Assembly (NCBI GenBank): GCA_030059665.1 | Contig: JANVYR010000001.1 | Span: forward strand, 157,501-209,183 | Direction of reading: 5' to 3' | DNA from: Candidatus Calditenuis fumarioli | GTDB lineage: Archaea; Thermoproteota; Nitrososphaeria_A; Caldarchaeales; Calditenuaceae | Length of the DNA: 51,683 nucleotides | Shown: positions 1-51,683 of the stretch, piece after piece | Position numbering within the stretch: position 1 is the first letter of the stretch | Layout: each line of letters begins with the position of its first letter | Made by a program: the position numbers and the translations under genes | The notes under the pieces: model-generated | The model's input: only the letters and a program-made list of their open reading frames with translations | What the model was told of the DNA's origin: nothing | The model's database searches: none

Positions 1-98
1 GATGGCACGAGTGTGGCTATCGCGGCCCACGTCATGACCGAGAGGATGACCGGAAGGATCAGCGGTGCCGGGTCCGGACGGGAGCCGTCCTTCTTCAC
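1..98 (-). CDS. Partial membrane protein, 5' end only
   Basis: A possible GTG start at 96-98 opens a reading frame that runs left out of the window. The 32 visible residues begin with a short basic and polar stretch (VKKDGSRPDP) followed by a hydrophobic segment rich in Leu, Ile, Val and Ala, as expected for a first membrane helix. It starts 46 bp downstream of the half-size EamA gene on the same strand, so the two may be co-transcribed, and it could be a partner membrane subunit. No family can be named from so little sequence, and the start is uncertain. Confidence 0.35.
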   Translation of the reverse strand, partial: MKKDGSRPDPAPLILPVILSVMTWAAIATLVP

Positions 99-144
99 CG
101 GGGAAGATCCGCAATCCGATCCCTGAGGACCATCTGACATCTTC

Positions 145-573
145 TCACATCGAGAGCAGCAGGACCGCGACGGCCGAGAGCGCTATGCCCAGCGCCTTGG
201 TCAGCGTGACCGGTTCGCCGAGGAGGAGGATGCTGAGGATCGATGCGAGCGAGAGCCCCAGCCGTGAGATCGGGATCACCACGCTCCCCTGGCCGTGCTG
301 GAGGCCGTGCAGCAGTGCCAAAAGGCCGACGCCTATCGTGATGGCGGAGATCGGCGCGTACATCGCTGCAGCCCTGTTGGGCATGAAACCCGGGCCGGTC
401 GTGAGCAGGGCGAAGGCTCCGACGAAGCCGAGCAGGATCAGCGTCTCGAGCAGGAGGTATTGCGCCGGCTGGGCTCCCTCGATGGACCCCTTCTTCCTGA
501 TGAAGTCGGTGAGGCCTATCCCCACGAACGCCACGAGCGCGAACATCAGGTCCGGTCTCAGACCCTGCTCCAA
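145..573 (-). CDS. Half-size EamA/DMT-type membrane protein
   Basis: About 142 residues with four predicted membrane helices and a C-terminal stretch (LGEPVTLTKALGIALS) typical of the end of an EamA repeat in drug/metabolite transporters. Full EamA permeases have two such repeats and about 300 residues, so this is a single-repeat protein that would need to dimerise or pair with another subunit. The substrate cannot be told. The TTG start at 571-573 is chosen because an AT-rich element at 597-604 lies about 28 nt upstream; an ATG at 544-546 is the alternative. Longer frames reaching 786 have low-complexity N-termini and cross the divergent gene. Confidence 0.6.
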   Translation of the reverse strand: MEQGLRPDLMFALVAFVGIGLTDFIRKKGSIEGAQPAQYLLLETLILLGFVGAFALLTTGPGFMPNRAAAMYAPISAITIGVGLLALLHGLQHGQGSVVIPISRLGLSLASILSILLLGEPVTLTKALGIALSAVAVLLLSM

Positions 574-596
574 ACCCAACCGGCGTGAAGCAGGGC

Positions 597-604
597 GGTT
601 AATC
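597..604 (-). promoter_or_regulatory. TATA-like element for half-size EamA gene
   Basis: GGTTAATC on the plus strand (GATTAACC on minus) lies about 28 nt before the TTG at 573, the spacing expected for a leaderless archaeal transcript. Confidence 0.4.
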
Positions 605-670
605 TCCGTTATGCGGTAAACCGCGGGCGGCCCTGCAAAGGATTTCTCTGAGCGTGTAGCAGCTCCCCCG

Positions 671-1093
671 ATGCCCCGGTCCCTCTCGCCGGAGCTGCTG
701 ATCGCCGTGGTGGCAGGAGCTGCCATGGTCGTGATCGGGCTGGCGCTCGTCGTGGCGGTCTTCCTGATACCTGCACAGGTATCCACTACCGAGGCCCGTG
801 TGAGGGTTACTGCGGCCTACTGGAGCCCGGAGCGGAAGAGCGTGGTCGTCCTCCTCCGGAACGAGGGCGGGGCGCCGACCTACGTGACGAGGGTGCTCGT
901 GGACGGTGTGACCTGCAACGCTCCGGGAACTCCGTCGCCCTCAAGCCCCCTGCACCTGGGCGTGGGCGAGGAGGCGAGGATCGAGGTGCCAGCTGGCCAC
1001 TGCGGGATCGTCACGGGCCTTGCGAAGAGCTACGCGATCGAGCTAGAGATCTCGGGAGGGCCCAGGGTTCAGGTATCCGTCACGGTCTACTGA
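671..1093 (+). CDS. Membrane-anchored pilin-like secreted protein
   Basis: A 140-residue protein with a single N-terminal hydrophobic helix (about residues 9-33) followed by an extracellular-looking domain rich in Val, Thr and beta-prone sequence. The arrangement resembles archaeal pilin-like or secreted beta-sandwich proteins anchored by the N-terminus. Two cysteines (TCN and HCG) could form a disulfide outside the cell. No clear class III signal-peptidase site precedes the helix, so assignment as a true type IV pilin is not supported. The gene is divergent from the EamA-type gene. Function unknown. Confidence 0.6.
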
Positions 1094-1174
1094 GCGGCTA
1101 CAGGACGACGATTGCTGTTCACGCGGCTCCCAACGTGCCGGAAAGACCCGGGGACCGTTTCCCCTCAGATCATG

Positions 1175-1182
1175 CTTAAATG
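1175..1182 (+). promoter_or_regulatory. TATA-like element for uS19
   Basis: CTTAAATG centred about 28 nt before the ATG at 1206, with no Shine-Dalgarno sequence between them. This fits a leaderless mRNA. Confidence 0.5.
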
Positions 1183-1205
1183 AGGCGGGCAAGCCTTCTC
1201 CGTGG

Positions 1206-1601
1206 ATGGTCCGGGAGTTCACGTACCGCGGCTACACGCTGGAGCAGCTGCAGCAGATGAGCATGGACGAGTTCATCAAGCTGCTGCCGAGCAGGCAGAG
1301 GCGGAGCCTGAGAAGGGGTCTGACGGAGGCCCAGAAGGCGCTCCTCGCGAAGGTGAGGAAGTACCGGAGGCTCGGGATCAACAAGGCGATCAGGACCCAC
1401 GCGCGGGACATGGTGATACTTCCGGAGATGGTGGGTATGACGATTGCAGTCCACAACGGCAAGGAGTTCGTCCCGGTGGAGATCGTGCCGGAGATGATCG
1501 GTCACCGTCTCGGCGAGTTCGCCATAACCAACAAGCGCGTCGTCCACGGAAGGCCCGGCGTGGGCGCGACGAAGAGCAGCATGTATGTACCGTTGAAGTG
1601 A
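1206..1601 (+). CDS. rps19: 30S ribosomal protein uS19
   Basis: A 131-residue uS19. Recognisable features are the N-terminal [13 protein letters not shown] segment of archaeal/eukaryotic S19, the central [15 protein letters not shown] region, and the C-terminal [19 protein letters not shown] and [12 protein letters not shown] motifs that contact 16S rRNA in the small-subunit head. The length is normal for archaea. In most archaea this gene lies in the S10 cluster between L2 and L22; here it stands alone with its own promoter, between a pilin-like gene and a long gene-free stretch. The ATG at 1206 follows a TATA-like element at the leaderless distance. Confidence 0.96.
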
Positions 1602-1921
1602 CGGAAGGACCGTCATTTCAGCTGAGGGATTTCTACAGAGTTTTGTCGTCACCGTCAGGTTTAACCCTCCACCTCGATGTGCCTTGCGGCCTGATTCCCC
1701 CAGCTCGATGCTCTTCTCCCCTGACGCTCATTTGTCTCAGGTTAACGCTGCGTTCATCCCAACTTAACGCAAGCCGGAAACGGACCGCTCGTCCGCCGGA
1801 ATCTCGCAGAGGGAGTTGAAAGATCAACCGCGAAGCCGAGGGCTGGACTGCAATGGCAGGGGTACGGTTCTCCGCACACCGAATCGAGGTCAGACAGGAA
1901 GAGGCGTAAAGAGCGGTGCGT
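1602..1921. other. Gene-free stretch after uS19
   Basis: No convincing protein gene is seen in these 320 bases. The stretch contains three AT-rich TTAA-containing spots (about 1660, 1740 and 1765) that could be promoter elements. It also holds a weak box C/D-like pattern at 1674-1724, two GATG cores each followed at 10-11 nt by CTGA, which might be an sRNA but is not strong. The CoxG-like gene ends convergently at its right edge. Confidence 0.4.
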
Positions 1922-2368
1922 TCACTTGGCCTCCTTCTCCACGATCTTCCGGAGGTTCTCGATGATCTGGGTCACTTTGTCCTTGGTGACGCTCTCGATC
2001 AGCCGGCCGCCGACGCTCGCCACGAGACCTCCGACCGTCAGGTCAGCTGACCAGTCGACCTTCGACCCGGAAGGAGAGGGGGACACCCTAGCGTCGATAC
2101 GGACGTTGACGGTGGACTGGAGGCCGCTTCCCTTGCCGACGACGGAGAGGAAGCTGGGGGGCTCGACCTTCTCGTAGTTGAAGTCCACCTTCATCGTTCC
2201 CCGAATGGGGCCAAGCGAGATCGTGAACTCGACGTTGAAGTTGTCCTTGTCCTTCACGGTCACCTTCTTCACGTCCGGTATCGCCTTGCTGAACTTGTTC
2301 GGGTCCGTTGCCACCTTGAAGAAGACCTCCGGAGGGGCCTTGAGATCGAACGAGCCCTCGAACTTCAC
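1922..2368 (-). CDS. coxG: CoxG-like SRPBCC-fold protein
   Basis: A 148-residue protein of the CoxG (carbon monoxide dehydrogenase subunit G) branch of the SRPBCC/START fold. It starts MKFEGSFDLKAPPEVFFK, has the family's IPDVKKV motif and ends in a long C-terminal helix. CoxG proteins are linked to maturation or membrane attachment of molybdenum hydroxylases, although many homologues have other roles. A CoxL-like large subunit lies about 3.5 kb away, but other genes intervene and no CoxM or CoxS is present. The GTG start at 2366-2368 is 26 nt from a good TATA element, consistent with a leaderless transcript. Confidence 0.8.
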   Translation of the reverse strand: MKFEGSFDLKAPPEVFFKVATDPNKFSKAIPDVKKVTVKDKDNFNVEFTISLGPIRGTMKVDFNYEKVEPPSFLSVVGKGSGLQSTVNVRIDARVSPSPSGSKVDWSADLTVGGLVASVGGRLIESVTKDKVTQIIENLRKIVEKEAK

Positions 2369-2389
2369 GCCACCCGACCATTATGCGTC

Positions 2390-2398
2390 AATTTATAC
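2390..2398 (-). promoter_or_regulatory. TATA box for the coxG-like gene
   Basis: GTATAAATT on the minus strand, centred 26 nt upstream of the GTG start at 2368; one of the clearest archaeal TATA boxes in the window. Confidence 0.6.
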
Positions 2399-2518
2399 CG
2401 GATCGCGGCAGTTGGGTTCAGTGGCGGTCGAGGTTCCGCATCCGTCCAGCGCCTCGGAGAGCACCGGACCAACGGTTGGCCTGCGGCAGCTTAACGATGG
2501 AGACGGGAGCACCGAGAT

Positions 2519-2526
2519 CATATACA
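2519..2526 (+). promoter_or_regulatory. TATA box for nadE
   Basis: CATATACA centred about 26 nt before the ATG at 2549. It supports that ATG over the upstream in-frame TTG at 2540, which would be only about 18 nt away. Confidence 0.5.
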
Positions 2527-2548
2527 GCTGACTCTGTCGTTGAGGTGG

Positions 2549-3403
2549 ATGCCGGACGCGAAGGTGCCCATCAAGGAGCTCGAGATCGATCCCGGACCGG
2601 TGGTCGAGTACCTCACCAGGAGGCTCCGGCAGTACGTCGCCGAATTCGCGGGTAAGAAAGGCGGCGTTTTGGGGCTGAGCGGCGGCATCGACTCGACGGT
2701 CACCGCGTACATAGCCGTCAGGGCCCTGGGCCCCGAGAACGTGACGTGCATGATCATGCCCTCAGCGGTCACGCCGAAGGAGGACCTGGAGGACGCCTTC
2801 GAGGTCGTCGACAGGCTCGGCATCCCGGAGCGGAACGTCAAGCTCATCGACGTCGAGCCGATCGTCGGTTCCATCGTCACGGCACTCGGCGTAAGGGACC
2901 GCGTCGTGAAGGGGAACGTAACCGCGCGTGTCAGGATGGTCCTCCTCCACGCTGAGGCCGCCGTCAGGAACGCCCTCGTGATAGGCACCAGCGACAAGTC
3001 GGAGCTCACCATCGGCTACTTCACGAAGTACGGCGACGCTGGGGTCGACGTGATGCCGCTCGCTGACCTGTACAAGACGCAGGTGAGGCAGCTCGCGAGG
3101 TACCTGGGCGTTCCGGAGCGGGTGATCGCGAAGCCCCCTTCGCCCAGGCTCTGGGAGGACCAGACGGCAGAGGGCGAGCTCGGCATCAGCTACGACCTCC
3201 TCGACAGCATCCTCTACCTCAGGTTCGACAGGTGGATGGACGTCGATAGGGTGGCAGAGCAGCTCGGCATAGATAGGGAGACGGTCATGAGGGTTGAGCG
3301 GATGGTGAGGTCCTCGCAGCACAAGAGGACGCTTCCGGAGGTCTTCAGGGTAAGCATGAGGGCCCACGGATCAGACTGGAGGTATCCGAGGGAGTGGAGG
3401 TGA
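2549..3403 (+). CDS. nadE: NAD+ synthase, ammonia-dependent type
   Basis: Catalyses the last step of NAD+ synthesis, amidation of deamido-NAD with ATP. The PP-loop motif LGLSGGIDSTVTAYIA (about residues 44-59) binds ATP pyrophosphate. Further NadE hallmarks are GTSDKSELTIGYFTKYGD, VMPLADLYKTQVRQLA and the KPPSPRLWEDQTAEGELG substrate loop. At about 284 residues it is the short form without a glutaminase domain, so it would use free ammonia or an ammonia donor. It ends 3 bp from the convergent gene. A TTG at 2540 in the same frame would add three residues. Confidence 0.96.
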   Translation: MPDAKVPIKELEIDPGPVVEYLTRRLRQYVAEFAGKKGGVLGLSGGIDSTVTAYIAVRALGPENVTCMIMPSAVTPKEDLEDAFEVVDRLGIPERNVKLIDVEPIVGSIVTALGVRDRVVKGNVTARVRMVLLHAEAAVRNALVIGTSDKSELTIGYFTKYGDAGVDVMPLADLYKTQVRQLARYLGVPERVIAKPPSPRLWEDQTAEGELGISYDLLDSILYLRFDRWMDVDRVAEQLGIDRETVMRVERMVRSSQHKRTLPEVFRVSMRAHGSDWRYPREWR

Positions 3404-3406
3404 GCA

Positions 3407-4630
3407 TCAGTAGATCGGCCCCACAACCCTCAGTTTCCTTGCCCTCCTCCTGACCAGGACCACCGAAAGGACCGCGATGGCCGCTGCTGCCGAGGCCAGT
3501 CCAGCGATGAGGAGGTGGAACTGCAGCGACGAGAGCGGAGCACCACCAATCTCGATGTAGACGGGAAGCACGACCCTCATCGGCTCACCGGACAGCGCCT
3601 GCGGTGTCAACCGGATCGTCTGGGTCAACCCCTTGTACTCCACCCGGAGGAAGTGCTCGACCGGGATCACGTTCTCGAGGACGGCGCGGCCTCCGGCATC
3701 GGTGAAGGCCGTTCCCACCTCGTTGCCCTCCCTCAGCAGCGAGACCCTCGCTCCCTGAAGGCCCTGTCCGCTCTCGCCGAGGACCAGCACGGTCAGCGTC
3801 CTTAGGTCTGCGGTGACGGTGAACGTGTAGCTCGTCGACGACGCGGTCAACGACCCTCGGTACAGCACGTACCCCATGTAGGTGACCTCCAGGTCGTACC
3901 TCACGGGCTCGCCCTTGTACTCCAGCGGGGCCCTCATGAGAACCGCCTTGCCGTCCTCCGCGGTGGTCAGGAGCTGGTTGGCGATCCTGACCTGGGCGCC
4001 TCCGATTCCCCTTCCTTGTTTGTCGATGACGGTCACCGTCAGGTCCCCTACGGGCAGCTTAACCACGCCCCTGCTCCTCAGCGACCACGCAGGCTCGGTC
4101 AGGTTCAGGCTCGCGCGCCTGACGTAGAGGGGGCTTTCCCACTCGACGTAGAGCGAGTACGCGATTGGCTCGAGCGCCCTCCGGATCACTATGGAGCTGC
4201 CGGTGACGGTGAGCTCGCTGTAGGCGTCCCTCGGCTCAGCGACGGCGTAGAGGCGACCCGAGAGCTCCCTGCCGCTCAGGTCCACGGCCCTCAGGACCAC
4301 GTCCACGAACGGTATCCCGATCTCGACCGCCACGTTCTCCCGGTTCACGGCCACAACCCGGGTCGCCACGAGGTAACCCCTGTAGTAGATCCGGACGGCG
4401 TAGGTGCCGCTGGTGACGCCGGACAGCGAGATCGTGGTCCTGCCCTCGAAGGTCCAGGTTCCGCCGGGCCCCTCGATCACCACCCTGATGTCGTACGGGT
4501 CGGGCGAGTTCGGCACCGTCACCTCGAGCTTGGGCCCCTCAGCGACGGCGATACGTGCAGTGTGCGCGGTGACTAAGAGCAACAACATCAGGAGCAGCGC
4601 GAGCGGCCCGATATCGACCCGTTCGGTCAA
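3407..4630 (-). CDS. Secreted, membrane-anchored Ig-like/CarboxypepD-reg protein
   Basis: A 407-residue protein with an N-terminal signal peptide (hydrophobic core about residues 8-30), a long extracellular part built of beta-sandwich repeats and a C-terminal helix (about 372-394) followed by a basic RRRARK tail. Several segments have the carboxypeptidase-regulatory/SpaA look, for example LTVTVIDKQGRGIGGAQVRI and LTVLVLGESGQGLQGARVSL, each followed by a glycine turn. The gene follows the ABC-3 permease by 11 bp on the same strand, so it may act with that transporter at the cell surface, for instance as an anchored accessory domain. No enzymatic motif is seen. Confidence 0.75.
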   Translation of the reverse strand: MTERVDIGPLALLLMLLLLVTAHTARIAVAEGPKLEVTVPNSPDPYDIRVVIEGPGGTWTFEGRTTISLSGVTSGTYAVRIYYRGYLVATRVVAVNRENVAVEIGIPFVDVVLRAVDLSGRELSGRLYAVAEPRDAYSELTVTGSSIVIRRALEPIAYSLYVEWESPLYVRRASLNLTEPAWSLRSRGVVKLPVGDLTVTVIDKQGRGIGGAQVRIANQLLTTAEDGKAVLMRAPLEYKGEPVRYDLEVTYMGYVLYRGSLTASSTSYTFTVTADLRTLTVLVLGESGQGLQGARVSLLREGNEVGTAFTDAGGRAVLENVIPVEHFLRVEYKGLTQTIRLTPQALSGEPMRVVLPVYIEIGGAPLSSLQFHLLIAGLASAAAAIAVLSVVLVRRRARKLRVVGPIY

Positions 4631-4641
4631 GGCCCTTCACC

Positions 4642-5454
4642 TCACAGGGTCATCCCTCTTCTCCCAGCGGCCCCGAGGAGCAGAAGCGCGGCCAGCAGCA
4701 GGAGGACCGTCAGCGACCCGGGAGGGAGGCCCACGAGGTAGGAGAGGGTGATGGCGGAGAAGGTCGAGAGTTCGGCGACGGCGACGGACGTGAGGATCGA
4801 CTTCCTCAGGGACGTGCAGACCGATGACGCGGCGACGACCGGGAGCACCAGAAGCGAGGTCACCATCAGGACGCCCATCAACTTCATCGACTCGATCACC
4901 GCGACCGCGACCACCACGGCGAATAGCGTCTCGAGCACTCCAGTCCTGACGCCCTTCAGGCGCGCCAGCTCCTCGTTCAGCGTGAAGAGTATCAGGTCGC
5001 CGAACCTCGTCACCACTATCCCGATGACGGCCGCGGTCACGACGAGCATGGCCATCAGGTCCTCGGGGCCCACGAGGAGGACGGAGCCGAAGAGCGCCGC
5101 CTGCAGGTTGACGCGGGAGCCGAGGCTTATCGAGGCCGAAGCGAGGGCCGCACCGGCCGTGAGGAAGACCGTGAGGGCCACGTCACCGCTCACGCCCATC
5201 CCCCTGATCAGCCTCAGCATGAGGACCGTCGCGAGGGCCGTTACGGGAACCGAGAGGGCGTCGGTGAACGCGAGGCCGATGAGGGACGCGAAGGCGGCAG
5301 CTCCGAAGGCGATGTGGGCCGACGTGTCGCCGAGCAGCGACAGCCTCTTCGGGACCACGAAGCTCCCGACGGTGGGCAGGAGCGCCCCGACCAGAAGCGC
5401 TGCCAGGTAGGCCCTCTGCATGAACGGGAGCGTGAAGACCTCGGGTGGCACCAT
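4642..5454 (-). CDS. ABC-3 family metal-type transporter permease
   Basis: A 270-residue integral membrane protein of the ABC-3 (ZnuB/MntB) permease family, with eight or more hydrophobic helices. The family signature around GDTSAHIAFGAAAF and the later LNEELARLKGVRTG loop, which contacts the ATPase, are present. Relatives import Zn2+, Mn2+ or Fe2+. No ATPase or binding protein is next to it, so it must borrow components, possibly from the locus at 45.5 kb. The ATG at 5452-5454 is preferred because a TATA-like element lies 28 nt upstream; longer frames would run through the tRNA-His gene. Confidence 0.85.
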   Translation of the reverse strand: MVPPEVFTLPFMQRAYLAALLVGALLPTVGSFVVPKRLSLLGDTSAHIAFGAAAFASLIGLAFTDALSVPVTALATVLMLRLIRGMGVSGDVALTVFLTAGAALASASISLGSRVNLQAALFGSVLLVGPEDLMAMLVVTAAVIGIVVTRFGDLILFTLNEELARLKGVRTGVLETLFAVVVAVAVIESMKLMGVLMVTSLLVLPVVAASSVCTSLRKSILTSVAVAELSTFSAITLSYLVGLPPGSLTVLLLLAALLLLGAAGRRGMTL

Positions 5455-5476
5455 CCGGACCTGATCCCGTGCAGAC

Positions 5477-5485
5477 GTTAAAAAG
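5477..5485. promoter_or_regulatory. Shared TATA-like element, permease and tRNA-His
   Basis: GTTAAAAAG sits about 28 nt from the minus-strand ATG at 5454 and about 29 nt from the first base of tRNA-His at 5511 on the plus strand. The AT-core can be read as a TATA element in either orientation, and the 56-base gap leaves little room for two separate promoters. Confidence 0.45.
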
Positions 5486-5510
5486 TTGGAAGGTGGCTTG
5501 AGCGGCGGGC

Positions 5511-5603
5511 GGCCGCGGTGGTGTAGCGGTAGCACCCCGGGCTGTGGACCACAGCGGAACGGCGGACACCCGGTGGTCGTGGGTTCGATTCCCACCCGCG
5601 GCC
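5511..5603 (+). tRNA. tRNA-His(GTG) with a 20-nt intron
   Basis: The acceptor arms GCCGCGG (5512-5518) and CCGCGGC (5596-5602) pair fully. G-1 is encoded at 5511 opposite discriminator C5603, the tRNA-His identity pair. The D stem is 5521-5523/5533-5535, the anticodon stem CCGGG/CCCGG, the anticodon GTG at 5544-5546, and the T arm GTGGG-TTCGATT-CCCAC. A 20-nt intron at about 5548-5567 interrupts the anticodon loop after position 37, the canonical archaeal site. No CCA is encoded. The intron ends are set by restoring the anticodon stem and could shift by a base or two. Confidence 0.95.
5548..5567 (+). other. tRNA-His intron, canonical 37/38 site
   Basis: Removing these 20 bases joins CTGTGG to A-CCCGG and gives a normal seven-base anticodon loop. 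It is expected to be cut by the archaeal splicing endonuclease at a bulge-helix-bulge. Confidence 0.8.
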
Positions 5604-5658
5604 TGTTCAAGGTTGGGTCCTTGAGGGATCTCGGACCGGGCGAACGGAAAATATTGAG

Positions 5659-5733
5659 TGCCCCGGCCGGGATTTGAACCCGGGTCCCCGGCTCGAAAGG
5701 CCGGTATACTTGACCTGGCTATACGACCGGGGC
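5659..5733 (-). tRNA. tRNA-Glu(TTC)
   Basis: A 75-nt tRNA without an intron. On the minus strand, acceptor arms GCCCCGG and CCGGGGC pair perfectly, followed by discriminator A. The anticodon loop CTTTCGA gives TTC, and the T arm reads CCGGGTTCAAATCCCGG. There is no encoded CCA. A TATA-like element at 5759-5765 lies about 29 nt upstream. It lies tail-to-tail with tRNA-His. Confidence 0.97.
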
Positions 5734-5758
5734 CTCGGAACCCAGCGGTCGACCCGAC

Positions 5759-5765
5759 ATTTACC
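5759..5765 (-). promoter_or_regulatory. TATA-like element for tRNA-Glu
   Basis: GGTAAAT on the minus strand, about 29 nt upstream of the mature tRNA 5' end. Confidence 0.4.
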
Positions 5766-5836
5766 GTTGACGCCATCTACGTCCACGACAGCAGCTCAGG
5801 CCCCGCGATGCAGCCATCCGTGGAACCCAGCATAAA

Positions 5837-5847
5837 TGATATCTATT
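5837..5847 (+). promoter_or_regulatory. TATA-like element for the coxL-like gene
   Basis: TGATATCTATT, centred 26 nt before the GTG at 5868, supports that GTG as the start of a leaderless message. Confidence 0.45.
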
Positions 5848-5867
5848 GGACGCATCCTTTTCGCAAC

Positions 5868-8231
5868 GTGGCCGTTACCAAACTCTTCGGTGCAAGGGTA
5901 AAGAGGAAGGAGGACCCGAGGCTGATCACCGGGAAGGGCAGGTACACGGCGAACCTCAATTTCCCGGGGACGCTCTACGTCCACTTCGTCAGGAGCAGGG
6001 TCGCCCACGCGAGGATCAGATCGGTCGACGTCTCGAGGGCGCTGAAGGTGGATGGCGTGGTTGCGGTCCTCACAGGAGAGGACCTGATGGACGGACTGGG
6101 CATGATACCGACCGCGTGGCAGATACCTGGATCGGACCTGAGGACCACGCCCTACAGGCCCGTAGCGGTGGACAAGGTAAGGTACGTGGGTGACCCGTAC
6201 GCCGTGGTGGTGGCGAGGTCTCCCTACGCGGCGGCCGATGCGGCTGAGCTCGTCCGGGCCGACCTCGAGCCCCTGCCCGCGGTGGTGGATCCGGAGAAGG
6301 CCGTCCAGCCAGGTGCGCCCCAGCTCTACGACGAGGTGCCGAACAACACCGCCTTCGTCTGGAGGGCCTCCGGCGGAGACGTGGACGAGGCCTTCGCGAG
6401 GGCCGAGGTCGTGGTGAAGCAGAGGATGGTGAACACCAGGCTCCAGCCGACCGCCATGGAGACGAGGGCGGCCGTGGCGACCTACGACAGGTTCTCCGAC
6501 AGGTTCACGCTATACGTCACGAGCCAGAACCCGCACGTCCACCGGCTCCTGCTGAGCCTGATCACGGGGATACCCGAGCACAAGCTGAGGGTGATCTCGG
6601 CCGACGTGGGAGGTGGTTTCGGGTCGAAGATCCACGTCTACGGCCCCGAGGCGGTGGTGCTTCACCTGGCCAGGAAGTTCGAGGTTCCGATCAAGTGGGT
6701 GGAGACCAGGGAGGAGAACTTCCTCTCGACGATCCACGGAAGGGACCACGTGCAGTACGTCGAGGCCGCTGCCCTGAGATCCGGCAAGGTCCTCGGCCTG
6801 AAGGTGAGGTCGTATGCCAACATGGGAGCCTACCTCTCCACCGCTGCTCCGGGGATACCGACCATACTCTTCGGTCCGATGCTGAGCGGGCCCTACGAGA
6901 TCGGTGCGGTCTCGGTGGAGGTGATAGGAGCGCTGACCAACACCGCTCCCGTCGACGCCTACAGGGGTGCGGGGAGGCCGGAGGCGACGTACGTCCTCGA
7001 GAGGGTGATGGACCTGGTGGCGAGGGAGATCGGGAAGGACCCGGCCGACGTGAGGGCTTTGAACTTCGTGCCCAAGGAGAAGTTCCCGTACCAGGCCAAG
7101 CCCATCGGGATCACCTACGACAGCGGCGACTACATCACGGCCTTCAGGAAGGCGCTTGAGCTGGCCGAGTACAGGAAGTGGAGGGAGGAGCAGGAGAAGG
7201 CCAGGAGGAAGGGGAGGCTGATCGGGATAGGGATCTCCAGCTACGTCGAGATCTGCGGCATGGGCCCGTCGGCCGCGGTGAGGGCCACCGGATTCGGTCT
7301 GGGCCTCTGGGACAGCGCCGTCGTCAGGGTCCACCCGTCGGGGAAGGTGACGGTCTACACTGGAGGGCACCCGCACGGCCAGGGAGAGGAGACCACATTC
7401 GCCCAGATAGTGGCGGACAAGCTGGGGGTTCCGATAGAGGACGTGGAGGTCGTCCACGGAGACACGGACGCCATCCCCTTCGGCATGGGGACCTACGGCA
7501 GCAGGACCACACCGGTCGCTGGAGGCGCGATAGCCCTAGCGTGCAACAGGGTCCTGGAGAAGGCCCGTAAGATAGCGGCCCACATGCTCGAGGTGAGGGA
7601 GGAGGACCTGGTCTTCGAGCGCGGAAGGTTCTACGTGAGGGAGGCACCCGAGAAGCAGAAGACGATCCAAGAGGTGGCTTATGCCGCGTACGGTGCGGGC
7701 GCCAACGAGCTGCCTCCTGGGCTCGAGCCGGGACTCGAGGCGACGGTCTTCTACGACCCGCCGAACTTCACGTTCCCCTTCGGGACCCACGTCGCGGTAG
7801 TAGAGGTGGACCCTGAGACCGGTGCGGTCAAGGTCCTGAGGTACGTCGCGGTCGACGACTGCGGGAACCAGATCAACCCGATGATCGTCGAGGGCCAGAT
7901 TCACGGAGGGATCGCCCAGGGGCTGGCGCAGGCGCTGTACGAGTGGGCCGTCTACGACGAGAACGGTAACTTGCTAACCTCCACCCTGAACGACTACCTG
8001 GTGCCGACCGCCTGCGAGGTCCCGGACATCGTCACCGACCACACGGTCACGCCGTCTCCGCACAACCCGCTCGGCGTGAAGGGGATAGGTGAGGCAGGGA
8101 CGATCGCGGCGACTCCCGCGTTGGTGAACGCCGTCCTGGACGCTCTCTCCCACTTGGGCGTGAAGCACATCGACATGCCTCTGTGGCCGGAGAGGGTCCT
8201 CAGGGCGATAAAAGGGGCTAAGTCAGGTTAG
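5868..8231 (+). CDS. CoxL-like (form II) molybdopterin hydroxylase large subunit
   Basis: A 787-residue large subunit of the xanthine dehydrogenase/CO dehydrogenase/aldehyde oxidoreductase family, which binds the molybdopterin cofactor. The N-terminal domain begins KRKEDPRLITGKGRYTANL. The active-site loop is AYRGAGR (about residues 364-370), the form II signature, rather than the AYXCSFR of true aerobic CO dehydrogenases. The catalytic-Glu region GVKGIGEAGTIAATPALVNAV is near residue 736. It is therefore more likely an aldehyde or heterocycle hydroxylase subunit than a CO dehydrogenase. The usual FAD (CoxM) and 2Fe-2S (CoxS) genes are not adjacent. The GTG is chosen from its promoter and the family's N-terminus. 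Confidence 0.88.
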   Translation: MAVTKLFGARVKRKEDPRLITGKGRYTANLNFPGTLYVHFVRSRVAHARIRSVDVSRALKVDGVVAVLTGEDLMDGLGMIPTAWQIPGSDLRTTPYRPVAVDKVRYVGDPYAVVVARSPYAAADAAELVRADLEPLPAVVDPEKAVQPGAPQLYDEVPNNTAFVWRASGGDVDEAFARAEVVVKQRMVNTRLQPTAMETRAAVATYDRFSDRFTLYVTSQNPHVHRLLLSLITGIPEHKLRVISADVGGGFGSKIHVYGPEAVVLHLARKFEVPIKWVETREENFLSTIHGRDHVQYVEAAALRSGKVLGLKVRSYANMGAYLSTAAPGIPTILFGPMLSGPYEIGAVSVEVIGALTNTAPVDAYRGAGRPEATYVLERVMDLVAREIGKDPADVRALNFVPKEKFPYQAKPIGITYDSGDYITAFRKALELAEYRKWREEQEKARRKGRLIGIGISSYVEICGMGPSAAVRATGFGLGLWDSAVVRVHPSGKVTVYTGGHPHGQGEETTFAQIVADKLGVPIEDVEVVHGDTDAIPFGMGTYGSRTTPVAGGAIALACNRVLEKARKIAAHMLEVREEDLVFERGRFYVREAPEKQKTIQEVAYAAYGAGANELPPGLEPGLEATVFYDPPNFTFPFGTHVAVVEVDPETGAVKVLRYVAVDDCGNQINPMIVEGQIHGGIAQGLAQALYEWAVYDENGNLLTSTLNDYLVPTACEVPDIVTDHTVTPSPHNPLGVKGIGEAGTIAATPALVNAVLDALSHLGVKHIDMPLWPERVLRAIKGAKSG

Positions 8232-8240
8232 AGGCAAGAC

Positions 8241-9281
8241 TCAGATCGCGATCGTCTCGAGCAACCTGTTCTTGGGCATGCCCAGCTCGATCCCGGCACA
8301 GATCCCTGCCAGCTTCCTGACCTCCTCCTCTATGAGCATCAGGGAGCCGACGGCGAGGACCAGGTGGGAAACGGAGGTCAGGTACAGCTTCCGGAACCTC
8401 TCGACGGCGCTCCTCCATCCCCTCTCCCTGAGCTCGCCCGCCATCTCACCGTAGCTGCTCCTGGCGCTGATCCTGGGAACGGACTTGCCCTCGATCAGCT
8501 GGAGGGCCCTCGAGACCTCGTCGACGTCCTTGGACTCCAGGAGGACCTCGAGCACCTGCCTCGGAACCGTGAACCTGATGCCCTCGATCGCCCTCCGGAG
8601 CTCGGCCTGCTCGAACCCCCACTCCTTCCCCCTCAGGACCGTCTCGACGGCGAGGGAGTTGAGGTGCCATTCGAAGGCCCACGCGAGCCATCTCCTGTCC
8701 CAGCCCCTCAGGCGCCCGATTGCCCGCGTGAAGCCCGCAGCCGCCTCCCGGTCGAACTCCAGGTCTATTGCCGCCGGATCGCCGGTCCTCTCGTAGAGCG
8801 CGAGGGCCCTGGTGACGGGCCCCTCGAACCGCGTCCCCCTGACGGACCCGAGGAGCTCCTGGAAGTCCCTCGAGGCGAGGGCCCTGGCGAAGACGTCCCG
8901 CTCCTCGACGAGCTCCGCCGCGGTCGTGTCCACCTCCCTCATCAGGTCCTCCTGGGGGAGACGGGAGGCCATTCCGCGAACCAGCGCCTTCATGGCCCTG
9001 AACAGGTGACGCTCGTAGAGCGCCCAGAGGACCGGGCTCCAGCCAGTGAGCCGGAGTAGCCTCACGTGGTAGCGGTAGAGGTGGGACCAGAGGGCCCTCT
9101 CGACGACCCTCGCGTTGGGCCTCTGAGGCAGGGAGGTCAGGGCCTCGAAGTAGTGGGTGGCCCGCAAGGCCGCGACGAAGTCCTCAACGCTCTTCGATGA
9201 AGCCAGCTCCTCCAGGTCCCTCCTTCCGAGGAGCCTCCCCTTCACCGAGAACGCGAGGGCGTAAACGTATCCAGAGTCCAT
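8241..9281 (-). CDS. atpC: A-type ATP synthase subunit C
   Basis: A 346-residue central-stalk subunit C, which joins the rotor stalk to the membrane c-ring. It has the N-terminal YVYALAFSVKGRLLGRRDLEEL segment typical of subunit C and an all-helical body. The C-terminal EEEVRKLAGICAGIELGMP-type helix is the family hallmark, and the length is normal. The next gene upstream on this strand encodes a subunit-H-like coiled coil, 5 bp from the start of this gene. The catalytic A and B subunits are not in the window, so the ATPase genes are at least partly dispersed. Confidence 0.88.
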   Translation of the reverse strand: MDSGYVYALAFSVKGRLLGRRDLEELASSKSVEDFVAALRATHYFEALTSLPQRPNARVVERALWSHLYRYHVRLLRLTGWSPVLWALYERHLFRAMKALVRGMASRLPQEDLMREVDTTAAELVEERDVFARALASRDFQELLGSVRGTRFEGPVTRALALYERTGDPAAIDLEFDREAAAGFTRAIGRLRGWDRRWLAWAFEWHLNSLAVETVLRGKEWGFEQAELRRAIEGIRFTVPRQVLEVLLESKDVDEVSRALQLIEGKSVPRISARSSYGEMAGELRERGWRSAVERFRKLYLTSVSHLVLAVGSLMLIEEEVRKLAGICAGIELGMPKNRLLETIAI

Positions 9282-9286
9282 GACGA

Positions 9287-9595
9287 TCAGCCCAGGATGG
9301 CCCTGACCAGTTCCTCTGCGATCTGTCCTGACCTCCGCTCGAAGGCCTCGGTGAGCGCCTTGATCCTGGTCCTCGACTCGGACCTCAGCCTCTCCGCATG
9401 GGAATTGACCTCCTGCTCCATCTCACGCATCATCCTGGCCCTCTCCGACTCAATCAGCCTGGATATTCCCTCCCTCAGCTCCGCGACCCTTTTCCTGACG
9501 TGCTCCTCGAGGTCCCTGATCTCCGTCTCGATCTCGCTCCCCAACTCGTCGAGGGCCCTGTCGACGTCCCTGACAGCCTCGAGGGTCTCCCTCAT
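9287..9595 (-). CDS. A-type ATP synthase subunit H-like peripheral stalk coil
   Basis: About 102 residues, almost entirely charged coiled coil with heptad spacing, ending in the hydrophobic motif AEELVRAILG. Short coils of this size next to subunit C match archaeal ATPase subunit H, which pairs with subunit E in the peripheral stalk. The assignment rests on size, coil character and position, because subunit H is poorly conserved. ATG at 9593-9595 is given as the start; an in-frame GTG at 9617-9619 would add eight residues. It probably forms an operon with subunit C. Confidence 0.65.
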   Translation of the reverse strand: MRETLEAVRDVDRALDELGSEIETEIRDLEEHVRKRVAELREGISRLIESERARMMREMEQEVNSHAERLRSESRTRIKALTEAFERRSGQIAEELVRAILG

Positions 9596-9686
9596 GCCGG
9601 CCGTCCAGCTAACCGGCACCTGATAACCCCTTCAGGACATGGGACTGCCCGTCGTCGGTCTGGGGCCTTCGGCGCAACGCGGTGCC

Positions 9687-10095
9687 TCAGGAGGTCCAGT
9701 CGGTCACGAGCCTCCTGCAGAGCCCGAAGGCCTCCTCTGCCCGGCGAAGGGCCTCCAGAGCGTCCTCCCTTCTGAAGAGCGCGGAGGGTGGTTTGAGCGC
9801 TGTCTCGTCGCCGTACATCGCGAGGCCCCTCAGCGTCGCAAGCCTCCTGACGGTCTCCTGGATTGAGAGTCGCTCAAGACCCGATCCGACGGGCCATCGT
9901 GATGCCGGAGAGGTCCTCCACCACCAGCAGTACGTCCACGTCGGACTCGAGGTTGAACCTGCCAGTCGCCAGCGAGCCGAAGATCGCCGCCGAGACGAGC
10001 CTCTCTCCGAAAAGGTCCCGAACCAGCTTGACGAACCTGACCGCCAGCGCGAAGGCCAGCGCGCCGATCCCCTCCTCGCCAGCCCCGGAACCCAT
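9687..10095 (-). pseudogene. MNT-type nucleotidyltransferase, frameshifted
   Basis: The first part reads in one frame from an ATG at 10093-10095 and contains a clear minimal nucleotidyltransferase motif, FGSLATGRFNLESDVDVLLV (GS-x10-DxD). It hits a stop near 9874. The adjacent frame continues the protein from about 9880 to 9687 with an amphipathic helical region ending CRRLVTDWTS. One extra base between about 9874 and 9900 explains the break. Either the gene is recently inactivated or the assembly has an indel. It is divergent from nfo across a 55-base gap with one shared TATA-like element. MNT proteins often act as antitoxins to HEPN partners, but no HEPN gene is adjacent. Confidence 0.65.
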
Positions 10096-10120
10096 CCAGT
10101 CCACAGTGGAACCCACAAGG

Positions 10121-10128
10121 GTATTAAT
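10121..10128. promoter_or_regulatory. Shared palindromic TATA element, nfo and MNT gene
   Basis: GTATTAAT contains the palindrome ATTAAT and lies about 27 nt from the nfo ATG (10151, plus) and about 29 nt from the nucleotidyltransferase ATG (10095, minus). It could serve both directions. Confidence 0.5.
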
Positions 10129-10150
10129 CACGTCGAGATCGTCCGGTCGG

Positions 10151-10999
10151 ATGCTACTGCTCGGTGCCCACGTCTCCATCTCGGGATCGATCGCGAAGTC
10201 CGTGGACCGCGCAAAGGAGCTCGGCTGCACGACCTTCCAGATCTTCACCAGGAACCCCAGGGGATGGAGGGCGCAGAAGCTGAAGCAGGAGGAGGTGGAG
10301 GAGTTCAAGCGGAGGAGGAGGGAGGAGGGTTACCGCGTGGTCGTCGCCCACATGCCCTACCTCCCCAACATAGCCTCTCCGAAGCAGGACGGCTGGAGGA
10401 AGTCCGTGAACGTCTTGATCGACGAGCTGAGGAGGTGCGACGCGCTGGAGATCGACTACCTCGTCTGCCACCTGGGAAGCCACCTGGGTAAGGGCGTCCA
10501 GGCGGGGATCGAGAGGGTCGCGAGGGCGGTGAACGAGGCCCTCTCCAAGGTCGAGACGGGGTGCGTCCTGCTGCTGGAGAACATGGCCGGGCAGAAGGGG
10601 AGCGTGGGCTCGAGGTTCGAGGAGATCGGCGAGATCTTCTCGCGGATCGAGCAGCCGGACAGGGTCGGCGTCTGCCTGGACACGTGCCACCTCTATGCCG
10701 CCGGGTACGACGTCAGGAGCGAGGCGGGGCTCGAGGAGACGCTGAGGGCCTTCGAGGAGAAGGTCGGCCTCAGGAGGCTTAAGGTCCTTCACCTCAACGA
10801 CTCGAAGGGAGGCCTCGGGAGCGGGCTGGACAGGCACGAGCACATCGGTCACGGCCACATCGGAAAGGAGGGTTTCAGGAGGATCGTCAACCACAAAGTG
10901 CTCCGGGGGCTGCCGATGATCATAGAGACGCCCGAGGACGAGAAGGGCGACTACTCGTACGACCTGGGTGTGCTGAGGTCCCTCTACCGTCCGGAGTGA
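10151..10999 (+). CDS. nfo: Endonuclease IV (AP endonuclease family 2)
   Basis: A 282-residue TIM-barrel, metal-dependent endonuclease that cuts DNA 5' to abasic sites in base-excision repair. Zinc-ligand and family motifs are visible: LGAHVSISG at the start, FQIFTRNPRGW, YLVCHLGSHLG, LLLENMAGQKGSVG, GVCLDTCHLYAAGYDV, HLNDSKGGLGSGLDRHEHIG and the final IETPED. The length is normal. The ATG at 10151 follows a TATA-like element by 27 nt. A GtrA-like gene follows after 6 bp, so the two are probably co-transcribed. Confidence 0.95.
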   Translation: MLLLGAHVSISGSIAKSVDRAKELGCTTFQIFTRNPRGWRAQKLKQEEVEEFKRRRREEGYRVVVAHMPYLPNIASPKQDGWRKSVNVLIDELRRCDALEIDYLVCHLGSHLGKGVQAGIERVARAVNEALSKVETGCVLLLENMAGQKGSVGSRFEEIGEIFSRIEQPDRVGVCLDTCHLYAAGYDVRSEAGLEETLRAFEEKVGLRRLKVLHLNDSKGGLGSGLDRHEHIGHGHIGKEGFRRIVNHKVLRGLPMIIETPEDEKGDYSYDLGVLRSLYRPE

Positions 11000-11005
11000 G
11001 CGGGG

Positions 11006-11542
11006 ATGAAATGCGCTCTGAGGGGCCTGCTCGGATTCGCCCTCTCACTGCTGCGCGACGTAAGGACTTACAAGTTCGTGGCGATCGGCGTTTCGACGCT
11101 GGTACTAGCCGAGGGGTTGATGTTCGTCTCGGTGGATCTGATGGGGATCGACTCCTTCCTCTCCGCGGTCCTGATAACGGAGGTCGTCCTCCTGATCAAC
11201 TTCCTCCTGAACGACCGACTCGTCTTCGGAGAGGAGGGCCGGAGGGGCAACCCGTTACTCCAAAGGCTGTTCAAGTACCACGTCTCCCGCGTCCTGAGCA
11301 TAGCCGTGAACCTCGCGGTCTTCTTCGCGCTGAACAAGCTGCTGTTGCTCAACCACCTACTGGCCTACTTCCTCGCCGTCGTCGTCGCCTTCGGCGTCAA
11401 CCTCCTGACGAGCTTCGTCTGGGTCTGGCGGGTCCGGCCCGTGGAGGGGAGGGAGGTCGTGGTGGGTGCCCGGCTCACCTCCTCGACCAGTCGAGCCAGT
11501 CCCACATCAGCTGCCAGTACCACTCGTCGCCCTCCTCGATGA
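11006..11542 (+). CDS. GtrA-like four-helix membrane protein
   Basis: A 178-residue protein. Residues about 20-140 form four hydrophobic helices with the GtrA pattern: the first helix FVAIGVSTLVLAEGLMF, then LINFLLNDRLVF, and a last helix ending FVWVWRV. GtrA-family proteins are linked to flipping of lipid-linked sugars or polyprenyl sugar transfer in surface glycosylation. The tail after about residue 143 is Ser/Thr/Arg-rich and coincides with a 68-base overlap of the convergent SWIM-finger gene, so it may have arisen by loss of an earlier stop. It lies 6 bp after nfo. Confidence 0.75.
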   Translation: MKCALRGLLGFALSLLRDVRTYKFVAIGVSTLVLAEGLMFVSVDLMGIDSFLSAVLITEVVLLINFLLNDRLVFGEEGRRGNPLLQRLFKYHVSRVLSIAVNLAVFFALNKLLLLNHLLAYFLAVVVAFGVNLLTSFVWVWRVRPVEGREVVVGARLTSSTSRASPTSAASTTRRPPR

Positions 11543-11801
11543 CCTCGTAGTTGCCCGACTCGGAGGCCATGCGGACCGCCATCAGGTGATAGCACATGGG
11601 CTTCTCGTTGTTGATCACCCGGAAGAAGAAGTCGTCGCAGGTGCAGTAGGGCACGTCCGGCATCACGAGGTAGTCCCGGTGCCTGCCGACCACGACCCAG
11701 ACGGACCTGCCGCTCGGCCTGAAGACGTAACGCTTCACCCTCCTCTCGGAGACGAGCTGCCGTGCCGCCGACTCCGCGTCAACCCTCCGCTGCCTCTGCA
11801 C
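11475..11801 (-). CDS. SWIM zinc-finger protein
   Basis: A 108-residue protein with a SWIM-type zinc site CxCx(n)CxH: YCTCDDFF followed by PMCYHLMAV (about residues 52-73). The N-terminus is basic and may bind nucleic acid. The C-terminus is acidic and Trp-rich (DEWYWQLMWDWLDW). Archaeal SWIM proteins have been tied to recombination, including partners of RadA paralogues, but small stand-alone ones are poorly defined. Its start overlaps the end of the phosphoesterase gene by 23 bp, so the two are translationally linked. Its 3' end overlaps the convergent GtrA-like gene by 68 bp. Confidence 0.75.
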   Translation of the reverse strand: MQRQRRVDAESAARQLVSERRVKRYVFRPSGRSVWVVVGRHRDYLVMPDVPYCTCDDFFFRVINNEKPMCYHLMAVRMASESGNYEVIEEGDEWYWQLMWDWLDWSRR

Positions 11802-12585
11802 GGATCTCCCCCAACCTCCCTATCGGCTGGGCGTCGAGCGTAATGACCTCTGCACCCGCTAGGTCGAAGACCCCTGACCTGATCAGCGGGCTCGTCCCCG
11901 GAGAGCCCCTCAGCTCTTGGACGTCGACACCCGGCGCCAGAGGGCTGAAGTGCGCCAACACCACCAGCCTGAGCTTCCCCCGCGGCTTCCGACCCTCGAG
12001 CAGACGAGCGTAGCCCGGTCTCGATGTCAGCTCCTTCGCGAGCCTGGACCTGCTCGCCTCCATCAGCAGGTGGACCCTGGCCCTGACGGTCCCCTCCTCT
12101 GACCTGATCCTCAGGGTCGGATGTGTGTGGCCGATCACAACGGTTCTGGCCGAGAGGCAGTCGGGATGTGGCCAGGTGTGGCCGTGCATCACCCAGTAGT
12201 CGCCGAGCATGATTCCCCTGCTGTCCTCTATCCTCGCAAGCCCGGCCAGGAGCTCCGAGATGCCGCCGTCGTGGTTCCCCGGGAGGACGAGCACCTCTTC
12301 GAAGGAGGCCTTGACGATCCCGACGAGCTTCCGGACGCCGACCGCATCCCTCCAGCTGTAACCCGCGACGCGGTGCTTCACGTCGCCCAGCAGCACGAGG
12401 ACCTGGGCGCCGGTCTCCTCGCCGAGCCTCACCAGCTCGTTCGCTATCCTCTCCTCGTGGGGAGGGACGCGGACGCCCTTTGAGGATAGCTCCAGCTCGT
12501 AGCCCACGTGCAGGTCAGCGACCACCAGGTACCTGGTCGAGCCGACGTCGATCGTGACCGCGGGCCTTCCTGTCGGCCTCAGCAT
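11779..12585 (-). CDS. Archaeal calcineurin-like metallophosphoesterase
   Basis: A 268-residue metallophosphoesterase of the archaeal COG1407-like group. Metal-binding motifs appear in order: VADLHVGYE (DxH), LLGDVKH (GDxK/H), LPGNHDGG (GNHD), VMHGHTW and VIGHTHPTLR (GHTH). Relatives are often encoded next to Lhr-type helicases and are thought to act on nucleic acid ends or nucleotides, but the substrate is not settled. Here it is joined to a SWIM-finger gene, again suggesting nucleic-acid work. The start ATG follows a GGAGG. Confidence 0.85.
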   Translation of the reverse strand: MLRPTGRPAVTIDVGSTRYLVVADLHVGYELELSSKGVRVPPHEERIANELVRLGEETGAQVLVLLGDVKHRVAGYSWRDAVGVRKLVGIVKASFEEVLVLPGNHDGGISELLAGLARIEDSRGIMLGDYWVMHGHTWPHPDCLSARTVVIGHTHPTLRIRSEEGTVRARVHLLMEASRSRLAKELTSRPGYARLLEGRKPRGKLRLVVLAHFSPLAPGVDVQELRGSPGTSPLIRSGVFDLAGAEVITLDAQPIGRLGEIRAEAAEG

Positions 12586-12706
12586 CCTCCATCACTTGAT
12601 CGCCTGCGAAGGTAATAGGGACTTTCGCCCGGTCATCCCCAGGAGCTCGCGGCCCACGTGGACGCGAACCGATTTTTAGCGGGGAGAGGCCGCAGCTCTG
12701 AAGGCG

Positions 12707-12904
12707 ATGGGCCTGCTCCGGTGGATCGGGTCGCTTCTGAGGAGAAAGGGCCGGAGGGTGGAGCCCGATCCGGTGAGGGTGGAGGAGCTGAGGCGGCTGC
12801 TCTCCGATTTCAGGAGGGAGGACCCGAGGGCCACCCGGCTGAGGGAGCTGAGGAGGAGGGTCGAGGAGGAGCTCGGAACCGGTGGGTCGGGCGATGGAGC
12901 CTGA
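12707..12904 (+). CDS. Small basic helical protein upstream of rpiA
   Basis: A 65-residue protein rich in Arg and Glu: an N-terminal amphipathic segment (GLLRWIGSLLRRKGRR) followed by helix-forming heptads (VEELRRLLSDF, LRELRRRVEEEL). The gene has its own TATA-like element near 12676 and its 3' end overlaps the rpiA ATG by 11 bp. That coupling is the main reason to think it real. No family is recognised; it might associate with the membrane or with nucleic acid. Confidence 0.5.
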   Translation: MGLLRWIGSLLRRKGRRVEPDPVRVEELRRLLSDFRREDPRATRLRELRRRVEEELGTGGSGDGA

Positions 12905-13583
12905 GGTGCTCGCGGCGAGGAGGGCCGCCGCATCGAGGGCTGTCGAGGTCGTCCTCTCATCGGGCAAAGTGATCCTCGGCCTCGGAACCGGAACCACGGT
13001 GGCCACCTTCGTGGAGGTTTTGACGGAGGCGGGCGCTTCGGGGTCGATCGAGGCGGTGGTCCCGAGCTCCAGGCAGTCGGAGGAGCTGGCACGGAGGGCG
13101 GGCATCAGGGTGGCATCCCTGGCGGACTTCCCCGAGCTCGACGTCTACGTGGACTCCTTCGACCAGGTCGACCTTCGGGGGAACTCCGTGAAGGGAGGTG
13201 GTGCGGCGCACGCCAGGGAGAAGGTGCTGATGGCCGCATCGAGGAGGGTCGTGCTGGTGGGCGACCATCTCAAGCTGAGGGACAGGCTGACCGGGCCCGT
13301 GCCGGTCGAGGTGCTTCCGTTCGCTGTCGATTTCCTGCTCCGGAGCTTCGCATCGAAGGGGCTGAGGCCGGAGCTACGGCATTCTGGAAAGGGAAAGGTG
13401 GGCCCGGTGGTCACCGAGAACGGCAACTTCCTGATCGACATTTACCCTGATGAGATACGGGATCCAGCGGCCCTGGAGGCGGAGTTAAAGCTGATGCCCG
13501 GGGTCGTCGAGGTGGGGATCTGCCCCAACCGAGGGTACACCGTCTTCGTCGGACGTCCCGACGGCAGCGTGATCGAGCTTTAG
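12894..13583 (+). CDS. rpiA: Ribose-5-phosphate isomerase A
   Basis: Interconverts ribose-5-phosphate and ribulose-5-phosphate, supplying ribose for nucleotides. The 229-residue protein has the N-terminal phosphate-binding loop ILGLGTGTTVATF, the acidic DSFDQVD segment corresponding to the family's DGADE region, the KGGGAAHAREK catalytic-lysine motif and the C-terminal GNFLIDI and GVVEVGICP motifs. The ATG at 12894 is preferred over an in-frame GTG at 12882 because it follows GGTGGG at a usable distance and overlaps the stop of the small upstream gene. Confidence 0.93.
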   Translation: MEPEVLAARRAAASRAVEVVLSSGKVILGLGTGTTVATFVEVLTEAGASGSIEAVVPSSRQSEELARRAGIRVASLADFPELDVYVDSFDQVDLRGNSVKGGGAAHAREKVLMAASRRVVLVGDHLKLRDRLTGPVPVEVLPFAVDFLLRSFASKGLRPELRHSGKGKVGPVVTENGNFLIDIYPDEIRDPAALEAELKLMPGVVEVGICPNRGYTVFVGRPDGSVIEL

Positions 13584-13619
13584 CAGCGCCTAGGCGGAGT
13601 GCGGTGCGAGGTCGGGCCC

Positions 13620-15041
13620 TCAGTCGGTTATGAGGACCTTCATCTCCTCCACAACGCCCTGGTAGCGACGCCTGAGCCGCTCCACCAGGTTGTCCGGACC
13701 TATTGCGACCTTCCCCACCACCACCAGGTCAGCGTCGCCGTAGACCTCGTCGACCGACTCGACCTCGGGCCAGGTTAGGAGGTCCTCGACGATCGAGGTG
13801 ACATCCACCTGAGGCCTCAGCTTCATCAGAACGTAGGCCCGCTCGAGGCCGAAGTAGGCCCTCATCGCCTCCTCCGGGACATCGAATCCCAGGACGTTCC
13901 GGAGCAGCTCTCTGAGCTCGGAGCTCCTGACGCGGCCGTTGTGCATGAGGTACAGCTGGGAGACCTGCTCCGCGGCCTTCCGCGCCTCCTCCTCGGTGAT
14001 CTTCACCCCGGCCCTCTTGGCCAGCTCGAGGAAGACCTTGTGGCTCATCAGCGGCGACGGCGCCAGCGTGAGGTCCTCGAAGTCGTTCCGCAGCTTCCCG
14101 GCCGGGACGTAGCCGTCGGGCCTCTTGAGCACCATCGCCTGGTGGACTCCAGCCCTCACGGTCCTGGCGTCCGATGAGAGGGGATGCCTCCATGGCAGCC
14201 TTATCCCGGTCAGGCGTGAGAACTCCGCGTAGGCCCACGCGAGCCTGTCCCTCCTGACCCCGAGGTCGATGCCGTGAAGGTCGGAGAGCGGAGCCACAAC
14301 CTCGTAAAGGTCAGCGATGCCGTTCCTGTCACCGATCCCCATCAGGGTCACGTGGGCCTCCTCCACGCCCTCCAGCACCGAGACCACTGTGTTGGCCGAG
14401 GCGAAGCCGTAGTCGTTGTGGTAGTGGCACGCGATCGGGAGCGCCGACCTCTCCCTGCAGTACCTGATGAAGGAGGAGGCCTGGGACGGGGTCATGAGGC
14501 CACTCGTGTCGGGTAGGCTCACCATCGTTGCGCCGGCGCTCCTCAGCTCCTCCGTGAAGGCCAGCAGCCCGTCCAGCTCGTCCCTGTTGCCCTCGACGTA
14601 GAGCCTCGAGACGTCCTCGAGCGTGACCCTGATGTACCTGTACCCGTAGGAGCGGCAGAGCTCCACCGCTTCCAGGAGCCTCAACCTCATCTCCTCCTCC
14701 GTCATCCCCCTCAGCTTGTGCTCCCGGTGAATTCTCGAGACCGCGAGGTAGACGGCGACTCCGTGAAGCTCGTACTTCCCGAAGGCCTCCACGTCGGACC
14801 TGTGGGCCCTTCCGTGCATGACGACCTCTATTCCGCGATCGTTCAGGTAATCGACGACCGGCCTCACCTCGGCCTCCGTGGTCTTCGGAGGGTAGTCCAA
14901 CGTCACCTCAACCCTCTTCAGACCGAGCTCCGCCAGGATCCCGGCGACCCGCAGCTTCTTCCTGAGCGGAAGGACCCTGTACAGCTCCCCCTCCCGGAGC
15001 GTAGAGTCGAGCAACACCGTACCGCTTCCCGCTTCAGGCAT
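13620..15041 (-). CDS. Homocitrate synthase-like enzyme with Lrp/RAM domain
   Basis: A 473-residue protein. Residues about 8-270 are an HMGL-like TIM barrel with the LLDSTLREGE start, a CHYHNDYGFA metal-binding HxH motif and VTLMGIGDRNGIADL. Then comes the linker typical of homocitrate/isopropylmalate synthases, and residues about 395-473 form an Lrp/AsnC-type ligand-binding (RAM) domain. That architecture is known for the archaeal homocitrate synthase of the alpha-aminoadipate lysine route and points to feedback control by an amino acid. No other lysine-pathway genes are nearby, so citramalate or isopropylmalate synthase remain possible. A TATA element lies 27 nt before the start. Confidence 0.8.
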   Translation of the reverse strand: MPEAGSGTVLLDSTLREGELYRVLPLRKKLRVAGILAELGLKRVEVTLDYPPKTTEAEVRPVVDYLNDRGIEVVMHGRAHRSDVEAFGKYELHGVAVYLAVSRIHREHKLRGMTEEEMRLRLLEAVELCRSYGYRYIRVTLEDVSRLYVEGNRDELDGLLAFTEELRSAGATMVSLPDTSGLMTPSQASSFIRYCRERSALPIACHYHNDYGFASANTVVSVLEGVEEAHVTLMGIGDRNGIADLYEVVAPLSDLHGIDLGVRRDRLAWAYAEFSRLTGIRLPWRHPLSSDARTVRAGVHQAMVLKRPDGYVPAGKLRNDFEDLTLAPSPLMSHKVFLELAKRAGVKITEEEARKAAEQVSQLYLMHNGRVRSSELRELLRNVLGFDVPEEAMRAYFGLERAYVLMKLRPQVDVTSIVEDLLTWPEVESVDEVYGDADLVVVGKVAIGPDNLVERLRRRYQGVVEEMKVLITD

Positions 15042-15062
15042 CTTCGCAGTCGTCTCTAAACC

Positions 15063-15071
15063 GAAAATAAG
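15063..15071 (-). promoter_or_regulatory. TATA element for homocitrate-synthase-like gene
   Basis: CTTATTTTC on the minus strand, centred about 27 nt before the ATG at 15041. Confidence 0.5.
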
Positions 15072-15074
15072 AGG

Positions 15075-15082
15075 GTTTATTC
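15075..15082 (+). promoter_or_regulatory. TATA-like element for the EamA transporter
   Basis: GTTTATTC centred about 29 nt before the ATG at 15107. This divergent promoter pair uses two separate elements only a few bases apart. Confidence 0.45.
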
Positions 15083-15106
15083 GGACGTTTGTCGAGGTCG
15101 GTCCGC

Positions 15107-15982
15107 ATGGATCAGCAGCAGGCAGGGCTCTCGCTGGCGCTGCTCACCGCTCTCCTCTGGGGTGCGACCTCGCTGGAGATGAGGAAGGCGATGGTCAGGC
15201 TGTCGCCGCTCACGGTCACGGCGCTCACCTCCGCGATGGGAGCTGCGATGGGTTTCCTGGGCTCGGTGGTCGATGGGTCCGCGGGCAGGTACGCATCGCT
15301 GAGGACGGACGGCTTGATTTACGCGGCCCTCTCCGGTTTCCTCGTCTTCACGCTCGGCCGGTTCCTGTGGTACCTCGCCATCAACGAGATCGGCGCTTCC
15401 CGGTCCAACTCGGTGGTGGCCTCTGAGGCCTTGATAGCGCCGCTCGCGTCCATCGCCATCACCCGAGAGGGCTTCGGGCCCCTAACGGTCCTCGGGTCGG
15501 TGCTGGTAGTGTCTGGAGTCTGGATGGTCTACAGGTCCATGGGAGACCGCGACAGGTCGGGAAGGAGGTACCTCGGGCTCGGGGCCTCGATCGCCGCGGC
15601 GTTCGTCTTCGCCTTCGGCTCGGCCTTCGCGAGGCTGGCCAACTTCTCCATCGGATCGCCCACTGCGACCTACGCGATCAGCTCAGCTGCGGCGCTGCTC
15701 GCGGTCTCTCCTTTGCTGCCGCGGCACGGCGGCCTCAAGGGGGCCCTCAGGAACGGCCACGCAGCGCTCGGCGGCCTCTTCAACTCGCTCGCCAGCTTCT
15801 CCTACTGGGGCGCCCTCTCGCTCGCACCGGTCCCAGTTGTTGTCCCTGCCTCGCAGTCCTTCCCGGTCTTCACGGTGGTCCTCTCGCTCACCGCCTACAG
15901 GGGTTCGGAGCGGGTCGACGCCTACACGCTGCTCGGCGCCCTCCTCACGACTCTTGGCGTGGTCCTGGTCAGCGCGGCGTAG
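15107..15982 (+). CDS. EamA/DMT family transporter, two-repeat form
   Basis: A 291-residue permease with ten hydrophobic helices in two EamA repeats. The first starts LALLTALLWGATSLEMRKA and the second near GASIAAAFVFAFGSAFARLA. Each ends with the family's GxxLxxxGV-type helix (GSVLVVSGVWMV and GALLTTLGVVLVSA). These transporters move small metabolites, sugars or amino acids across the membrane; the substrate cannot be inferred. It is divergent from the homocitrate-synthase-like gene. The TTG at 15089 would add six residues, but the ATG fits the promoter spacing better. Confidence 0.85.
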   Translation: MDQQQAGLSLALLTALLWGATSLEMRKAMVRLSPLTVTALTSAMGAAMGFLGSVVDGSAGRYASLRTDGLIYAALSGFLVFTLGRFLWYLAINEIGASRSNSVVASEALIAPLASIAITREGFGPLTVLGSVLVVSGVWMVYRSMGDRDRSGRRYLGLGASIAAAFVFAFGSAFARLANFSIGSPTATYAISSAAALLAVSPLLPRHGGLKGALRNGHAALGGLFNSLASFSYWGALSLAPVPVVVPASQSFPVFTVVLSLTAYRGSERVDAYTLLGALLTTLGVVLVSAA

Positions 15983-16019
15983 GGATGATATTGCCTGAGG
16001 TGTTCTGGGGGGAAGAGGT

Positions 16020-17087
16020 TTGCTGAAGCTCGTCGGCCTCGGCCTCGGATCTCCGGAGTACTTCACGAGGGCTGCGCTGAGGGAGCTGGAGGACTCGGAC
16101 GTCGTCTACCTCGACACCTACACGGGCTTCCTCGATGAGCGGGCCGTCTCGGAGCTCAGGTCGCTACTCGGCGAGAGGCTGGTCCTTGCCGGCAGGAGGG
16201 ACCTCGAGGAGGGGTCGCGGAGGCTGGTCGAGCTCGCGGAGAAGGAGGAGGTCTCGGTCGCCGTCCCAGGTGATCCCCTGATAGCCACGACCCACTCTTC
16301 CCTTCTCGTCGAGGCCGCAAGGCGCGGCGTGAGCTGGCGCGTCGTCCACGGCGTCTCCGTCCTCTCGGCCGCCGTCTCGAGGTCTGGCCTCTCGGCCTAC
16401 CGCTTCGGCAGGACCGTCACGGTTCCCAGGCGTGCAGGTGCGGAGGAGTACGAGGGGATCTACAGGACCATCGCCTCGAACGTCGAGCTCGGCCTCCACA
16501 CGCTCGTCCTGCTCGACACAGCTGAGGGAGGGCTGACGGCCCATGAGGCCCTCAGGTCGTTGCTGGAGGTCGAGGCGTCGATGGGCTCAGAGGTCCTCTC
16601 GAGGTCGACCCTGATCACGCTGACGAGGATCGGGCTCGAGGGCGAAGCTGTGGTGTGCGGCGACGCGGACCGGGTGATGTGGTCCTCCCTCCCTCCGCCT
16701 CCCCACGTCCTGATAGTTCCCGGGAAGCTCCACTTCGCCGAGCGCGAGTTCCTCGAGCGGGTCCTGGGGTGCGAGGCTCCCCGATCCCGTGAGACGGTTA
16801 GCCCGACCGCGGCGAGGGCCAGGAGCTACATCGAGAAGGCGAGGGAGGTCATCGGGAAGCTCGAGGTGGTGGTTGAGGGCGGGGAGACGAGGCGTCTCCT
16901 CGAGCTGGCGGAGTCGTACGTGAACGACGCGGAGACGTTCCTTCGCTCCGGAAGGTCTGAGGACGCCCTCGTCGCGGTCTCCTACGCGGAGGGTATTTTC
17001 GATGCCCTCAGGCTTCTGGGGCTGGTGAGGTTCGAGTGGCCACGAGGAAGGGGAGGGTCGTTCTCACCACGGGAGCCTTCGAGGTGA
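16020..17087 (+). CDS. dphB: Diphthine synthase fused to a DUF357 domain
   Basis: Residues about 1-255 are a tetrapyrrole-methylase-fold DphB, which methylates the modified histidine of elongation factor 2 on the way to diphthamide. Motifs include LVGLGLGSPEYFT, DTYTG, VAVPGDPLIATTHSSL and HGVSVLSAA. Residues about 265-340 match a DUF357 helical domain (RSYIEKAREVIGKL, LLELAESYVNDAETFL, DALVAVSYAEGIFDALRLLG). DphB is normally about 255 residues, so this is a fusion. It starts at a TTG after GGAAGAGG, and its 3' end overlaps ribL by 52 bp in another frame. Confidence 0.88.
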   Translation: MLKLVGLGLGSPEYFTRAALRELEDSDVVYLDTYTGFLDERAVSELRSLLGERLVLAGRRDLEEGSRRLVELAEKEEVSVAVPGDPLIATTHSSLLVEAARRGVSWRVVHGVSVLSAAVSRSGLSAYRFGRTVTVPRRAGAEEYEGIYRTIASNVELGLHTLVLLDTAEGGLTAHEALRSLLEVEASMGSEVLSRSTLITLTRIGLEGEAVVCGDADRVMWSSLPPPPHVLIVPGKLHFAEREFLERVLGCEAPRSRETVSPTAARARSYIEKAREVIGKLEVVVEGGETRRLLELAESYVNDAETFLRSGRSEDALVAVSYAEGIFDALRLLGLVRFEWPRGRGGSFSPREPSR

Positions 17088-17500
17088 TCCACCCCGGACA
17101 CGTCTACCTGCTCCGTCAGGCCAGGCGCCTCGCGGGGAAGAGGGGGAAGGTGATCGTGGTCCTGGCGACCGACGAAACCATCAGGCAGAGGAAGGGAAGG
17201 GAGCCGGTGATGGGCGAGCGCGAGCGGCTCCAGGTCGTCTCCAGCATCAGGTACGTCGACAAAGCGGTCATCGGTTACAGGCCCATGAGCTTCGAGAAGG
17301 TGCTGAGGCGCTTCAAACCCGACGTCGTCCTCTTCGGCTACGACCAGGGAGAGATCGAGCGGGCCTTCAGGGAGTTCGTCGCCTCGAAGGGGATCAAGGT
17401 CAGGATCGTCCGGGCTAAAGCCATGCCGGGTACCGAGAGGATCAGCACCACCGTCATTTTGAACAGGGCGCTGAGGAACGCCTCGCAGGGCACCGGGTGA
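17036..17500 (+). CDS. ribL: FAD synthase, archaeal RibL type
   Basis: A 154-residue cytidylyltransferase-fold enzyme that adenylates FMN to FAD in archaea. The nucleotide-binding motif TGAFEVIHPGHVYLL with HxGH (about residues 12-26) and the distal RISTTVIL motif are present, together with the ADP-binding FGYDQG region. The GTG start lies inside the end of the DphB-DUF357 gene (52-bp overlap), indicating translational coupling. DUF357 genes are often found near RibL in archaea, which fits the fusion upstream. Confidence 0.88.
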   Translation: MATRKGRVVLTTGAFEVIHPGHVYLLRQARRLAGKRGKVIVVLATDETIRQRKGREPVMGERERLQVVSSIRYVDKAVIGYRPMSFEKVLRRFKPDVVLFGYDQGEIERAFREFVASKGIKVRIVRAKAMPGTERISTTVILNRALRNASQGTG

Positions 17501-17543
17501 CCTAACGTCGGATTCTACGGTTGCGGTCTCGCGTTCCGGATGG

Positions 17544-17551
17544 GTTTAATT
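17544..17551 (+). promoter_or_regulatory. TATA-like element for S6e-S24e operon
   Basis: GTTTAATT about 30 nt before the ATG at 17577. This gene also has a strong GGGGGGAGGG just before its start, so it may have a short leader. Confidence 0.45.
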
Positions 17552-17576
17552 GACGGTACGGCAGCTGGGGGGAGGG

Positions 17577-17978
17577 ATGTCCCAGAAGCCCAACGTGCCA
17601 CGGCTGGTGCTCTCAGACCCGAGCACCGGGACCGCGAAGACCATCCAGCTGACGCCCCAGCAGTTCGCCGTCTTCAGGGGAAAGAGGATCGGAGACGTCA
17701 TCGACGGAGGGCCGCTCGGGCTCGGCGACTTCAAGATCAGGATAACCGGCGGCAGCGACTTCGCGGGGTTCCCGATGAGACCTGACGTGAGCGGTGCGAG
17801 GCTGGTACAGGTGCTGCTGACGAAGGGCATCGGGTTCAAGGCGCGCCGCAAGCCGCCCTCGAAGGCCAAGAAGCGGAGGAACAGGAGGACCGTGAAGGGC
17901 CTGAGGAAGAGGGTATCGGTCAGGGGCAACACGATCAGCGACGCGATAGTCCAGATCAACGCCGTCATCGTGAGGTGA
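17577..17978 (+). CDS. rps6e: 30S ribosomal protein S6e
   Basis: A 133-residue archaeal S6e with the hallmark N-terminal LVLSDPSTGTAKTIQL segment, FRGKRIGDVIDG, the GGSDFAGFPMRPDVSG motif and a basic C-terminal region (KAKKRRNRRTVKGLRKRVSVRGNTIS). The start ATG is directly preceded by a purine-rich ribosome-binding site. The last codons overlap the GTG start of S24e by 4 bp, so the two small-subunit proteins are translated from one message. Confidence 0.96.
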   Translation: MSQKPNVPRLVLSDPSTGTAKTIQLTPQQFAVFRGKRIGDVIDGGPLGLGDFKIRITGGSDFAGFPMRPDVSGARLVQVLLTKGIGFKARRKPPSKAKKRRNRRTVKGLRKRVSVRGNTISDAIVQINAVIVR

Positions 17979-18289
17979 GGCCCTTGTCCCTCCCTGAGGT
18001 GAGGGTGGTCGAGCGGAGGAGGAACGAGCTGCTGAAGAGGGTCGAGTACGTCCTGGAGGTCGCCAACCAGAGCGGCACGCCGAGCAGGGCCGACCTGAGG
18101 AAGGTCCTCTCGACGGTGCTCGACGCGAAGGAGGACAACCTCGTGCTGGTGAAGGTGCTCACGCCCGCAGGAAGGAACTGGACCAGGGTGATCGCGAGGG
18201 TTTACGACTCGAGGGAGCAGCTGATGAGGATCGAGCCGAAGTACCTGCTGATGAGGGAGGGGTTCCTAGAGAGGCCCAAGAAGGGCTGA
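17975..18289 (+). CDS. rps24e: 30S ribosomal protein S24e
   Basis: A 104-residue archaeal S24e, a small-subunit protein. It has a paired-strand N-terminal part (LLKRVEYVLEVANQSGTPSRADLRKVLS), then LDAKEDNLVLVKVLTPAGRNWTRVIARVYDS and a basic C-terminus. The GTG start overlaps the S6e stop in a GTGA arrangement. It ends 3 bp before the convergent sua5 gene. Length is normal. Confidence 0.92.
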   Translation: MRPLSLPEVRVVERRRNELLKRVEYVLEVANQSGTPSRADLRKVLSTVLDAKEDNLVLVKVLTPAGRNWTRVIARVYDSREQLMRIEPKYLLMREGFLERPKKG

Positions 18290-18292
18290 CCC

Positions 18293-19342
18293 TCAGGCCC
18301 TGATCGTTTCTCCGCCGCTCGCCTTCCTGAGCCGGTTCATTATCGCGAGGCCGAGCCCCCGCTCCTCCACGCCCTCCGCGACGATCACGTCGACGCCCCT
18401 CTCGTCCAGCTCCCGGATCGAGGTGAAGAGCGATCTCGCCACCCTCCTGAGGTCGGATCTTGGGCCCAAGTCGATCACCTCAGCACCAGGGTACTCTGCT
18501 CCGTCCAGCGCCAGGACTCCGACGCGCTTGCCCTGGGAGGTCAGCTCCGCCACGAGCTCAGCGACCTTACGCCTCACGGACACCGGATCGCCCTCGACCA
18601 ACACAACCCTGCACCTCGGAGCGTAGTGCCGGTACTTCATCCCCGGAGACCTGGGTCGGCCCGAGAAGGATCCCAGGCCCCTCGCCGCCTCGGTCACACT
18701 CACCCTTCCCAGCACTCCCTCGATCTCCTCCACGGGCACCCCTCCCGGCCTCAGAAGCTCCGGCGGGTCCACCGTCAGGTCGATCACCGTCGACTCGACG
18801 CCGATCTCCGTCGGCCCTCCGTCCAGTACCATCTCGATCCTTCCACCGAGGTCCCTCAGCACGTGCTCGGCGGTGGTCGGGCTAGGGGATCCGGAGAGGT
18901 TGGCGCTCGGTGCTGCTATGGGTACGCCGGACTCCCTGATCAGGTCGAGAGCCACCCGGTGCGCAGGCATCCTGACAGCCACGGTCTCGAGCCCTCCGCA
19001 GGTGATCGGGGGAACCAACTCCGTCCTTTTCAGGACCAGCGTCAGCGGACCGGGCCAGAACCTCGAGATGAGCTCCTCTGCAGCAGGAGGGACCTCCGCA
19101 GCCAGCAAATAGATGCTGTCCTTGTCGGCCACGTGGACGATGATCGGGTTGTCGGGTGGTCTCCCCTTTACCTCGAAGATCCTCCGGACGGCCCGCTCGT
19201 TCAGCGCGTCGGCACCGAGTCCGTAGACCGTCTCCGTCGGGAACGCCACGAGCCCGCCTGCCCTGATCACCTCAGCCGCCTCCGCGATCGCCTCCCGCTC
19301 CGGTTCGTGCGGGTTCACCCTCAGCACCCGCGTCGTTCGCAT
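18293..19342 (-). CDS. sua5: Threonylcarbamoyl-AMP synthase, Sua5 type
   Basis: Makes threonylcarbamoyl-AMP from threonine, bicarbonate and ATP, the first step of the universal t6A tRNA modification. The YrdC domain (about residues 10-200) has GGLVAFPTETVYGLGADA, KGRPPDNPIIVHV, RFWPGPLTLVL, VAVRMPAHRVAL and PIAAPSANLSGSPSPT. A Sua5-specific C-terminal domain follows after the MKYRHYAP linker, giving 349 residues, typical of Sua5 rather than TsaC. The ATG at 19340-19342 is chosen because the YrdC domain begins just after it; a longer in-frame extension to 19537 has no recognisable features. Confidence 0.94.
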   Translation of the reverse strand: MRTTRVLRVNPHEPEREAIAEAAEVIRAGGLVAFPTETVYGLGADALNERAVRRIFEVKGRPPDNPIIVHVADKDSIYLLAAEVPPAAEELISRFWPGPLTLVLKRTELVPPITCGGLETVAVRMPAHRVALDLIRESGVPIAAPSANLSGSPSPTTAEHVLRDLGGRIEMVLDGGPTEIGVESTVIDLTVDPPELLRPGGVPVEEIEGVLGRVSVTEAARGLGSFSGRPRSPGMKYRHYAPRCRVVLVEGDPVSVRRKVAELVAELTSQGKRVGVLALDGAEYPGAEVIDLGPRSDLRRVARSLFTSIRELDERGVDVIVAEGVEERGLGLAIMNRLRKASGGETIRA

Positions 19343-19702
19343 CCCGATGTTGGTAGATCCTCTCAGCACAAAAACTCCGAGCTTGGTGCGCGCCTGATCC
19401 TCGCGCCTGTATTGGACGCCAGCTCTCGAGGCCGCAAAGGTCCCTCCATTGACATCCCCCGAAACCTTGAAGCCGCCTGAGCCTGACGGCAAGGCGCAGA
19501 GACGGACGTTCGGGAGCTCGACGGGGCCACCAACCACCCGAGCTGCCCGTTTTCACACGATTCGCCCCTCTTTTGCAGAACTCATGGGAAATAGATGTAA
19601 CTGCGATTCCGAGAGCCGCCTAATGCCGGGCCCCGAGAAGCGCGTGAACGGTTCGCGGTTGAGGTATGGAGCTAGATGTGAGGGCCTGGCGTGCCACAAG
19701 GC

Positions 19703-19710
19703 ACTTAAAG
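19703..19710 (+). promoter_or_regulatory. TATA-like element for DUF3782-like gene
   Basis: ACTTAAAG centred about 28 nt before the TTG at 19735. It follows a small hairpin (GTGCC-acaa-GGCAC, 19691-19704). Confidence 0.4.
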
Positions 19711-19734
19711 CGGTGGTCCGCTTTCGGTGATGGA

Positions 19735-20487
19735 TTGAGTCTGGACCTGAAGAAGGAGTTCCTGCGGCTCCTCGAGGAGGACGAGGAGTTCAGGTACGCG
19801 GTCGCCGGCAGGATAGGGATACTGGAGATACTGAAGAGGATGGACGCCCTGGAGGAGAGAATGGACAGGCTCTGGGAGAACCAGAACAAACTTTGGGAGG
19901 AGGTCAGATACCTTAGGGAAGGGCAGAACAGACTTTGGGAGAGCCTAAACAGACTTTGGGAGAGCGTGAAGCGACTCGAGGAGAACCAGAACAGACTGTG
20001 GGAGAATATCACCAAGCTGTGGGAGGAAGTGAAGGCCTTAAGGGAGGAATACCGAAAGCTCCGGAATTACGTGGTGGCCGGCTTCTCCGATCTGAGGTCT
20101 GCCCTGGGGGTTACGTTCGAGATGCAGGCGGCCTCATACCTCCAGCTGGTTCTCGAGCAGATGGGCTACGGATTAGCGCGGGTTGAGAGGAAGTTTCTGG
20201 TTCACGACGGCGACGTGATCGAGATCAACCTCTTCTGCGAGGAGCCCCTGGTCGTCGGCGAGGTGACCTTGACCGTCAGGAGTGAGGAGGAGGCAGTGCG
20301 CGAGGTCTCCAAGCTGTTGAAGAGGATCGAGGCGGTCGTCTCGAGGTACGGAAGGAGGCCCGTGTTATCGGTCCTGTCTGTGGCCAGGGCTACACCCGAA
20401 GCAGCCCAGAAGCTGAGGAGCGAGGCGGAGAAACACGGTATCAGATTGATCCTGGGAGCCGAGATAGAGGAAGCGCTGCGGATTTGA
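19735..20487 (+). CDS. DUF3782-like coiled-coil protein with PD-(D/E)XK-like domain
   Basis: About 250 residues. After LKKEFLRLLEEDEEFRYAVAG comes a long coiled coil made of repeated units around RLWE, with several NRLWE/NKLWE copies between about residues 40 and 105. A C-terminal alpha/beta domain resembles the PD-(D/E)XK nuclease fold of archaeal DUF3782 proteins. In that fold, Asp and the Glu-x-Lys motif bind metal. Here the equivalent segments read VIEINLF and VVGEVTLTV, so the Asp and Lys appear to be Asn and Thr and activity is doubtful. TTG at 19735 fits the promoter; an ATG at 19666 would add 23 residues. Confidence 0.7.
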   Translation: MSLDLKKEFLRLLEEDEEFRYAVAGRIGILEILKRMDALEERMDRLWENQNKLWEEVRYLREGQNRLWESLNRLWESVKRLEENQNRLWENITKLWEEVKALREEYRKLRNYVVAGFSDLRSALGVTFEMQAASYLQLVLEQMGYGLARVERKFLVHDGDVIEINLFCEEPLVVGEVTLTVRSEEEAVREVSKLLKRIEAVVSRYGRRPVLSVLSVARATPEAAQKLRSEAEKHGIRLILGAEIEEALRI

Positions 20488-20652
20488 ATTGGGCCCATTG
20501 TCGAATTGGACCGGTGACCTAGGAGGGTCGCGGGGGCGTCGACCTTTCCTCAGAAACATCCCCAAAATTCCTGATGGGTAGACGCGCATGTTCGGTCATA
20601 GCTGAGGTTCTCTCCCACTGCGCCCGTAATGCAACGCGGAACGTTCCCTGCG

Positions 20653-21153
20653 CTACGGCACCAGAAGCACCGGAACCCTGGATCGCCTGGCCACCTCCAC
20701 CGCAACGCGCCAGAAGAAGTCGCCCTCGTCGTCCCCCCTGCCCATCACGATCATCGCGCATCCCTCCTCCGCCTCAGCCAGGATCCCTGACCAGGCGTCA
20801 CCGGTCCTTTTGACTGGCTTGAAGGTGGCGGTTATCCCGAGCTCCCTTGCCCTAGCGAGCACTTGATCAGCCGTCTCGTGGACCCTGATCACCTCCTTCG
20901 TCCGTGCAGTCGTCGGGAGGGGTACGGGTGCGACCGGCCCCCGCTCGGCCGTTGAGGGCTTCAGGAGCTGGTCCAGCGGCCCCTGGAGCACGTGGGGTGA
21001 CGTCACCGCCGTTATCCTCAGGTCCAGTCCGAGCTCTTCCGCCAGCCAGAGGGCCGTCTCCCCCGCCCTCCTCGACGATTCGCCCGCGGTAACCACCAGC
21101 AGCAGGTAACGCCTCGATTCGCGACCGCCGGCCCGCTCCTCAGCACCCGTCAA
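20653..21153 (-). CDS. Universal stress protein (UspA) family
   Basis: A 166-residue UspA-fold protein. The first strand and helix read RRYLLLVVTAGESSRRAGETALWLAEELG, and the last part has CAMIVMGRGDDEGDFFWRVAVEVARRSRVPVLLVP, ending in the VPVLLVP strand typical of the family. The usual ATP-binding G-x2-G-x9-G(S/T) motif is degenerate (GRGDDEG, with no later Gly-Ser), so it may not bind ATP. Usp proteins take part in stress responses but have many roles. Starts with TTG. Confidence 0.75.
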   Translation of the reverse strand: MTGAEERAGGRESRRYLLLVVTAGESSRRAGETALWLAEELGLDLRITAVTSPHVLQGPLDQLLKPSTAERGPVAPVPLPTTARTKEVIRVHETADQVLARARELGITATFKPVKRTGDAWSGILAEAEEGCAMIVMGRGDDEGDFFWRVAVEVARRSRVPVLLVP

Positions 21154-21315
21154 TCGTCATCACCCGCCTCTTCCCGAATCGGAAGTCCTTGCAGCCGGAC
21201 GTGACGATCCATGAGCCGTTCGCCGACCCAATCAAGTGGCTTCTGCCCACCGCGTTCTCCTTCTTTGCTATCGAATAAAGGATGAAGGACCAAGATGACT
21301 TGGCAGCATACATGG

Positions 21316-21367
21316 AACCTCATTGAGTTGCACCAGTGCGGTCTGGTGTTCCGTGAACCCTCATTGA
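21316..21367. repeat. Hairpin flanked by near-identical direct repeats
   Basis: AACCTCATTGA (21316-21326) and AACCCTCATTGA (21356-21367) flank a perfect 6-bp stem, CACCAG (21331-21336) and CTGGTG (21343-21348), with loop TGCGGT. It lies in the gene-free gap between the end of the MFS gene and the start of the Usp gene on the minus strand. It may be a transcript end, a regulatory structure or a small repeat unit. Confidence 0.45.
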
Positions 21368-21421
21368 CGTTAGCGGGTGCTGATTGGCATGTGTCAAATC
21401 GCAGGCCAGCCACCTCAGCCC

Positions 21422-22615
21422 TCACCGCACATACCTGTTAAGCCTGAAGTGCAGCACACCAAAGACGAACCTCCCCACAGTAGAGAGCAGGTACACCGGG
21501 ATCATGGCCGCTGCGACGTCCCCGTTCAGCGACGTCAGCTGATCCACCAGGGCCCCGCCCACCGTCGAGCCGACGAAGCTGGAGATCCCCTGGAGCACGT
21601 TCGCTATGGCAACGTACGTAGCCCTCCCCTCGACCGGAACCACCGCGAGCAGGTAGAGGGTCCTTGCGGTGTTAATCACCGGGAACAAAAGGCCCGTCAT
21701 CACGTTCACTGCCACCAGCATCGGAACCACCGGCGTGAAGCCGTATACCAGCGGAACCGCAGCGAATGCCGCCCTCGAGATCGCCTGAAGCTTCACGAAC
21801 CCAATCAGGTCCACGTTTGCCCTCGAGACCAGGTAGATCGTCGCGATCGAGGCGATATCGCTAACGACGCTGAGCGCCGCTATCACGGAGAGGTCGAGCC
21901 GCGCGACCCTTGTCACTGTGATCGTGAAGAGGGGCCAGGCGATCGACATGAAGAGTATGTAAAGGGTGTTCAGTAGGACGTACTGCAGGTACGCCGAGTT
22001 CGCGGTTATCTCGCTGATCACAGAAAGGGAAGGCATCCTCTTTCCAACTTTCTGTTCCCTGATGCCTAGCAAAACCACCGCAGAGGCGAGCTCCGCGACC
22101 ATTGCGATCAGGAAGCCTATGTGGTAACCGTTCAGGCCGAACAGGCTCACGGCAGCCACCGTCGATGTTGCCACCGCAGCTCCCACGGTGCTCCAGGCAT
22201 TGATCTGGACGGTCACCCGCGTGCGCTCGGCCGGCTCCGTCACATCGGCTATGAGGGCCGTGAAGGTCGGGAGAGTCATCGAGTAGAAGGCGAACCTGAG
22301 AGCCATCAGCAGGACGAATGTGCCCGGAGAGGTGGTCATCAGGGCCAGCGGCCAGATGGCCGCCGAGAGCAGTCCTCCCGCCACAAGAAGCGGCACCCTC
22401 CTTCCCATCGCGTCCGATATCGAACCCCAGATCAGCTGGGCCGCGTTCGTCGTGAAGTTCATCGAGGCGTGCAGGAGGCCGAGCTCCGTCGGCGACGCGC
22501 CTAACTGGGCCGCATAGACCGCTATGAAGGGCTGAGCCGATCCCATTGCGACCGAAGAGGCGAGCGAGTTGGCGTACAGCGCTTTGGTCCTGCTCAACCC
22601 GATCCCTCCGTTCAT
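21422..22615 (-). CDS. Major facilitator superfamily transporter
   Basis: A 397-residue secondary transporter with about twelve membrane helices. The conserved loop between helices 2 and 3 reads WGSISDAMGRRVPLLV (the G-x3-D-x2-GRR motif), and helix 4 follows with LALRFAFYSMTLPTFTALIAD. Such proteins export or import small molecules using ion gradients; the substrate cannot be told. The ATG at 22613-22615 is chosen because the membrane part starts just after it and the divergent methyltransferase promoter lies immediately upstream. Confidence 0.85.
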   Translation of the reverse strand: MNGGIGLSRTKALYANSLASSVAMGSAQPFIAVYAAQLGASPTELGLLHASMNFTTNAAQLIWGSISDAMGRRVPLLVAGGLLSAAIWPLALMTTSPGTFVLLMALRFAFYSMTLPTFTALIADVTEPAERTRVTVQINAWSTVGAAVATSTVAAVSLFGLNGYHIGFLIAMVAELASAVVLLGIREQKVGKRMPSLSVISEITANSAYLQYVLLNTLYILFMSIAWPLFTITVTRVARLDLSVIAALSVVSDIASIATIYLVSRANVDLIGFVKLQAISRAAFAAVPLVYGFTPVVPMLVAVNVMTGLLFPVINTARTLYLLAVVPVEGRATYVAIANVLQGISSFVGSTVGGALVDQLTSLNGDVAAAMIPVYLLSTVGRFVFGVLHFRLNRYVR

Positions 22616-22655
22616 CGGTCGCTCAAAACCCCAGCACCGGTTCAGCTCTTTACTC

Positions 22656-22665
22656 AGCTTAATGG
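22656..22665 (+). promoter_or_regulatory. TATA-like element for UbiE-like methyltransferase
   Basis: AGCTTAATGG centred about 24 nt before the ATG at 22684. Confidence 0.35.
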
Positions 22666-22683
22666 CGGAATTCTGGGAGCGGG

Positions 22684-23451
22684 ATGTCGGGACTCGGCGA
22701 GGTCTGGCCGACTGTCGAGAGGGCGCTGGTGCAGATCGGCGGCACATACGACAGGATAAACCGGTTCCTCTCCCTCGGGTTCGATGTGCGGCTCAGGGAG
22801 AGGGCCATCCGGATCGCTGGGAGGGACTGCAACGGCAGGGTTCTCGACGCAGGAAGCGGTCCTGGAACTTTCTCGCAGCTGGCCCTGAGGATCTGGCGCG
22901 GTGCTGACTTGGTGGCGATGGATCCCTTGGACGTCATGGTCAACCTCTGCAAGCGGAGGATCAGAACCGAGCGGTTCGATGCCGTCAGGGGTGTCTTCGA
23001 GAGGATGCCCTTCAGGGACGGTTGCTTTGACGTCGTGCTGACCGGGTTCTCGATCAGGGACGCGATAGACCTCAGGAAGGCCATCTCGGAGGTGAGGGGG
23101 GTCCTTAGAGAGGGCGGAAGTTACGTCCTATGCGACATCTCAAAGCCCGACCTGGCACCGATGAGGTTCATCGTCTCCGCTTACTGGTTCCTCGTGGCAC
23201 CTCTGCTAGGACTGCTTGCAGCGGGCGTTAAGGGCCTAAGGGTCTGGGACATTTACCGGACCTACCGGAGGTGGCCGGAGAGGGGGAAACTGATAGGGCT
23301 TCTTAGAAGGTACTTCTCGGTCGAGAAAGTGGTGAATGCGCTGTTGGGCGGCGCACTTATCGTTATGTGCAGGAAAAATACTTTCCGGAAATTTTTGTCA
23401 CTAACATCGAATGTAGAAATTCGCCCGGGTAACTCTCGGAATGAGGGATGA
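22684..23451 (+). CDS. UbiE/MenG-like SAM methyltransferase
   Basis: A 255-residue class I methyltransferase. The N-terminal YDRINRFLSLGFDVRLRERAI segment is typical of the UbiE/MenG (quinone C-methyltransferase) group. It is followed by the SAM motif VLDAGSGPGTFSQLA (about residues 54-68), MPFRDGCFDVVLTGFSIRDAIDLRKAISEVRGVLREGG and LCDISKPD. It may methylate a membrane quinone or another lipid. The last 20-25 codons are much more AT-rich than the rest, and this is where the composition shift of the neighbouring island begins, so the original C-terminus may have been replaced. Confidence 0.8.
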   Translation: MSGLGEVWPTVERALVQIGGTYDRINRFLSLGFDVRLRERAIRIAGRDCNGRVLDAGSGPGTFSQLALRIWRGADLVAMDPLDVMVNLCKRRIRTERFDAVRGVFERMPFRDGCFDVVLTGFSIRDAIDLRKAISEVRGVLREGGSYVLCDISKPDLAPMRFIVSAYWFLVAPLLGLLAAGVKGLRVWDIYRTYRRWPERGKLIGLLRRYFSVEKVVNALLGGALIVMCRKNTFRKFLSLTSNVEIRPGNSRNEG

Positions 23452-23679
23452 CCTCATCGTTGATAATTCTGATAAGTTTAAATCTTAGTTGTAATTGATA
23501 AAATGTGCGAATTACTGCAAGATCATGCGAAAAAGGGGAGGGTTGGTGGGTTTAAAGCAGATCTTTCAGCTGTAATCCGCTAGGGGGCCACCAAAAAGGG
23601 GATGGTATCAGGTGAATGGATATATTAAAAACTTAAAATGGAAAGTTGGGAGGCGCTTTGAATCTTTCTTAAGATACGT

Positions 23680-23689
23680 TTTTATAAAA
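23680..23689 (+). promoter_or_regulatory. TATA box of AT-rich membrane gene
   Basis: TTTTATAAAA centred 25 nt before the ATG at 23709, in a strongly AT-rich 257-bp gap. Several other A/T runs nearby weaken the call only slightly. Confidence 0.5.
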
Positions 23690-23708
23690 CTAATGTATAA
23701 TTGGATTT

Positions 23709-24881
23709 ATGAAGATTGATAACAGAAAATCACTAATAATCGTCGGCATTTTAGCTGCAACTAGTAGTTTGGTCCACTTCGGAAATGCTAATCAGGTTCG
23801 TGGCAACCCAATGCTAGATTTCGATTCACCTTACTATGTTCATTTGATTCTATGGATGGGGGGAGAAATCGACAGTTTACCACCTCAACCCTTCCGAATG
23901 AGGATTACCGTTCCAGCTCTCGCAAGTTTAATATATAGGTATATAGGGGTGAACAACGCATTTGGATTGATAAACTCGATTTTGTGGATAGCAACAGTTT
24001 TAATATACTTCTATGCAGTCAGAAAACTCTACGATATAAAGACAGCAACCGTCACCTCTGTTCTTTTCTCTTATTCTGTCCCTGTTATGGTCTATGGGGC
24101 AGCTATTTCGACTGATATGCTAGGATATTTGGCTTTAGCGGCAACGACTTTATATCTCGTAAAAAGCTCGTCCCAAGAAACAAAGTCGATGATTTTGCTA
24201 GGTGTTTTATTATATTTCGCAACTATGGGCAGGGAGGTAAGCATCCTCGCTATAGCGTATGTGTTTATATATAGAATTCTTACCGATAGGAAAAGATTTT
24301 ATTCTGCGGTCGTGGAGGTTTTCTATCTCTTAGTTTTTGCCGTTTTAGGTCTAGTAACGGCAAGTCTATTGATACCTCAACCTGGATATACCGCATACTT
24401 TTATCAAGCGTTACAGGGTTCGTTATCAGTGGATAAAGTATTGAGAGAAGCCTATCAAATCATAGCCACTTATCATATTGGATGGATATTCATCTGCTGG
24501 AATTTAATTAATGTAAGGCGTTCGGAAAAGGATAGGGGAGACGTACTATTTCTAACGTCACTGATTGTGGGAAGCACTTTCCTTATTATCGATCATTTTA
24601 TAGGAGTTATCAGTTCTCGGTTTGTTTTCTTAACATATCTAGGTTTTATAATCGCAATCTATAGGGGAATGGAATCTATTAGGGATTTGTTATGCCTGAA
24701 GCCAAAATTAGGTTTTTGTCGGCACATCAGCTGGATGGTTTTTACCGTGTACGTCGGAGTTGGCTTAATTTTCACAGCCGAGAGCAATTTATCTTTCCCA
24801 ACAATATCTGATACCCAAATCGCTCAACTTTTTCCGAAAAATTATCCCATAGAAAAACTTTGGCGAATCAAGGGTGAATGA
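23709..24881 (+). CDS. GT-C-like multi-pass membrane protein
   Basis: A 390-residue protein with about nine to eleven hydrophobic helices. An early loop between the first helices carries FDSPYYVHL and RMRITVPALASLIYRY, reminiscent of the acidic first loop of GT-C glycosyltransferases and related lipid-linked sugar enzymes, but no firm family match can be made by eye. The gene is far more AT-rich than the backbone and uses AT-ending codons, pointing to recent transfer. It opens the glycan island and probably transfers or polymerises sugars at the membrane. Confidence 0.6.
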   Translation: MKIDNRKSLIIVGILAATSSLVHFGNANQVRGNPMLDFDSPYYVHLILWMGGEIDSLPPQPFRMRITVPALASLIYRYIGVNNAFGLINSILWIATVLIYFYAVRKLYDIKTATVTSVLFSYSVPVMVYGAAISTDMLGYLALAATTLYLVKSSSQETKSMILLGVLLYFATMGREVSILAIAYVFIYRILTDRKRFYSAVVEVFYLLVFAVLGLVTASLLIPQPGYTAYFYQALQGSLSVDKVLREAYQIIATYHIGWIFICWNLINVRRSEKDRGDVLFLTSLIVGSTFLIIDHFIGVISSRFVFLTYLGFIIAIYRGMESIRDLLCLKPKLGFCRHISWMVFTVYVGVGLIFTAESNLSFPTISDTQIAQLFPKNYPIEKLWRIKGE

Positions 24882-25167
24882 TAATTTTGTTTTTACTTAT
24901 AATGCTATCCGTATATCCTCGCTACGAATAAAATATACTTTAAGTTTATATAAAAAATCTTGATCGAACACCAGCAGTTTATTATTATATCCTTTAAAGG
25001 TAGTTTCCTTAAGTTAATCATTTACTAGTGAGGAGTACAGGTAATGGCTTGTGAAGGGCGGGTTCTCTCTTTCAGGCAGCTTCGAGGAAGGGAGGTCAGG
25101 CAGCCGCGACAGCCCGTATTTTCCAATTGTTAAATAAGGGCTCCGGACGAGATGGTGAAGCGAAAGG

Positions 25168-26376
25168 ATGGTAAGACGCCGCCTGCGGATCCTCTTCACC
25201 TCTAGCGGATACAGCATTGGAGGGGCTACGATGGCTATGATGCACTTGGCAATCGGACTGGCCAGTCTCGGACACGAGCCGATCGTGCTGACCTCAAGAC
25301 CGGCATCGAGATACTCTCACCTCTTCGAGAGACTCAGGCGCAACGGCGTCAGGGTCTTATCGTTTGGAGGGGATTACAGGTCGATACTTTACTGGGTCTG
25401 GCTCTTCTTCAGGACATTACGTACTATAAGGGCCATGGCAGTGGACATCGTCCATTGTCACGGCACCAAGGAAGCTGTAGTTGTCGGGGTCGCCGCGAAG
25501 CTGGGCCGCAAAACGGTCGTCTACACGCTGGAAGGTGACCCGCTGATTGAACTTCAACTCGCGGGTGCTGGGCCTCTCTCGAGGCTCCTCATGCTCCTCT
25601 TGCTTCACGTGGGTCTCAGGCTTGCAGACAGGGTCGCCGCGTGCAGCAGTTGGCTCGCGGAACACGTGAGGGCAAGGTACGGTGTTGAGGCAATAGGCAT
25701 CTGGAACCCGATAGATTACGAGAGGTTCTCCGAGGTGAGGAAGGCCGAATCGGCAGTGCCCATCATAACGTTCGTCGGGAGGCTGGAGAGGGTCAAGGGG
25801 GTCGAGACGCTACTGATGGCGCTCAGCGAGCTGAGGAAAAGTGGTCGCAGCGATGTAACCCTGCGACTAATAGGCGAGGGGCCGCTGAGGAGGAGGCTGG
25901 AAAGGCTCTGCAAAGATCTGGGGATCGACGGAGGCGTGATTTTCGTGGGACATGTGGGTGACGTCGAACGTCACCTGGCGGACTCTTGGGCCTTCGTTCT
26001 ACCGTCCCTCTACGAGCCGTTTGGCATGGCCGCTGCGGAGGCATCCGTGGCCGGACTTCCTGTTATCGCATCAAACGTAGGGGGTCTCAGGGAGATCGTC
26101 GTGGAGGGCGAGACCGGATTCCTCTTCAGACCAGGAGATTACAGGGAGCTTTCAAAACTTTTAGCCACAGTTCTGGACAACGAGAATTTGAGGAGAAGGC
26201 TGGGGGAAAAAGGACGTGAGCGCGCGAAGGAATTCGCTGCTGCGAAAATAGCGGAGAAATATGTTGAACTCTATCTCAGCGTTCTTGCTAGAAAGGAGGG
26301 CCCAAACAGATGCAATAAGACGGTTAACATCCACGGCTACACCCCAGACTATCTTAAACGGTACACAATGAGGTAG
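25168..26376 (+). CDS. Glycosyltransferase family 4 (GT-B fold)
   Basis: A 402-residue GT4-type enzyme using a nucleotide-sugar donor. The N-terminal acceptor domain has SSGYSIGGATMAMMHLAIGLASLGHEP. The C-terminal donor domain has IITFVGRLERVKGVETLLMAL, LRLIGEGPLRRRLERL and the E-x7-E region PSLYEPFGMAAAEASVAGLPVIASNVGGLREIVVEGETGFLF. Composition here returns to GC-rich. The preceding 286 bases hold no gene. It probably adds one sugar to the island's surface glycan; the sugar is unknown. Confidence 0.88.
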   Translation: MVRRRLRILFTSSGYSIGGATMAMMHLAIGLASLGHEPIVLTSRPASRYSHLFERLRRNGVRVLSFGGDYRSILYWVWLFFRTLRTIRAMAVDIVHCHGTKEAVVVGVAAKLGRKTVVYTLEGDPLIELQLAGAGPLSRLLMLLLLHVGLRLADRVAACSSWLAEHVRARYGVEAIGIWNPIDYERFSEVRKAESAVPIITFVGRLERVKGVETLLMALSELRKSGRSDVTLRLIGEGPLRRRLERLCKDLGIDGGVIFVGHVGDVERHLADSWAFVLPSLYEPFGMAAAEASVAGLPVIASNVGGLREIVVEGETGFLFRPGDYRELSKLLATVLDNENLRRRLGEKGRERAKEFAAAKIAEKYVELYLSVLARKEGPNRCNKTVNIHGYTPDYLKRYTMR

Positions 26377-26431
26377 TGCCTTAAGGTGAAGCATCGCTTA
26401 TCGCAGAATGCGAAACTCATTACTGGTTTAG

Positions 26432-27658
26432 ATGGGGAGCAGTACGAAGGGTATCCACATAAATTCCCAGACGATTTTTGGAGCAGGTGCTATGGTTTCG
26501 GTGATGACTTTCACTGGTAAGATCAGCGGTCTGAAAGCCTCATCGCTTCACGCCCAGTACTTTGAGGAGTACGTCGCGTTAGCAGGTCATTTAGATAGGC
26601 TACTGGTGGTTACTGACACGATCGAGTACTTGCCACCTGACCTTCCTTCTAACCTGGAGGTCGTGAAGGTCGATGTCGTCAGACTCCCTGAAGTTTACGG
26701 CGTAACTAAGATGGCCGGTTTTTGCCTCCAGCCACTTCTCAAGAGCGTAGACGTCGTCTACGTACGGACGTTCAGCCCACCGGAGCTGGCGGCCCTTTGG
26801 ATCGCAGGGACCTTGAAGGGCGTTCCCTCGGTCCTCACCATAGGCGGGACCTGGCTCTTCGGGAAGCCGCATGAGTCGCCAGGGGTTAAGAAGTCAGTCT
26901 TCAGGTGGATCCTGAGGAGGGCTGCTTACACGGCCTCGAGGGTAACCCTCTACTCCCGTTATATGTTGCCCGAGGTGATGTATTTCATTCCACGCATCGA
27001 TCTAGGTAGGGTCAGGTTCATACACAACTCGGTGAACGTTGAGAGGTTCAGGCCCGGGTTGAGACCACCCTCGAGTTGGGAGGGCGACGGCAGGCGCAAG
27101 GTCTTCTGGGTCGGTCGGATAAACGAGGGGAAGGGCGTCGAGGACCTGATAGCTGCTTTCGCCAAGGTAGCCACTAGTTTCAAGGACGTCGATTTGTGGA
27201 TCGCTGGGACTGGAGATCGACAGTACGTCGACCACCTGAAGAGGCGGTGCAGGGAACTCGGGATGGCGGACAGGGTCGTGTTTCCGGGGCCGATCCCAAA
27301 CGAGGAGGTGCCGAGGTACATGGCTAACGCCACGGTCTTCGCTTACCCCTCAAGAGGGGGAGAGGGTATCCCGAGGGCTCTGCTCGAGGCTATGGCGTGC
27401 GAGGCGGCCGTCGTTGCAACCAAGGTCTCGGGGATACCTGAGGCAGTGATAGACGGCGAGACTGGACTACTGGTTGGGAAGCAGGATGTAGAGGGGCTAT
27501 CGAGGGCACTCGAGTTGCTGTTAGCTGACGAGGGGTTGGCGCGTAGGTTGGGTCGCAACGCAAGGGCGAAGATCGTCAGCGAGTTCAGCCACGAGGTCGT
27601 AATTCCACAGATAGCGTCGCTTCTGAGAGAAGTCAGCGCCGAGAGGAGCAGATTTTGA
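26432..27658 (+). CDS. Glycosyltransferase family 4 (GT-B fold)
   Basis: A 408-residue GT4-type enzyme. Donor-domain motifs are KVFWVGRINEGKGVEDLI, LWIAGTGDRQYVDHL, RVVFPGPIPNEEVPRYMANA and FAYPSRGGEGIPRALLEAMACEAAVV. The N-terminal domain has the LYSRYMLPEV and VRFIHNSVNVERFRPG segments common before the donor half. It follows the previous glycosyltransferase by 55 bp on the same strand and its 3' end overlaps the convergent glycosyltransferase by 26 bp. Confidence 0.87.
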   Translation: MGSSTKGIHINSQTIFGAGAMVSVMTFTGKISGLKASSLHAQYFEEYVALAGHLDRLLVVTDTIEYLPPDLPSNLEVVKVDVVRLPEVYGVTKMAGFCLQPLLKSVDVVYVRTFSPPELAALWIAGTLKGVPSVLTIGGTWLFGKPHESPGVKKSVFRWILRRAAYTASRVTLYSRYMLPEVMYFIPRIDLGRVRFIHNSVNVERFRPGLRPPSSWEGDGRRKVFWVGRINEGKGVEDLIAAFAKVATSFKDVDLWIAGTGDRQYVDHLKRRCRELGMADRVVFPGPIPNEEVPRYMANATVFAYPSRGGEGIPRALLEAMACEAAVVATKVSGIPEAVIDGETGLLVGKQDVEGLSRALELLLADEGLARRLGRNARAKIVSEFSHEVVIPQIASLLREVSAERSRF

Positions 27659-28598
27659 GGTAAGCTTCCGCGTACCTCCTGACGGCCTTCTCCCACTCGA
27701 ACTCCCTTGCCACGACCTCCCTTCCCCTCTCACCCATCTCTTCCCTCAACTCTGGGTCACCGAGCAGTGCCGATATGTATTCCGCGATCTTGACCGGGTC
27801 CCTTTCCCGGACGATGAAGCCCTCACGGCCGTGCGTGAAGACCTCTGGGACGAGACCTACTGCTGTCGAGACGAAGGGCGTCTGACAGGCCGCTGCCTCG
27901 AAGACGGTCCTTGGACCTCCCTCGTAGTGTGACGTGCAGACGAAGACCGCAGCCTCATTGTAGTGCCTCACGAGCTCGTCTTGCCCCACCCATCCGTAGA
28001 ACCTGACCACGGACCCGACCCCTAATCGGTCCGCCAGGGACTTCAGCGGCCTTCTCTCAGGGCCGTCACCGACGATCCTGACCTCCAGCCCGGGGAAATC
28101 CCTAGCCAGAACCGGAACGGCCTCGATGAGGAGCTCAAGCCCCTTTTCAGGTACTAGTCGGGAAGCCGACAGCACAATGGGCCGCCTCGATGAATGCGGG
28201 TTCAGTGGTCTGAAGAGGTCCAACTTAATGTAAACCGATGGGATGACCATCACGTTCCTGACACCCATTCTTTTCAGGCTCGAAGCTATCTGCCTGCTGA
28301 CGGCCCTAACGAATTGGGACTGCCTCAGTACGAACCTCGCGGCCAAGAGGTCCTTTAACGGCAGGAAACCGCCCTCGAGGTAGTTGCCGTGAACCTCGCA
28401 TATCATGGTCGCTCCCGAGAGCTTGGCCTGCATTAGTGCCGGTAGCCCGATCCTCAGGGTGGGCTCTTGGGCTACCACGAGGTCGTAGCGCCTAGCCCGT
28501 GGCAGATGAAGGCCGTCTGAGACCTCAACCTCTCCCCAATATCTCCGAAGCTCGTCTATGGCGATCGATGGCCTTCTGCCGACCATCAACACCCTCAA
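27633..28598 (-). CDS. Glycosyltransferase family 4 (GT-B fold)
   Basis: A 321-residue, rather short GT4-type enzyme. Visible features are EVHGNYLEGG in the acceptor half, then IVLSASRLVPEKGLELLIEA, VRIVGDGPERRPLKSLADRLG and CTSHYEGGPRTVFEAAACQTPFVSTAVGLVPEV, the donor-binding region. It starts with TTG at 28596-28598 and ends inside the last codons of the preceding convergent gene. The N-terminal domain is smaller than usual (about 130 residues), so part may have been lost, but the donor half is complete. Confidence 0.85.
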   Translation of the reverse strand: MRVLMVGRRPSIAIDELRRYWGEVEVSDGLHLPRARRYDLVVAQEPTLRIGLPALMQAKLSGATMICEVHGNYLEGGFLPLKDLLAARFVLRQSQFVRAVSRQIASSLKRMGVRNVMVIPSVYIKLDLFRPLNPHSSRRPIVLSASRLVPEKGLELLIEAVPVLARDFPGLEVRIVGDGPERRPLKSLADRLGVGSVVRFYGWVGQDELVRHYNEAAVFVCTSHYEGGPRTVFEAAACQTPFVSTAVGLVPEVFTHGREGFIVRERDPVKIAEYISALLGDPELREEMGERGREVVAREFEWEKAVRRYAEAYLKICSSRR

Positions 28599-28990
28599 GC
28601 CGCTTTCTACAGCAGAATTGAGATAGGATGTGAAATTAGGTGTTTCTCTGTCCGGACCTTCCGGTTATTCGATCAAGGGTTATTCATCTTGCAGGTATGG
28701 CTGGGCATTGATCCATCCATTCACGGCAATTGAGCAATTTTATAGAGTTCCTGAAAACATTGCCCGTTTAAGGGTGGGACCCATGCTATTTCTCGATCGA
28801 GACACCGGCTAAGTTGGACACGTCTAGACGGCTTCACACTTCCGTTCCACAACTAGATGGCTCGACGGGAAGAAGATGGTGTCGGCGGAGGTTCTATTTC
28901 AGATCCAACACCGAGTTTTACGCTCGGTGAAGCCTCGTTTTCGTGGTTATTAGGGGGCGAGGTTCGAAAAAGCGTATTCGTCACCATCTT
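28599..28990. other. Gene-free stretch in the glycan island
   Basis: No protein gene is convincing in these 392 bases. The one structured element is a perfect 7-bp hairpin at 28909-28929, downstream of the HEPN/MNT pair. The rest is of intermediate composition. Confidence 0.4.
28909..28929 (-). terminator. Stem-loop downstream of the HEPN/MNT pair
   Basis: CACCGAG (28909-28915) and CTCGGTG (28923-28929) are perfect inverted repeats with a 7-nt loop. It lies about 60 bp past the stop of the nucleotidyltransferase gene in the direction of transcription. There is no strong U-tract, so it could be a transcript-stabilising or regulatory hairpin instead. Confidence 0.3.
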
Positions 28991-29392
28991 TTAGCCATCG
29001 CTTAGCCCCAGATCGTTTAGAAGTACTTTCAGTTGATCCTTGATAATTATGCCCTTTCGGATTGCCTCAATCACCATCGGTGTCCTTAATTTCTTCTGTC
29101 TGAGGAATTCCTGCGGTGTCAGCGGTATTATCTCCAAGTCCGGATACTCTCGCAATACGTCTATGAGTTGGTCGAACCTTTTCAGTGGATTCCGTGCAAA
29201 CCTTGGTGATATTACTAAAAGGTCCACATCGCTCCACTCGTTGAAGTCCCCCCTGGCGTACGATCCTATGATTGCAGCTGAAACTGGACCTAAGATCCGT
29301 TCTATCATGCAGACTGCCTCGGCGGCCGATTCAATGGCTGCTTTTCTCACGCGCTTCCTTTCTTCAAGGATTCCCATTTCGCCTTCACCCAA
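28991..29392 (-). CDS. mntA: MNT-type nucleotidyltransferase, antitoxin partner of HEPN
   Basis: A 133-residue minimal nucleotidyltransferase with the GS-x10-DxD motif GSYARGDFNEWSDVDLLVI (about residues 43-61). MntA-type antitoxins block HEPN toxins, in studied cases by adding AMP to the toxin. The start overlaps the end of the HEPN gene by 46 bp, the usual layout of HEPN/MNT modules. Composition is close to the island average. A hairpin follows the stop. Confidence 0.82.
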   Translation of the reverse strand: MGEGEMGILEERKRVRKAAIESAAEAVCMIERILGPVSAAIIGSYARGDFNEWSDVDLLVISPRFARNPLKRFDQLIDVLREYPDLEIIPLTPQEFLRQKKLRTPMVIEAIRKGIIIKDQLKVLLNDLGLSDG

Positions 29393-29760
29393 CTCAGAAC
29401 CTCTTCCGCTCTCCTAATGGCTTCCAGAGCCTCGCTCTCGGAAAAGTACTCTTCAGGCATACCTGACTCCCATACATCTGGATGTCTTGTCGACGTATAA
29501 TACTTGTCGAGTCGCAGACAGTCCTCCTTAATTCTGTCATCGCCGCCGATGAGGCCTTCCAGAGCGTCGTACAATTTCTTGAGGCTGTGACCATAGCGCG
29601 GATTGCCGGAACCCCACAATAGAGCCCTCAATGCCTTCTCTGTTGCTTGGTGCGACTTGAAGCACGCCCAGTTGTATTCACCGCCCCTCAAGTCCTTGAC
29701 GGCTGAGTTCAGAGTTGCCTGAGCACTTGTTATCCACCTGCCGAACTCGTCTTCGTCCAA
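29347..29760 (-). CDS. hepT: HEPN-domain protein, likely toxin of HEPN/MNT module
   Basis: A 137-residue all-helical HEPN protein. The CFKSHQATEKALRALLW helix and YGHSLKKLYDALEGLIG are typical, and the C-terminal part has the family's YYTSTRHPD motif. HEPN toxins are RNases or tRNA-targeting proteins, but many are of unknown activity, and some HEPN proteins serve with MNT domains in other roles. It starts with TTG at 29758-29760 and overlaps the MNT gene. This pair lies inside the polysaccharide island. Confidence 0.82.
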   Translation of the reverse strand: MDEDEFGRWITSAQATLNSAVKDLRGGEYNWACFKSHQATEKALRALLWGSGNPRYGHSLKKLYDALEGLIGGDDRIKEDCLRLDKYYTSTRHPDVWESGMPEEYFSESEALEAIRRAEEVLSWVKAKWESLKKGSA

Positions 29761-29976
29761 GGATCAGCACCGTAAATATTTGTCTAACCTGCTGATAAAA
29801 GTGCTCCTACAGATTGGGCTCAAGTGCGAGATCACGGACACATTAATTGGATGCGGGCGTCACATTCCATAAGTGACCTGTCCTATTCTCAGAGATATTC
29901 GGATAGGTTGCGATGCGAGGTTCTGAAGACAAAAAGGATGGGTGATGGGGATGGAAGTAGCTAGTTTCTGACAGAT

Positions 29977-30870
29977 CTATTCCTCAACAGGGTTTGAAGA
30001 GCCAACGCCAGTTGTTTCGTCAACATGGGCATGAGGCGTATGCCGGTGATTCACGGGAATAAATAACATGTTCTTAGCAGGCCTGTACATCGTTAAGTCT
30101 ATATCCTCTTTCATCATATATCCTAATTGAGATAGCAACTTTACTACGTCGTCGAAGTTTTGGTGCCAGACTTCTACGAGGAGAAGCGGATATCTTTCCC
30201 TTAATGTCCTCGTCATCCCCTTCAGGACGTCCAGTTCATGCCCTTCCACATCTATTTTGACGAACTCGGGCCCGGATTGGGGGAAGAAACGCACTACTAC
30301 GTCGTCTATTCTGATCGTTTGGACGTTGCCTGGGCCTTGCGTCACCCTAGCACTACCACCTGAACCTATTATTGCCATCGTTTTACTGGACTCCGAACTT
30401 GCAGCGTAAGGCAATACGATGACGTTTCCGATTTTGTTAAGCCTTATGTTCCTAAGGAGAACCTTTCTAACTGCCTCCTGCGGTTCGACTGCTATCACTT
30501 TCTCGCATATTTGCGAGAGAAGCAGCGAATAAGCTCCCATATGTGCTCCGACATCTATAGCAGTTCTTGGCTTCAGTTCTGCCAATAGACGCTTCTCCAC
30601 CTTTTCATACTCGTCCGAGAACACGACGATTTCTAATTTACATTCGCCGAGAAGGACCCTGATTCTAAATCTATAATAAATCACTTCAATAGGTATTTTT
30701 CTCACTAACCGCGAGTCTACAAACTTATAAAAATCGAGACCCCATCGTCGGAGTGCAACTCTTCTAAGAACGCGCAGAAGAACGTATGAACCAAGGATTA
30801 AAATCAGCTGAGGGTAGGACCGCCAGGAAATCTTCAGCCGACGCAACAGCCCGGGCAGCCCCCACCTCAA
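29977..30870 (-). CDS. FkbM-family methyltransferase
   Basis: A 297-residue protein: an N-terminal hydrophobic segment (about residues 19-40) that may anchor it, then a FkbM-type SAM domain with AIDVGAHMGAYSLLLSQICEKVIAVEPQ (motif I about residues 104-116), LRNIRLNKIGNVIVLPYAAS, the PEFVKIDVEGHELDVLKGM motif and a LLVEVWHQNF strand. FkbM enzymes O-methylate sugars and lipids, and here it probably methylates a sugar of the surface glycan. The TTG start overlaps the stop of the upstream glycosyltransferase by 4 bp, so they are translated together. Confidence 0.85.
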   Translation of the reverse strand: MRWGLPGLLRRLKISWRSYPQLILILGSYVLLRVLRRVALRRWGLDFYKFVDSRLVRKIPIEVIYYRFRIRVLLGECKLEIVVFSDEYEKVEKRLLAELKPRTAIDVGAHMGAYSLLLSQICEKVIAVEPQEAVRKVLLRNIRLNKIGNVIVLPYAASSESSKTMAIIGSGGSARVTQGPGNVQTIRIDDVVVRFFPQSGPEFVKIDVEGHELDVLKGMTRTLRERYPLLLVEVWHQNFDDVVKLLSQLGYMMKEDIDLTMYRPAKNMLFIPVNHRHTPHAHVDETTGVGSSNPVEE

Positions 30871-31970
30871 CGACCCAATTTCACCTCCTGAAAGATATCA
30901 ATGTAGCGTTCCGCGATGCGGTCCCACGAGTAGTTCCTAGCAAAGGCTACCCCTCTGGACGCGAGTTCCTGAGATAGCTTGCGATCATCTAGCAGCTTCA
31001 GGATGGCCTCCGCGAAGGCTTCTGGATCCACCGGAGTGATGATTCCTGCACCCGACTCCTTCACTAGGAAGGATTCATCGACGTCCGTCGCGACTATTGG
31101 CCTGCCGCATGCCATGTATTCCAGTAATTTAAACGATACTCTCCCTCCGAGCGAAACTGACTGGGGTAATATCCCTACAGCCCCCTTCTTGATGTAAACC
31201 GGAACCCTATCATGACTGACATAGCCAGCTAATTCAACGCTGTCAAGGCAAGCTTCTATTGACTTGATGAATCTAGGTGTTGGGTCACCTATAATTATGA
31301 ATCTTACGGTTTTGTCCCTGTGATTGACTTCTCTTATCACCTGACTGAGGAACTCAGACCTGTGGGGTGCGAGCGTGCCTACATACACCACCGTCCTAGA
31401 ATCGGGTATTGGCGTTGGCGTAAAGCTCCTCAGATCGACACCATCAGGGATGACTTCAAGCATGCGAGCGTCGAGACCGTAAAGCTCAATGAACTTCTTC
31501 TTGATCATCTCGGTGTGTACGATCACTTTCACAACCCGTCGGTCATAGAGCAAAGGATGGGGGGGTTGACTAAAATCGGGGTCGTCGGCATCGAGAACGA
31601 ATGGCTTCTCTCCGAGCAAGCGATAAACCAGCAGTGGGAACGCCGTGTCGAACAACCAGTAGACGTCCGCTCTATCGGTTCGCGTGAGGAGGGCGGCGAG
31701 GGGCCCGAGGAATTTGGTGGCATAAGGTCTCCCTAATCGCGCCCTGACTGGCAACAGAACCCTGGCATAGCGCCTCACCCCCTCTATTTCGGGATAACCG
31801 GAACCAGTGGTTGCCCAGATACGGAGGTTAAGCCTTCCTATCAATCTCTCCATCAACTCTGCATACCTGACGTTTCCGATCGGGAAGTGAGAGAGGAGCG
31901 TTGAGACGACGATATTGCCTCCTCGAACGCCCATTGGCAACACCAATTCATTCGACTCCAACTTGCACAT
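30867..31970 (-). CDS. Glycosyltransferase, GT-B fold (GT4-like)
   Basis: A 367-residue GT-B enzyme. Features: DVYWLFDTAFPLLVYRLLG and FVLDADDPDFSQPP in the acceptor domain, then VIPDGVDLRSFTP, VVYVGTLAPHRSEFLSQVI, FIIIGDPTPRFIKS and GGRVSFKLLEYMACGRPIVATDVDES in the donor domain. It precedes and is coupled to the FkbM gene. A TATA-like element (about 31990-31998) lies about 23 nt before its ATG. Confidence 0.82.
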   Translation of the reverse strand: MCKLESNELVLPMGVRGGNIVVSTLLSHFPIGNVRYAELMERLIGRLNLRIWATTGSGYPEIEGVRRYARVLLPVRARLGRPYATKFLGPLAALLTRTDRADVYWLFDTAFPLLVYRLLGEKPFVLDADDPDFSQPPHPLLYDRRVVKVIVHTEMIKKKFIELYGLDARMLEVIPDGVDLRSFTPTPIPDSRTVVYVGTLAPHRSEFLSQVIREVNHRDKTVRFIIIGDPTPRFIKSIEACLDSVELAGYVSHDRVPVYIKKGAVGILPQSVSLGGRVSFKLLEYMACGRPIVATDVDESFLVKESGAGIITPVDPEAFAEAILKLLDDRKLSQELASRGVAFARNYSWDRIAERYIDIFQEVKLGR

Positions 31971-32469
31971 AAGTATTGGCGTTCATTTAGATAACGTAAA
32001 CTAAAAGGATAACGAGGAACAGTATAACCCTGAGGAACCTCGACCCACAGCGACAACGATGATCGGTGTCCTTAGGATGGCATACTACGTCATCTTTAGA
32101 TCTCTGGGGATGATAAGATGGAGGATCGATTGAGCGTTCTGTTGATCCATAGAGCAAAAAAGAGAAGCGTGCTTGAAAAATTTCTTACTTACTCTGCCAA
32201 CCTTCAGACCTTATCCCCCTTAGGTGTTCGGGGCACCGTCCCTTTTGTAATAGGGGACTAGACTACATCCTTAAAGTCCATGACCAACGAATGCCGAGGC
32301 GAATCCATTGAGAGAAGGAGATGAGCTGCCACTTATTTGCCCCAAATGGGACGCTTTCCCCAGAATCGGGTTAAGGGGGCGTGGACCGACAGTCTTAAGT
32401 TACTTGATACTTCGGAGACCAACGTGTGCGAAGGCTAATATATTCAATTAAGTAAAGCTTATCCAAGGT
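31971..32469. other. 500-bp gap with a possible glycosyltransferase remnant
   Basis: No intact gene of normal size is seen. A 47-codon frame at 32118-32261 begins MEDRLSVLLIHRAKKRSVLE, like the first strand and helix of a glycosyltransferase, then stops. It may be the leftover 5' end of a deleted gene. The TATA element of the epimerase gene is at 32435-32444. Confidence 0.4.
32435..32444 (+). promoter_or_regulatory. TATA element for the epimerase gene
   Basis: CTAATATATT centred about 30 nt before the TTG start at 32470. Confidence 0.45.
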
Positions 32470-33510
32470 TTGAACTGGAAGAGGAAAAGGGTAATCGTTA
32501 CAGGTGGTGCAGGGTTCATAGGAGGCGCTCTAACCGACAAGCTCTTATCACTAGGATCCGACGTCACAGTTGTCGACAAGTTACTGATTCCTAACGATTC
32601 ATGGATCTGGGAGGCCAAACTGCAAAGGCTTCGGGAAATTTACAGAAGTCATGGTTATGAAAACCCGCAGTTAGAAATTATGGACCTCAGAATCGACAGG
32701 TATCAATTCCAGAGTTTGGCCGAGGACCATGATATCGTTTTCCATCTCAGCGCGCTCTTCGGTGGAAGGGAATTCGTGGACAAGTATCAGACAGAGACCT
32801 CGGAGATCCTAGCAATTGATCATAATGTGATCATGGCATCCTATGAAGCAGGGATCGAGAGGTTCCACTATGCCTCATCGGCATGCGTCTATCCACCATC
32901 GTTAAACAAGCCTGGATACCTCCTGAAGGAGGATGACGTCCTCAGCACAGGCGAGGGATGGAAGAGCAGCGACAACCTATACGGATTCGCGAAGTTGATG
33001 GGCGAGCTGCCGCTCAAAGTCCTACACGAGGAGAAAGGCTTCAAAAGCAATATATGCAGATACCTTACGGTATACGGGCCGGGTCAGTTCGACACGTCTC
33101 ATGCCATACCGGCCCTGATCGATAGGGCGTTAGACCGAGAGGATCCCTATGTAGTCTGGGGATCCGGCGAACAGGAGCGTGGATTCACATACGTCGATGA
33201 CATCGTTGAGGGCACGATTTTGGCGACCGAAAAAATAGTCGATGCAACCCCCGTTAACCTAGGCTGGGACAAGAGGTACAAAATAAAGGAAGTGGTACGG
33301 ATAATCCTAGAGGTCGTCGGACATAGGCCTAAGGAGGTGGTCTTCGACAGGACTAAGCCAGAGGGGCCCTTCAGCAGGGCTCTCGATATAACCAGAGCGA
33401 GGGAGATTTTGGGCTGGTATCCACGCGTCGACCTCGAAGAAGGAATTAGGAGAACTGTGGAGTGGAGGAAGGAGATGAGAGCTAAGTTCAAAGTGAAGAT
33501 AACCGGTTGA
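32470..33510 (+). CDS. NAD-dependent sugar epimerase/dehydratase (extended SDR)
   Basis: A 346-residue extended short-chain dehydrogenase. The N-terminal dinucleotide-binding motif is VIVTGGAGFIGGALTDKLLSLG (GxxGxxG), followed by DIVFHLSALFGG, HYASSACVYPP and the active-site Tyr/Lys in NLYGFAKLMGE. RYLTVYGPG, FTYVDDIVEGT and ILGWYPRVDLEEGIRRTVEW are family hallmarks. It modifies a nucleotide-activated sugar (UDP- or GDP-linked), supplying precursors for the glycan. It starts with TTG and is 6 bp upstream of the truncated UDP-sugar dehydrogenase, which probably worked in the same pathway. Confidence 0.87.
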   Translation: MNWKRKRVIVTGGAGFIGGALTDKLLSLGSDVTVVDKLLIPNDSWIWEAKLQRLREIYRSHGYENPQLEIMDLRIDRYQFQSLAEDHDIVFHLSALFGGREFVDKYQTETSEILAIDHNVIMASYEAGIERFHYASSACVYPPSLNKPGYLLKEDDVLSTGEGWKSSDNLYGFAKLMGELPLKVLHEEKGFKSNICRYLTVYGPGQFDTSHAIPALIDRALDREDPYVVWGSGEQERGFTYVDDIVEGTILATEKIVDATPVNLGWDKRYKIKEVVRIILEVVGHRPKEVVFDRTKPEGPFSRALDITRAREILGWYPRVDLEEGIRRTVEWRKEMRAKFKVKITG

Positions 33511-33516
33511 TGTGGT

Positions 33517-34110
33517 ATGGCGACTATGATAAAGAGCATAACAGTGGTTGGACTGGGCAAGCTCGGCCTTTGCATAGCGGCCGTTTTGGCGGATGCAGGA
33601 TTCAAGGTCGTAGGTGTAGACGTTGACGAGGGGCGCGTGAGGGCGGTCAATTCGGGCGAGGTCTACATCAAGGAGCCTAAGTTACCCCACCTCATTCGGA
33701 AAAATCGGAAAAGAATACGGGCCACGACAGCTCTCGATGACGCTATCGCATCTTCTCAAGCCACGTTCGTAATATTGCCTACTCCCAGCGAGCCTGACGG
33801 TACCTTCTCGCTCAAGCACGTGCTGCCAGTGGTAAAAGAAGCGGCAAGGGCAATCTCAAGAAAGGACGAATACCACTTAATGGTAATAAATAGCACTATC
33901 ATGCCAGGCTCAATGGATAATTATATTAAACCAACATTGGAAGAGCACTCAGGTAAACTCGTCGGGAATGGTGTAGGGCTTTGTTATAACCCCGAGTTCG
34001 TCGCACTAGGGGACGTCATAAACGGTCTCACTCGTCCTGATCGAAGGATTAACCCGATTCATTGCAACATATATAAATTGGGGGAGACTAGCTATGACCA
34101 TCAGTTTTAG
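33517..34110 (+). pseudogene. UDP-sugar dehydrogenase, truncated N-terminal half
   Basis: The first 170 or so residues are a normal UDP-glucose/ManNAc 6-dehydrogenase N-terminal domain: VVGLGKLGLCIAAVLADAGFKVVGVDVDE, FVILPTPSEPDGTFSLKHV, INSTIMPGSMDNYI and LCYNPEFVALGDVINGLTRPDR. The family is normally about 430 residues, with a central helix and a catalytic Cys further on; all of that is missing. After RPD the frame continues for some 20 unrelated residues into AT-rich DNA and stops inside the next gene. The junction is near 34045-34065. The product can hardly be active as a dehydrogenase. Confidence 0.8.
34067..34079 (+). promoter_or_regulatory. TATA box of the AT-rich GT2 gene
   Basis: ACATATATAAATT, about 21-24 nt before the ATG at 34094 and just past the point where the dehydrogenase homology ends. 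The incoming segment seems to have brought its own promoter. Confidence 0.5.
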
Positions 34111-35032
34111 TATTATAACTACAACATTGGATAGACCTGAATTGTTGAAAGAGGCTATAGTGTCAGTGATTAATCAAAATTATGACAAGTCTTTAATTGA
34201 ACACATAATCATTGATGCGTCTCCCAAGAAAACAGCAAAGGATACGGTGGAAAAATTGTCGGGGGGAGTCGATTTCGCCATAAAATACGTCCACATGCCG
34301 CGCGTGAACATACCAACTGCTATAAACGAAGGCATTAAAATATCCACAAACGACGTCATAGTGATATTACATGATGACGATCTGTTACCTCCTGAAGCGC
34401 TCCGACATGCTGCAAACCGGTTTGATGAATTCTGTCAGCGTGGTGTTGATCTGGACATCGTATGTGGTGATGTTGCGGTCATACGGACTAATCATCGAAC
34501 CAATGGCTTTATTGTAGAGAGAGTTATAAATCTCAATTTCTCTATTTACGATTTATTGTTTAAGACCCCTTATGAGCCGACGAAATTTATTAAAAGATCA
34601 GCATTCCATAAAATTGGAATTTTCTACGAAAAATTTAATTATGCTTGGCATAGAGAGTGGTTGTTAAGAGCTGCAATAATGGGTTTAAGTAGTTCGCACA
34701 CCAGAACAGTTTGTTATCTATTTCGGCGACACACTTTATCTACTACATTACCATTGATCTGGAATGAGTATAAGAGATTGAAATGGCTAAAGGAGCATTT
34801 AATAATGGATAAAAATCTTATCAGTTTAGCAAAAAAATGCAATAATCAAGTTGCTATAACTTTACTGAAAAAACATTTGATGAGAGAATCAATGAGCGGG
34901 TTGCGACTTTCAATTAAAAAAGCCAAGATTCAAGAGGCTGCCTATTATGCCATGTTTCCGATGTTCGTAGACTCTGGTCTATATATTAAATTTATCAAAA
35001 GAAAATTTATTACATCACACGCCTTAATATAG
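34094..35032 (+). CDS. Glycosyltransferase family 2 (GT-A fold)
   Basis: A 312-residue inverting GT2 enzyme. Motifs: FSIITTTLDRPELLKEAIVSV at the start, EHIIIDASP, NIPTAINEGIKISTNDVIVILHDDDLLPPEAL with the metal-binding DDD, and WHREWLLRAAIMG for acceptor binding. The gene is strongly AT-rich, uses AT-ending codons and overlaps the broken dehydrogenase frame by 17 bp. It probably arrived by recombination that removed the 3' half of the dehydrogenase. Confidence 0.85.
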   Translation: MTISFSIITTTLDRPELLKEAIVSVINQNYDKSLIEHIIIDASPKKTAKDTVEKLSGGVDFAIKYVHMPRVNIPTAINEGIKISTNDVIVILHDDDLLPPEALRHAANRFDEFCQRGVDLDIVCGDVAVIRTNHRTNGFIVERVINLNFSIYDLLFKTPYEPTKFIKRSAFHKIGIFYEKFNYAWHREWLLRAAIMGLSSSHTRTVCYLFRRHTLSTTLPLIWNEYKRLKWLKEHLIMDKNLISLAKKCNNQVAITLLKKHLMRESMSGLRLSIKKAKIQEAAYYAMFPMFVDSGLYIKFIKRKFITSHALI

Positions 35033-35153
35033 CGCAGATTTTATAAGTTCCGCCTCGAATTTTCTCTTGAAATAAGACCTGTGACAGTAAATAGTATCTC
35101 ATCCTAGAGGGATGTCTACTTATAAATCCCAAACGATGATATTTAAAATTTCA

Positions 35154-36647
35154 TTACTTCAAAAGGCTTATCACGAACACCCTAACTTCCTTTAGCAATT
35201 GCCTGAACTGCGACGACGTTGCGTAGAGCGACGCGAAATAGATCATAGCCCCCAATCCGGTTAACGAGGAGAGCTCAGTCAACGTACTCAAGAAACCCCT
35301 TTCGGGGCCGCTCAATGCGATCTTGCCCAGTGTGACAGCCATTGCCATTATGGCTCCCGATGCGAAGTAAGGCACGAGTTCCCTGAACTGGACCCTGAAG
35401 CCGGTGTATTTTGCCGCATGCGAACTATAGATAACCAGCTGCACGATGGTCACCACCGTCTTAACCGCGGCCAAAACCGTGACCAAGAGATTGACCTGAA
35501 GCCTCAGAAACGCCAGCACCAACGCGATTGGCACCAGGTACGATGGGGCGGTTAAGGCCGAGACGTACAACCCGAAGGACAGCCTGCTTCGGAGGTACTG
35601 TCTCACGGTTGGTACGCCCTCCTCATCGATCCTTTCCGACGCGAGTATCAGGGTGCCGTAATAATTGCTCAACAGTCCGACGAAGGTGGAGACCAAAAGG
35701 AGCGAAGCGGCCGGCCACGATCCGGAGTAAACCGGGTTCAGGACGGAAAGCAGGTAATCCGAAAGGACAACGGAACCGAAGAGCGCGGGCACCCCGAGCG
35801 TCATCATGAAGTGGAGCGATTTGAGGGCATCCCTCACGTCCCCTCCTGATAGGAGTCGTGGGTAGAGGCCTCCGATGAGGTTGCCAGTAGCGTTAACCAA
35901 TAGCGATATCGTGAACGCTGCTTGCCAGTGGGCAGTGACGAGCGTCCCTCCGGTGAAGAGCGACATCATGATGACGTCTAGGGAGTAAACCTGACCGACT
36001 AGCAGTGACAGCGCGTTGACCACGGAGCCGCGGAACCATCTCGCCAGCTCCTCACCGACGTTCTCACGGCCTAAGGTTCCCCTCACGCCATAAGCGAGGA
36101 CCGACAGGTAGGCAAGGTGGCCCACGAATACCGCCGTGATGACAGAACGGAGGGACGGGTCCCCTAAACCGAGAACCAGAACCAGGGCAGCGATCAGCTT
36201 CACGGTCTCAAAGGCCATGGATCCAAGACCCGTGAACTGCGGCGCATGTCCCCACGCGATCGCCAGGTAGAGGTTCACGAGGGAGTTGGGAACGAGCACC
36301 AGAAGCCCCAAGAGGAGGTCGTTGAAAGTCGAACCCACCTGTGAGTAGGTCAACGACGAGGCCGCTATGTAGAGACCGGCACCAGCGGGGATTAAGATTG
36401 AACCCGAGACGAGTGAGGGCACCATGACCTTTCTGCCCCTCGCCGCGTCCCTGCCTATCCAGCTGCCGATCAGGTTGACGGGTATCAACGAGTAGGAGAC
36501 CAGAGTCCCGATGTAGGCCCAAAGCCCGAAGGTTTCTGGATTCAACCGCCTCGCTATGAGGACCGAGAAGAGCAGACCCACTATCTGCCCGTAAACCGCT
36601 GCCGCGAAGGATATAGCTCCAGGGAGCCTCAGCCTTACCCTGCTCAC
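35154..36647 (-). CDS. Wzx-like polysaccharide flippase (MOP superfamily)
   Basis: A 497-residue integral membrane protein with about 13-14 helices. The N-terminal segment LPGAISFAAAVYGQIVGLLFSVLIARRLNPETFGLWAYIGTLV is typical of the polysaccharide-export branch of the MOP superfamily, which flips lipid-linked glycans across the membrane. It has a GC-rich composition close to the backbone. As the only flippase in the island it is the probable exporter of the assembled glycan. GTG start at 36645-36647. Confidence 0.85.
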   Translation of the reverse strand: MSRVRLRLPGAISFAAAVYGQIVGLLFSVLIARRLNPETFGLWAYIGTLVSYSLIPVNLIGSWIGRDAARGRKVMVPSLVSGSILIPAGAGLYIAASSLTYSQVGSTFNDLLLGLLVLVPNSLVNLYLAIAWGHAPQFTGLGSMAFETVKLIAALVLVLGLGDPSLRSVITAVFVGHLAYLSVLAYGVRGTLGRENVGEELARWFRGSVVNALSLLVGQVYSLDVIMMSLFTGGTLVTAHWQAAFTISLLVNATGNLIGGLYPRLLSGGDVRDALKSLHFMMTLGVPALFGSVVLSDYLLSVLNPVYSGSWPAASLLLVSTFVGLLSNYYGTLILASERIDEEGVPTVRQYLRSRLSFGLYVSALTAPSYLVPIALVLAFLRLQVNLLVTVLAAVKTVVTIVQLVIYSSHAAKYTGFRVQFRELVPYFASGAIMAMAVTLGKIALSGPERGFLSTLTELSSLTGLGAMIYFASLYATSSQFRQLLKEVRVFVISLLK

Positions 36648-37243
36648 CGCACTCGACGCTCAAACGCCGCTATATTGGGTAGTGCACCAGGTTTCGCAGC
36701 TGGCGATAATTGGAGATTTTGCTGACGCAAGGTACTCATCGACGTTATCGAATGTGTTGAAAGGCCCGTTAAGTTGGTATTACTCAATTTTGATCGCCCC
36801 CACCGGTCTTCTCAGCGAGTCCTTCACCCGTTCTTCTCGGAACAGCATTCTCAGCTTCATCCAGCCCAGTTCGTGTTATGGGAGGTAGTTTTTCAAAATG
36901 CCCGGCTGCATGTTACTCACTATCACCCAGTACGTTGTGCTACCGAGCAGTGATTCCTACCATCGAAATGTAATGGGTGCATCAAGAAGCCCTTGAAGAG
37001 TTCCCTCAGGACCCTCCGGAAGCCCTCCACCACCAGCGGGTTACTGGTTAATTTAGGATCCACGTACCGAGTATCCTCACAAACGACTCGTATGTTGTGA
37101 AGAACCGTGCGCTAAAACTACCTATATCGTCTGCCAGGAACAGCAATGCCCTACACCTGAAGGTTTAGACGCACCGAAGTCCCCGCTCGGCCGTATAGAA
37201 AAACCATAAAAAGCATCTTAACACCCCCAATACAGCACATCGG
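36648..37243. other. 600-bp gap with degenerate coding remnants
   Basis: No intact gene is seen. On the minus strand about 37160-36930 reads as protein-like sequence broken by a stop and a frame change (…CRALLFLADDIGSFSARFF, then NPLVVEGFRRVLRELFKGF). A second short frame lies near 36858-36780 (MKLRMLFREERVKDSLRRP). They look like decayed genes of unknown family at the island's right edge. Confidence 0.4.
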
Positions 37244-37636
37244 ATGTCAAAATACGAGGAGTACAACGCTCTGCTCAGGAGGTCGAGCGGGTTCTACGAG
37301 ACGGCGCGTATGCAGGCCGAAGCCGGAATGTACGACCTTGCAGTCTTCAGCTTGGAGCAATCGCTTCAGCTCTTCCTCAAGGCAAACCTGCTGCGTGCCG
37401 GCTCCGATTATCCGAGGACCCACAGTGTCAGGAGACTTCTGGAGCTGCTCGCGGAAGTCACGGGCCGTGAGGAGCTGAGGCACATCGCATCTAGGTACAG
37501 CGTTGAGTTGGGATCGCTCGAGGACACTTACATAACATCAAGGTGCGTTCCCCGGGTTTACGCTCGGGAGGAGTTCGAGAGGCTCCACAAGGTCGTCGAC
37601 GAGGTGATGGCGCTTGTCAGCGGATCCGTTCGTTAG
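37244..37636 (+). CDS. HEPN-domain protein, second HEPN/MNT module
   Basis: A 130-residue HEPN protein. The helices YETARMQAEAGMYDLAVFSLEQSLQLFLKANLLRAG and THSVRRLLELLAEVTG are the standard HEPN core. The later region has DTYITSRCVPRVY in place of the usual Y-x-P-T-R-Y motif, so the proposed catalytic Arg context is altered. It overlaps the next nucleotidyltransferase gene by 23 bp. Likely toxin or regulator of that pair. Confidence 0.8.
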   Translation: MSKYEEYNALLRRSSGFYETARMQAEAGMYDLAVFSLEQSLQLFLKANLLRAGSDYPRTHSVRRLLELLAEVTGREELRHIASRYSVELGSLEDTYITSRCVPRVYAREEFERLHKVVDEVMALVSGSVR

Positions 37637-37934
37637 GGACTCCAAGCGACGGATCGAGGTCTTCAGCCGGCTCGAGAGCCACCTTGCGAGGCTGGCGGAG
37701 GTCGTCAAATCGCTGGATCCAAATGCGGAGGTGTACCTATTCGGTAGCGTCGCCGAGGGGAGGCATCTCCTATCGAGCGATGCGGACGTGCTGGTCGTCA
37801 CGGACAGGTTGAGGCCGGGGGAGGTCATCGCGTCGCTGAAGGATGAGGGGTTCGACGATCCCCTCGAGATCCACGTCATCGGCAGAGAGCTGCTGGACCT
37901 GTATGCGAGGAGGTCAAAGCTTGTCAGACTCTAG
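37614..37934 (+). CDS. MNT-type nucleotidyltransferase, second HEPN/MNT module
   Basis: A 106-residue nucleotidyltransferase with the motif FGSVAEGRHLLSSDADVLVV (GS-x10-DxD) around residues 43-62. It starts with TTG inside the end of the HEPN gene. As in other such modules it probably neutralises or modifies the HEPN protein. It lies at the right-hand edge of the glycan island, next to the decayed hydantoinase genes. Confidence 0.8.
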   Translation: MSADPFVRDSKRRIEVFSRLESHLARLAEVVKSLDPNAEVYLFGSVAEGRHLLSSDADVLVVTDRLRPGEVIASLKDEGFDDPLEIHVIGRELLDLYARRSKLVRL

Positions 37935-38039
37935 GTCCGCGATGCATGTCCGGTCAGTTGCGTCGTGATGGTCGACTCGGAGAAGGCACCGTCCTAGGAA
38001 GATCCCTAAACCTGTCCGGGGACGTAAGCCCATAAGCCG

Positions 38040-39626
38040 GTGCGAACGCAGCGCAGCGGGTTGGTCTCCTGGGAGCTGGTGCACAAGGCCACGGCATTCA
38101 TCGCGGAGGAGATGGGGGTGGCGCTGAAGAGGTCGGCCTTCTCTCCGAACATCAAGGAGCGGATGGACCACAGCTGCGCGGTCCTGGACGGGGAGGAAAG
38201 GATAGTGGCCCAGGCGAAGCACATTCCGGTCCACCTCGGCTCTTTCAGGGTCTGCGCGCTGAACGCAGTCCGGATCCTCAGCGAGGAGGGGATCGAGCTG
38301 GAGGAGGGGGACATGCTGGCCTTCAACGACCCCTACATCTCAGGCACCCACCTGAACGACCTGGCGGTGATGGCGCCCGTAAAGCGTAACGGCGAGACGG
38401 TGGCGTACGTGATCAACAAGGCCCACCTGGTGGACGTGGGCGGCCCGATGCCGGGCAGCATCAACCCCAACGCGCGAACCTTGTACGAGGAGGGGATGAT
38501 AGCTCCACCGGTGAAGCTGGTTAAGTCCGGTCAACTCGATCCGGAGCTGATCAGGTTCATGGCTTCCAACTTCAAGACGCCGGACGTAACGATCGGCGAC
38601 GTGATCGCGCAGGTGGCTGCGAACAGAGTCGGGGTCAGGCGGGTCGGCGAGCTCATGGAGAAGTACGGGCTGGAGACGGTGCTCGAGGCGTGGAGGCGCT
38701 CGATAGAATATTCCAGGAGCATAGCCTCCTCGGAGATCTCGGGCTGGAGGTCAGGGTCCTTCGACGCTGAGGACTACCTCGAGGCACCCGACGGCGACCT
38801 AGCAGTGCGGGGCAGGCTCGAGATAGGCGGTGGAAAGGTCAGGGCGGGCTTCTCGGGGTCCTCCCCTCAGGTCGAGTACCCGCTCAACGCGGTCTACGGC
38901 GTTACCTACGCGGCCACCGTCTTCGCGGTCCGTAGCCTCTTCCGGAGGGACGTGCCCGTGAACGAGGGCCTCTACTCGGCGATCGAGGTCGTAGCGCCGG
39001 AGGGTACCATCGTCAACCCGAGGAGGCCCGCACCGGTTGGGGGAGGGAACGTCGAGACCTCCCAGCGCGTGGCCGACACAGTTTTCCTAGCCCTCTCCAA
39101 ATCGATGCCCGAGCTGACGCCTGCGGCAGGCTCCGGGACGATGACCAACGTGATGATGGGAGGCAGGCTACCCGACGGCACCTACTGGGCCTACTACGAG
39201 ACGATCGGCGGAGGAACAGGGGGAAGGCCCGGGAAGGACGGCGTCTCAGGGGTCCACGTCAACATGACCAACACCCTCAACACGCCGATCGAGGTGGCCG
39301 AGCGCGAATATCCCCTTGTTCACCGCCTACAGGATACGGGAGGGCAGCGGTGGCGACGGGCTCTACAGGGGAGGTGACGGAGTCGTGAGGGCCTTCAGGG
39401 TCCTGCAGCCCTGCAGGCTCTCGGTCCTCTCGGACCGCTTCAGGCGGGGCCCCTGGGGGCTTTGGGGAGGTGAGAGCGGTAAGCCGGGAAGGATAACGAT
39501 AGTCCGCTCCGACGGCAGGAGGGAGGAGATGCCGAGCAAGTTCGCCGTTGACCTCTCCCCGGTGACGAGGTCGTGATCGAGACGCCCGGAGGGGGAGGCC
39601 TGTACCGCCGGTTTCGAGGACCGTAG
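38040..39626 (+). pseudogene. hyuB: Hydantoinase/oxoprolinase subunit B with two frameshifts
   Basis: About 525 codons of HyuB can be followed. The first frame covers ERMDHSCAVLDGE, FNDPYISGTHLNDLAVMAP, VGGGNVETSQRVADTV and NTLNTPIEVAEREYP. At a CCCC run near 39312 the protein moves to the next frame (FTAYRIREGSGGDGLYRGG…). At another CCCC run near 39560 it returns to the first frame and ends normally with GDEVVIETPGGGGLYRRF. The two breaks, one base too many and one too few, compensate each other. They may be sequencing errors, but the partner hyuA is clearly ruined. The intact enzyme would hydrolyse hydantoin-like rings or 5-oxoproline. Confidence 0.75.
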
Positions 39627-39738
39627 TTTCCAACATTCCCATTGCTATGGATGCCGTGTGAGGGGCCGCAGCGCGCTGGAAACTTCAGATAATCGGGGGT
39701 TCGAGTCGGAGCTCGGCAGGCTTCTGGAGGAGCTCTGA

Positions 39739-40288
39739 TCAGGACCTCTCCAGCACGATGCAGGACGAGGGCCCAACCGAGAAAGACCAGCCGTCGGGCA
39801 CCACGGTCGTGGAGTCGTACTCGTCCATCAGCGCTGGACCCTCTGCCCTGAACCCCCTCGGAAGCCTCTCCCTCCTGTAAACAGGGACCTCCTCCCATTC
39901 GTCCCGAAGCATCGCCCTCAGTTCCCTAGGCACAAATGGCCTCGGCTTCTCGAAGAGGAGGTCGTAGAGCCTGGGCCTGTTCTGCCTTCCGATCTCAATG
40001 GCGTCCCTGAAACCCCGTGTCACCAGCATGCCCACCCTCGGACGCTCAAGCCGCATCTGTCCCCGGAGCGCGTTGGTCGCAATCGTCGAGGCGTGCAAAA
40101 CCTCCCTCGCGCCACACCCTCCTGAAGCCCTCGATGACCGTCCTCTCGGGGGCCCTGACGTCGGTCAGGGACTTGGAGTGCCTGAGGTTGCCGCGCTCAT
40201 CGAGGTGGACGAAGTCCGTGAAGGTCCCTCCCACATCGACGTCCAGCGTGGACAAGAGTTGGTCATCCAGAGTCCGGAAGAAGCCCAC
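39739..40288 (-). pseudogene. hyuA: Hydantoinase/oxoprolinase subunit A, internally deleted
   Basis: Only the two ends of HyuA remain. The start shows DVDVGGTFTDFVHLDERGNL. After a frame change near 40100 come TIATNAL and VTRGFRDAIEIGRQNRPRLY. After REL-AMLRDEWEE it jumps straight to the C-terminal VPVYRRERLPRG and EGPALMDEYDSTTVVPDGW. HyuA is normally about 650-700 residues, and here roughly 450-500 are missing. The remnant points toward hyuB, although the two are usually in one operon on the same strand, so an inversion also occurred. Confidence 0.8.
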
Positions 40289-40554
40289 TAATTTTTTCTC
40301 CTTGTCTGTAGCGGCACCGTCAATCTGGTATTACGCCTCTTCTTCAATTACGTTCAATAGTATGTTGTGGATAAGCGCTATTCAGCATATGCTTTCCCGA
40401 GCGGGAACAATTGTTGAACAGCGAAGACATCTTTTCGATCAGGTAATCGGGAACGCGAACTAGGGGTTGAGGACGAGCAAGTTCATAGGACCTTAATTGT
40501 AAAAGCTCAAGAGTAAAACTTGACGGTGCCGAGACCGAGAAGAGTGCATTTGTT

Positions 40555-42219
40555 TTATTCTCTACCGGAGGCTCCCTGCAGTGTCGGCACGTTGTTGAGG
40601 CCCCCGAAACCTGCGGTCTTGGTTGAGGCCAGCGGCACTGATGCCTGCTTCGTCGGCAGCTTCCTCTTGTAGAAGTCGTCGCTGAGCTTTCTGCCAGTCC
40701 TCCTCTCCCACTCCTCGATGGAGATACCGTAGACCGCCTGGATCCTGTCCCTGTACCACTCCGGGATGACGTTGAAGGCGCAGAACGGAATGATCCTGCC
40801 GTCCGGCGTCAGGTAGTGGATGTCGCACCGCCTGAGGCGCTCCTCGTCGTGATTGTACTTGTCCTGGAAGTGCATCATCCCAAGGAACAGAGACTTCCTG
40901 TGCCAGTCGCCGACGCTCTTGTAGTCGTGCTTCACCAAAATGTCGAAGAGCATCCGCTTCAGGTTCATCCCCGCGGGCTGCTTCTTCTCGTTGATGAACT
41001 TCCCGATGTTCCAGAGGACCTTCATCCCCACCCATACCCTGTTCCTTCCGGCCTCGATCTCCTCGGCCTTGTCCTGGAGGTACTTGATCAGGCCCTCGAC
41101 GTCGACGAACTCCGTGATGGGAACCATCCTCTCTCCGTCCTTGAAGACGTAGGTTCCGGCGCCGCAGGCGAAGTGAATGCTCAGCTCGTAGTGGGCCCTC
41201 CTCGTGAGCGCCTCGAGGAATCCGGTCAGGGGCGTGCACGCGGGGACCGGGAACCAGGCGTCCCTGGGTATCTCGCCGTTGGTCTGCTCCTCGATCCTGA
41301 TGATGCAGTCGGGTATCGTGATCCTGTACTTCTCGCGCTCCCTCTTGGGCATCCTCCCGGTCAGCGAGACGGGCTGGAAGTTGACGGCCCTGATCACGTC
41401 GATGTTCCTGAAGGCGAACCGGATGATGTCGCCGAGCTCGTGGTCGTTCACGCTCTTGATCACGGTCGGAACCAGCACGATTCCTACGCCCAGCTTCCTC
41501 GCGTTCTCGAGGACCCCTGGCACCTCCCAGTGGTTCTTCGGGTTGGTCCTGGGTGTCACGCCGTCGAAGCTCATGTAGAGGTTGCTGACGCCTGCCTCCT
41601 TCAGCCGCTTGAAGTACTCGAAGTCCCTGCTGAGCCGTATCCCGTTGGTGTTAAGCTGTATGTGGTCGACCCCGACCTCCTTCAGGATCCTGATGATCTC
41701 CGGGAGGTCGTCGCGGAGCGTCGGCTCCCCTCCGGTTATCTGGATCGAGTTCCCGGGCACCGGCCTCTCGGCCCTGAGGTTCAGGGCCATCTCCCTGATC
41801 TGATCCAGCGTGGGCTCGTAGATGTAACCGGCCTTCTCCGCGTAGAAGAAGCAGTACCAGCAGTGCAGGTCGCACCTGTTCGTCACGACGAGGTTTGCGA
41901 GGCCCGTGTGGCTGAGGTGGCTGCTGCAGAGGCCGCAGTTCGCCGGGCAGGCGCACCTCGGCATCTCCACGTCCGGGTTGCCCGTTCCCTTGCCGTCCTT
42001 CAGCCACCGCGCGAACTTGTAGTACATCTGGGCGTCGCCGAAGTAGAGCTCGTCGAACTCGCCGTGGACCGGACAGACCTTCTTGATGTAGATCTTGTTG
42101 TTCTCCTCGAAGACCTCCGCCGGTAATATCCTGTTGCACTCCGGGCAGATGCTCCTGGTGATCGTGACCACCTTCTTCGCGGCCTTCTCCTGCTGCCTTA
42201 TCTCGAGTGCCGTCGCCAT
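40555..42219 (-). CDS. tes: Tetraether lipid synthase-like radical SAM enzyme
   Basis: A 554-residue radical SAM protein matching the archaeal Tes family, which joins the biphytanyl chains of two diether lipids to form tetraether membranes. The radical SAM cluster motif is CDLHCWYC (Cx3Cx2C, about residues 116-123). Upstream are many further cysteines (ICPEC, VCPVHG, RCACPANCGLC) that bind the family's extra iron sites, and ITGGEPTLRDDLPEI is the SAM-binding GGE motif. The CGAGTYVF region lies in the auxiliary part. ATG at 42217-42219 is preferred because a TATA element lies 29 nt upstream; an ATG nine codons earlier overlaps that element. Confidence 0.88.
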   Translation of the reverse strand: MATALEIRQQEKAAKKVVTITRSICPECNRILPAEVFEENNKIYIKKVCPVHGEFDELYFGDAQMYYKFARWLKDGKGTGNPDVEMPRCACPANCGLCSSHLSHTGLANLVVTNRCDLHCWYCFFYAEKAGYIYEPTLDQIREMALNLRAERPVPGNSIQITGGEPTLRDDLPEIIRILKEVGVDHIQLNTNGIRLSRDFEYFKRLKEAGVSNLYMSFDGVTPRTNPKNHWEVPGVLENARKLGVGIVLVPTVIKSVNDHELGDIIRFAFRNIDVIRAVNFQPVSLTGRMPKREREKYRITIPDCIIRIEEQTNGEIPRDAWFPVPACTPLTGFLEALTRRAHYELSIHFACGAGTYVFKDGERMVPITEFVDVEGLIKYLQDKAEEIEAGRNRVWVGMKVLWNIGKFINEKKQPAGMNLKRMLFDILVKHDYKSVGDWHRKSLFLGMMHFQDKYNHDEERLRRCDIHYLTPDGRIIPFCAFNVIPEWYRDRIQAVYGISIEEWERRTGRKLSDDFYKRKLPTKQASVPLASTKTAGFGGLNNVPTLQGASGRE

Positions 42220-42243
42220 CTCGCCGGGCCCGTCACTGGACAT

Positions 42244-42252
42244 CATTTAAGC
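42244..42252 (-). promoter_or_regulatory. TATA element for tes
   Basis: GCTTAAATG on the minus strand, about 29 nt before the ATG at 42219. Confidence 0.5.
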
Positions 42253-42290
42253 ATTTTCACACATCTGCGAGGTTGCGGAGTGGGTCAGGT

Positions 42291-42300
42291 CCGTTTAAAG
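42291..42300 (+). promoter_or_regulatory. TATA element for dtdA
   Basis: CCGTTTAAAG about 30 nt before the ATG at 42327; it and the tes element lie in the divergent tes-dtdA gap. Confidence 0.5.
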
Positions 42301-42326
42301 ACTCGGATTGCTTGCTCCCAACGGCG

Positions 42327-43136
42327 ATGCGGAGGATCCTGATCTCGAGGGCAGACGGCTCCTCGATGCTCGTCCGTCGTTACCTCCTGGAGGTCATGGG
42401 TTTCGAGCGGATCGAGCGAAACGGAAGGGAGGTTCTCAGGAAGGGGAGCGTGGAGGCCGTGGTCACCGACGGTCTTCACCTCCACCTCTCACCGGAAGAT
42501 ATCGCGTCCGTGGCGGACGAGCTGGTAGTCGTGGCCTCCACCCACAGGTCCGAGCAGGGGGTGAACGCGCTGACGGTCCACGCCACGGGCAACTGGACCT
42601 CCGAGGCCCGCTACGGCGGCCTTCCGAGAGCCCTCTCCTCGACGATGGCCGGTGCCATCAGAACCGCCTTTGACGCCCTCCGGGAGGAGGCCTCGACGGA
42701 GAGGGAGCTCGAGGGTTGGTGGGTCGGTCTGGAGGTCACGCACCACGGCCCTCATTCTATGGTTCCCCTGATCTACGTCGAGTTCGGCGGCGACGAGAGA
42801 GCCAGGGCGAGCGAGGCCGGTGCGGCGGCCGTAGCGGAGGCCTGCGTCGAGGTGGTCACCAAGGCGAGGCCCTCGAACCGCGCAGCGGTCGGCGTGGGTG
42901 GGGGCCACTACGCTCCGGCCTTCGTCAGGCTGATGGCCGAGGGTTCGTTCGACTTCGGGCACGTCCTGCCCAAGTACGCCATCCCCCAGGGCCTCGATCT
43001 CCTCCCCGAAGCGGTGGCGAGGACCGCCGACGGGTGCAGGGCCGTGGTCCTCGACCGGAAGGGGATCCCCGGTGCCCACCGGCGCGAGGCGATCGCCGCC
43101 GCGGAGTCCCTCGGCCTTGAGGTAGTCCAGCTGTGA
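42327..43136 (+). CDS. dtdA: D-aminoacyl-tRNA deacylase, archaeal DtdA
   Basis: A 269-residue archaeal/plant-type DTD2 enzyme that removes wrongly charged D-amino acids from tRNA. Family motifs: VVVASTHRSEQGVNALTVHATGNW, LEVTHHGPHS, FGGDE, VGVGGGHYAPAFVRL, FGHVLPKYAIPQGL and the final KGIPGAHRREAI. Zinc is bound in this family. The start ATG at 42327 is supported by the family N-terminus and by the TATA element; the frame is open upstream to 42207 but crosses the promoter region. Confidence 0.93.
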   Translation: MRRILISRADGSSMLVRRYLLEVMGFERIERNGREVLRKGSVEAVVTDGLHLHLSPEDIASVADELVVVASTHRSEQGVNALTVHATGNWTSEARYGGLPRALSSTMAGAIRTAFDALREEASTERELEGWWVGLEVTHHGPHSMVPLIYVEFGGDERARASEAGAAAVAEACVEVVTKARPSNRAAVGVGGGHYAPAFVRLMAEGSFDFGHVLPKYAIPQGLDLLPEAVARTADGCRAVVLDRKGIPGAHRREAIAAAESLGLEVVQL

Positions 43137-43170
43137 TGTCAGGCCTCACGAACGCTCGTTGTGCCCCAAC

Positions 43171-43180
43171 TTATATAACG
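43171..43180 (+). promoter_or_regulatory. TATA box for the COG2522-type regulator
   Basis: TTATATAACG, 26 nt before the TTG at 43200 and 32 nt before the ATG at 43206. Confidence 0.5.
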
Positions 43181-43199
43181 GAGTTATGGGTTTTGTTGG

Positions 43200-43583
43200 T
43201 TGGGAATGCTGCTGCCGAGCGAGATAGAGGCCAGATGGCTGCTGCCGGTTCTGAGGGCGCTCGTGGTCAGGCGCCTCATCTCGAAGTACGGGATGACGCA
43301 GGAGAGGGTGGCGCAGCTGCTCGGGATAACCCAGGCGAGCGTGAGCAACTACGTCAGGGCGGTGCGTGCCAGGGGCCTGAGGCCCGAGGCGATCACGCTC
43401 CTCTCGAGGTACGCACAGGAGCTGGCGGACACGGCATACCGGACGCAGGACCCACACCTCGTCGCGAGAGCGATCCAGGAGACGCTGACCAGGATACGGA
43501 GGGACAGGGTCCTCTGTGAGCTCCACCAGAACCTCGAGCCTGGGATCGACGTGGAGAACTGCGACCTCTGCGATCTGGACTGA
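43200..43583 (+). CDS. XRE-type HTH regulator, COG2522-like
   Basis: A 127-residue archaeal regulator. Residues about 18-62 form a helix-turn-helix (RRLISKYGMTQERVAQLLGITQASVSNYVRA). The C-terminal part has conserved cysteines and a histidine (CELHQNL and ENCDLCDL) that could bind metal or an Fe-S centre. COG2522 proteins are widespread in archaea, often near nucleotide-metabolism genes, but their targets are unclear. The TTG at 43200 fits a leaderless transcript; ATG at 43206 would shorten it by two residues. Confidence 0.8.
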   Translation: MGMLLPSEIEARWLLPVLRALVVRRLISKYGMTQERVAQLLGITQASVSNYVRAVRARGLRPEAITLLSRYAQELADTAYRTQDPHLVARAIQETLTRIRRDRVLCELHQNLEPGIDVENCDLCDLD

Positions 43584-43679
43584 TCTGGACCCTTCCTCGA
43601 GCTTTCATCTCACCGAGCAGCTCGTAACCCGACCTCCAAAATTGCAGCCCGGGCCGGATTCGAACCGGCGTCTCCGGGT

Positions 43680-43697
43680 CTCCCCTCCCAGGGGGAT
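43680..43697 (-). other. tRNA-Gln intron 1, canonical 37/38 site
   Basis: 18 nt between CTTTGG and A-CCCGG; its removal restores the five-base anticodon stem CCGGG/CCCGG. The intron can fold on itself through CCCC and GGGG tracts. Confidence 0.8.
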
Positions 43698-43714
43698 CCA
43701 AAGCCCGGAATCCC

Positions 43715-43735
43715 TGGTCCGCCTCTGGCCAGCGA
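43715..43735 (-). other. tRNA-Gln intron 2, non-canonical D-loop site
   Basis: About 21 nt between the D-loop sequence GCGGTCAA and GGGATT. Without removal the D stem (GTC/GAT) cannot form normally. Non-canonical introns of this kind are known in several thermophilic TACK archaea. The exact ends are uncertain by one or two bases. Confidence 0.75.
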
Positions 43736-43806
43736 TTGACCGCTAGACGACCGGGCTACCGGCATGAGACCATCCAGCCCAGATTTAACCGTCAACAGGC
43801 CCCTCG

Positions 43807-44553
43807 TCAGGGCGAGACGTCCCGGAGGGCGATTATCTGCGTTGAGACCGAGACCATGAACTCGTCGAGGAACCTGAGGACGTTGTTCTGGTAAGCGTCG
43901 AACGACTGCGGGTACCTCTGGAGCCAGCTGACCACCTCCTCCGCGCTGGCCCCTTCCCCTGGCGCTGCCAAGAGCCACTTGATGTAATCTATCACGCCGT
44001 CGACGCTGTTTATCACCCTGTCGACCGATGGCGTCAGCGCCGGGTCGTACTCGGCCACCGATGACTTGACCCCCTCCCAGTAGGAGACGAGTTGCTGCCG
44101 GAACCGGGTGAGGTTCTCGAACCTTTGCAGCTGCAGGTCCCTCAGCAAAATGTTGAGGATCTTGTCCCTGCCCGCGATCTGGTTGTACACCGGCACCGCC
44201 CTCTCCAGCTTCTCGACGACGCCCTTCGCCTTCTCCACCTTCACCCTGAGCTCGTTGAGGGAGCCGCGGAGGTCCGAGTTCTCCCGGGTCAGCGAGTTGA
44301 CCGAGCGCTCGAGCTCCGAAATGCTGTTCCTGAGGGCCTCGTACCTCGACGACAGCTCGTCCCGTTCGGCCTTGAGGTCCGCGACCGTCTTCGTCAGCGA
44401 CGCGATCTCCTCCGAGAGCCTTCGGTTCTCCTCCACCAACCCCGGCAAGGGCCTGGAGCCCTCGTTCAGGCCTACGAGGTATCCGGCGATCAAGCCCGCG
44501 ATCAGCGCGAAGACCACGAGGGCCGCGGTGATCCTGGTCGACACCTCACCCAC
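43807..44553 (-). CDS. Membrane-anchored coiled-coil protein
   Basis: A 248-residue protein with one N-terminal membrane helix (about residues 8-28), a long coiled coil (about 40-125, with heptads such as ENRRLSEEIASLTKTVADL and ELERSVNSLTRENSDLRGSL) and an all-helical C-terminal domain of about 120 residues. No enzyme motif is visible. The GTG start overlaps the stop of the PPC-domain gene by 8 bp, so the two are made together and may form a cell-surface complex. It ends about 50 bp from tRNA-Gln on the same strand. Confidence 0.7.
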   Translation of the reverse strand: MGEVSTRITAALVVFALIAGLIAGYLVGLNEGSRPLPGLVEENRRLSEEIASLTKTVADLKAERDELSSRYEALRNSISELERSVNSLTRENSDLRGSLNELRVKVEKAKGVVEKLERAVPVYNQIAGRDKILNILLRDLQLQRFENLTRFRQQLVSYWEGVKSSVAEYDPALTPSVDRVINSVDGVIDYIKWLLAAPGEGASAEEVVSWLQRYPQSFDAYQNNVLRFLDEFMVSVSTQIIALRDVSP

Positions 44554-45229
44554 CTCCCTGCTGGCTGGACTTCTCCTCAGCTGGCTTCGGAGCCCCTGCG
44601 CGCAGGCCCGAGAAGGAGGCGCCCACGACGACCGATGCGACGACGAGGCCCACCGCTATCGCGAGCATGCCGAGGAGGTTGAAGAGCGGGCCGCGATCCT
44701 CTGCGACCTGCTGGGCGACCGTCCTCACCACCACCGCCTCCCTCGTGACCGTGATGGCCGGCACCGCGACCGTGACGTACCTGTACTCCGTGACCGTGAC
44801 GGTGGCAGTCACGCTCGGCTCGTCGGCGACGCTCACCTCCAGCGTGTACGACCCGGACGATGCCCCGAACGGGTAAACCACGACGTAGTAGCTGCCCGCT
44901 CTTGACGCCTTCACGCTGACCCTCTCGTAGTATCCGGCCGGCTTGACGCCCGACTCGAGGAGATCCCTCTCGGGAGAGAGCACGGCGACGTCGAAATCCA
45001 CATCCGCTGCCATCCTAACCGTGACATAGAGCGTCTGGCCCTGCCGGAGCGTGACCTTGAAGAAGTGCAGGTCCCCCGGCTGGAGGTGGAAGCTGTAAAC
45101 CCCTGGCTGGAGCTCGGCCGCGGTGGCGAAGTTCGTCCCCGGCACCGGCCCCTCTCCGAAGACCGAGGTGGTTCCCAGGACCGAGGCGGCGACGAGGAGC
45201 GCGACGATCAAAACCCTGTTCCCGTCCAA
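44546..45229 (-). CDS. Secreted PPC-domain protein with C-terminal anchor
   Basis: About 227 residues: a signal peptide (NRVLIVALLVAASVLGTTS), a bacterial pre-peptidase C-terminal-like domain (about residues 30-130; YSFHLQPGDLHFFKVTLRQGQTLYVTV, DFDVAVLSPERDLLES, SYYVVVYPFGASSGSYTLEV), a Val/Thr-rich stalk, a membrane helix (about 188-213) and a short cytoplasmic tail. PPC domains usually help secretion or substrate binding of secreted enzymes, but no catalytic domain is attached. The TTG at 45227-45229 lies 26 nt from a TATA element; an ATG at 45244 is possible. Confidence 0.75.
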   Translation of the reverse strand: MDGNRVLIVALLVAASVLGTTSVFGEGPVPGTNFATAAELQPGVYSFHLQPGDLHFFKVTLRQGQTLYVTVRMAADVDFDVAVLSPERDLLESGVKPAGYYERVSVKASRAGSYYVVVYPFGASSGSYTLEVSVADEPSVTATVTVTEYRYVTVAVPAITVTREAVVVRTVAQQVAEDRGPLFNLLGMLAIAVGLVVASVVVGASFSGLRAGAPKPAEEKSSQQGGG

Positions 45230-45250
45230 CCCGGTTCCCACCATTTCACC

Positions 45251-45260
45251 GAATAATAAA
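45251..45260 (-). promoter_or_regulatory. TATA element for the PPC-domain gene
   Basis: TTTATTATTC on the minus strand, centred about 26 nt before the TTG at 45229. It is too close to the ATG at 45244 to serve that codon. Confidence 0.5.
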
Positions 45261-45463
45261 GCCACGTGTTCGCGTGACGGGTTTCAGGGACCTCGAGAGC
45301 TCCTTGCCGACAACGCGGCGGAAAGCGCCCCTCTGCACAGGCGGCTCAGTCAAATGCCATCCGCTCACCGGTCGACGTAATCCTGACGCGTCATCGCCGC
45401 CACCCGTCGACCTGAAGACCAGAGACTTATGCCTTAAGCGGTCACCCGCGGAATGTTGAGCAT

Positions 45464-45480
45464 GGTTAATATTGTTCACC
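45464..45480 (+). promoter_or_regulatory. Palindromic operator over the TATA box of the ABC operon
   Basis: GGTTAATATTGTTCACC is an imperfect palindrome (arms GGTTAA and TTCACC, 5 of 6 pairs). It contains the AT-core TTAATATT, about 26-29 nt before the ATG at 45498. A second GGTTAA occurs about 20 nt further on. The placement suggests repression by a DtxR/MntR-like metal regulator, as is common for such operons. The regulator itself is not in the window. Confidence 0.45.
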
Positions 45481-45497
45481 ACGGTTAACTTTCTGGA

Positions 45498-46217
45498 ATG
45501 GCCGTCAAGGTCTTCGGGCTAACCGTGTTTTACAACGGTAACTCCAGGCCGGCGCTGGAGGACGTCACGGTCGAGTTCCGGAAGGGAGAGATGGTGCTGC
45601 TGATGGGGCCCAACGGAGCCGGCAAGTCGACGCTGATCAGGGCGATCCTCGGGCTGGTGAGACCAGCAGCTGGCAGGGTCGAGGTCCTCGGAACCGACCC
45701 GGCGAGGGACAGGTCCGTGAGGAGGAGGATCGCGTACGTCCCCCAGGCCAGGAGCCTGAACGTTCAGGCGCCGCTGAGGGTGAGGGACCTGGTCGAGATG
45801 GGAGCCCTCCTCTCGCCCAGAAGGCCAGACCACGACGGAGAGCTCGCCAGACGCATCGAGACCGCGCTGGAGTCGGTGGGGCTCCTGGACAAGATCAACG
45901 CCAGGATCGCGCACCTCTCCGGCGGTCAGCTGGCTAGGGCGCTGCTGGCGAGGGCCCTGGCTCAGGACCCCGAGATCTACCTCCTGGACGAGCCCTTCGA
46001 GTCGATCGACGCTGCGAGCGAGGCCGCAGTCCTGAGGGCGCTCAGGTCGGAGCGGGAAAGGGGAAAGCTGGTCCTGGTGACGGAGCACCACATCACAGAC
46101 TTCTCCGAGTTCGACAGGATCGTGTTTCTCAACCGGAGGGTGATCGCGTCGGGCAGACCCGATGAGGTCCTCTCGAACCGTTCCGTCACGGACCTCCTCC
46201 TCGCGGGTCACCGGTGA
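45498..46217 (+). CDS. ABC transporter ATPase, metal-uptake (ZnuC/MntA) type
   Basis: A 239-residue ABC ATPase energising transport. Walker A is MGPNGAGKST (about residues 36-45), the Q loop AYVPQARSL, signature LSGGQLARALLARAL, Walker B IYLLDEPFESID and the switch histidine in TEHHITDF. It groups by eye with the ZnuC/MntA family that partners ABC-3 permeases. The fused binding-protein/permease gene follows after 7 bp. The promoter overlaps a palindrome. Confidence 0.9.
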   Translation: MAVKVFGLTVFYNGNSRPALEDVTVEFRKGEMVLLMGPNGAGKSTLIRAILGLVRPAAGRVEVLGTDPARDRSVRRRIAYVPQARSLNVQAPLRVRDLVEMGALLSPRRPDHDGELARRIETALESVGLLDKINARIAHLSGGQLARALLARALAQDPEIYLLDEPFESIDAASEAAVLRALRSERERGKLVLVTEHHITDFSEFDRIVFLNRRVIASGRPDEVLSNRSVTDLLLAGHR

Positions 46218-46224
46218 ACGGCCC

Positions 46225-47925
46225 TTGAGGGGCCTCTCCGCACTCTCCCTGATCGCAGTGGTGGCATTCGTGCCGCTGCTTGTGCCCGTCGCGGATTCAG
46301 ATGTCGGTTCGAAGGGGTTGCCGACGGTGCTGGTGACGACGGAGGTGCTCGCTGACCTCGCGGCTAAGGTCGGCAGAGGCGTCGTCAGGGTCGAGAGCGT
46401 TCTCGGGAGGACCAGCCCCGAGACCTTCACCCTGACTCCCGGCACGGCCATGAAGGTGGCTGACGCAGACGCCTTCCTGTACGTGGGCTACGGCTCGGAG
46501 GACAAGGTAGGGAGGCTCGCAGCCGACGTGAGGAGAGGGGTCAGGACCTTCAGGCTCCTCGACGTGATCGAGGGTGTGAACCCGAACGAGGCCTTCTGGG
46601 CCTCGCCGAAGGGGGCCCTTAAGCTCGCGGAGGCGATCGGGCTCGTGCTCGTCCAGCTCTACCCCGAGAGGTCGGACGTCATCGCGCGGAACCTAGAAGC
46701 TCTGAGGAGGGAGCTCAGCGGGCTCGACGCCTGGATCAGATCTGAGCTCGAATCGACGCGACGCCCCCTCAGGGTGGCAACGATCAGACCCTCCCTCAAC
46801 GCATTCGCTAGGGAGTACGGCCTCGAGGTCGTGGCGCGGCTCGCGGACCATTTCGGCACCTACGAGCCCAACGCCGCCAGCACGCTCCACTTCTTCGAGC
46901 GGGTCTCCGGGACCGGCGCCGTCATCCTGATGGAGGCGGAGGAGGAGGGATCGACGCTCGCGGAGGTCGTGTCGGCGAACGCGAGGAGGATCGGGATCAG
47001 GCTTGCGGGGCCCATCTACTACGAGCGCCTCGACCCCGAAGGCGGAATCAGCAGCTACGAGGACATGGTCAGGTGGAACGTGCGGGTGATCGCGTCCGCT
47101 GCGGCCGAGCCGACAGAGCCCCGTACGGGCCTTCCTCTCATCGCAGCGGTCCTCCTGCCCGGTTTCGTCGCGCTCCTCGCGGTCTCGGTTAGCACCTCCC
47201 TCGTCGGCAGCTTCGCGGTGATGAGGGGATGGGCGATCTTCGGAGACGCCCTATCGCACGGGGCCATCGCCGGGCTCGTCGCGGCCTACCTGGTGGGGTT
47301 CGACTTCTACCTCGGAGCGCTCGCCGCAGGCCTCGTCGTGGCCCTCTCCGTCTCCTACCTCGAGCGGAGGACCGGCCTGAGAGGGGACCTCGTGATCGCG
47401 GTTACCTTCACCTCGATGCTGGCGCTGGCCGTGGTCATGCTCTCGAAGTCCGGAGGCGCGACGCTCAAACTCGAGGACGTCCTCTTCGCCGACGTCACTG
47501 CCTCGACCGAGGAGGGAGTGCTGGGGACGGCGGTCTTCTCTCTCGGTGTGGTGGCCTTTCTGCTGGCCTTCAGGAGGCCCCTCCTGGCGTACGTCACGGA
47601 CCCTTACTGGTCCGAGGCCGCTGGCATCAGGACGGCACTCGTCCACTACGCGCTGCTGACGCTCCTCTCGGTCACGGTGATCACCGCCTTCATGACCGTC
47701 GGGGCCATCCCAGCCGTCGCATCGATGATCATACCGCCTGCCACAGCGCTCCTCCTCTCGAGCTCACCGAGGAGCTACCTGATCGCCTCGGCGCTGATAC
47801 CCGCGCTCTCTGCGGCAGCGGGCGTTGCGGCATCGGTCCTTTTCGACACCAACGTGGGATCGACCGTCGTTCTCGTTTACGCCGTGACCTTCGTCGCGGT
47901 GGCGCTCACCCGTCGCCGGCCATGA
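46225..47925 (+). CDS. Fused metal-type binding protein and ABC-3 permease
   Basis: A 566-residue fusion. Residues about 8-295 form a ZnuA-like binding domain after an N-terminal helix, with VLVTTEVLADLAAKVGRGVVRVESVLG, ADADAFLYVGYGSED and a NLEALRRELSGLDAWI linker helix. Residues about 302-566 form an ABC-3 permease with GWAIFGDALSHGAIAGLVAAY and YWSEAAGIRTALVHYALL. The family's metal-binding histidines seem lost: the DPHT motif is SPETF (about residue 66), the HVWLDP motif is AFWASP (about 124) and the THxAF motif is IRPSLNAF (about 188). Binding protein and permease are normally separate genes. TTG start at 46225. Confidence 0.88.
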   Translation: MRGLSALSLIAVVAFVPLLVPVADSDVGSKGLPTVLVTTEVLADLAAKVGRGVVRVESVLGRTSPETFTLTPGTAMKVADADAFLYVGYGSEDKVGRLAADVRRGVRTFRLLDVIEGVNPNEAFWASPKGALKLAEAIGLVLVQLYPERSDVIARNLEALRRELSGLDAWIRSELESTRRPLRVATIRPSLNAFAREYGLEVVARLADHFGTYEPNAASTLHFFERVSGTGAVILMEAEEEGSTLAEVVSANARRIGIRLAGPIYYERLDPEGGISSYEDMVRWNVRVIASAAAEPTEPRTGLPLIAAVLLPGFVALLAVSVSTSLVGSFAVMRGWAIFGDALSHGAIAGLVAAYLVGFDFYLGALAAGLVVALSVSYLERRTGLRGDLVIAVTFTSMLALAVVMLSKSGGATLKLEDVLFADVTASTEEGVLGTAVFSLGVVAFLLAFRRPLLAYVTDPYWSEAAGIRTALVHYALLTLLSVTVITAFMTVGAIPAVASMIIPPATALLLSSSPRSYLIASALIPALSAAAGVAASVLFDTNVGSTVVLVYAVTFVAVALTRRRP

Positions 47926-47931
47926 GGATCA

Positions 47932-48618
47932 TCAGGGCCTGACCACGGTCCCCGCCTCTCCGTAAAGGATGGCCCTCCTGATGGATTCGGGAGACCTCCC
48001 GTCGACGATCAGGAGCCTTATCCCGGACCGCTTCAGCACGCTCAGCCCCACCGAGTCGATCATCCTGTACTCCCCAGCCGCATGAGATGTCCTCGCGAGG
48101 AGCGCCATCACCTCGTCGTACGTGGTCTCATCGATCAGCCTCGCGTCGGGATGGACCCTTGGATCCCTGTCGTAAAGCCCCTTCACGTTGGTCGCCATGA
48201 TCAGCCTGTCGGAACCTGTGGCCTCAGCGCAGAGGGCAGAGACCGCGAAGGTCGACTGACCGGGCCAGAAGCCGCCCGTCACGGCGATCGGTCTCACCGC
48301 GAGCGCCCTCCTCAGCTCGCCCACGTCCCTGACCACCTCGGGATACGCGAGCTCCCCAAGGGCCAAAAGCATCAGCGTGGCGTGGATCCTCGTCACCGAG
48401 ATGGCTATCTCGTCGCACCTAGCCTCGTCTGCGCCGAGCTTTCTCGCCGCGTCGATGTAGGCCCTCGCTGGCTCCCCTCCACCCACCACCACCGCCCAGC
48501 GGTCCCTGCCGTCGTGGCACTCCCTTATCACGTCGGCGATCGCCCTCAGGAGGGCAACATCGACCTCGTTCCGTGCGAAGAGATGGCCTCCGATCTTGAC
48601 CGTGAGCGGCACGACCAC
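47932..48618 (-). CDS. pyrH: UMP kinase, archaeal type
   Basis: A 228-residue amino-acid-kinase-fold enzyme phosphorylating UMP to UDP. Motifs: VKIGGHLF at the start (KxGG), AVVVGGGEPARAYIDAARKLGA, DEIAISVTRIHATLML, GGFWPGQSTFAVSAL and MATNVKGLYDRDPRVHPDARLIDE, which binds nucleotides. The gene follows pelota by 33 bp on the minus strand and ends 6 bp from the convergent ABC operon. Confidence 0.93.
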   Translation of the reverse strand: MVVPLTVKIGGHLFARNEVDVALLRAIADVIRECHDGRDRWAVVVGGGEPARAYIDAARKLGADEARCDEIAISVTRIHATLMLLALGELAYPEVVRDVGELRRALAVRPIAVTGGFWPGQSTFAVSALCAEATGSDRLIMATNVKGLYDRDPRVHPDARLIDETTYDEVMALLARTSHAAGEYRMIDSVGLSVLKRSGIRLLIVDGRSPESIRRAILYGEAGTVVRP

Positions 48619-48651
48619 CCACGCCTCTCCCTCGCTAAAAACGAGCGCCCC

Positions 48652-49740
48652 TCAGTCTCCCGGTCCGAGGCCGAGGTCCGATGCGGTAACCCTGTCTATC
48701 CCGAGGACGCCGCCTAAGCCCATCACCCTCTCGTGGTCCTCCCCTCCGGTCAGGAGCACCCTGATCCCGACGGAGCCCGACTCGGCCGCCCTCAGAACCA
48801 GGTCGAGGTCCGGGTCGTCGATCCTCTGCCAGAGGAAGTCCTCCGCTATCAGGACGTATCCCAGCCTGCCCTCCTCCAGCATGCGGAGCACGTCGTTCAG
48901 CCCGAACCCGAAGCCCTCCGGTGACCTCGTAAGGCGCTCCAGGACCCTCTCCACCAGCAGGGCGTCGCTCAGGGGCCTCAGGTCCTTCCCCAGCCCTCCC
49001 CTCCGGATCACCTCCGTCACTCCTTCGAGCCCTCCCGCCGACGCTGGAACCGTCCTCCGCCTCACCTCTACCCTCCCCGAGAGAGCCCTCCTCACCTCGC
49101 TCCCGACCGCGTCGAGAAGGGCCGATGGCGCCACGACGACCAGCTCGTCGACCCTGTACCGCTCCACCGCCTCGCCGACGTCCTCCAGAGCCTCCCTCAG
49201 CGCCTCCACCGGCGACGCCGCCTCCCTGTATGGCCCGAACTTGACGCCTGACGATGACTCGACGTAGCGGAGCAGCCTCGTGCCCTCGTCGGAGATCAGA
49301 ACCAGGGCGGCCCTCTCGTCGTCCGCGGACAACACGAGCATCCTCTTGACCGGGGTTGACCTCGAACGGCGAGCTATGGCCTCGAACCTCGCGAAGCCCT
49401 CCCTCGACACGATCTCCACCTCCCTGCCGCGCTCTATGTGGACCGTGTGGTGCTTCTTCAGGAGGTCCTCGTAGCCCTCCGCGCTGACGATCCTGCCGAG
49501 GAACGAGATCCTCTTTGTCGCGGGGTCCGCGGACTTCTTCTCCACCTCTATCCCTATCCGGATTGAGACCCTCTTGCTGTCCACCTCGCCCGTGGCCCTC
49601 TCCCTCTTCAGCTCCCGCGTCGTCTCCGAGAAGACCAGGTCGCCTGGGCTGACGGAGCGGTAGATGTTGACGAGGTCCACACCAGACTCGGGGATCAACC
49701 TCACGCTCCTCTTGACCGCGTCGATTCCCAGCACCCTCAA
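48652..49740 (-). CDS. pelA: mRNA surveillance protein pelota
   Basis: A 362-residue archaeal pelota/Dom34, which rescues stalled ribosomes with aEF1A and ABCE1. The N-terminal Sm-like domain includes LIPESGVDLVNIYRSVSPGDLVFSETTREL and VDSKRVSIRIGIEVEK. The central domain has RMLVLSADDERAALVLI, and the C-terminal domain has VGIRVLLTGGEDHERVMGLGGV. The release-factor GGQ motif is absent, as expected for the family. The gene lies between a nucleotidyltransferase gene (25 bp upstream) and pyrH, and the three probably form one operon. Confidence 0.94.
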   Translation of the reverse strand: MRVLGIDAVKRSVRLIPESGVDLVNIYRSVSPGDLVFSETTRELKRERATGEVDSKRVSIRIGIEVEKKSADPATKRISFLGRIVSAEGYEDLLKKHHTVHIERGREVEIVSREGFARFEAIARRSRSTPVKRMLVLSADDERAALVLISDEGTRLLRYVESSSGVKFGPYREAASPVEALREALEDVGEAVERYRVDELVVVAPSALLDAVGSEVRRALSGRVEVRRRTVPASAGGLEGVTEVIRRGGLGKDLRPLSDALLVERVLERLTRSPEGFGFGLNDVLRMLEEGRLGYVLIAEDFLWQRIDDPDLDLVLRAAESGSVGIRVLLTGGEDHERVMGLGGVLGIDRVTASDLGLGPGD

Positions 49741-49765
49741 CCCGCACGTACCCCCTTCGGCCGCA

Positions 49766-50461
49766 TCAGACCATTCGCCTCCTCAGGTGAGGGTTCGTCT
49801 CGATAAGCCGCTTGAGGACGCCGGAGAACGTCTCCTCCCCGGAGAGCTCCAACTCGCGGTAAAGGCCCGTTCGACCGTGATCCCGCCTCCTCCTCAGCAC
49901 CCTAACCCTCTCCCTCAGCGCTCTGGGGTTGACCCCGATCAGCTTCGCGGCCTTCTCCACGTCCAGCTCCACCGGGTACTCCAGGTGACCGTCCTCGACG
50001 GGGATGATCGCCATCAGGGACTTGTTCATTCCGGGAACCCTGATCCCCCTCCTGATGCCGTCCAGATCTATCTTCCCTGCGACGTTGTAGAACTCGTGCT
50101 CCGAAGGAAGCATCTCCACCAGCGGGAAGGAGATCGAAGTCAGCTCGTCCAGGTAGATGTAGCCCTTGACCGCGTAGGTTGGCGTAGCCTGGACCACGAC
50201 CCTCCTCGCCCAGCCGCCGAGGGCCTCCTCTATTCGGGCCTGCAGGAGCTCCGGGTTCACGGTGTGGGGTATGAAGGCGTCCACGTCGCTATCCTCGTCG
50301 ACGTCACCCCTCGCGACGCTGCCGTAGACGAACGCATCGGTTATGCCGACCTGGTGCAGGACCGAGAGTATACGCTCTGCAACCCCACGCTTCTCGCGAA
50401 GTATCCTCCACCTCCTCTCGTCGTAGACCACCTTCCGGTACGCGGTACCCTCCTCCGCCAC
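49766..50461 (-). CDS. Predicted nucleotidyltransferase with C-terminal helical domain
   Basis: About 231 residues. The N-terminal part has a nucleotidyltransferase motif VYGSVARGDVDEDSDVDAFI (GS-x10-DxD, about residues 44-63). A central domain follows (TSISFPLVEMLPSEHEFYNVAGKIDLDG). Last comes a basic helix-turn-helix-like region (AAKLIGVNPRALRERVRVLRRRR). It resembles archaeal COG1665-type predicted nucleotidyltransferases of unknown substrate, possibly RNA or protein. The GTG at 50459-50461 lies 26 nt from a TATA element; longer frames extend across the divergent peptidase gene and are not credible. Confidence 0.8.
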   Translation of the reverse strand: MAEEGTAYRKVVYDERRWRILREKRGVAERILSVLHQVGITDAFVYGSVARGDVDEDSDVDAFIPHTVNPELLQARIEEALGGWARRVVVQATPTYAVKGYIYLDELTSISFPLVEMLPSEHEFYNVAGKIDLDGIRRGIRVPGMNKSLMAIIPVEDGHLEYPVELDVEKAAKLIGVNPRALRERVRVLRRRRDHGRTGLYRELELSGEETFSGVLKRLIETNPHLRRRMV

Positions 50462-50482
50462 CGCACGGAGACAGCACCACCC

Positions 50483-50493
50483 GGAATTAAACC
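50483..50493 (-). promoter_or_regulatory. TATA box of nucleotidyltransferase-pelA-pyrH operon
   Basis: GGTTTAATTCC on the minus strand, 26-27 nt before the GTG at 50461. It probably drives all three genes. Confidence 0.5.
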
Positions 50494-50551
50494 ACCGGCG
50501 ACAGCGATGGGACCCGGTAGCCTTATCCGTCCGGAAAGAGGTGAAGGGAGG

Positions 50552-51683
50552 ATGCACGAGCTGGTGGAGAGGATCTGGAAGAGGATCAAGGAGAACGAGT
50601 CGAAGTACGTCAACGACCTGAAGAGGCTGCTCGAGCAGAAAGGCGTCTCGGCCACCGGAGAGGGGATCGAGGAGTGCGCCTCCACCGTCCGGGAGATGAT
50701 GGAGGAGGTGGGCCTGAGGGCAGAGCTGATCAGGACGCGCGGAAACCCGGTAGTTTTCGGGGAGTTCAGGGAAGAGCGCCACGGCACCCTGATGTTCTAC
50801 AACCACTACGACGTCCAGCCCCCGGATCCCGTCTCCGAGTGGACCACGCCACCCTTCGAGCCCTCGGTGAGGAACGGCCGCGTATTCGCGAGGGGTGCGG
50901 CCGACAACAAGGGGAACCTCGTAGCCCGTCTGAAGGCGATCGAGGTGGTTAACGAGGTGGCGGGGGAGCTTCCGGTGAACCTCAAGATGGTCGCGGAGGG
51001 CGAGGAGGAGATCGGGAGTCCACACCTGCCCGAGTTCGTAGGGATGAACCGGCACCTGCTCGAGGCCGACGCCTGCCTCTGGGAGATGTCCTACATCGAC
51101 GACCGCGACAGGCCCGTGATCGCCCTCGGAGCCAAGGGGATAGTTTACCTCGAGCTGCGCGCCAGGCGGCCCGGTCCGGACCTCCACTCCTCGTGGGGAG
51201 CTGTGGCGGTGAACCCAGCCTGGAGGTTGATAGGCGCGCTCAGCGTCATCGCCGACGACAGGGGTAACCCGAGGATCGGAGAACTTCTCGAAGACGTTCA
51301 GATGGACGATCGGTTGCTGGCGCTGGTCGAGCGGGCCGACGTGGACCCCGAGGAGATAGCTCAGGGAGCTGGCGAGCTGATCCCTGAGGTCAGGGGGAAC
51401 GTGAAGGAGGCGGTGAAGCGGCTGACCATGATGCCGGTCGTGAACGTCTGCGGCCTCCTCTCCGGTTACACTGGTGAGGGTTCCAAGACGGTGCTGCCGT
51501 CGAGGGCGATCGCCAAGGTCGACGTCCGTCTGGTCCCGAGGATGAGGCCGGAGAAGGTGGTCGAGGCAGTCAAGAGGGCACTCGCTAAGGCCGGTTACGG
51601 CGACATAGAGGTCGTCCAGCTCGGAGGCTCTTACCCCGCTGCGGTGACCGATCCCGACTCTCCCTTCGTTGAGGCGGTTACCG
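50552..51683 (+). CDS. M20-family peptidase/dipeptidase, partial
   Basis: A zinc-dependent M20 metallopeptidase cut by the window end after 377 codons. The first metal-ligand motif is FYNHYDVQPPDP, the bridging Asp is in RGAADNKGNL and the catalytic Glu pair is in VAEGEEEIGS. The lid/dimerisation domain follows with LHSSWGAVAVNPAWRL. Relatives split dipeptides or acylated amino acids. ATG at 50552 follows GGGAGG at a close spacing. It is divergent from the nucleotidyltransferase operon. Confidence 0.9.
   Translation, partial: MHELVERIWKRIKENESKYVNDLKRLLEQKGVSATGEGIEECASTVREMMEEVGLRAELIRTRGNPVVFGEFREERHGTLMFYNHYDVQPPDPVSEWTTPPFEPSVRNGRVFARGAADNKGNLVARLKAIEVVNEVAGELPVNLKMVAEGEEEIGSPHLPEFVGMNRHLLEADACLWEMSYIDDRDRPVIALGAKGIVYLELRARRPGPDLHSSWGAVAVNPAWRLIGALSVIADDRGNPRIGELLEDVQMDDRLLALVERADVDPEEIAQGAGELIPEVRGNVKEAVKRLTMMPVVNVCGLLSGYTGEGSKTVLPSRAIAKVDVRLVPRMRPEKVVEAVKRALAKAGYGDIEVVQLGGSYPAAVTDPDSPFVEAVT

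Follow-up and report, generated by a model that had tools for sequence, protein, structure and literature searches.

The window, i.e. the whole stretch of 51,683 nucleotides that was analysed, comes from a host whose nearest named relatives suggest a lineage of the Calditenuaceae/Caldarchaeales type, and carries an intact ABC ATPase gene directly followed by one long gene that encodes both a binding protein and a permease:

45464-45489, plus strand: 26-nt promoter element GGTTAATATTGTT-N6-GGTTAAC, which is conserved in two sister genomes and occurs only once in this one
45498-46217, plus strand: ABC ATPase gene with Walker A (GPNGAGKST), LSGGQ and Walker B (YLLDEP) all intact, as read directly from the sequence
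46213-46217, plus strand: GGTGA over the ATPase stop codon, putatively Shine-Dalgarno-like
46225-47925, plus strand: fused binding protein-permease gene with likely TTG start and TGA stop (reading frame and Pfam)
46225-46281, plus strand: N-terminal hydrophobic helix, either an uncleaved anchor or a signal peptide
46327-47100, plus strand: cluster A-I binding domain (ZnuA/TroA fold), P0001 residues 38-295 (Pfam, AlphaFold, Foldseek)
47149-47904, plus strand: ABC-3 permease domain, P0001 residues 312-563 (Pfam, AlphaFold, Foldseek)

A stop-free frame from 46144 to 47922 spans both the binding domain and the permease, and the likely start of the gene is the TTG at 46225, 7 nt past GGTGA; residue numbers follow P0001, with base 46216 as residue 1. 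Pfam assigns residues 38-295 of P0001 to ZnuA (PF01297, 5e-33) and residues 312-563 to ABC-3 (PF00950, 3.6e-46), while the NCBIfam equivalogs ZnuA, ZnuB, AztB, AztC and MntC all scored far under their cut-offs, the top one being AztB with 136 bits vs 280. The binding protein of this importer is part of one continuous frame and not a separate, diffusible or lipid-anchored protein. The fusion which the earlier note had read from this DNA is borne out by the single intact frame and by the same arrangement at 13 other loci.

The canonical metal site of such binding proteins is built from His, His, Glu/His and Asp, and all four ligands are replaced in P0001. The positions were mapped against MntC (3ujp/4irm) and against the canonical fused protein L010; the MntC ligands His89, His154, Glu220 and Asp295 (4irm numbering, counted in the alignment) correspond to E69, A126, R191 and E270, respectively. 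These positions, together with a glutamate in a short insertion, are located as follows:

46420-46422, plus strand: E69, first ligand His position; E/S/V/A/N/I in the family (alignment)
46591-46593, plus strand: A126, second ligand His position; Ala in the window's genus, Tyr in 11 of 14 proteins (alignment)
46786-46788, plus strand: R191, position of the third ligand (Glu/His 'spring-hammer'); invariant in 14 of 14 (alignment, PMC6719664)
46942-46944, plus strand: E243, within a 4-residue insertion; invariant in 14 of 14 (alignment)
47023-47025, plus strand: E270, fourth ligand (Asp) position; invariant in 14 of 14 (alignment)

In YfeA the metal is held by His76, His141, Glu207 and Asp282; the third ligand of YfeA and PsaA acts as a 'spring-hammer' whose engagement with the metal closes the clamp, and Glu256 of YfeA holds a placeholder water in the apo site (PMC6719664). 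Judged by spacing, E240 of P0001 may be the equivalent of this Glu256. The insertion that bears E243 is missing in the canonical fused relative L010. No conserved histidine was found in the binding domain across the alignment of the 14 fused proteins, and a supply of histidines from other positions, which the earlier note had named as a reason to abandon its reading, is ruled out by the conserved Arg/Glu set at the ligand positions. Its statement that the metal histidines are absent ('E, F/A and R/P') agrees with the aligned residues E, A and R; the change of the fourth ligand from Asp to Glu (E270) did not appear in its list of replacements.

The permease domain, on the other side of the linker, contains the following residues:

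47245-47247, plus strand: D344, equivalent to MntC D47 and PsaC D46 (alignment; PMC8487065, PMC11779740)
47257-47259, plus strand: H348, equivalent to MntC H51 and PsaC H50 (alignment; PMC8487065, PMC11779740)
47386-47388, plus strand: D391, equivalent to MntC D94 (alignment; PMC8487065)
47473-47478, plus strand: E420-D421 of the family-specific motif EDxLFADV, Phe-His (FHILFGN) in PsaC (alignment)

The Asp-His-Asp pore triad D344/H348/D391 is invariant in all 14 fused proteins, and to this extent the metal-uptake architecture has been kept, as the earlier note had supposed. In MntC the titratable triad D47/H51/D94 is essential for Mn2+ transport and is reported to be unconserved in other ABC subgroups (PMC8487065). 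The replacement of FHILFGN of PsaC by EDxLFADV indicates that binding domain and permease mouth changed in concert. In the MntC permease, the N-terminal helix was assigned to the membrane-extracellular interface (PMC8487065), as would suit a binding domain fused at this end. Most members have a linker of ≈ 30-35 residues, and the window's genus, which has lost an amphipathic segment (PFKYEFM), one of 20-21.

The search for the same fusion in other archaea that the earlier note had proposed was successful: one scan of 84,980 species genomes returned the non-canonical fusion at 13 other loci, a lower bound given that only two peptide patterns were used. All 13 loci belong to thermophilic, Thermoproteota-level lineages, with hosts from Calditenuaceae, Pelearchaeum, Caldarchaeum, Benthortus, Acidilobaceae, Aeropyrum, Desulfurococcales, Geothermarchaeota and others. 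A full-length match was present in 9 of 398 genomes of the phylum, and one of these nine is L010 (genome G021), which has the same fusion and keeps all canonical ligands (His/His/His/Asp). The permease tree places L010 as sister to the non-canonical clade (support 95/86), a position that only this tree resolves and the binding-domain tree does not; since L010 is both canonical and sister, the fusion is probably older than the loss of the ligands. Plasmid records searched for the fusion held separate genes only, and the open-access literature yielded no report of it. The fused, metal-ligand-less variant of the known ABC-3 metal importer appears to be new within what was searchable.

The AlphaFold model has a mean pLDDT of 76, with most of the binding domain between 70 and 97; in Foldseek searches the permease matched PsaBC (TM 0.82) and the binding domain MntC/YfeA (TM 0.83). 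From C-lobe strand-end positions and homology, R191, E240, E243 and E270 are expected to lie on one face of the cleft. Within the fused clade, dN of the binding domain was 1.7-2.8 times that of the permease (six pairs), whereas canonical unfused pairs gave ratios of binding protein to permease of 0.2-1.3, a rough comparison, as the canonical fragments are incomplete and contain variable ends of the permease. The faster change suggests a partly relaxed constraint. The omega values of the fused binding domain amounted to 0.05-0.08 in the closest pairs and to 0.14-0.21 in moderately diverged ones; together with the higher dN they describe a domain that is constrained, but less so than the permease. 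A pseudogene or decaying domain was rejected, as omega was 0.05-0.2 in close and moderately diverged pairs.

In 8 of 13 relatives an MntR-type regulator with both Fe_dep_repress domains adjoins the ATPase gene, and its top match among solved structures is MntR (4.7e-20). The regulator of L042 is identical to MntR at all six metal-ligand positions, D8, E11, H77, E99, E102 and H103; TTTTAGCCTAGGCTAAAA is a candidate target of this regulator. Just upstream of the transporter genes, six loci carry an operator-like palindrome, TTAGSCNNGSCTAA, with nine exact sites across L035, L037, L039, L040 and L041 and a one-mismatch site in L038, against a chance expectation of ≈ 1.65 sites (≤ 1 mismatch) in all 142 kb searched. 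A ferritin-like gene lies near the transporter in L037, L040 and L041, and L042 and L045 have a gene for Fe/Mn superoxide dismutase there. In the window's own genus, an adjacent MntR-type regulator and the palindrome are both absent; the latter was rejected as operator in the window's promoter, where no site beyond chance was found. Two DtxR-family regulators are encoded elsewhere in the host genome, and the 26-nt promoter element, which this genus has in place of the palindrome, could comprise the TATA region and the operator of a leaderless gene. Upstream of the gene pair lies a divergent pair on the minus strand (44546-45265 and 43807-44553), whose place is kept in the sister genomes L033 and L034; it encodes a secreted protein that matches the PPC domain weakly, and a membrane protein with a coiled coil. 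Among the relatives, an ABC-2 type exporter with a DrrA-like ATPase adjoins the fused importer or lies near it (L042:7686-9511, L045:7684-9509, L039:9937-11786). Directly downstream of the importer, L044 (8324-10399) and L043 (3602-4144) encode a His-rich membrane protein, judged by eye to be probably a heavy-metal P-type ATPase; the L043 fragment gave no Pfam match.

A second, separate binding protein of the host genome has a zinc-type site (H,H,H,D) and is encoded next to genes for an ATPase and a DtxR-type regulator. Within the window, a second ABC-3 permease (4645-5610, minus strand) adjoins a CarboxypepD_reg protein (3410-4630, minus strand); it may be the permease of the zinc-type binding protein, whose gene, like those of the ATPase and the DtxR-type regulator, lies ≈ 360 kb away, so that the zinc system of the host seems to be split between two places. 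Related genomes that lack the fusion possess an H,H,E,D-type system of unfused proteins, which did not occur together with the non-canonical fusion in any genome of the class. Such zero overlap with 13 and 7 of 44 genomes (hypergeometric p ≈ 0.07, kinship ignored) is only suggestive of mutual exclusion.

A metal is better supported as the cargo than an unrelated solute, and the Asp-His-Asp triad, the MntR-type regulator of the relatives, the palindrome and the ferritin-like and superoxide dismutase genes point to Mn2+ or Fe2+. We consider it slightly more probable than its alternatives taken together that the gene pair is a divalent transition-metal ABC importer with a remodelled binding domain, its predicted cargo being most likely Mn2+ and possibly Fe2+. 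The suggestion of the earlier note that the transporter carries a different cation, a chelate or an unrelated solute was too open in this respect; the pore triad and the metal genes of the relatives narrow it to Mn2+/Fe2+. The separate zinc-type H,H,H,D binding protein of the host and the lack of any class genome that combines the H,H,E,D system with the non-canonical fusion also count for the Mn2+/Fe2+ reading. Against it count the absence of regulator and operator in the window's own genus, the faster dN of the binding domain, with the partly relaxed constraint that this suggests, and the conserved Arg at a metal-ligand position, which is unfavourable for a cation site.

As to the mechanism, two fused chains and two ATPase subunits would form the transporter, as in PsaBC/MntBC, with the binding domain outside the membrane, tethered to the permease N-terminus, which the predicted topology also places outside. 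The ancestor would have had a canonical metal site that was rebuilt in this clade: Arg191 would stand in place of the Glu/His that closes onto the metal, and E240, E243 and E270 would form a carboxylate cluster along the C-lobe side of the cleft. The binding domain may then concentrate metal locally and weakly through oxygen donors and serve as a docking cap, and the metal selectivity would come from the Asp-His-Asp site inside the permease. The known ABC-3 transporters are, to our knowledge, homodimers, such that the fusion should put two binding domains on one transporter. These two domains would still compete for one docking face, and the idea of the earlier note that the fusion removes the need for docking stays a conjecture.

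Alternatively, the tethered domain may be a cap that works without metal, with Arg191 occupying the place of the metal and forming salt bridges with E270 and E240; the clamp would close metal-free, the domain would only dock or gate, and the metal would reach the permease site directly. R191 and E270 are indeed invariant, unlike the variable first and second ligand positions; the Arg takes the very place of the residue that closes the YfeA/PsaA clamp by engaging the metal (PMC6719664), and the binding domain evolves faster than the permease only in this clade. The strong purifying selection in close pairs (omega 0.05-0.08) speaks against such a role, however, and new invariant residues such as E243, along with Tyr at position 126 in 11 of the 14 proteins, suggest an active cleft; we regard this explanation as rather unlikely, though deserving serious attention. 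Similarly doubtful is the wider notion of a distinct branch of ABC-type metal importers among thermophilic archaea that was fused and then stripped of its metal site, with recognition residing wholly in the permease and the Arg-Glu pair acting as closing switch. An importer for a metal chelate or a charged organic molecule, bound by an Arg/Tyr/Glu cleft, is less probable still. Arg and Tyr in the cleft can be likened to the cluster A-II siderophore binders, and the gate-side motif of the permease has changed as well (FHILFGN to EDxLFADV), but all members keep the pore triad for naked metal, the fold matches belong to the metal-binding A-I group, and neither metallophore biosynthesis genes nor other catabolic genes are a recurrent part of the neighbourhoods. 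An artefact, in the form of two genes joined by a frame error, as the earlier note had cautioned, or of an assembly chimera, can practically be dismissed: the assembly stems from an uncultivated archaeon, yet the fusion is continuous at the 13 other loci, in several lineages and with conserved linker features.

The preferred reading, a likely Mn2+/Fe2+ importer, can be set beside several known systems. With MntABC, PsaABC and TroABCD (Mn/Fe; ABC-3 with cluster A-I) it shares the permease fold, the Asp-His-Asp triad, the binding-protein fold and a cognate ATPase, as well as the MntR/DtxR-type control seen here in relatives; it differs from them by the fused binding protein, the four replaced ligands and the changed gate motif of the permease. 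The zinc importers ZnuABC and AztABC belong to the same superfamily, and AztB gave the best NCBIfam permease score, but the present proteins remain far under the equivalog cut-offs and lack the His ligands. GlnPQ and OpuA likewise have substrate-binding domains covalently joined to a homodimeric importer; these are, however, type I importers for amino acids and betaine with unrelated permeases, and their binding domains keep the ligand sites. In chlamydial YtgCR, too, an ABC-3 permease is fused to a second component of its metal system, in this case a DtxR-like repressor and not a binding protein.

In binding-protein-dependent importers, specificity and affinity are thought to come from the binding protein. 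Here, a conserved and widespread family has kept the metal site of the permease, while every ligand of the binding domain was replaced, after or with covalent tethering. This makes it testable whether the binding protein of a metal ABC importer must bind metal, or whether it mainly docks and gates, with L010 (canonical ligands) and the non-canonical clade as a natural before-and-after pair. Furthermore, a likely Mn/Fe importer is identified in lineages whose metal transport is largely unannotated.
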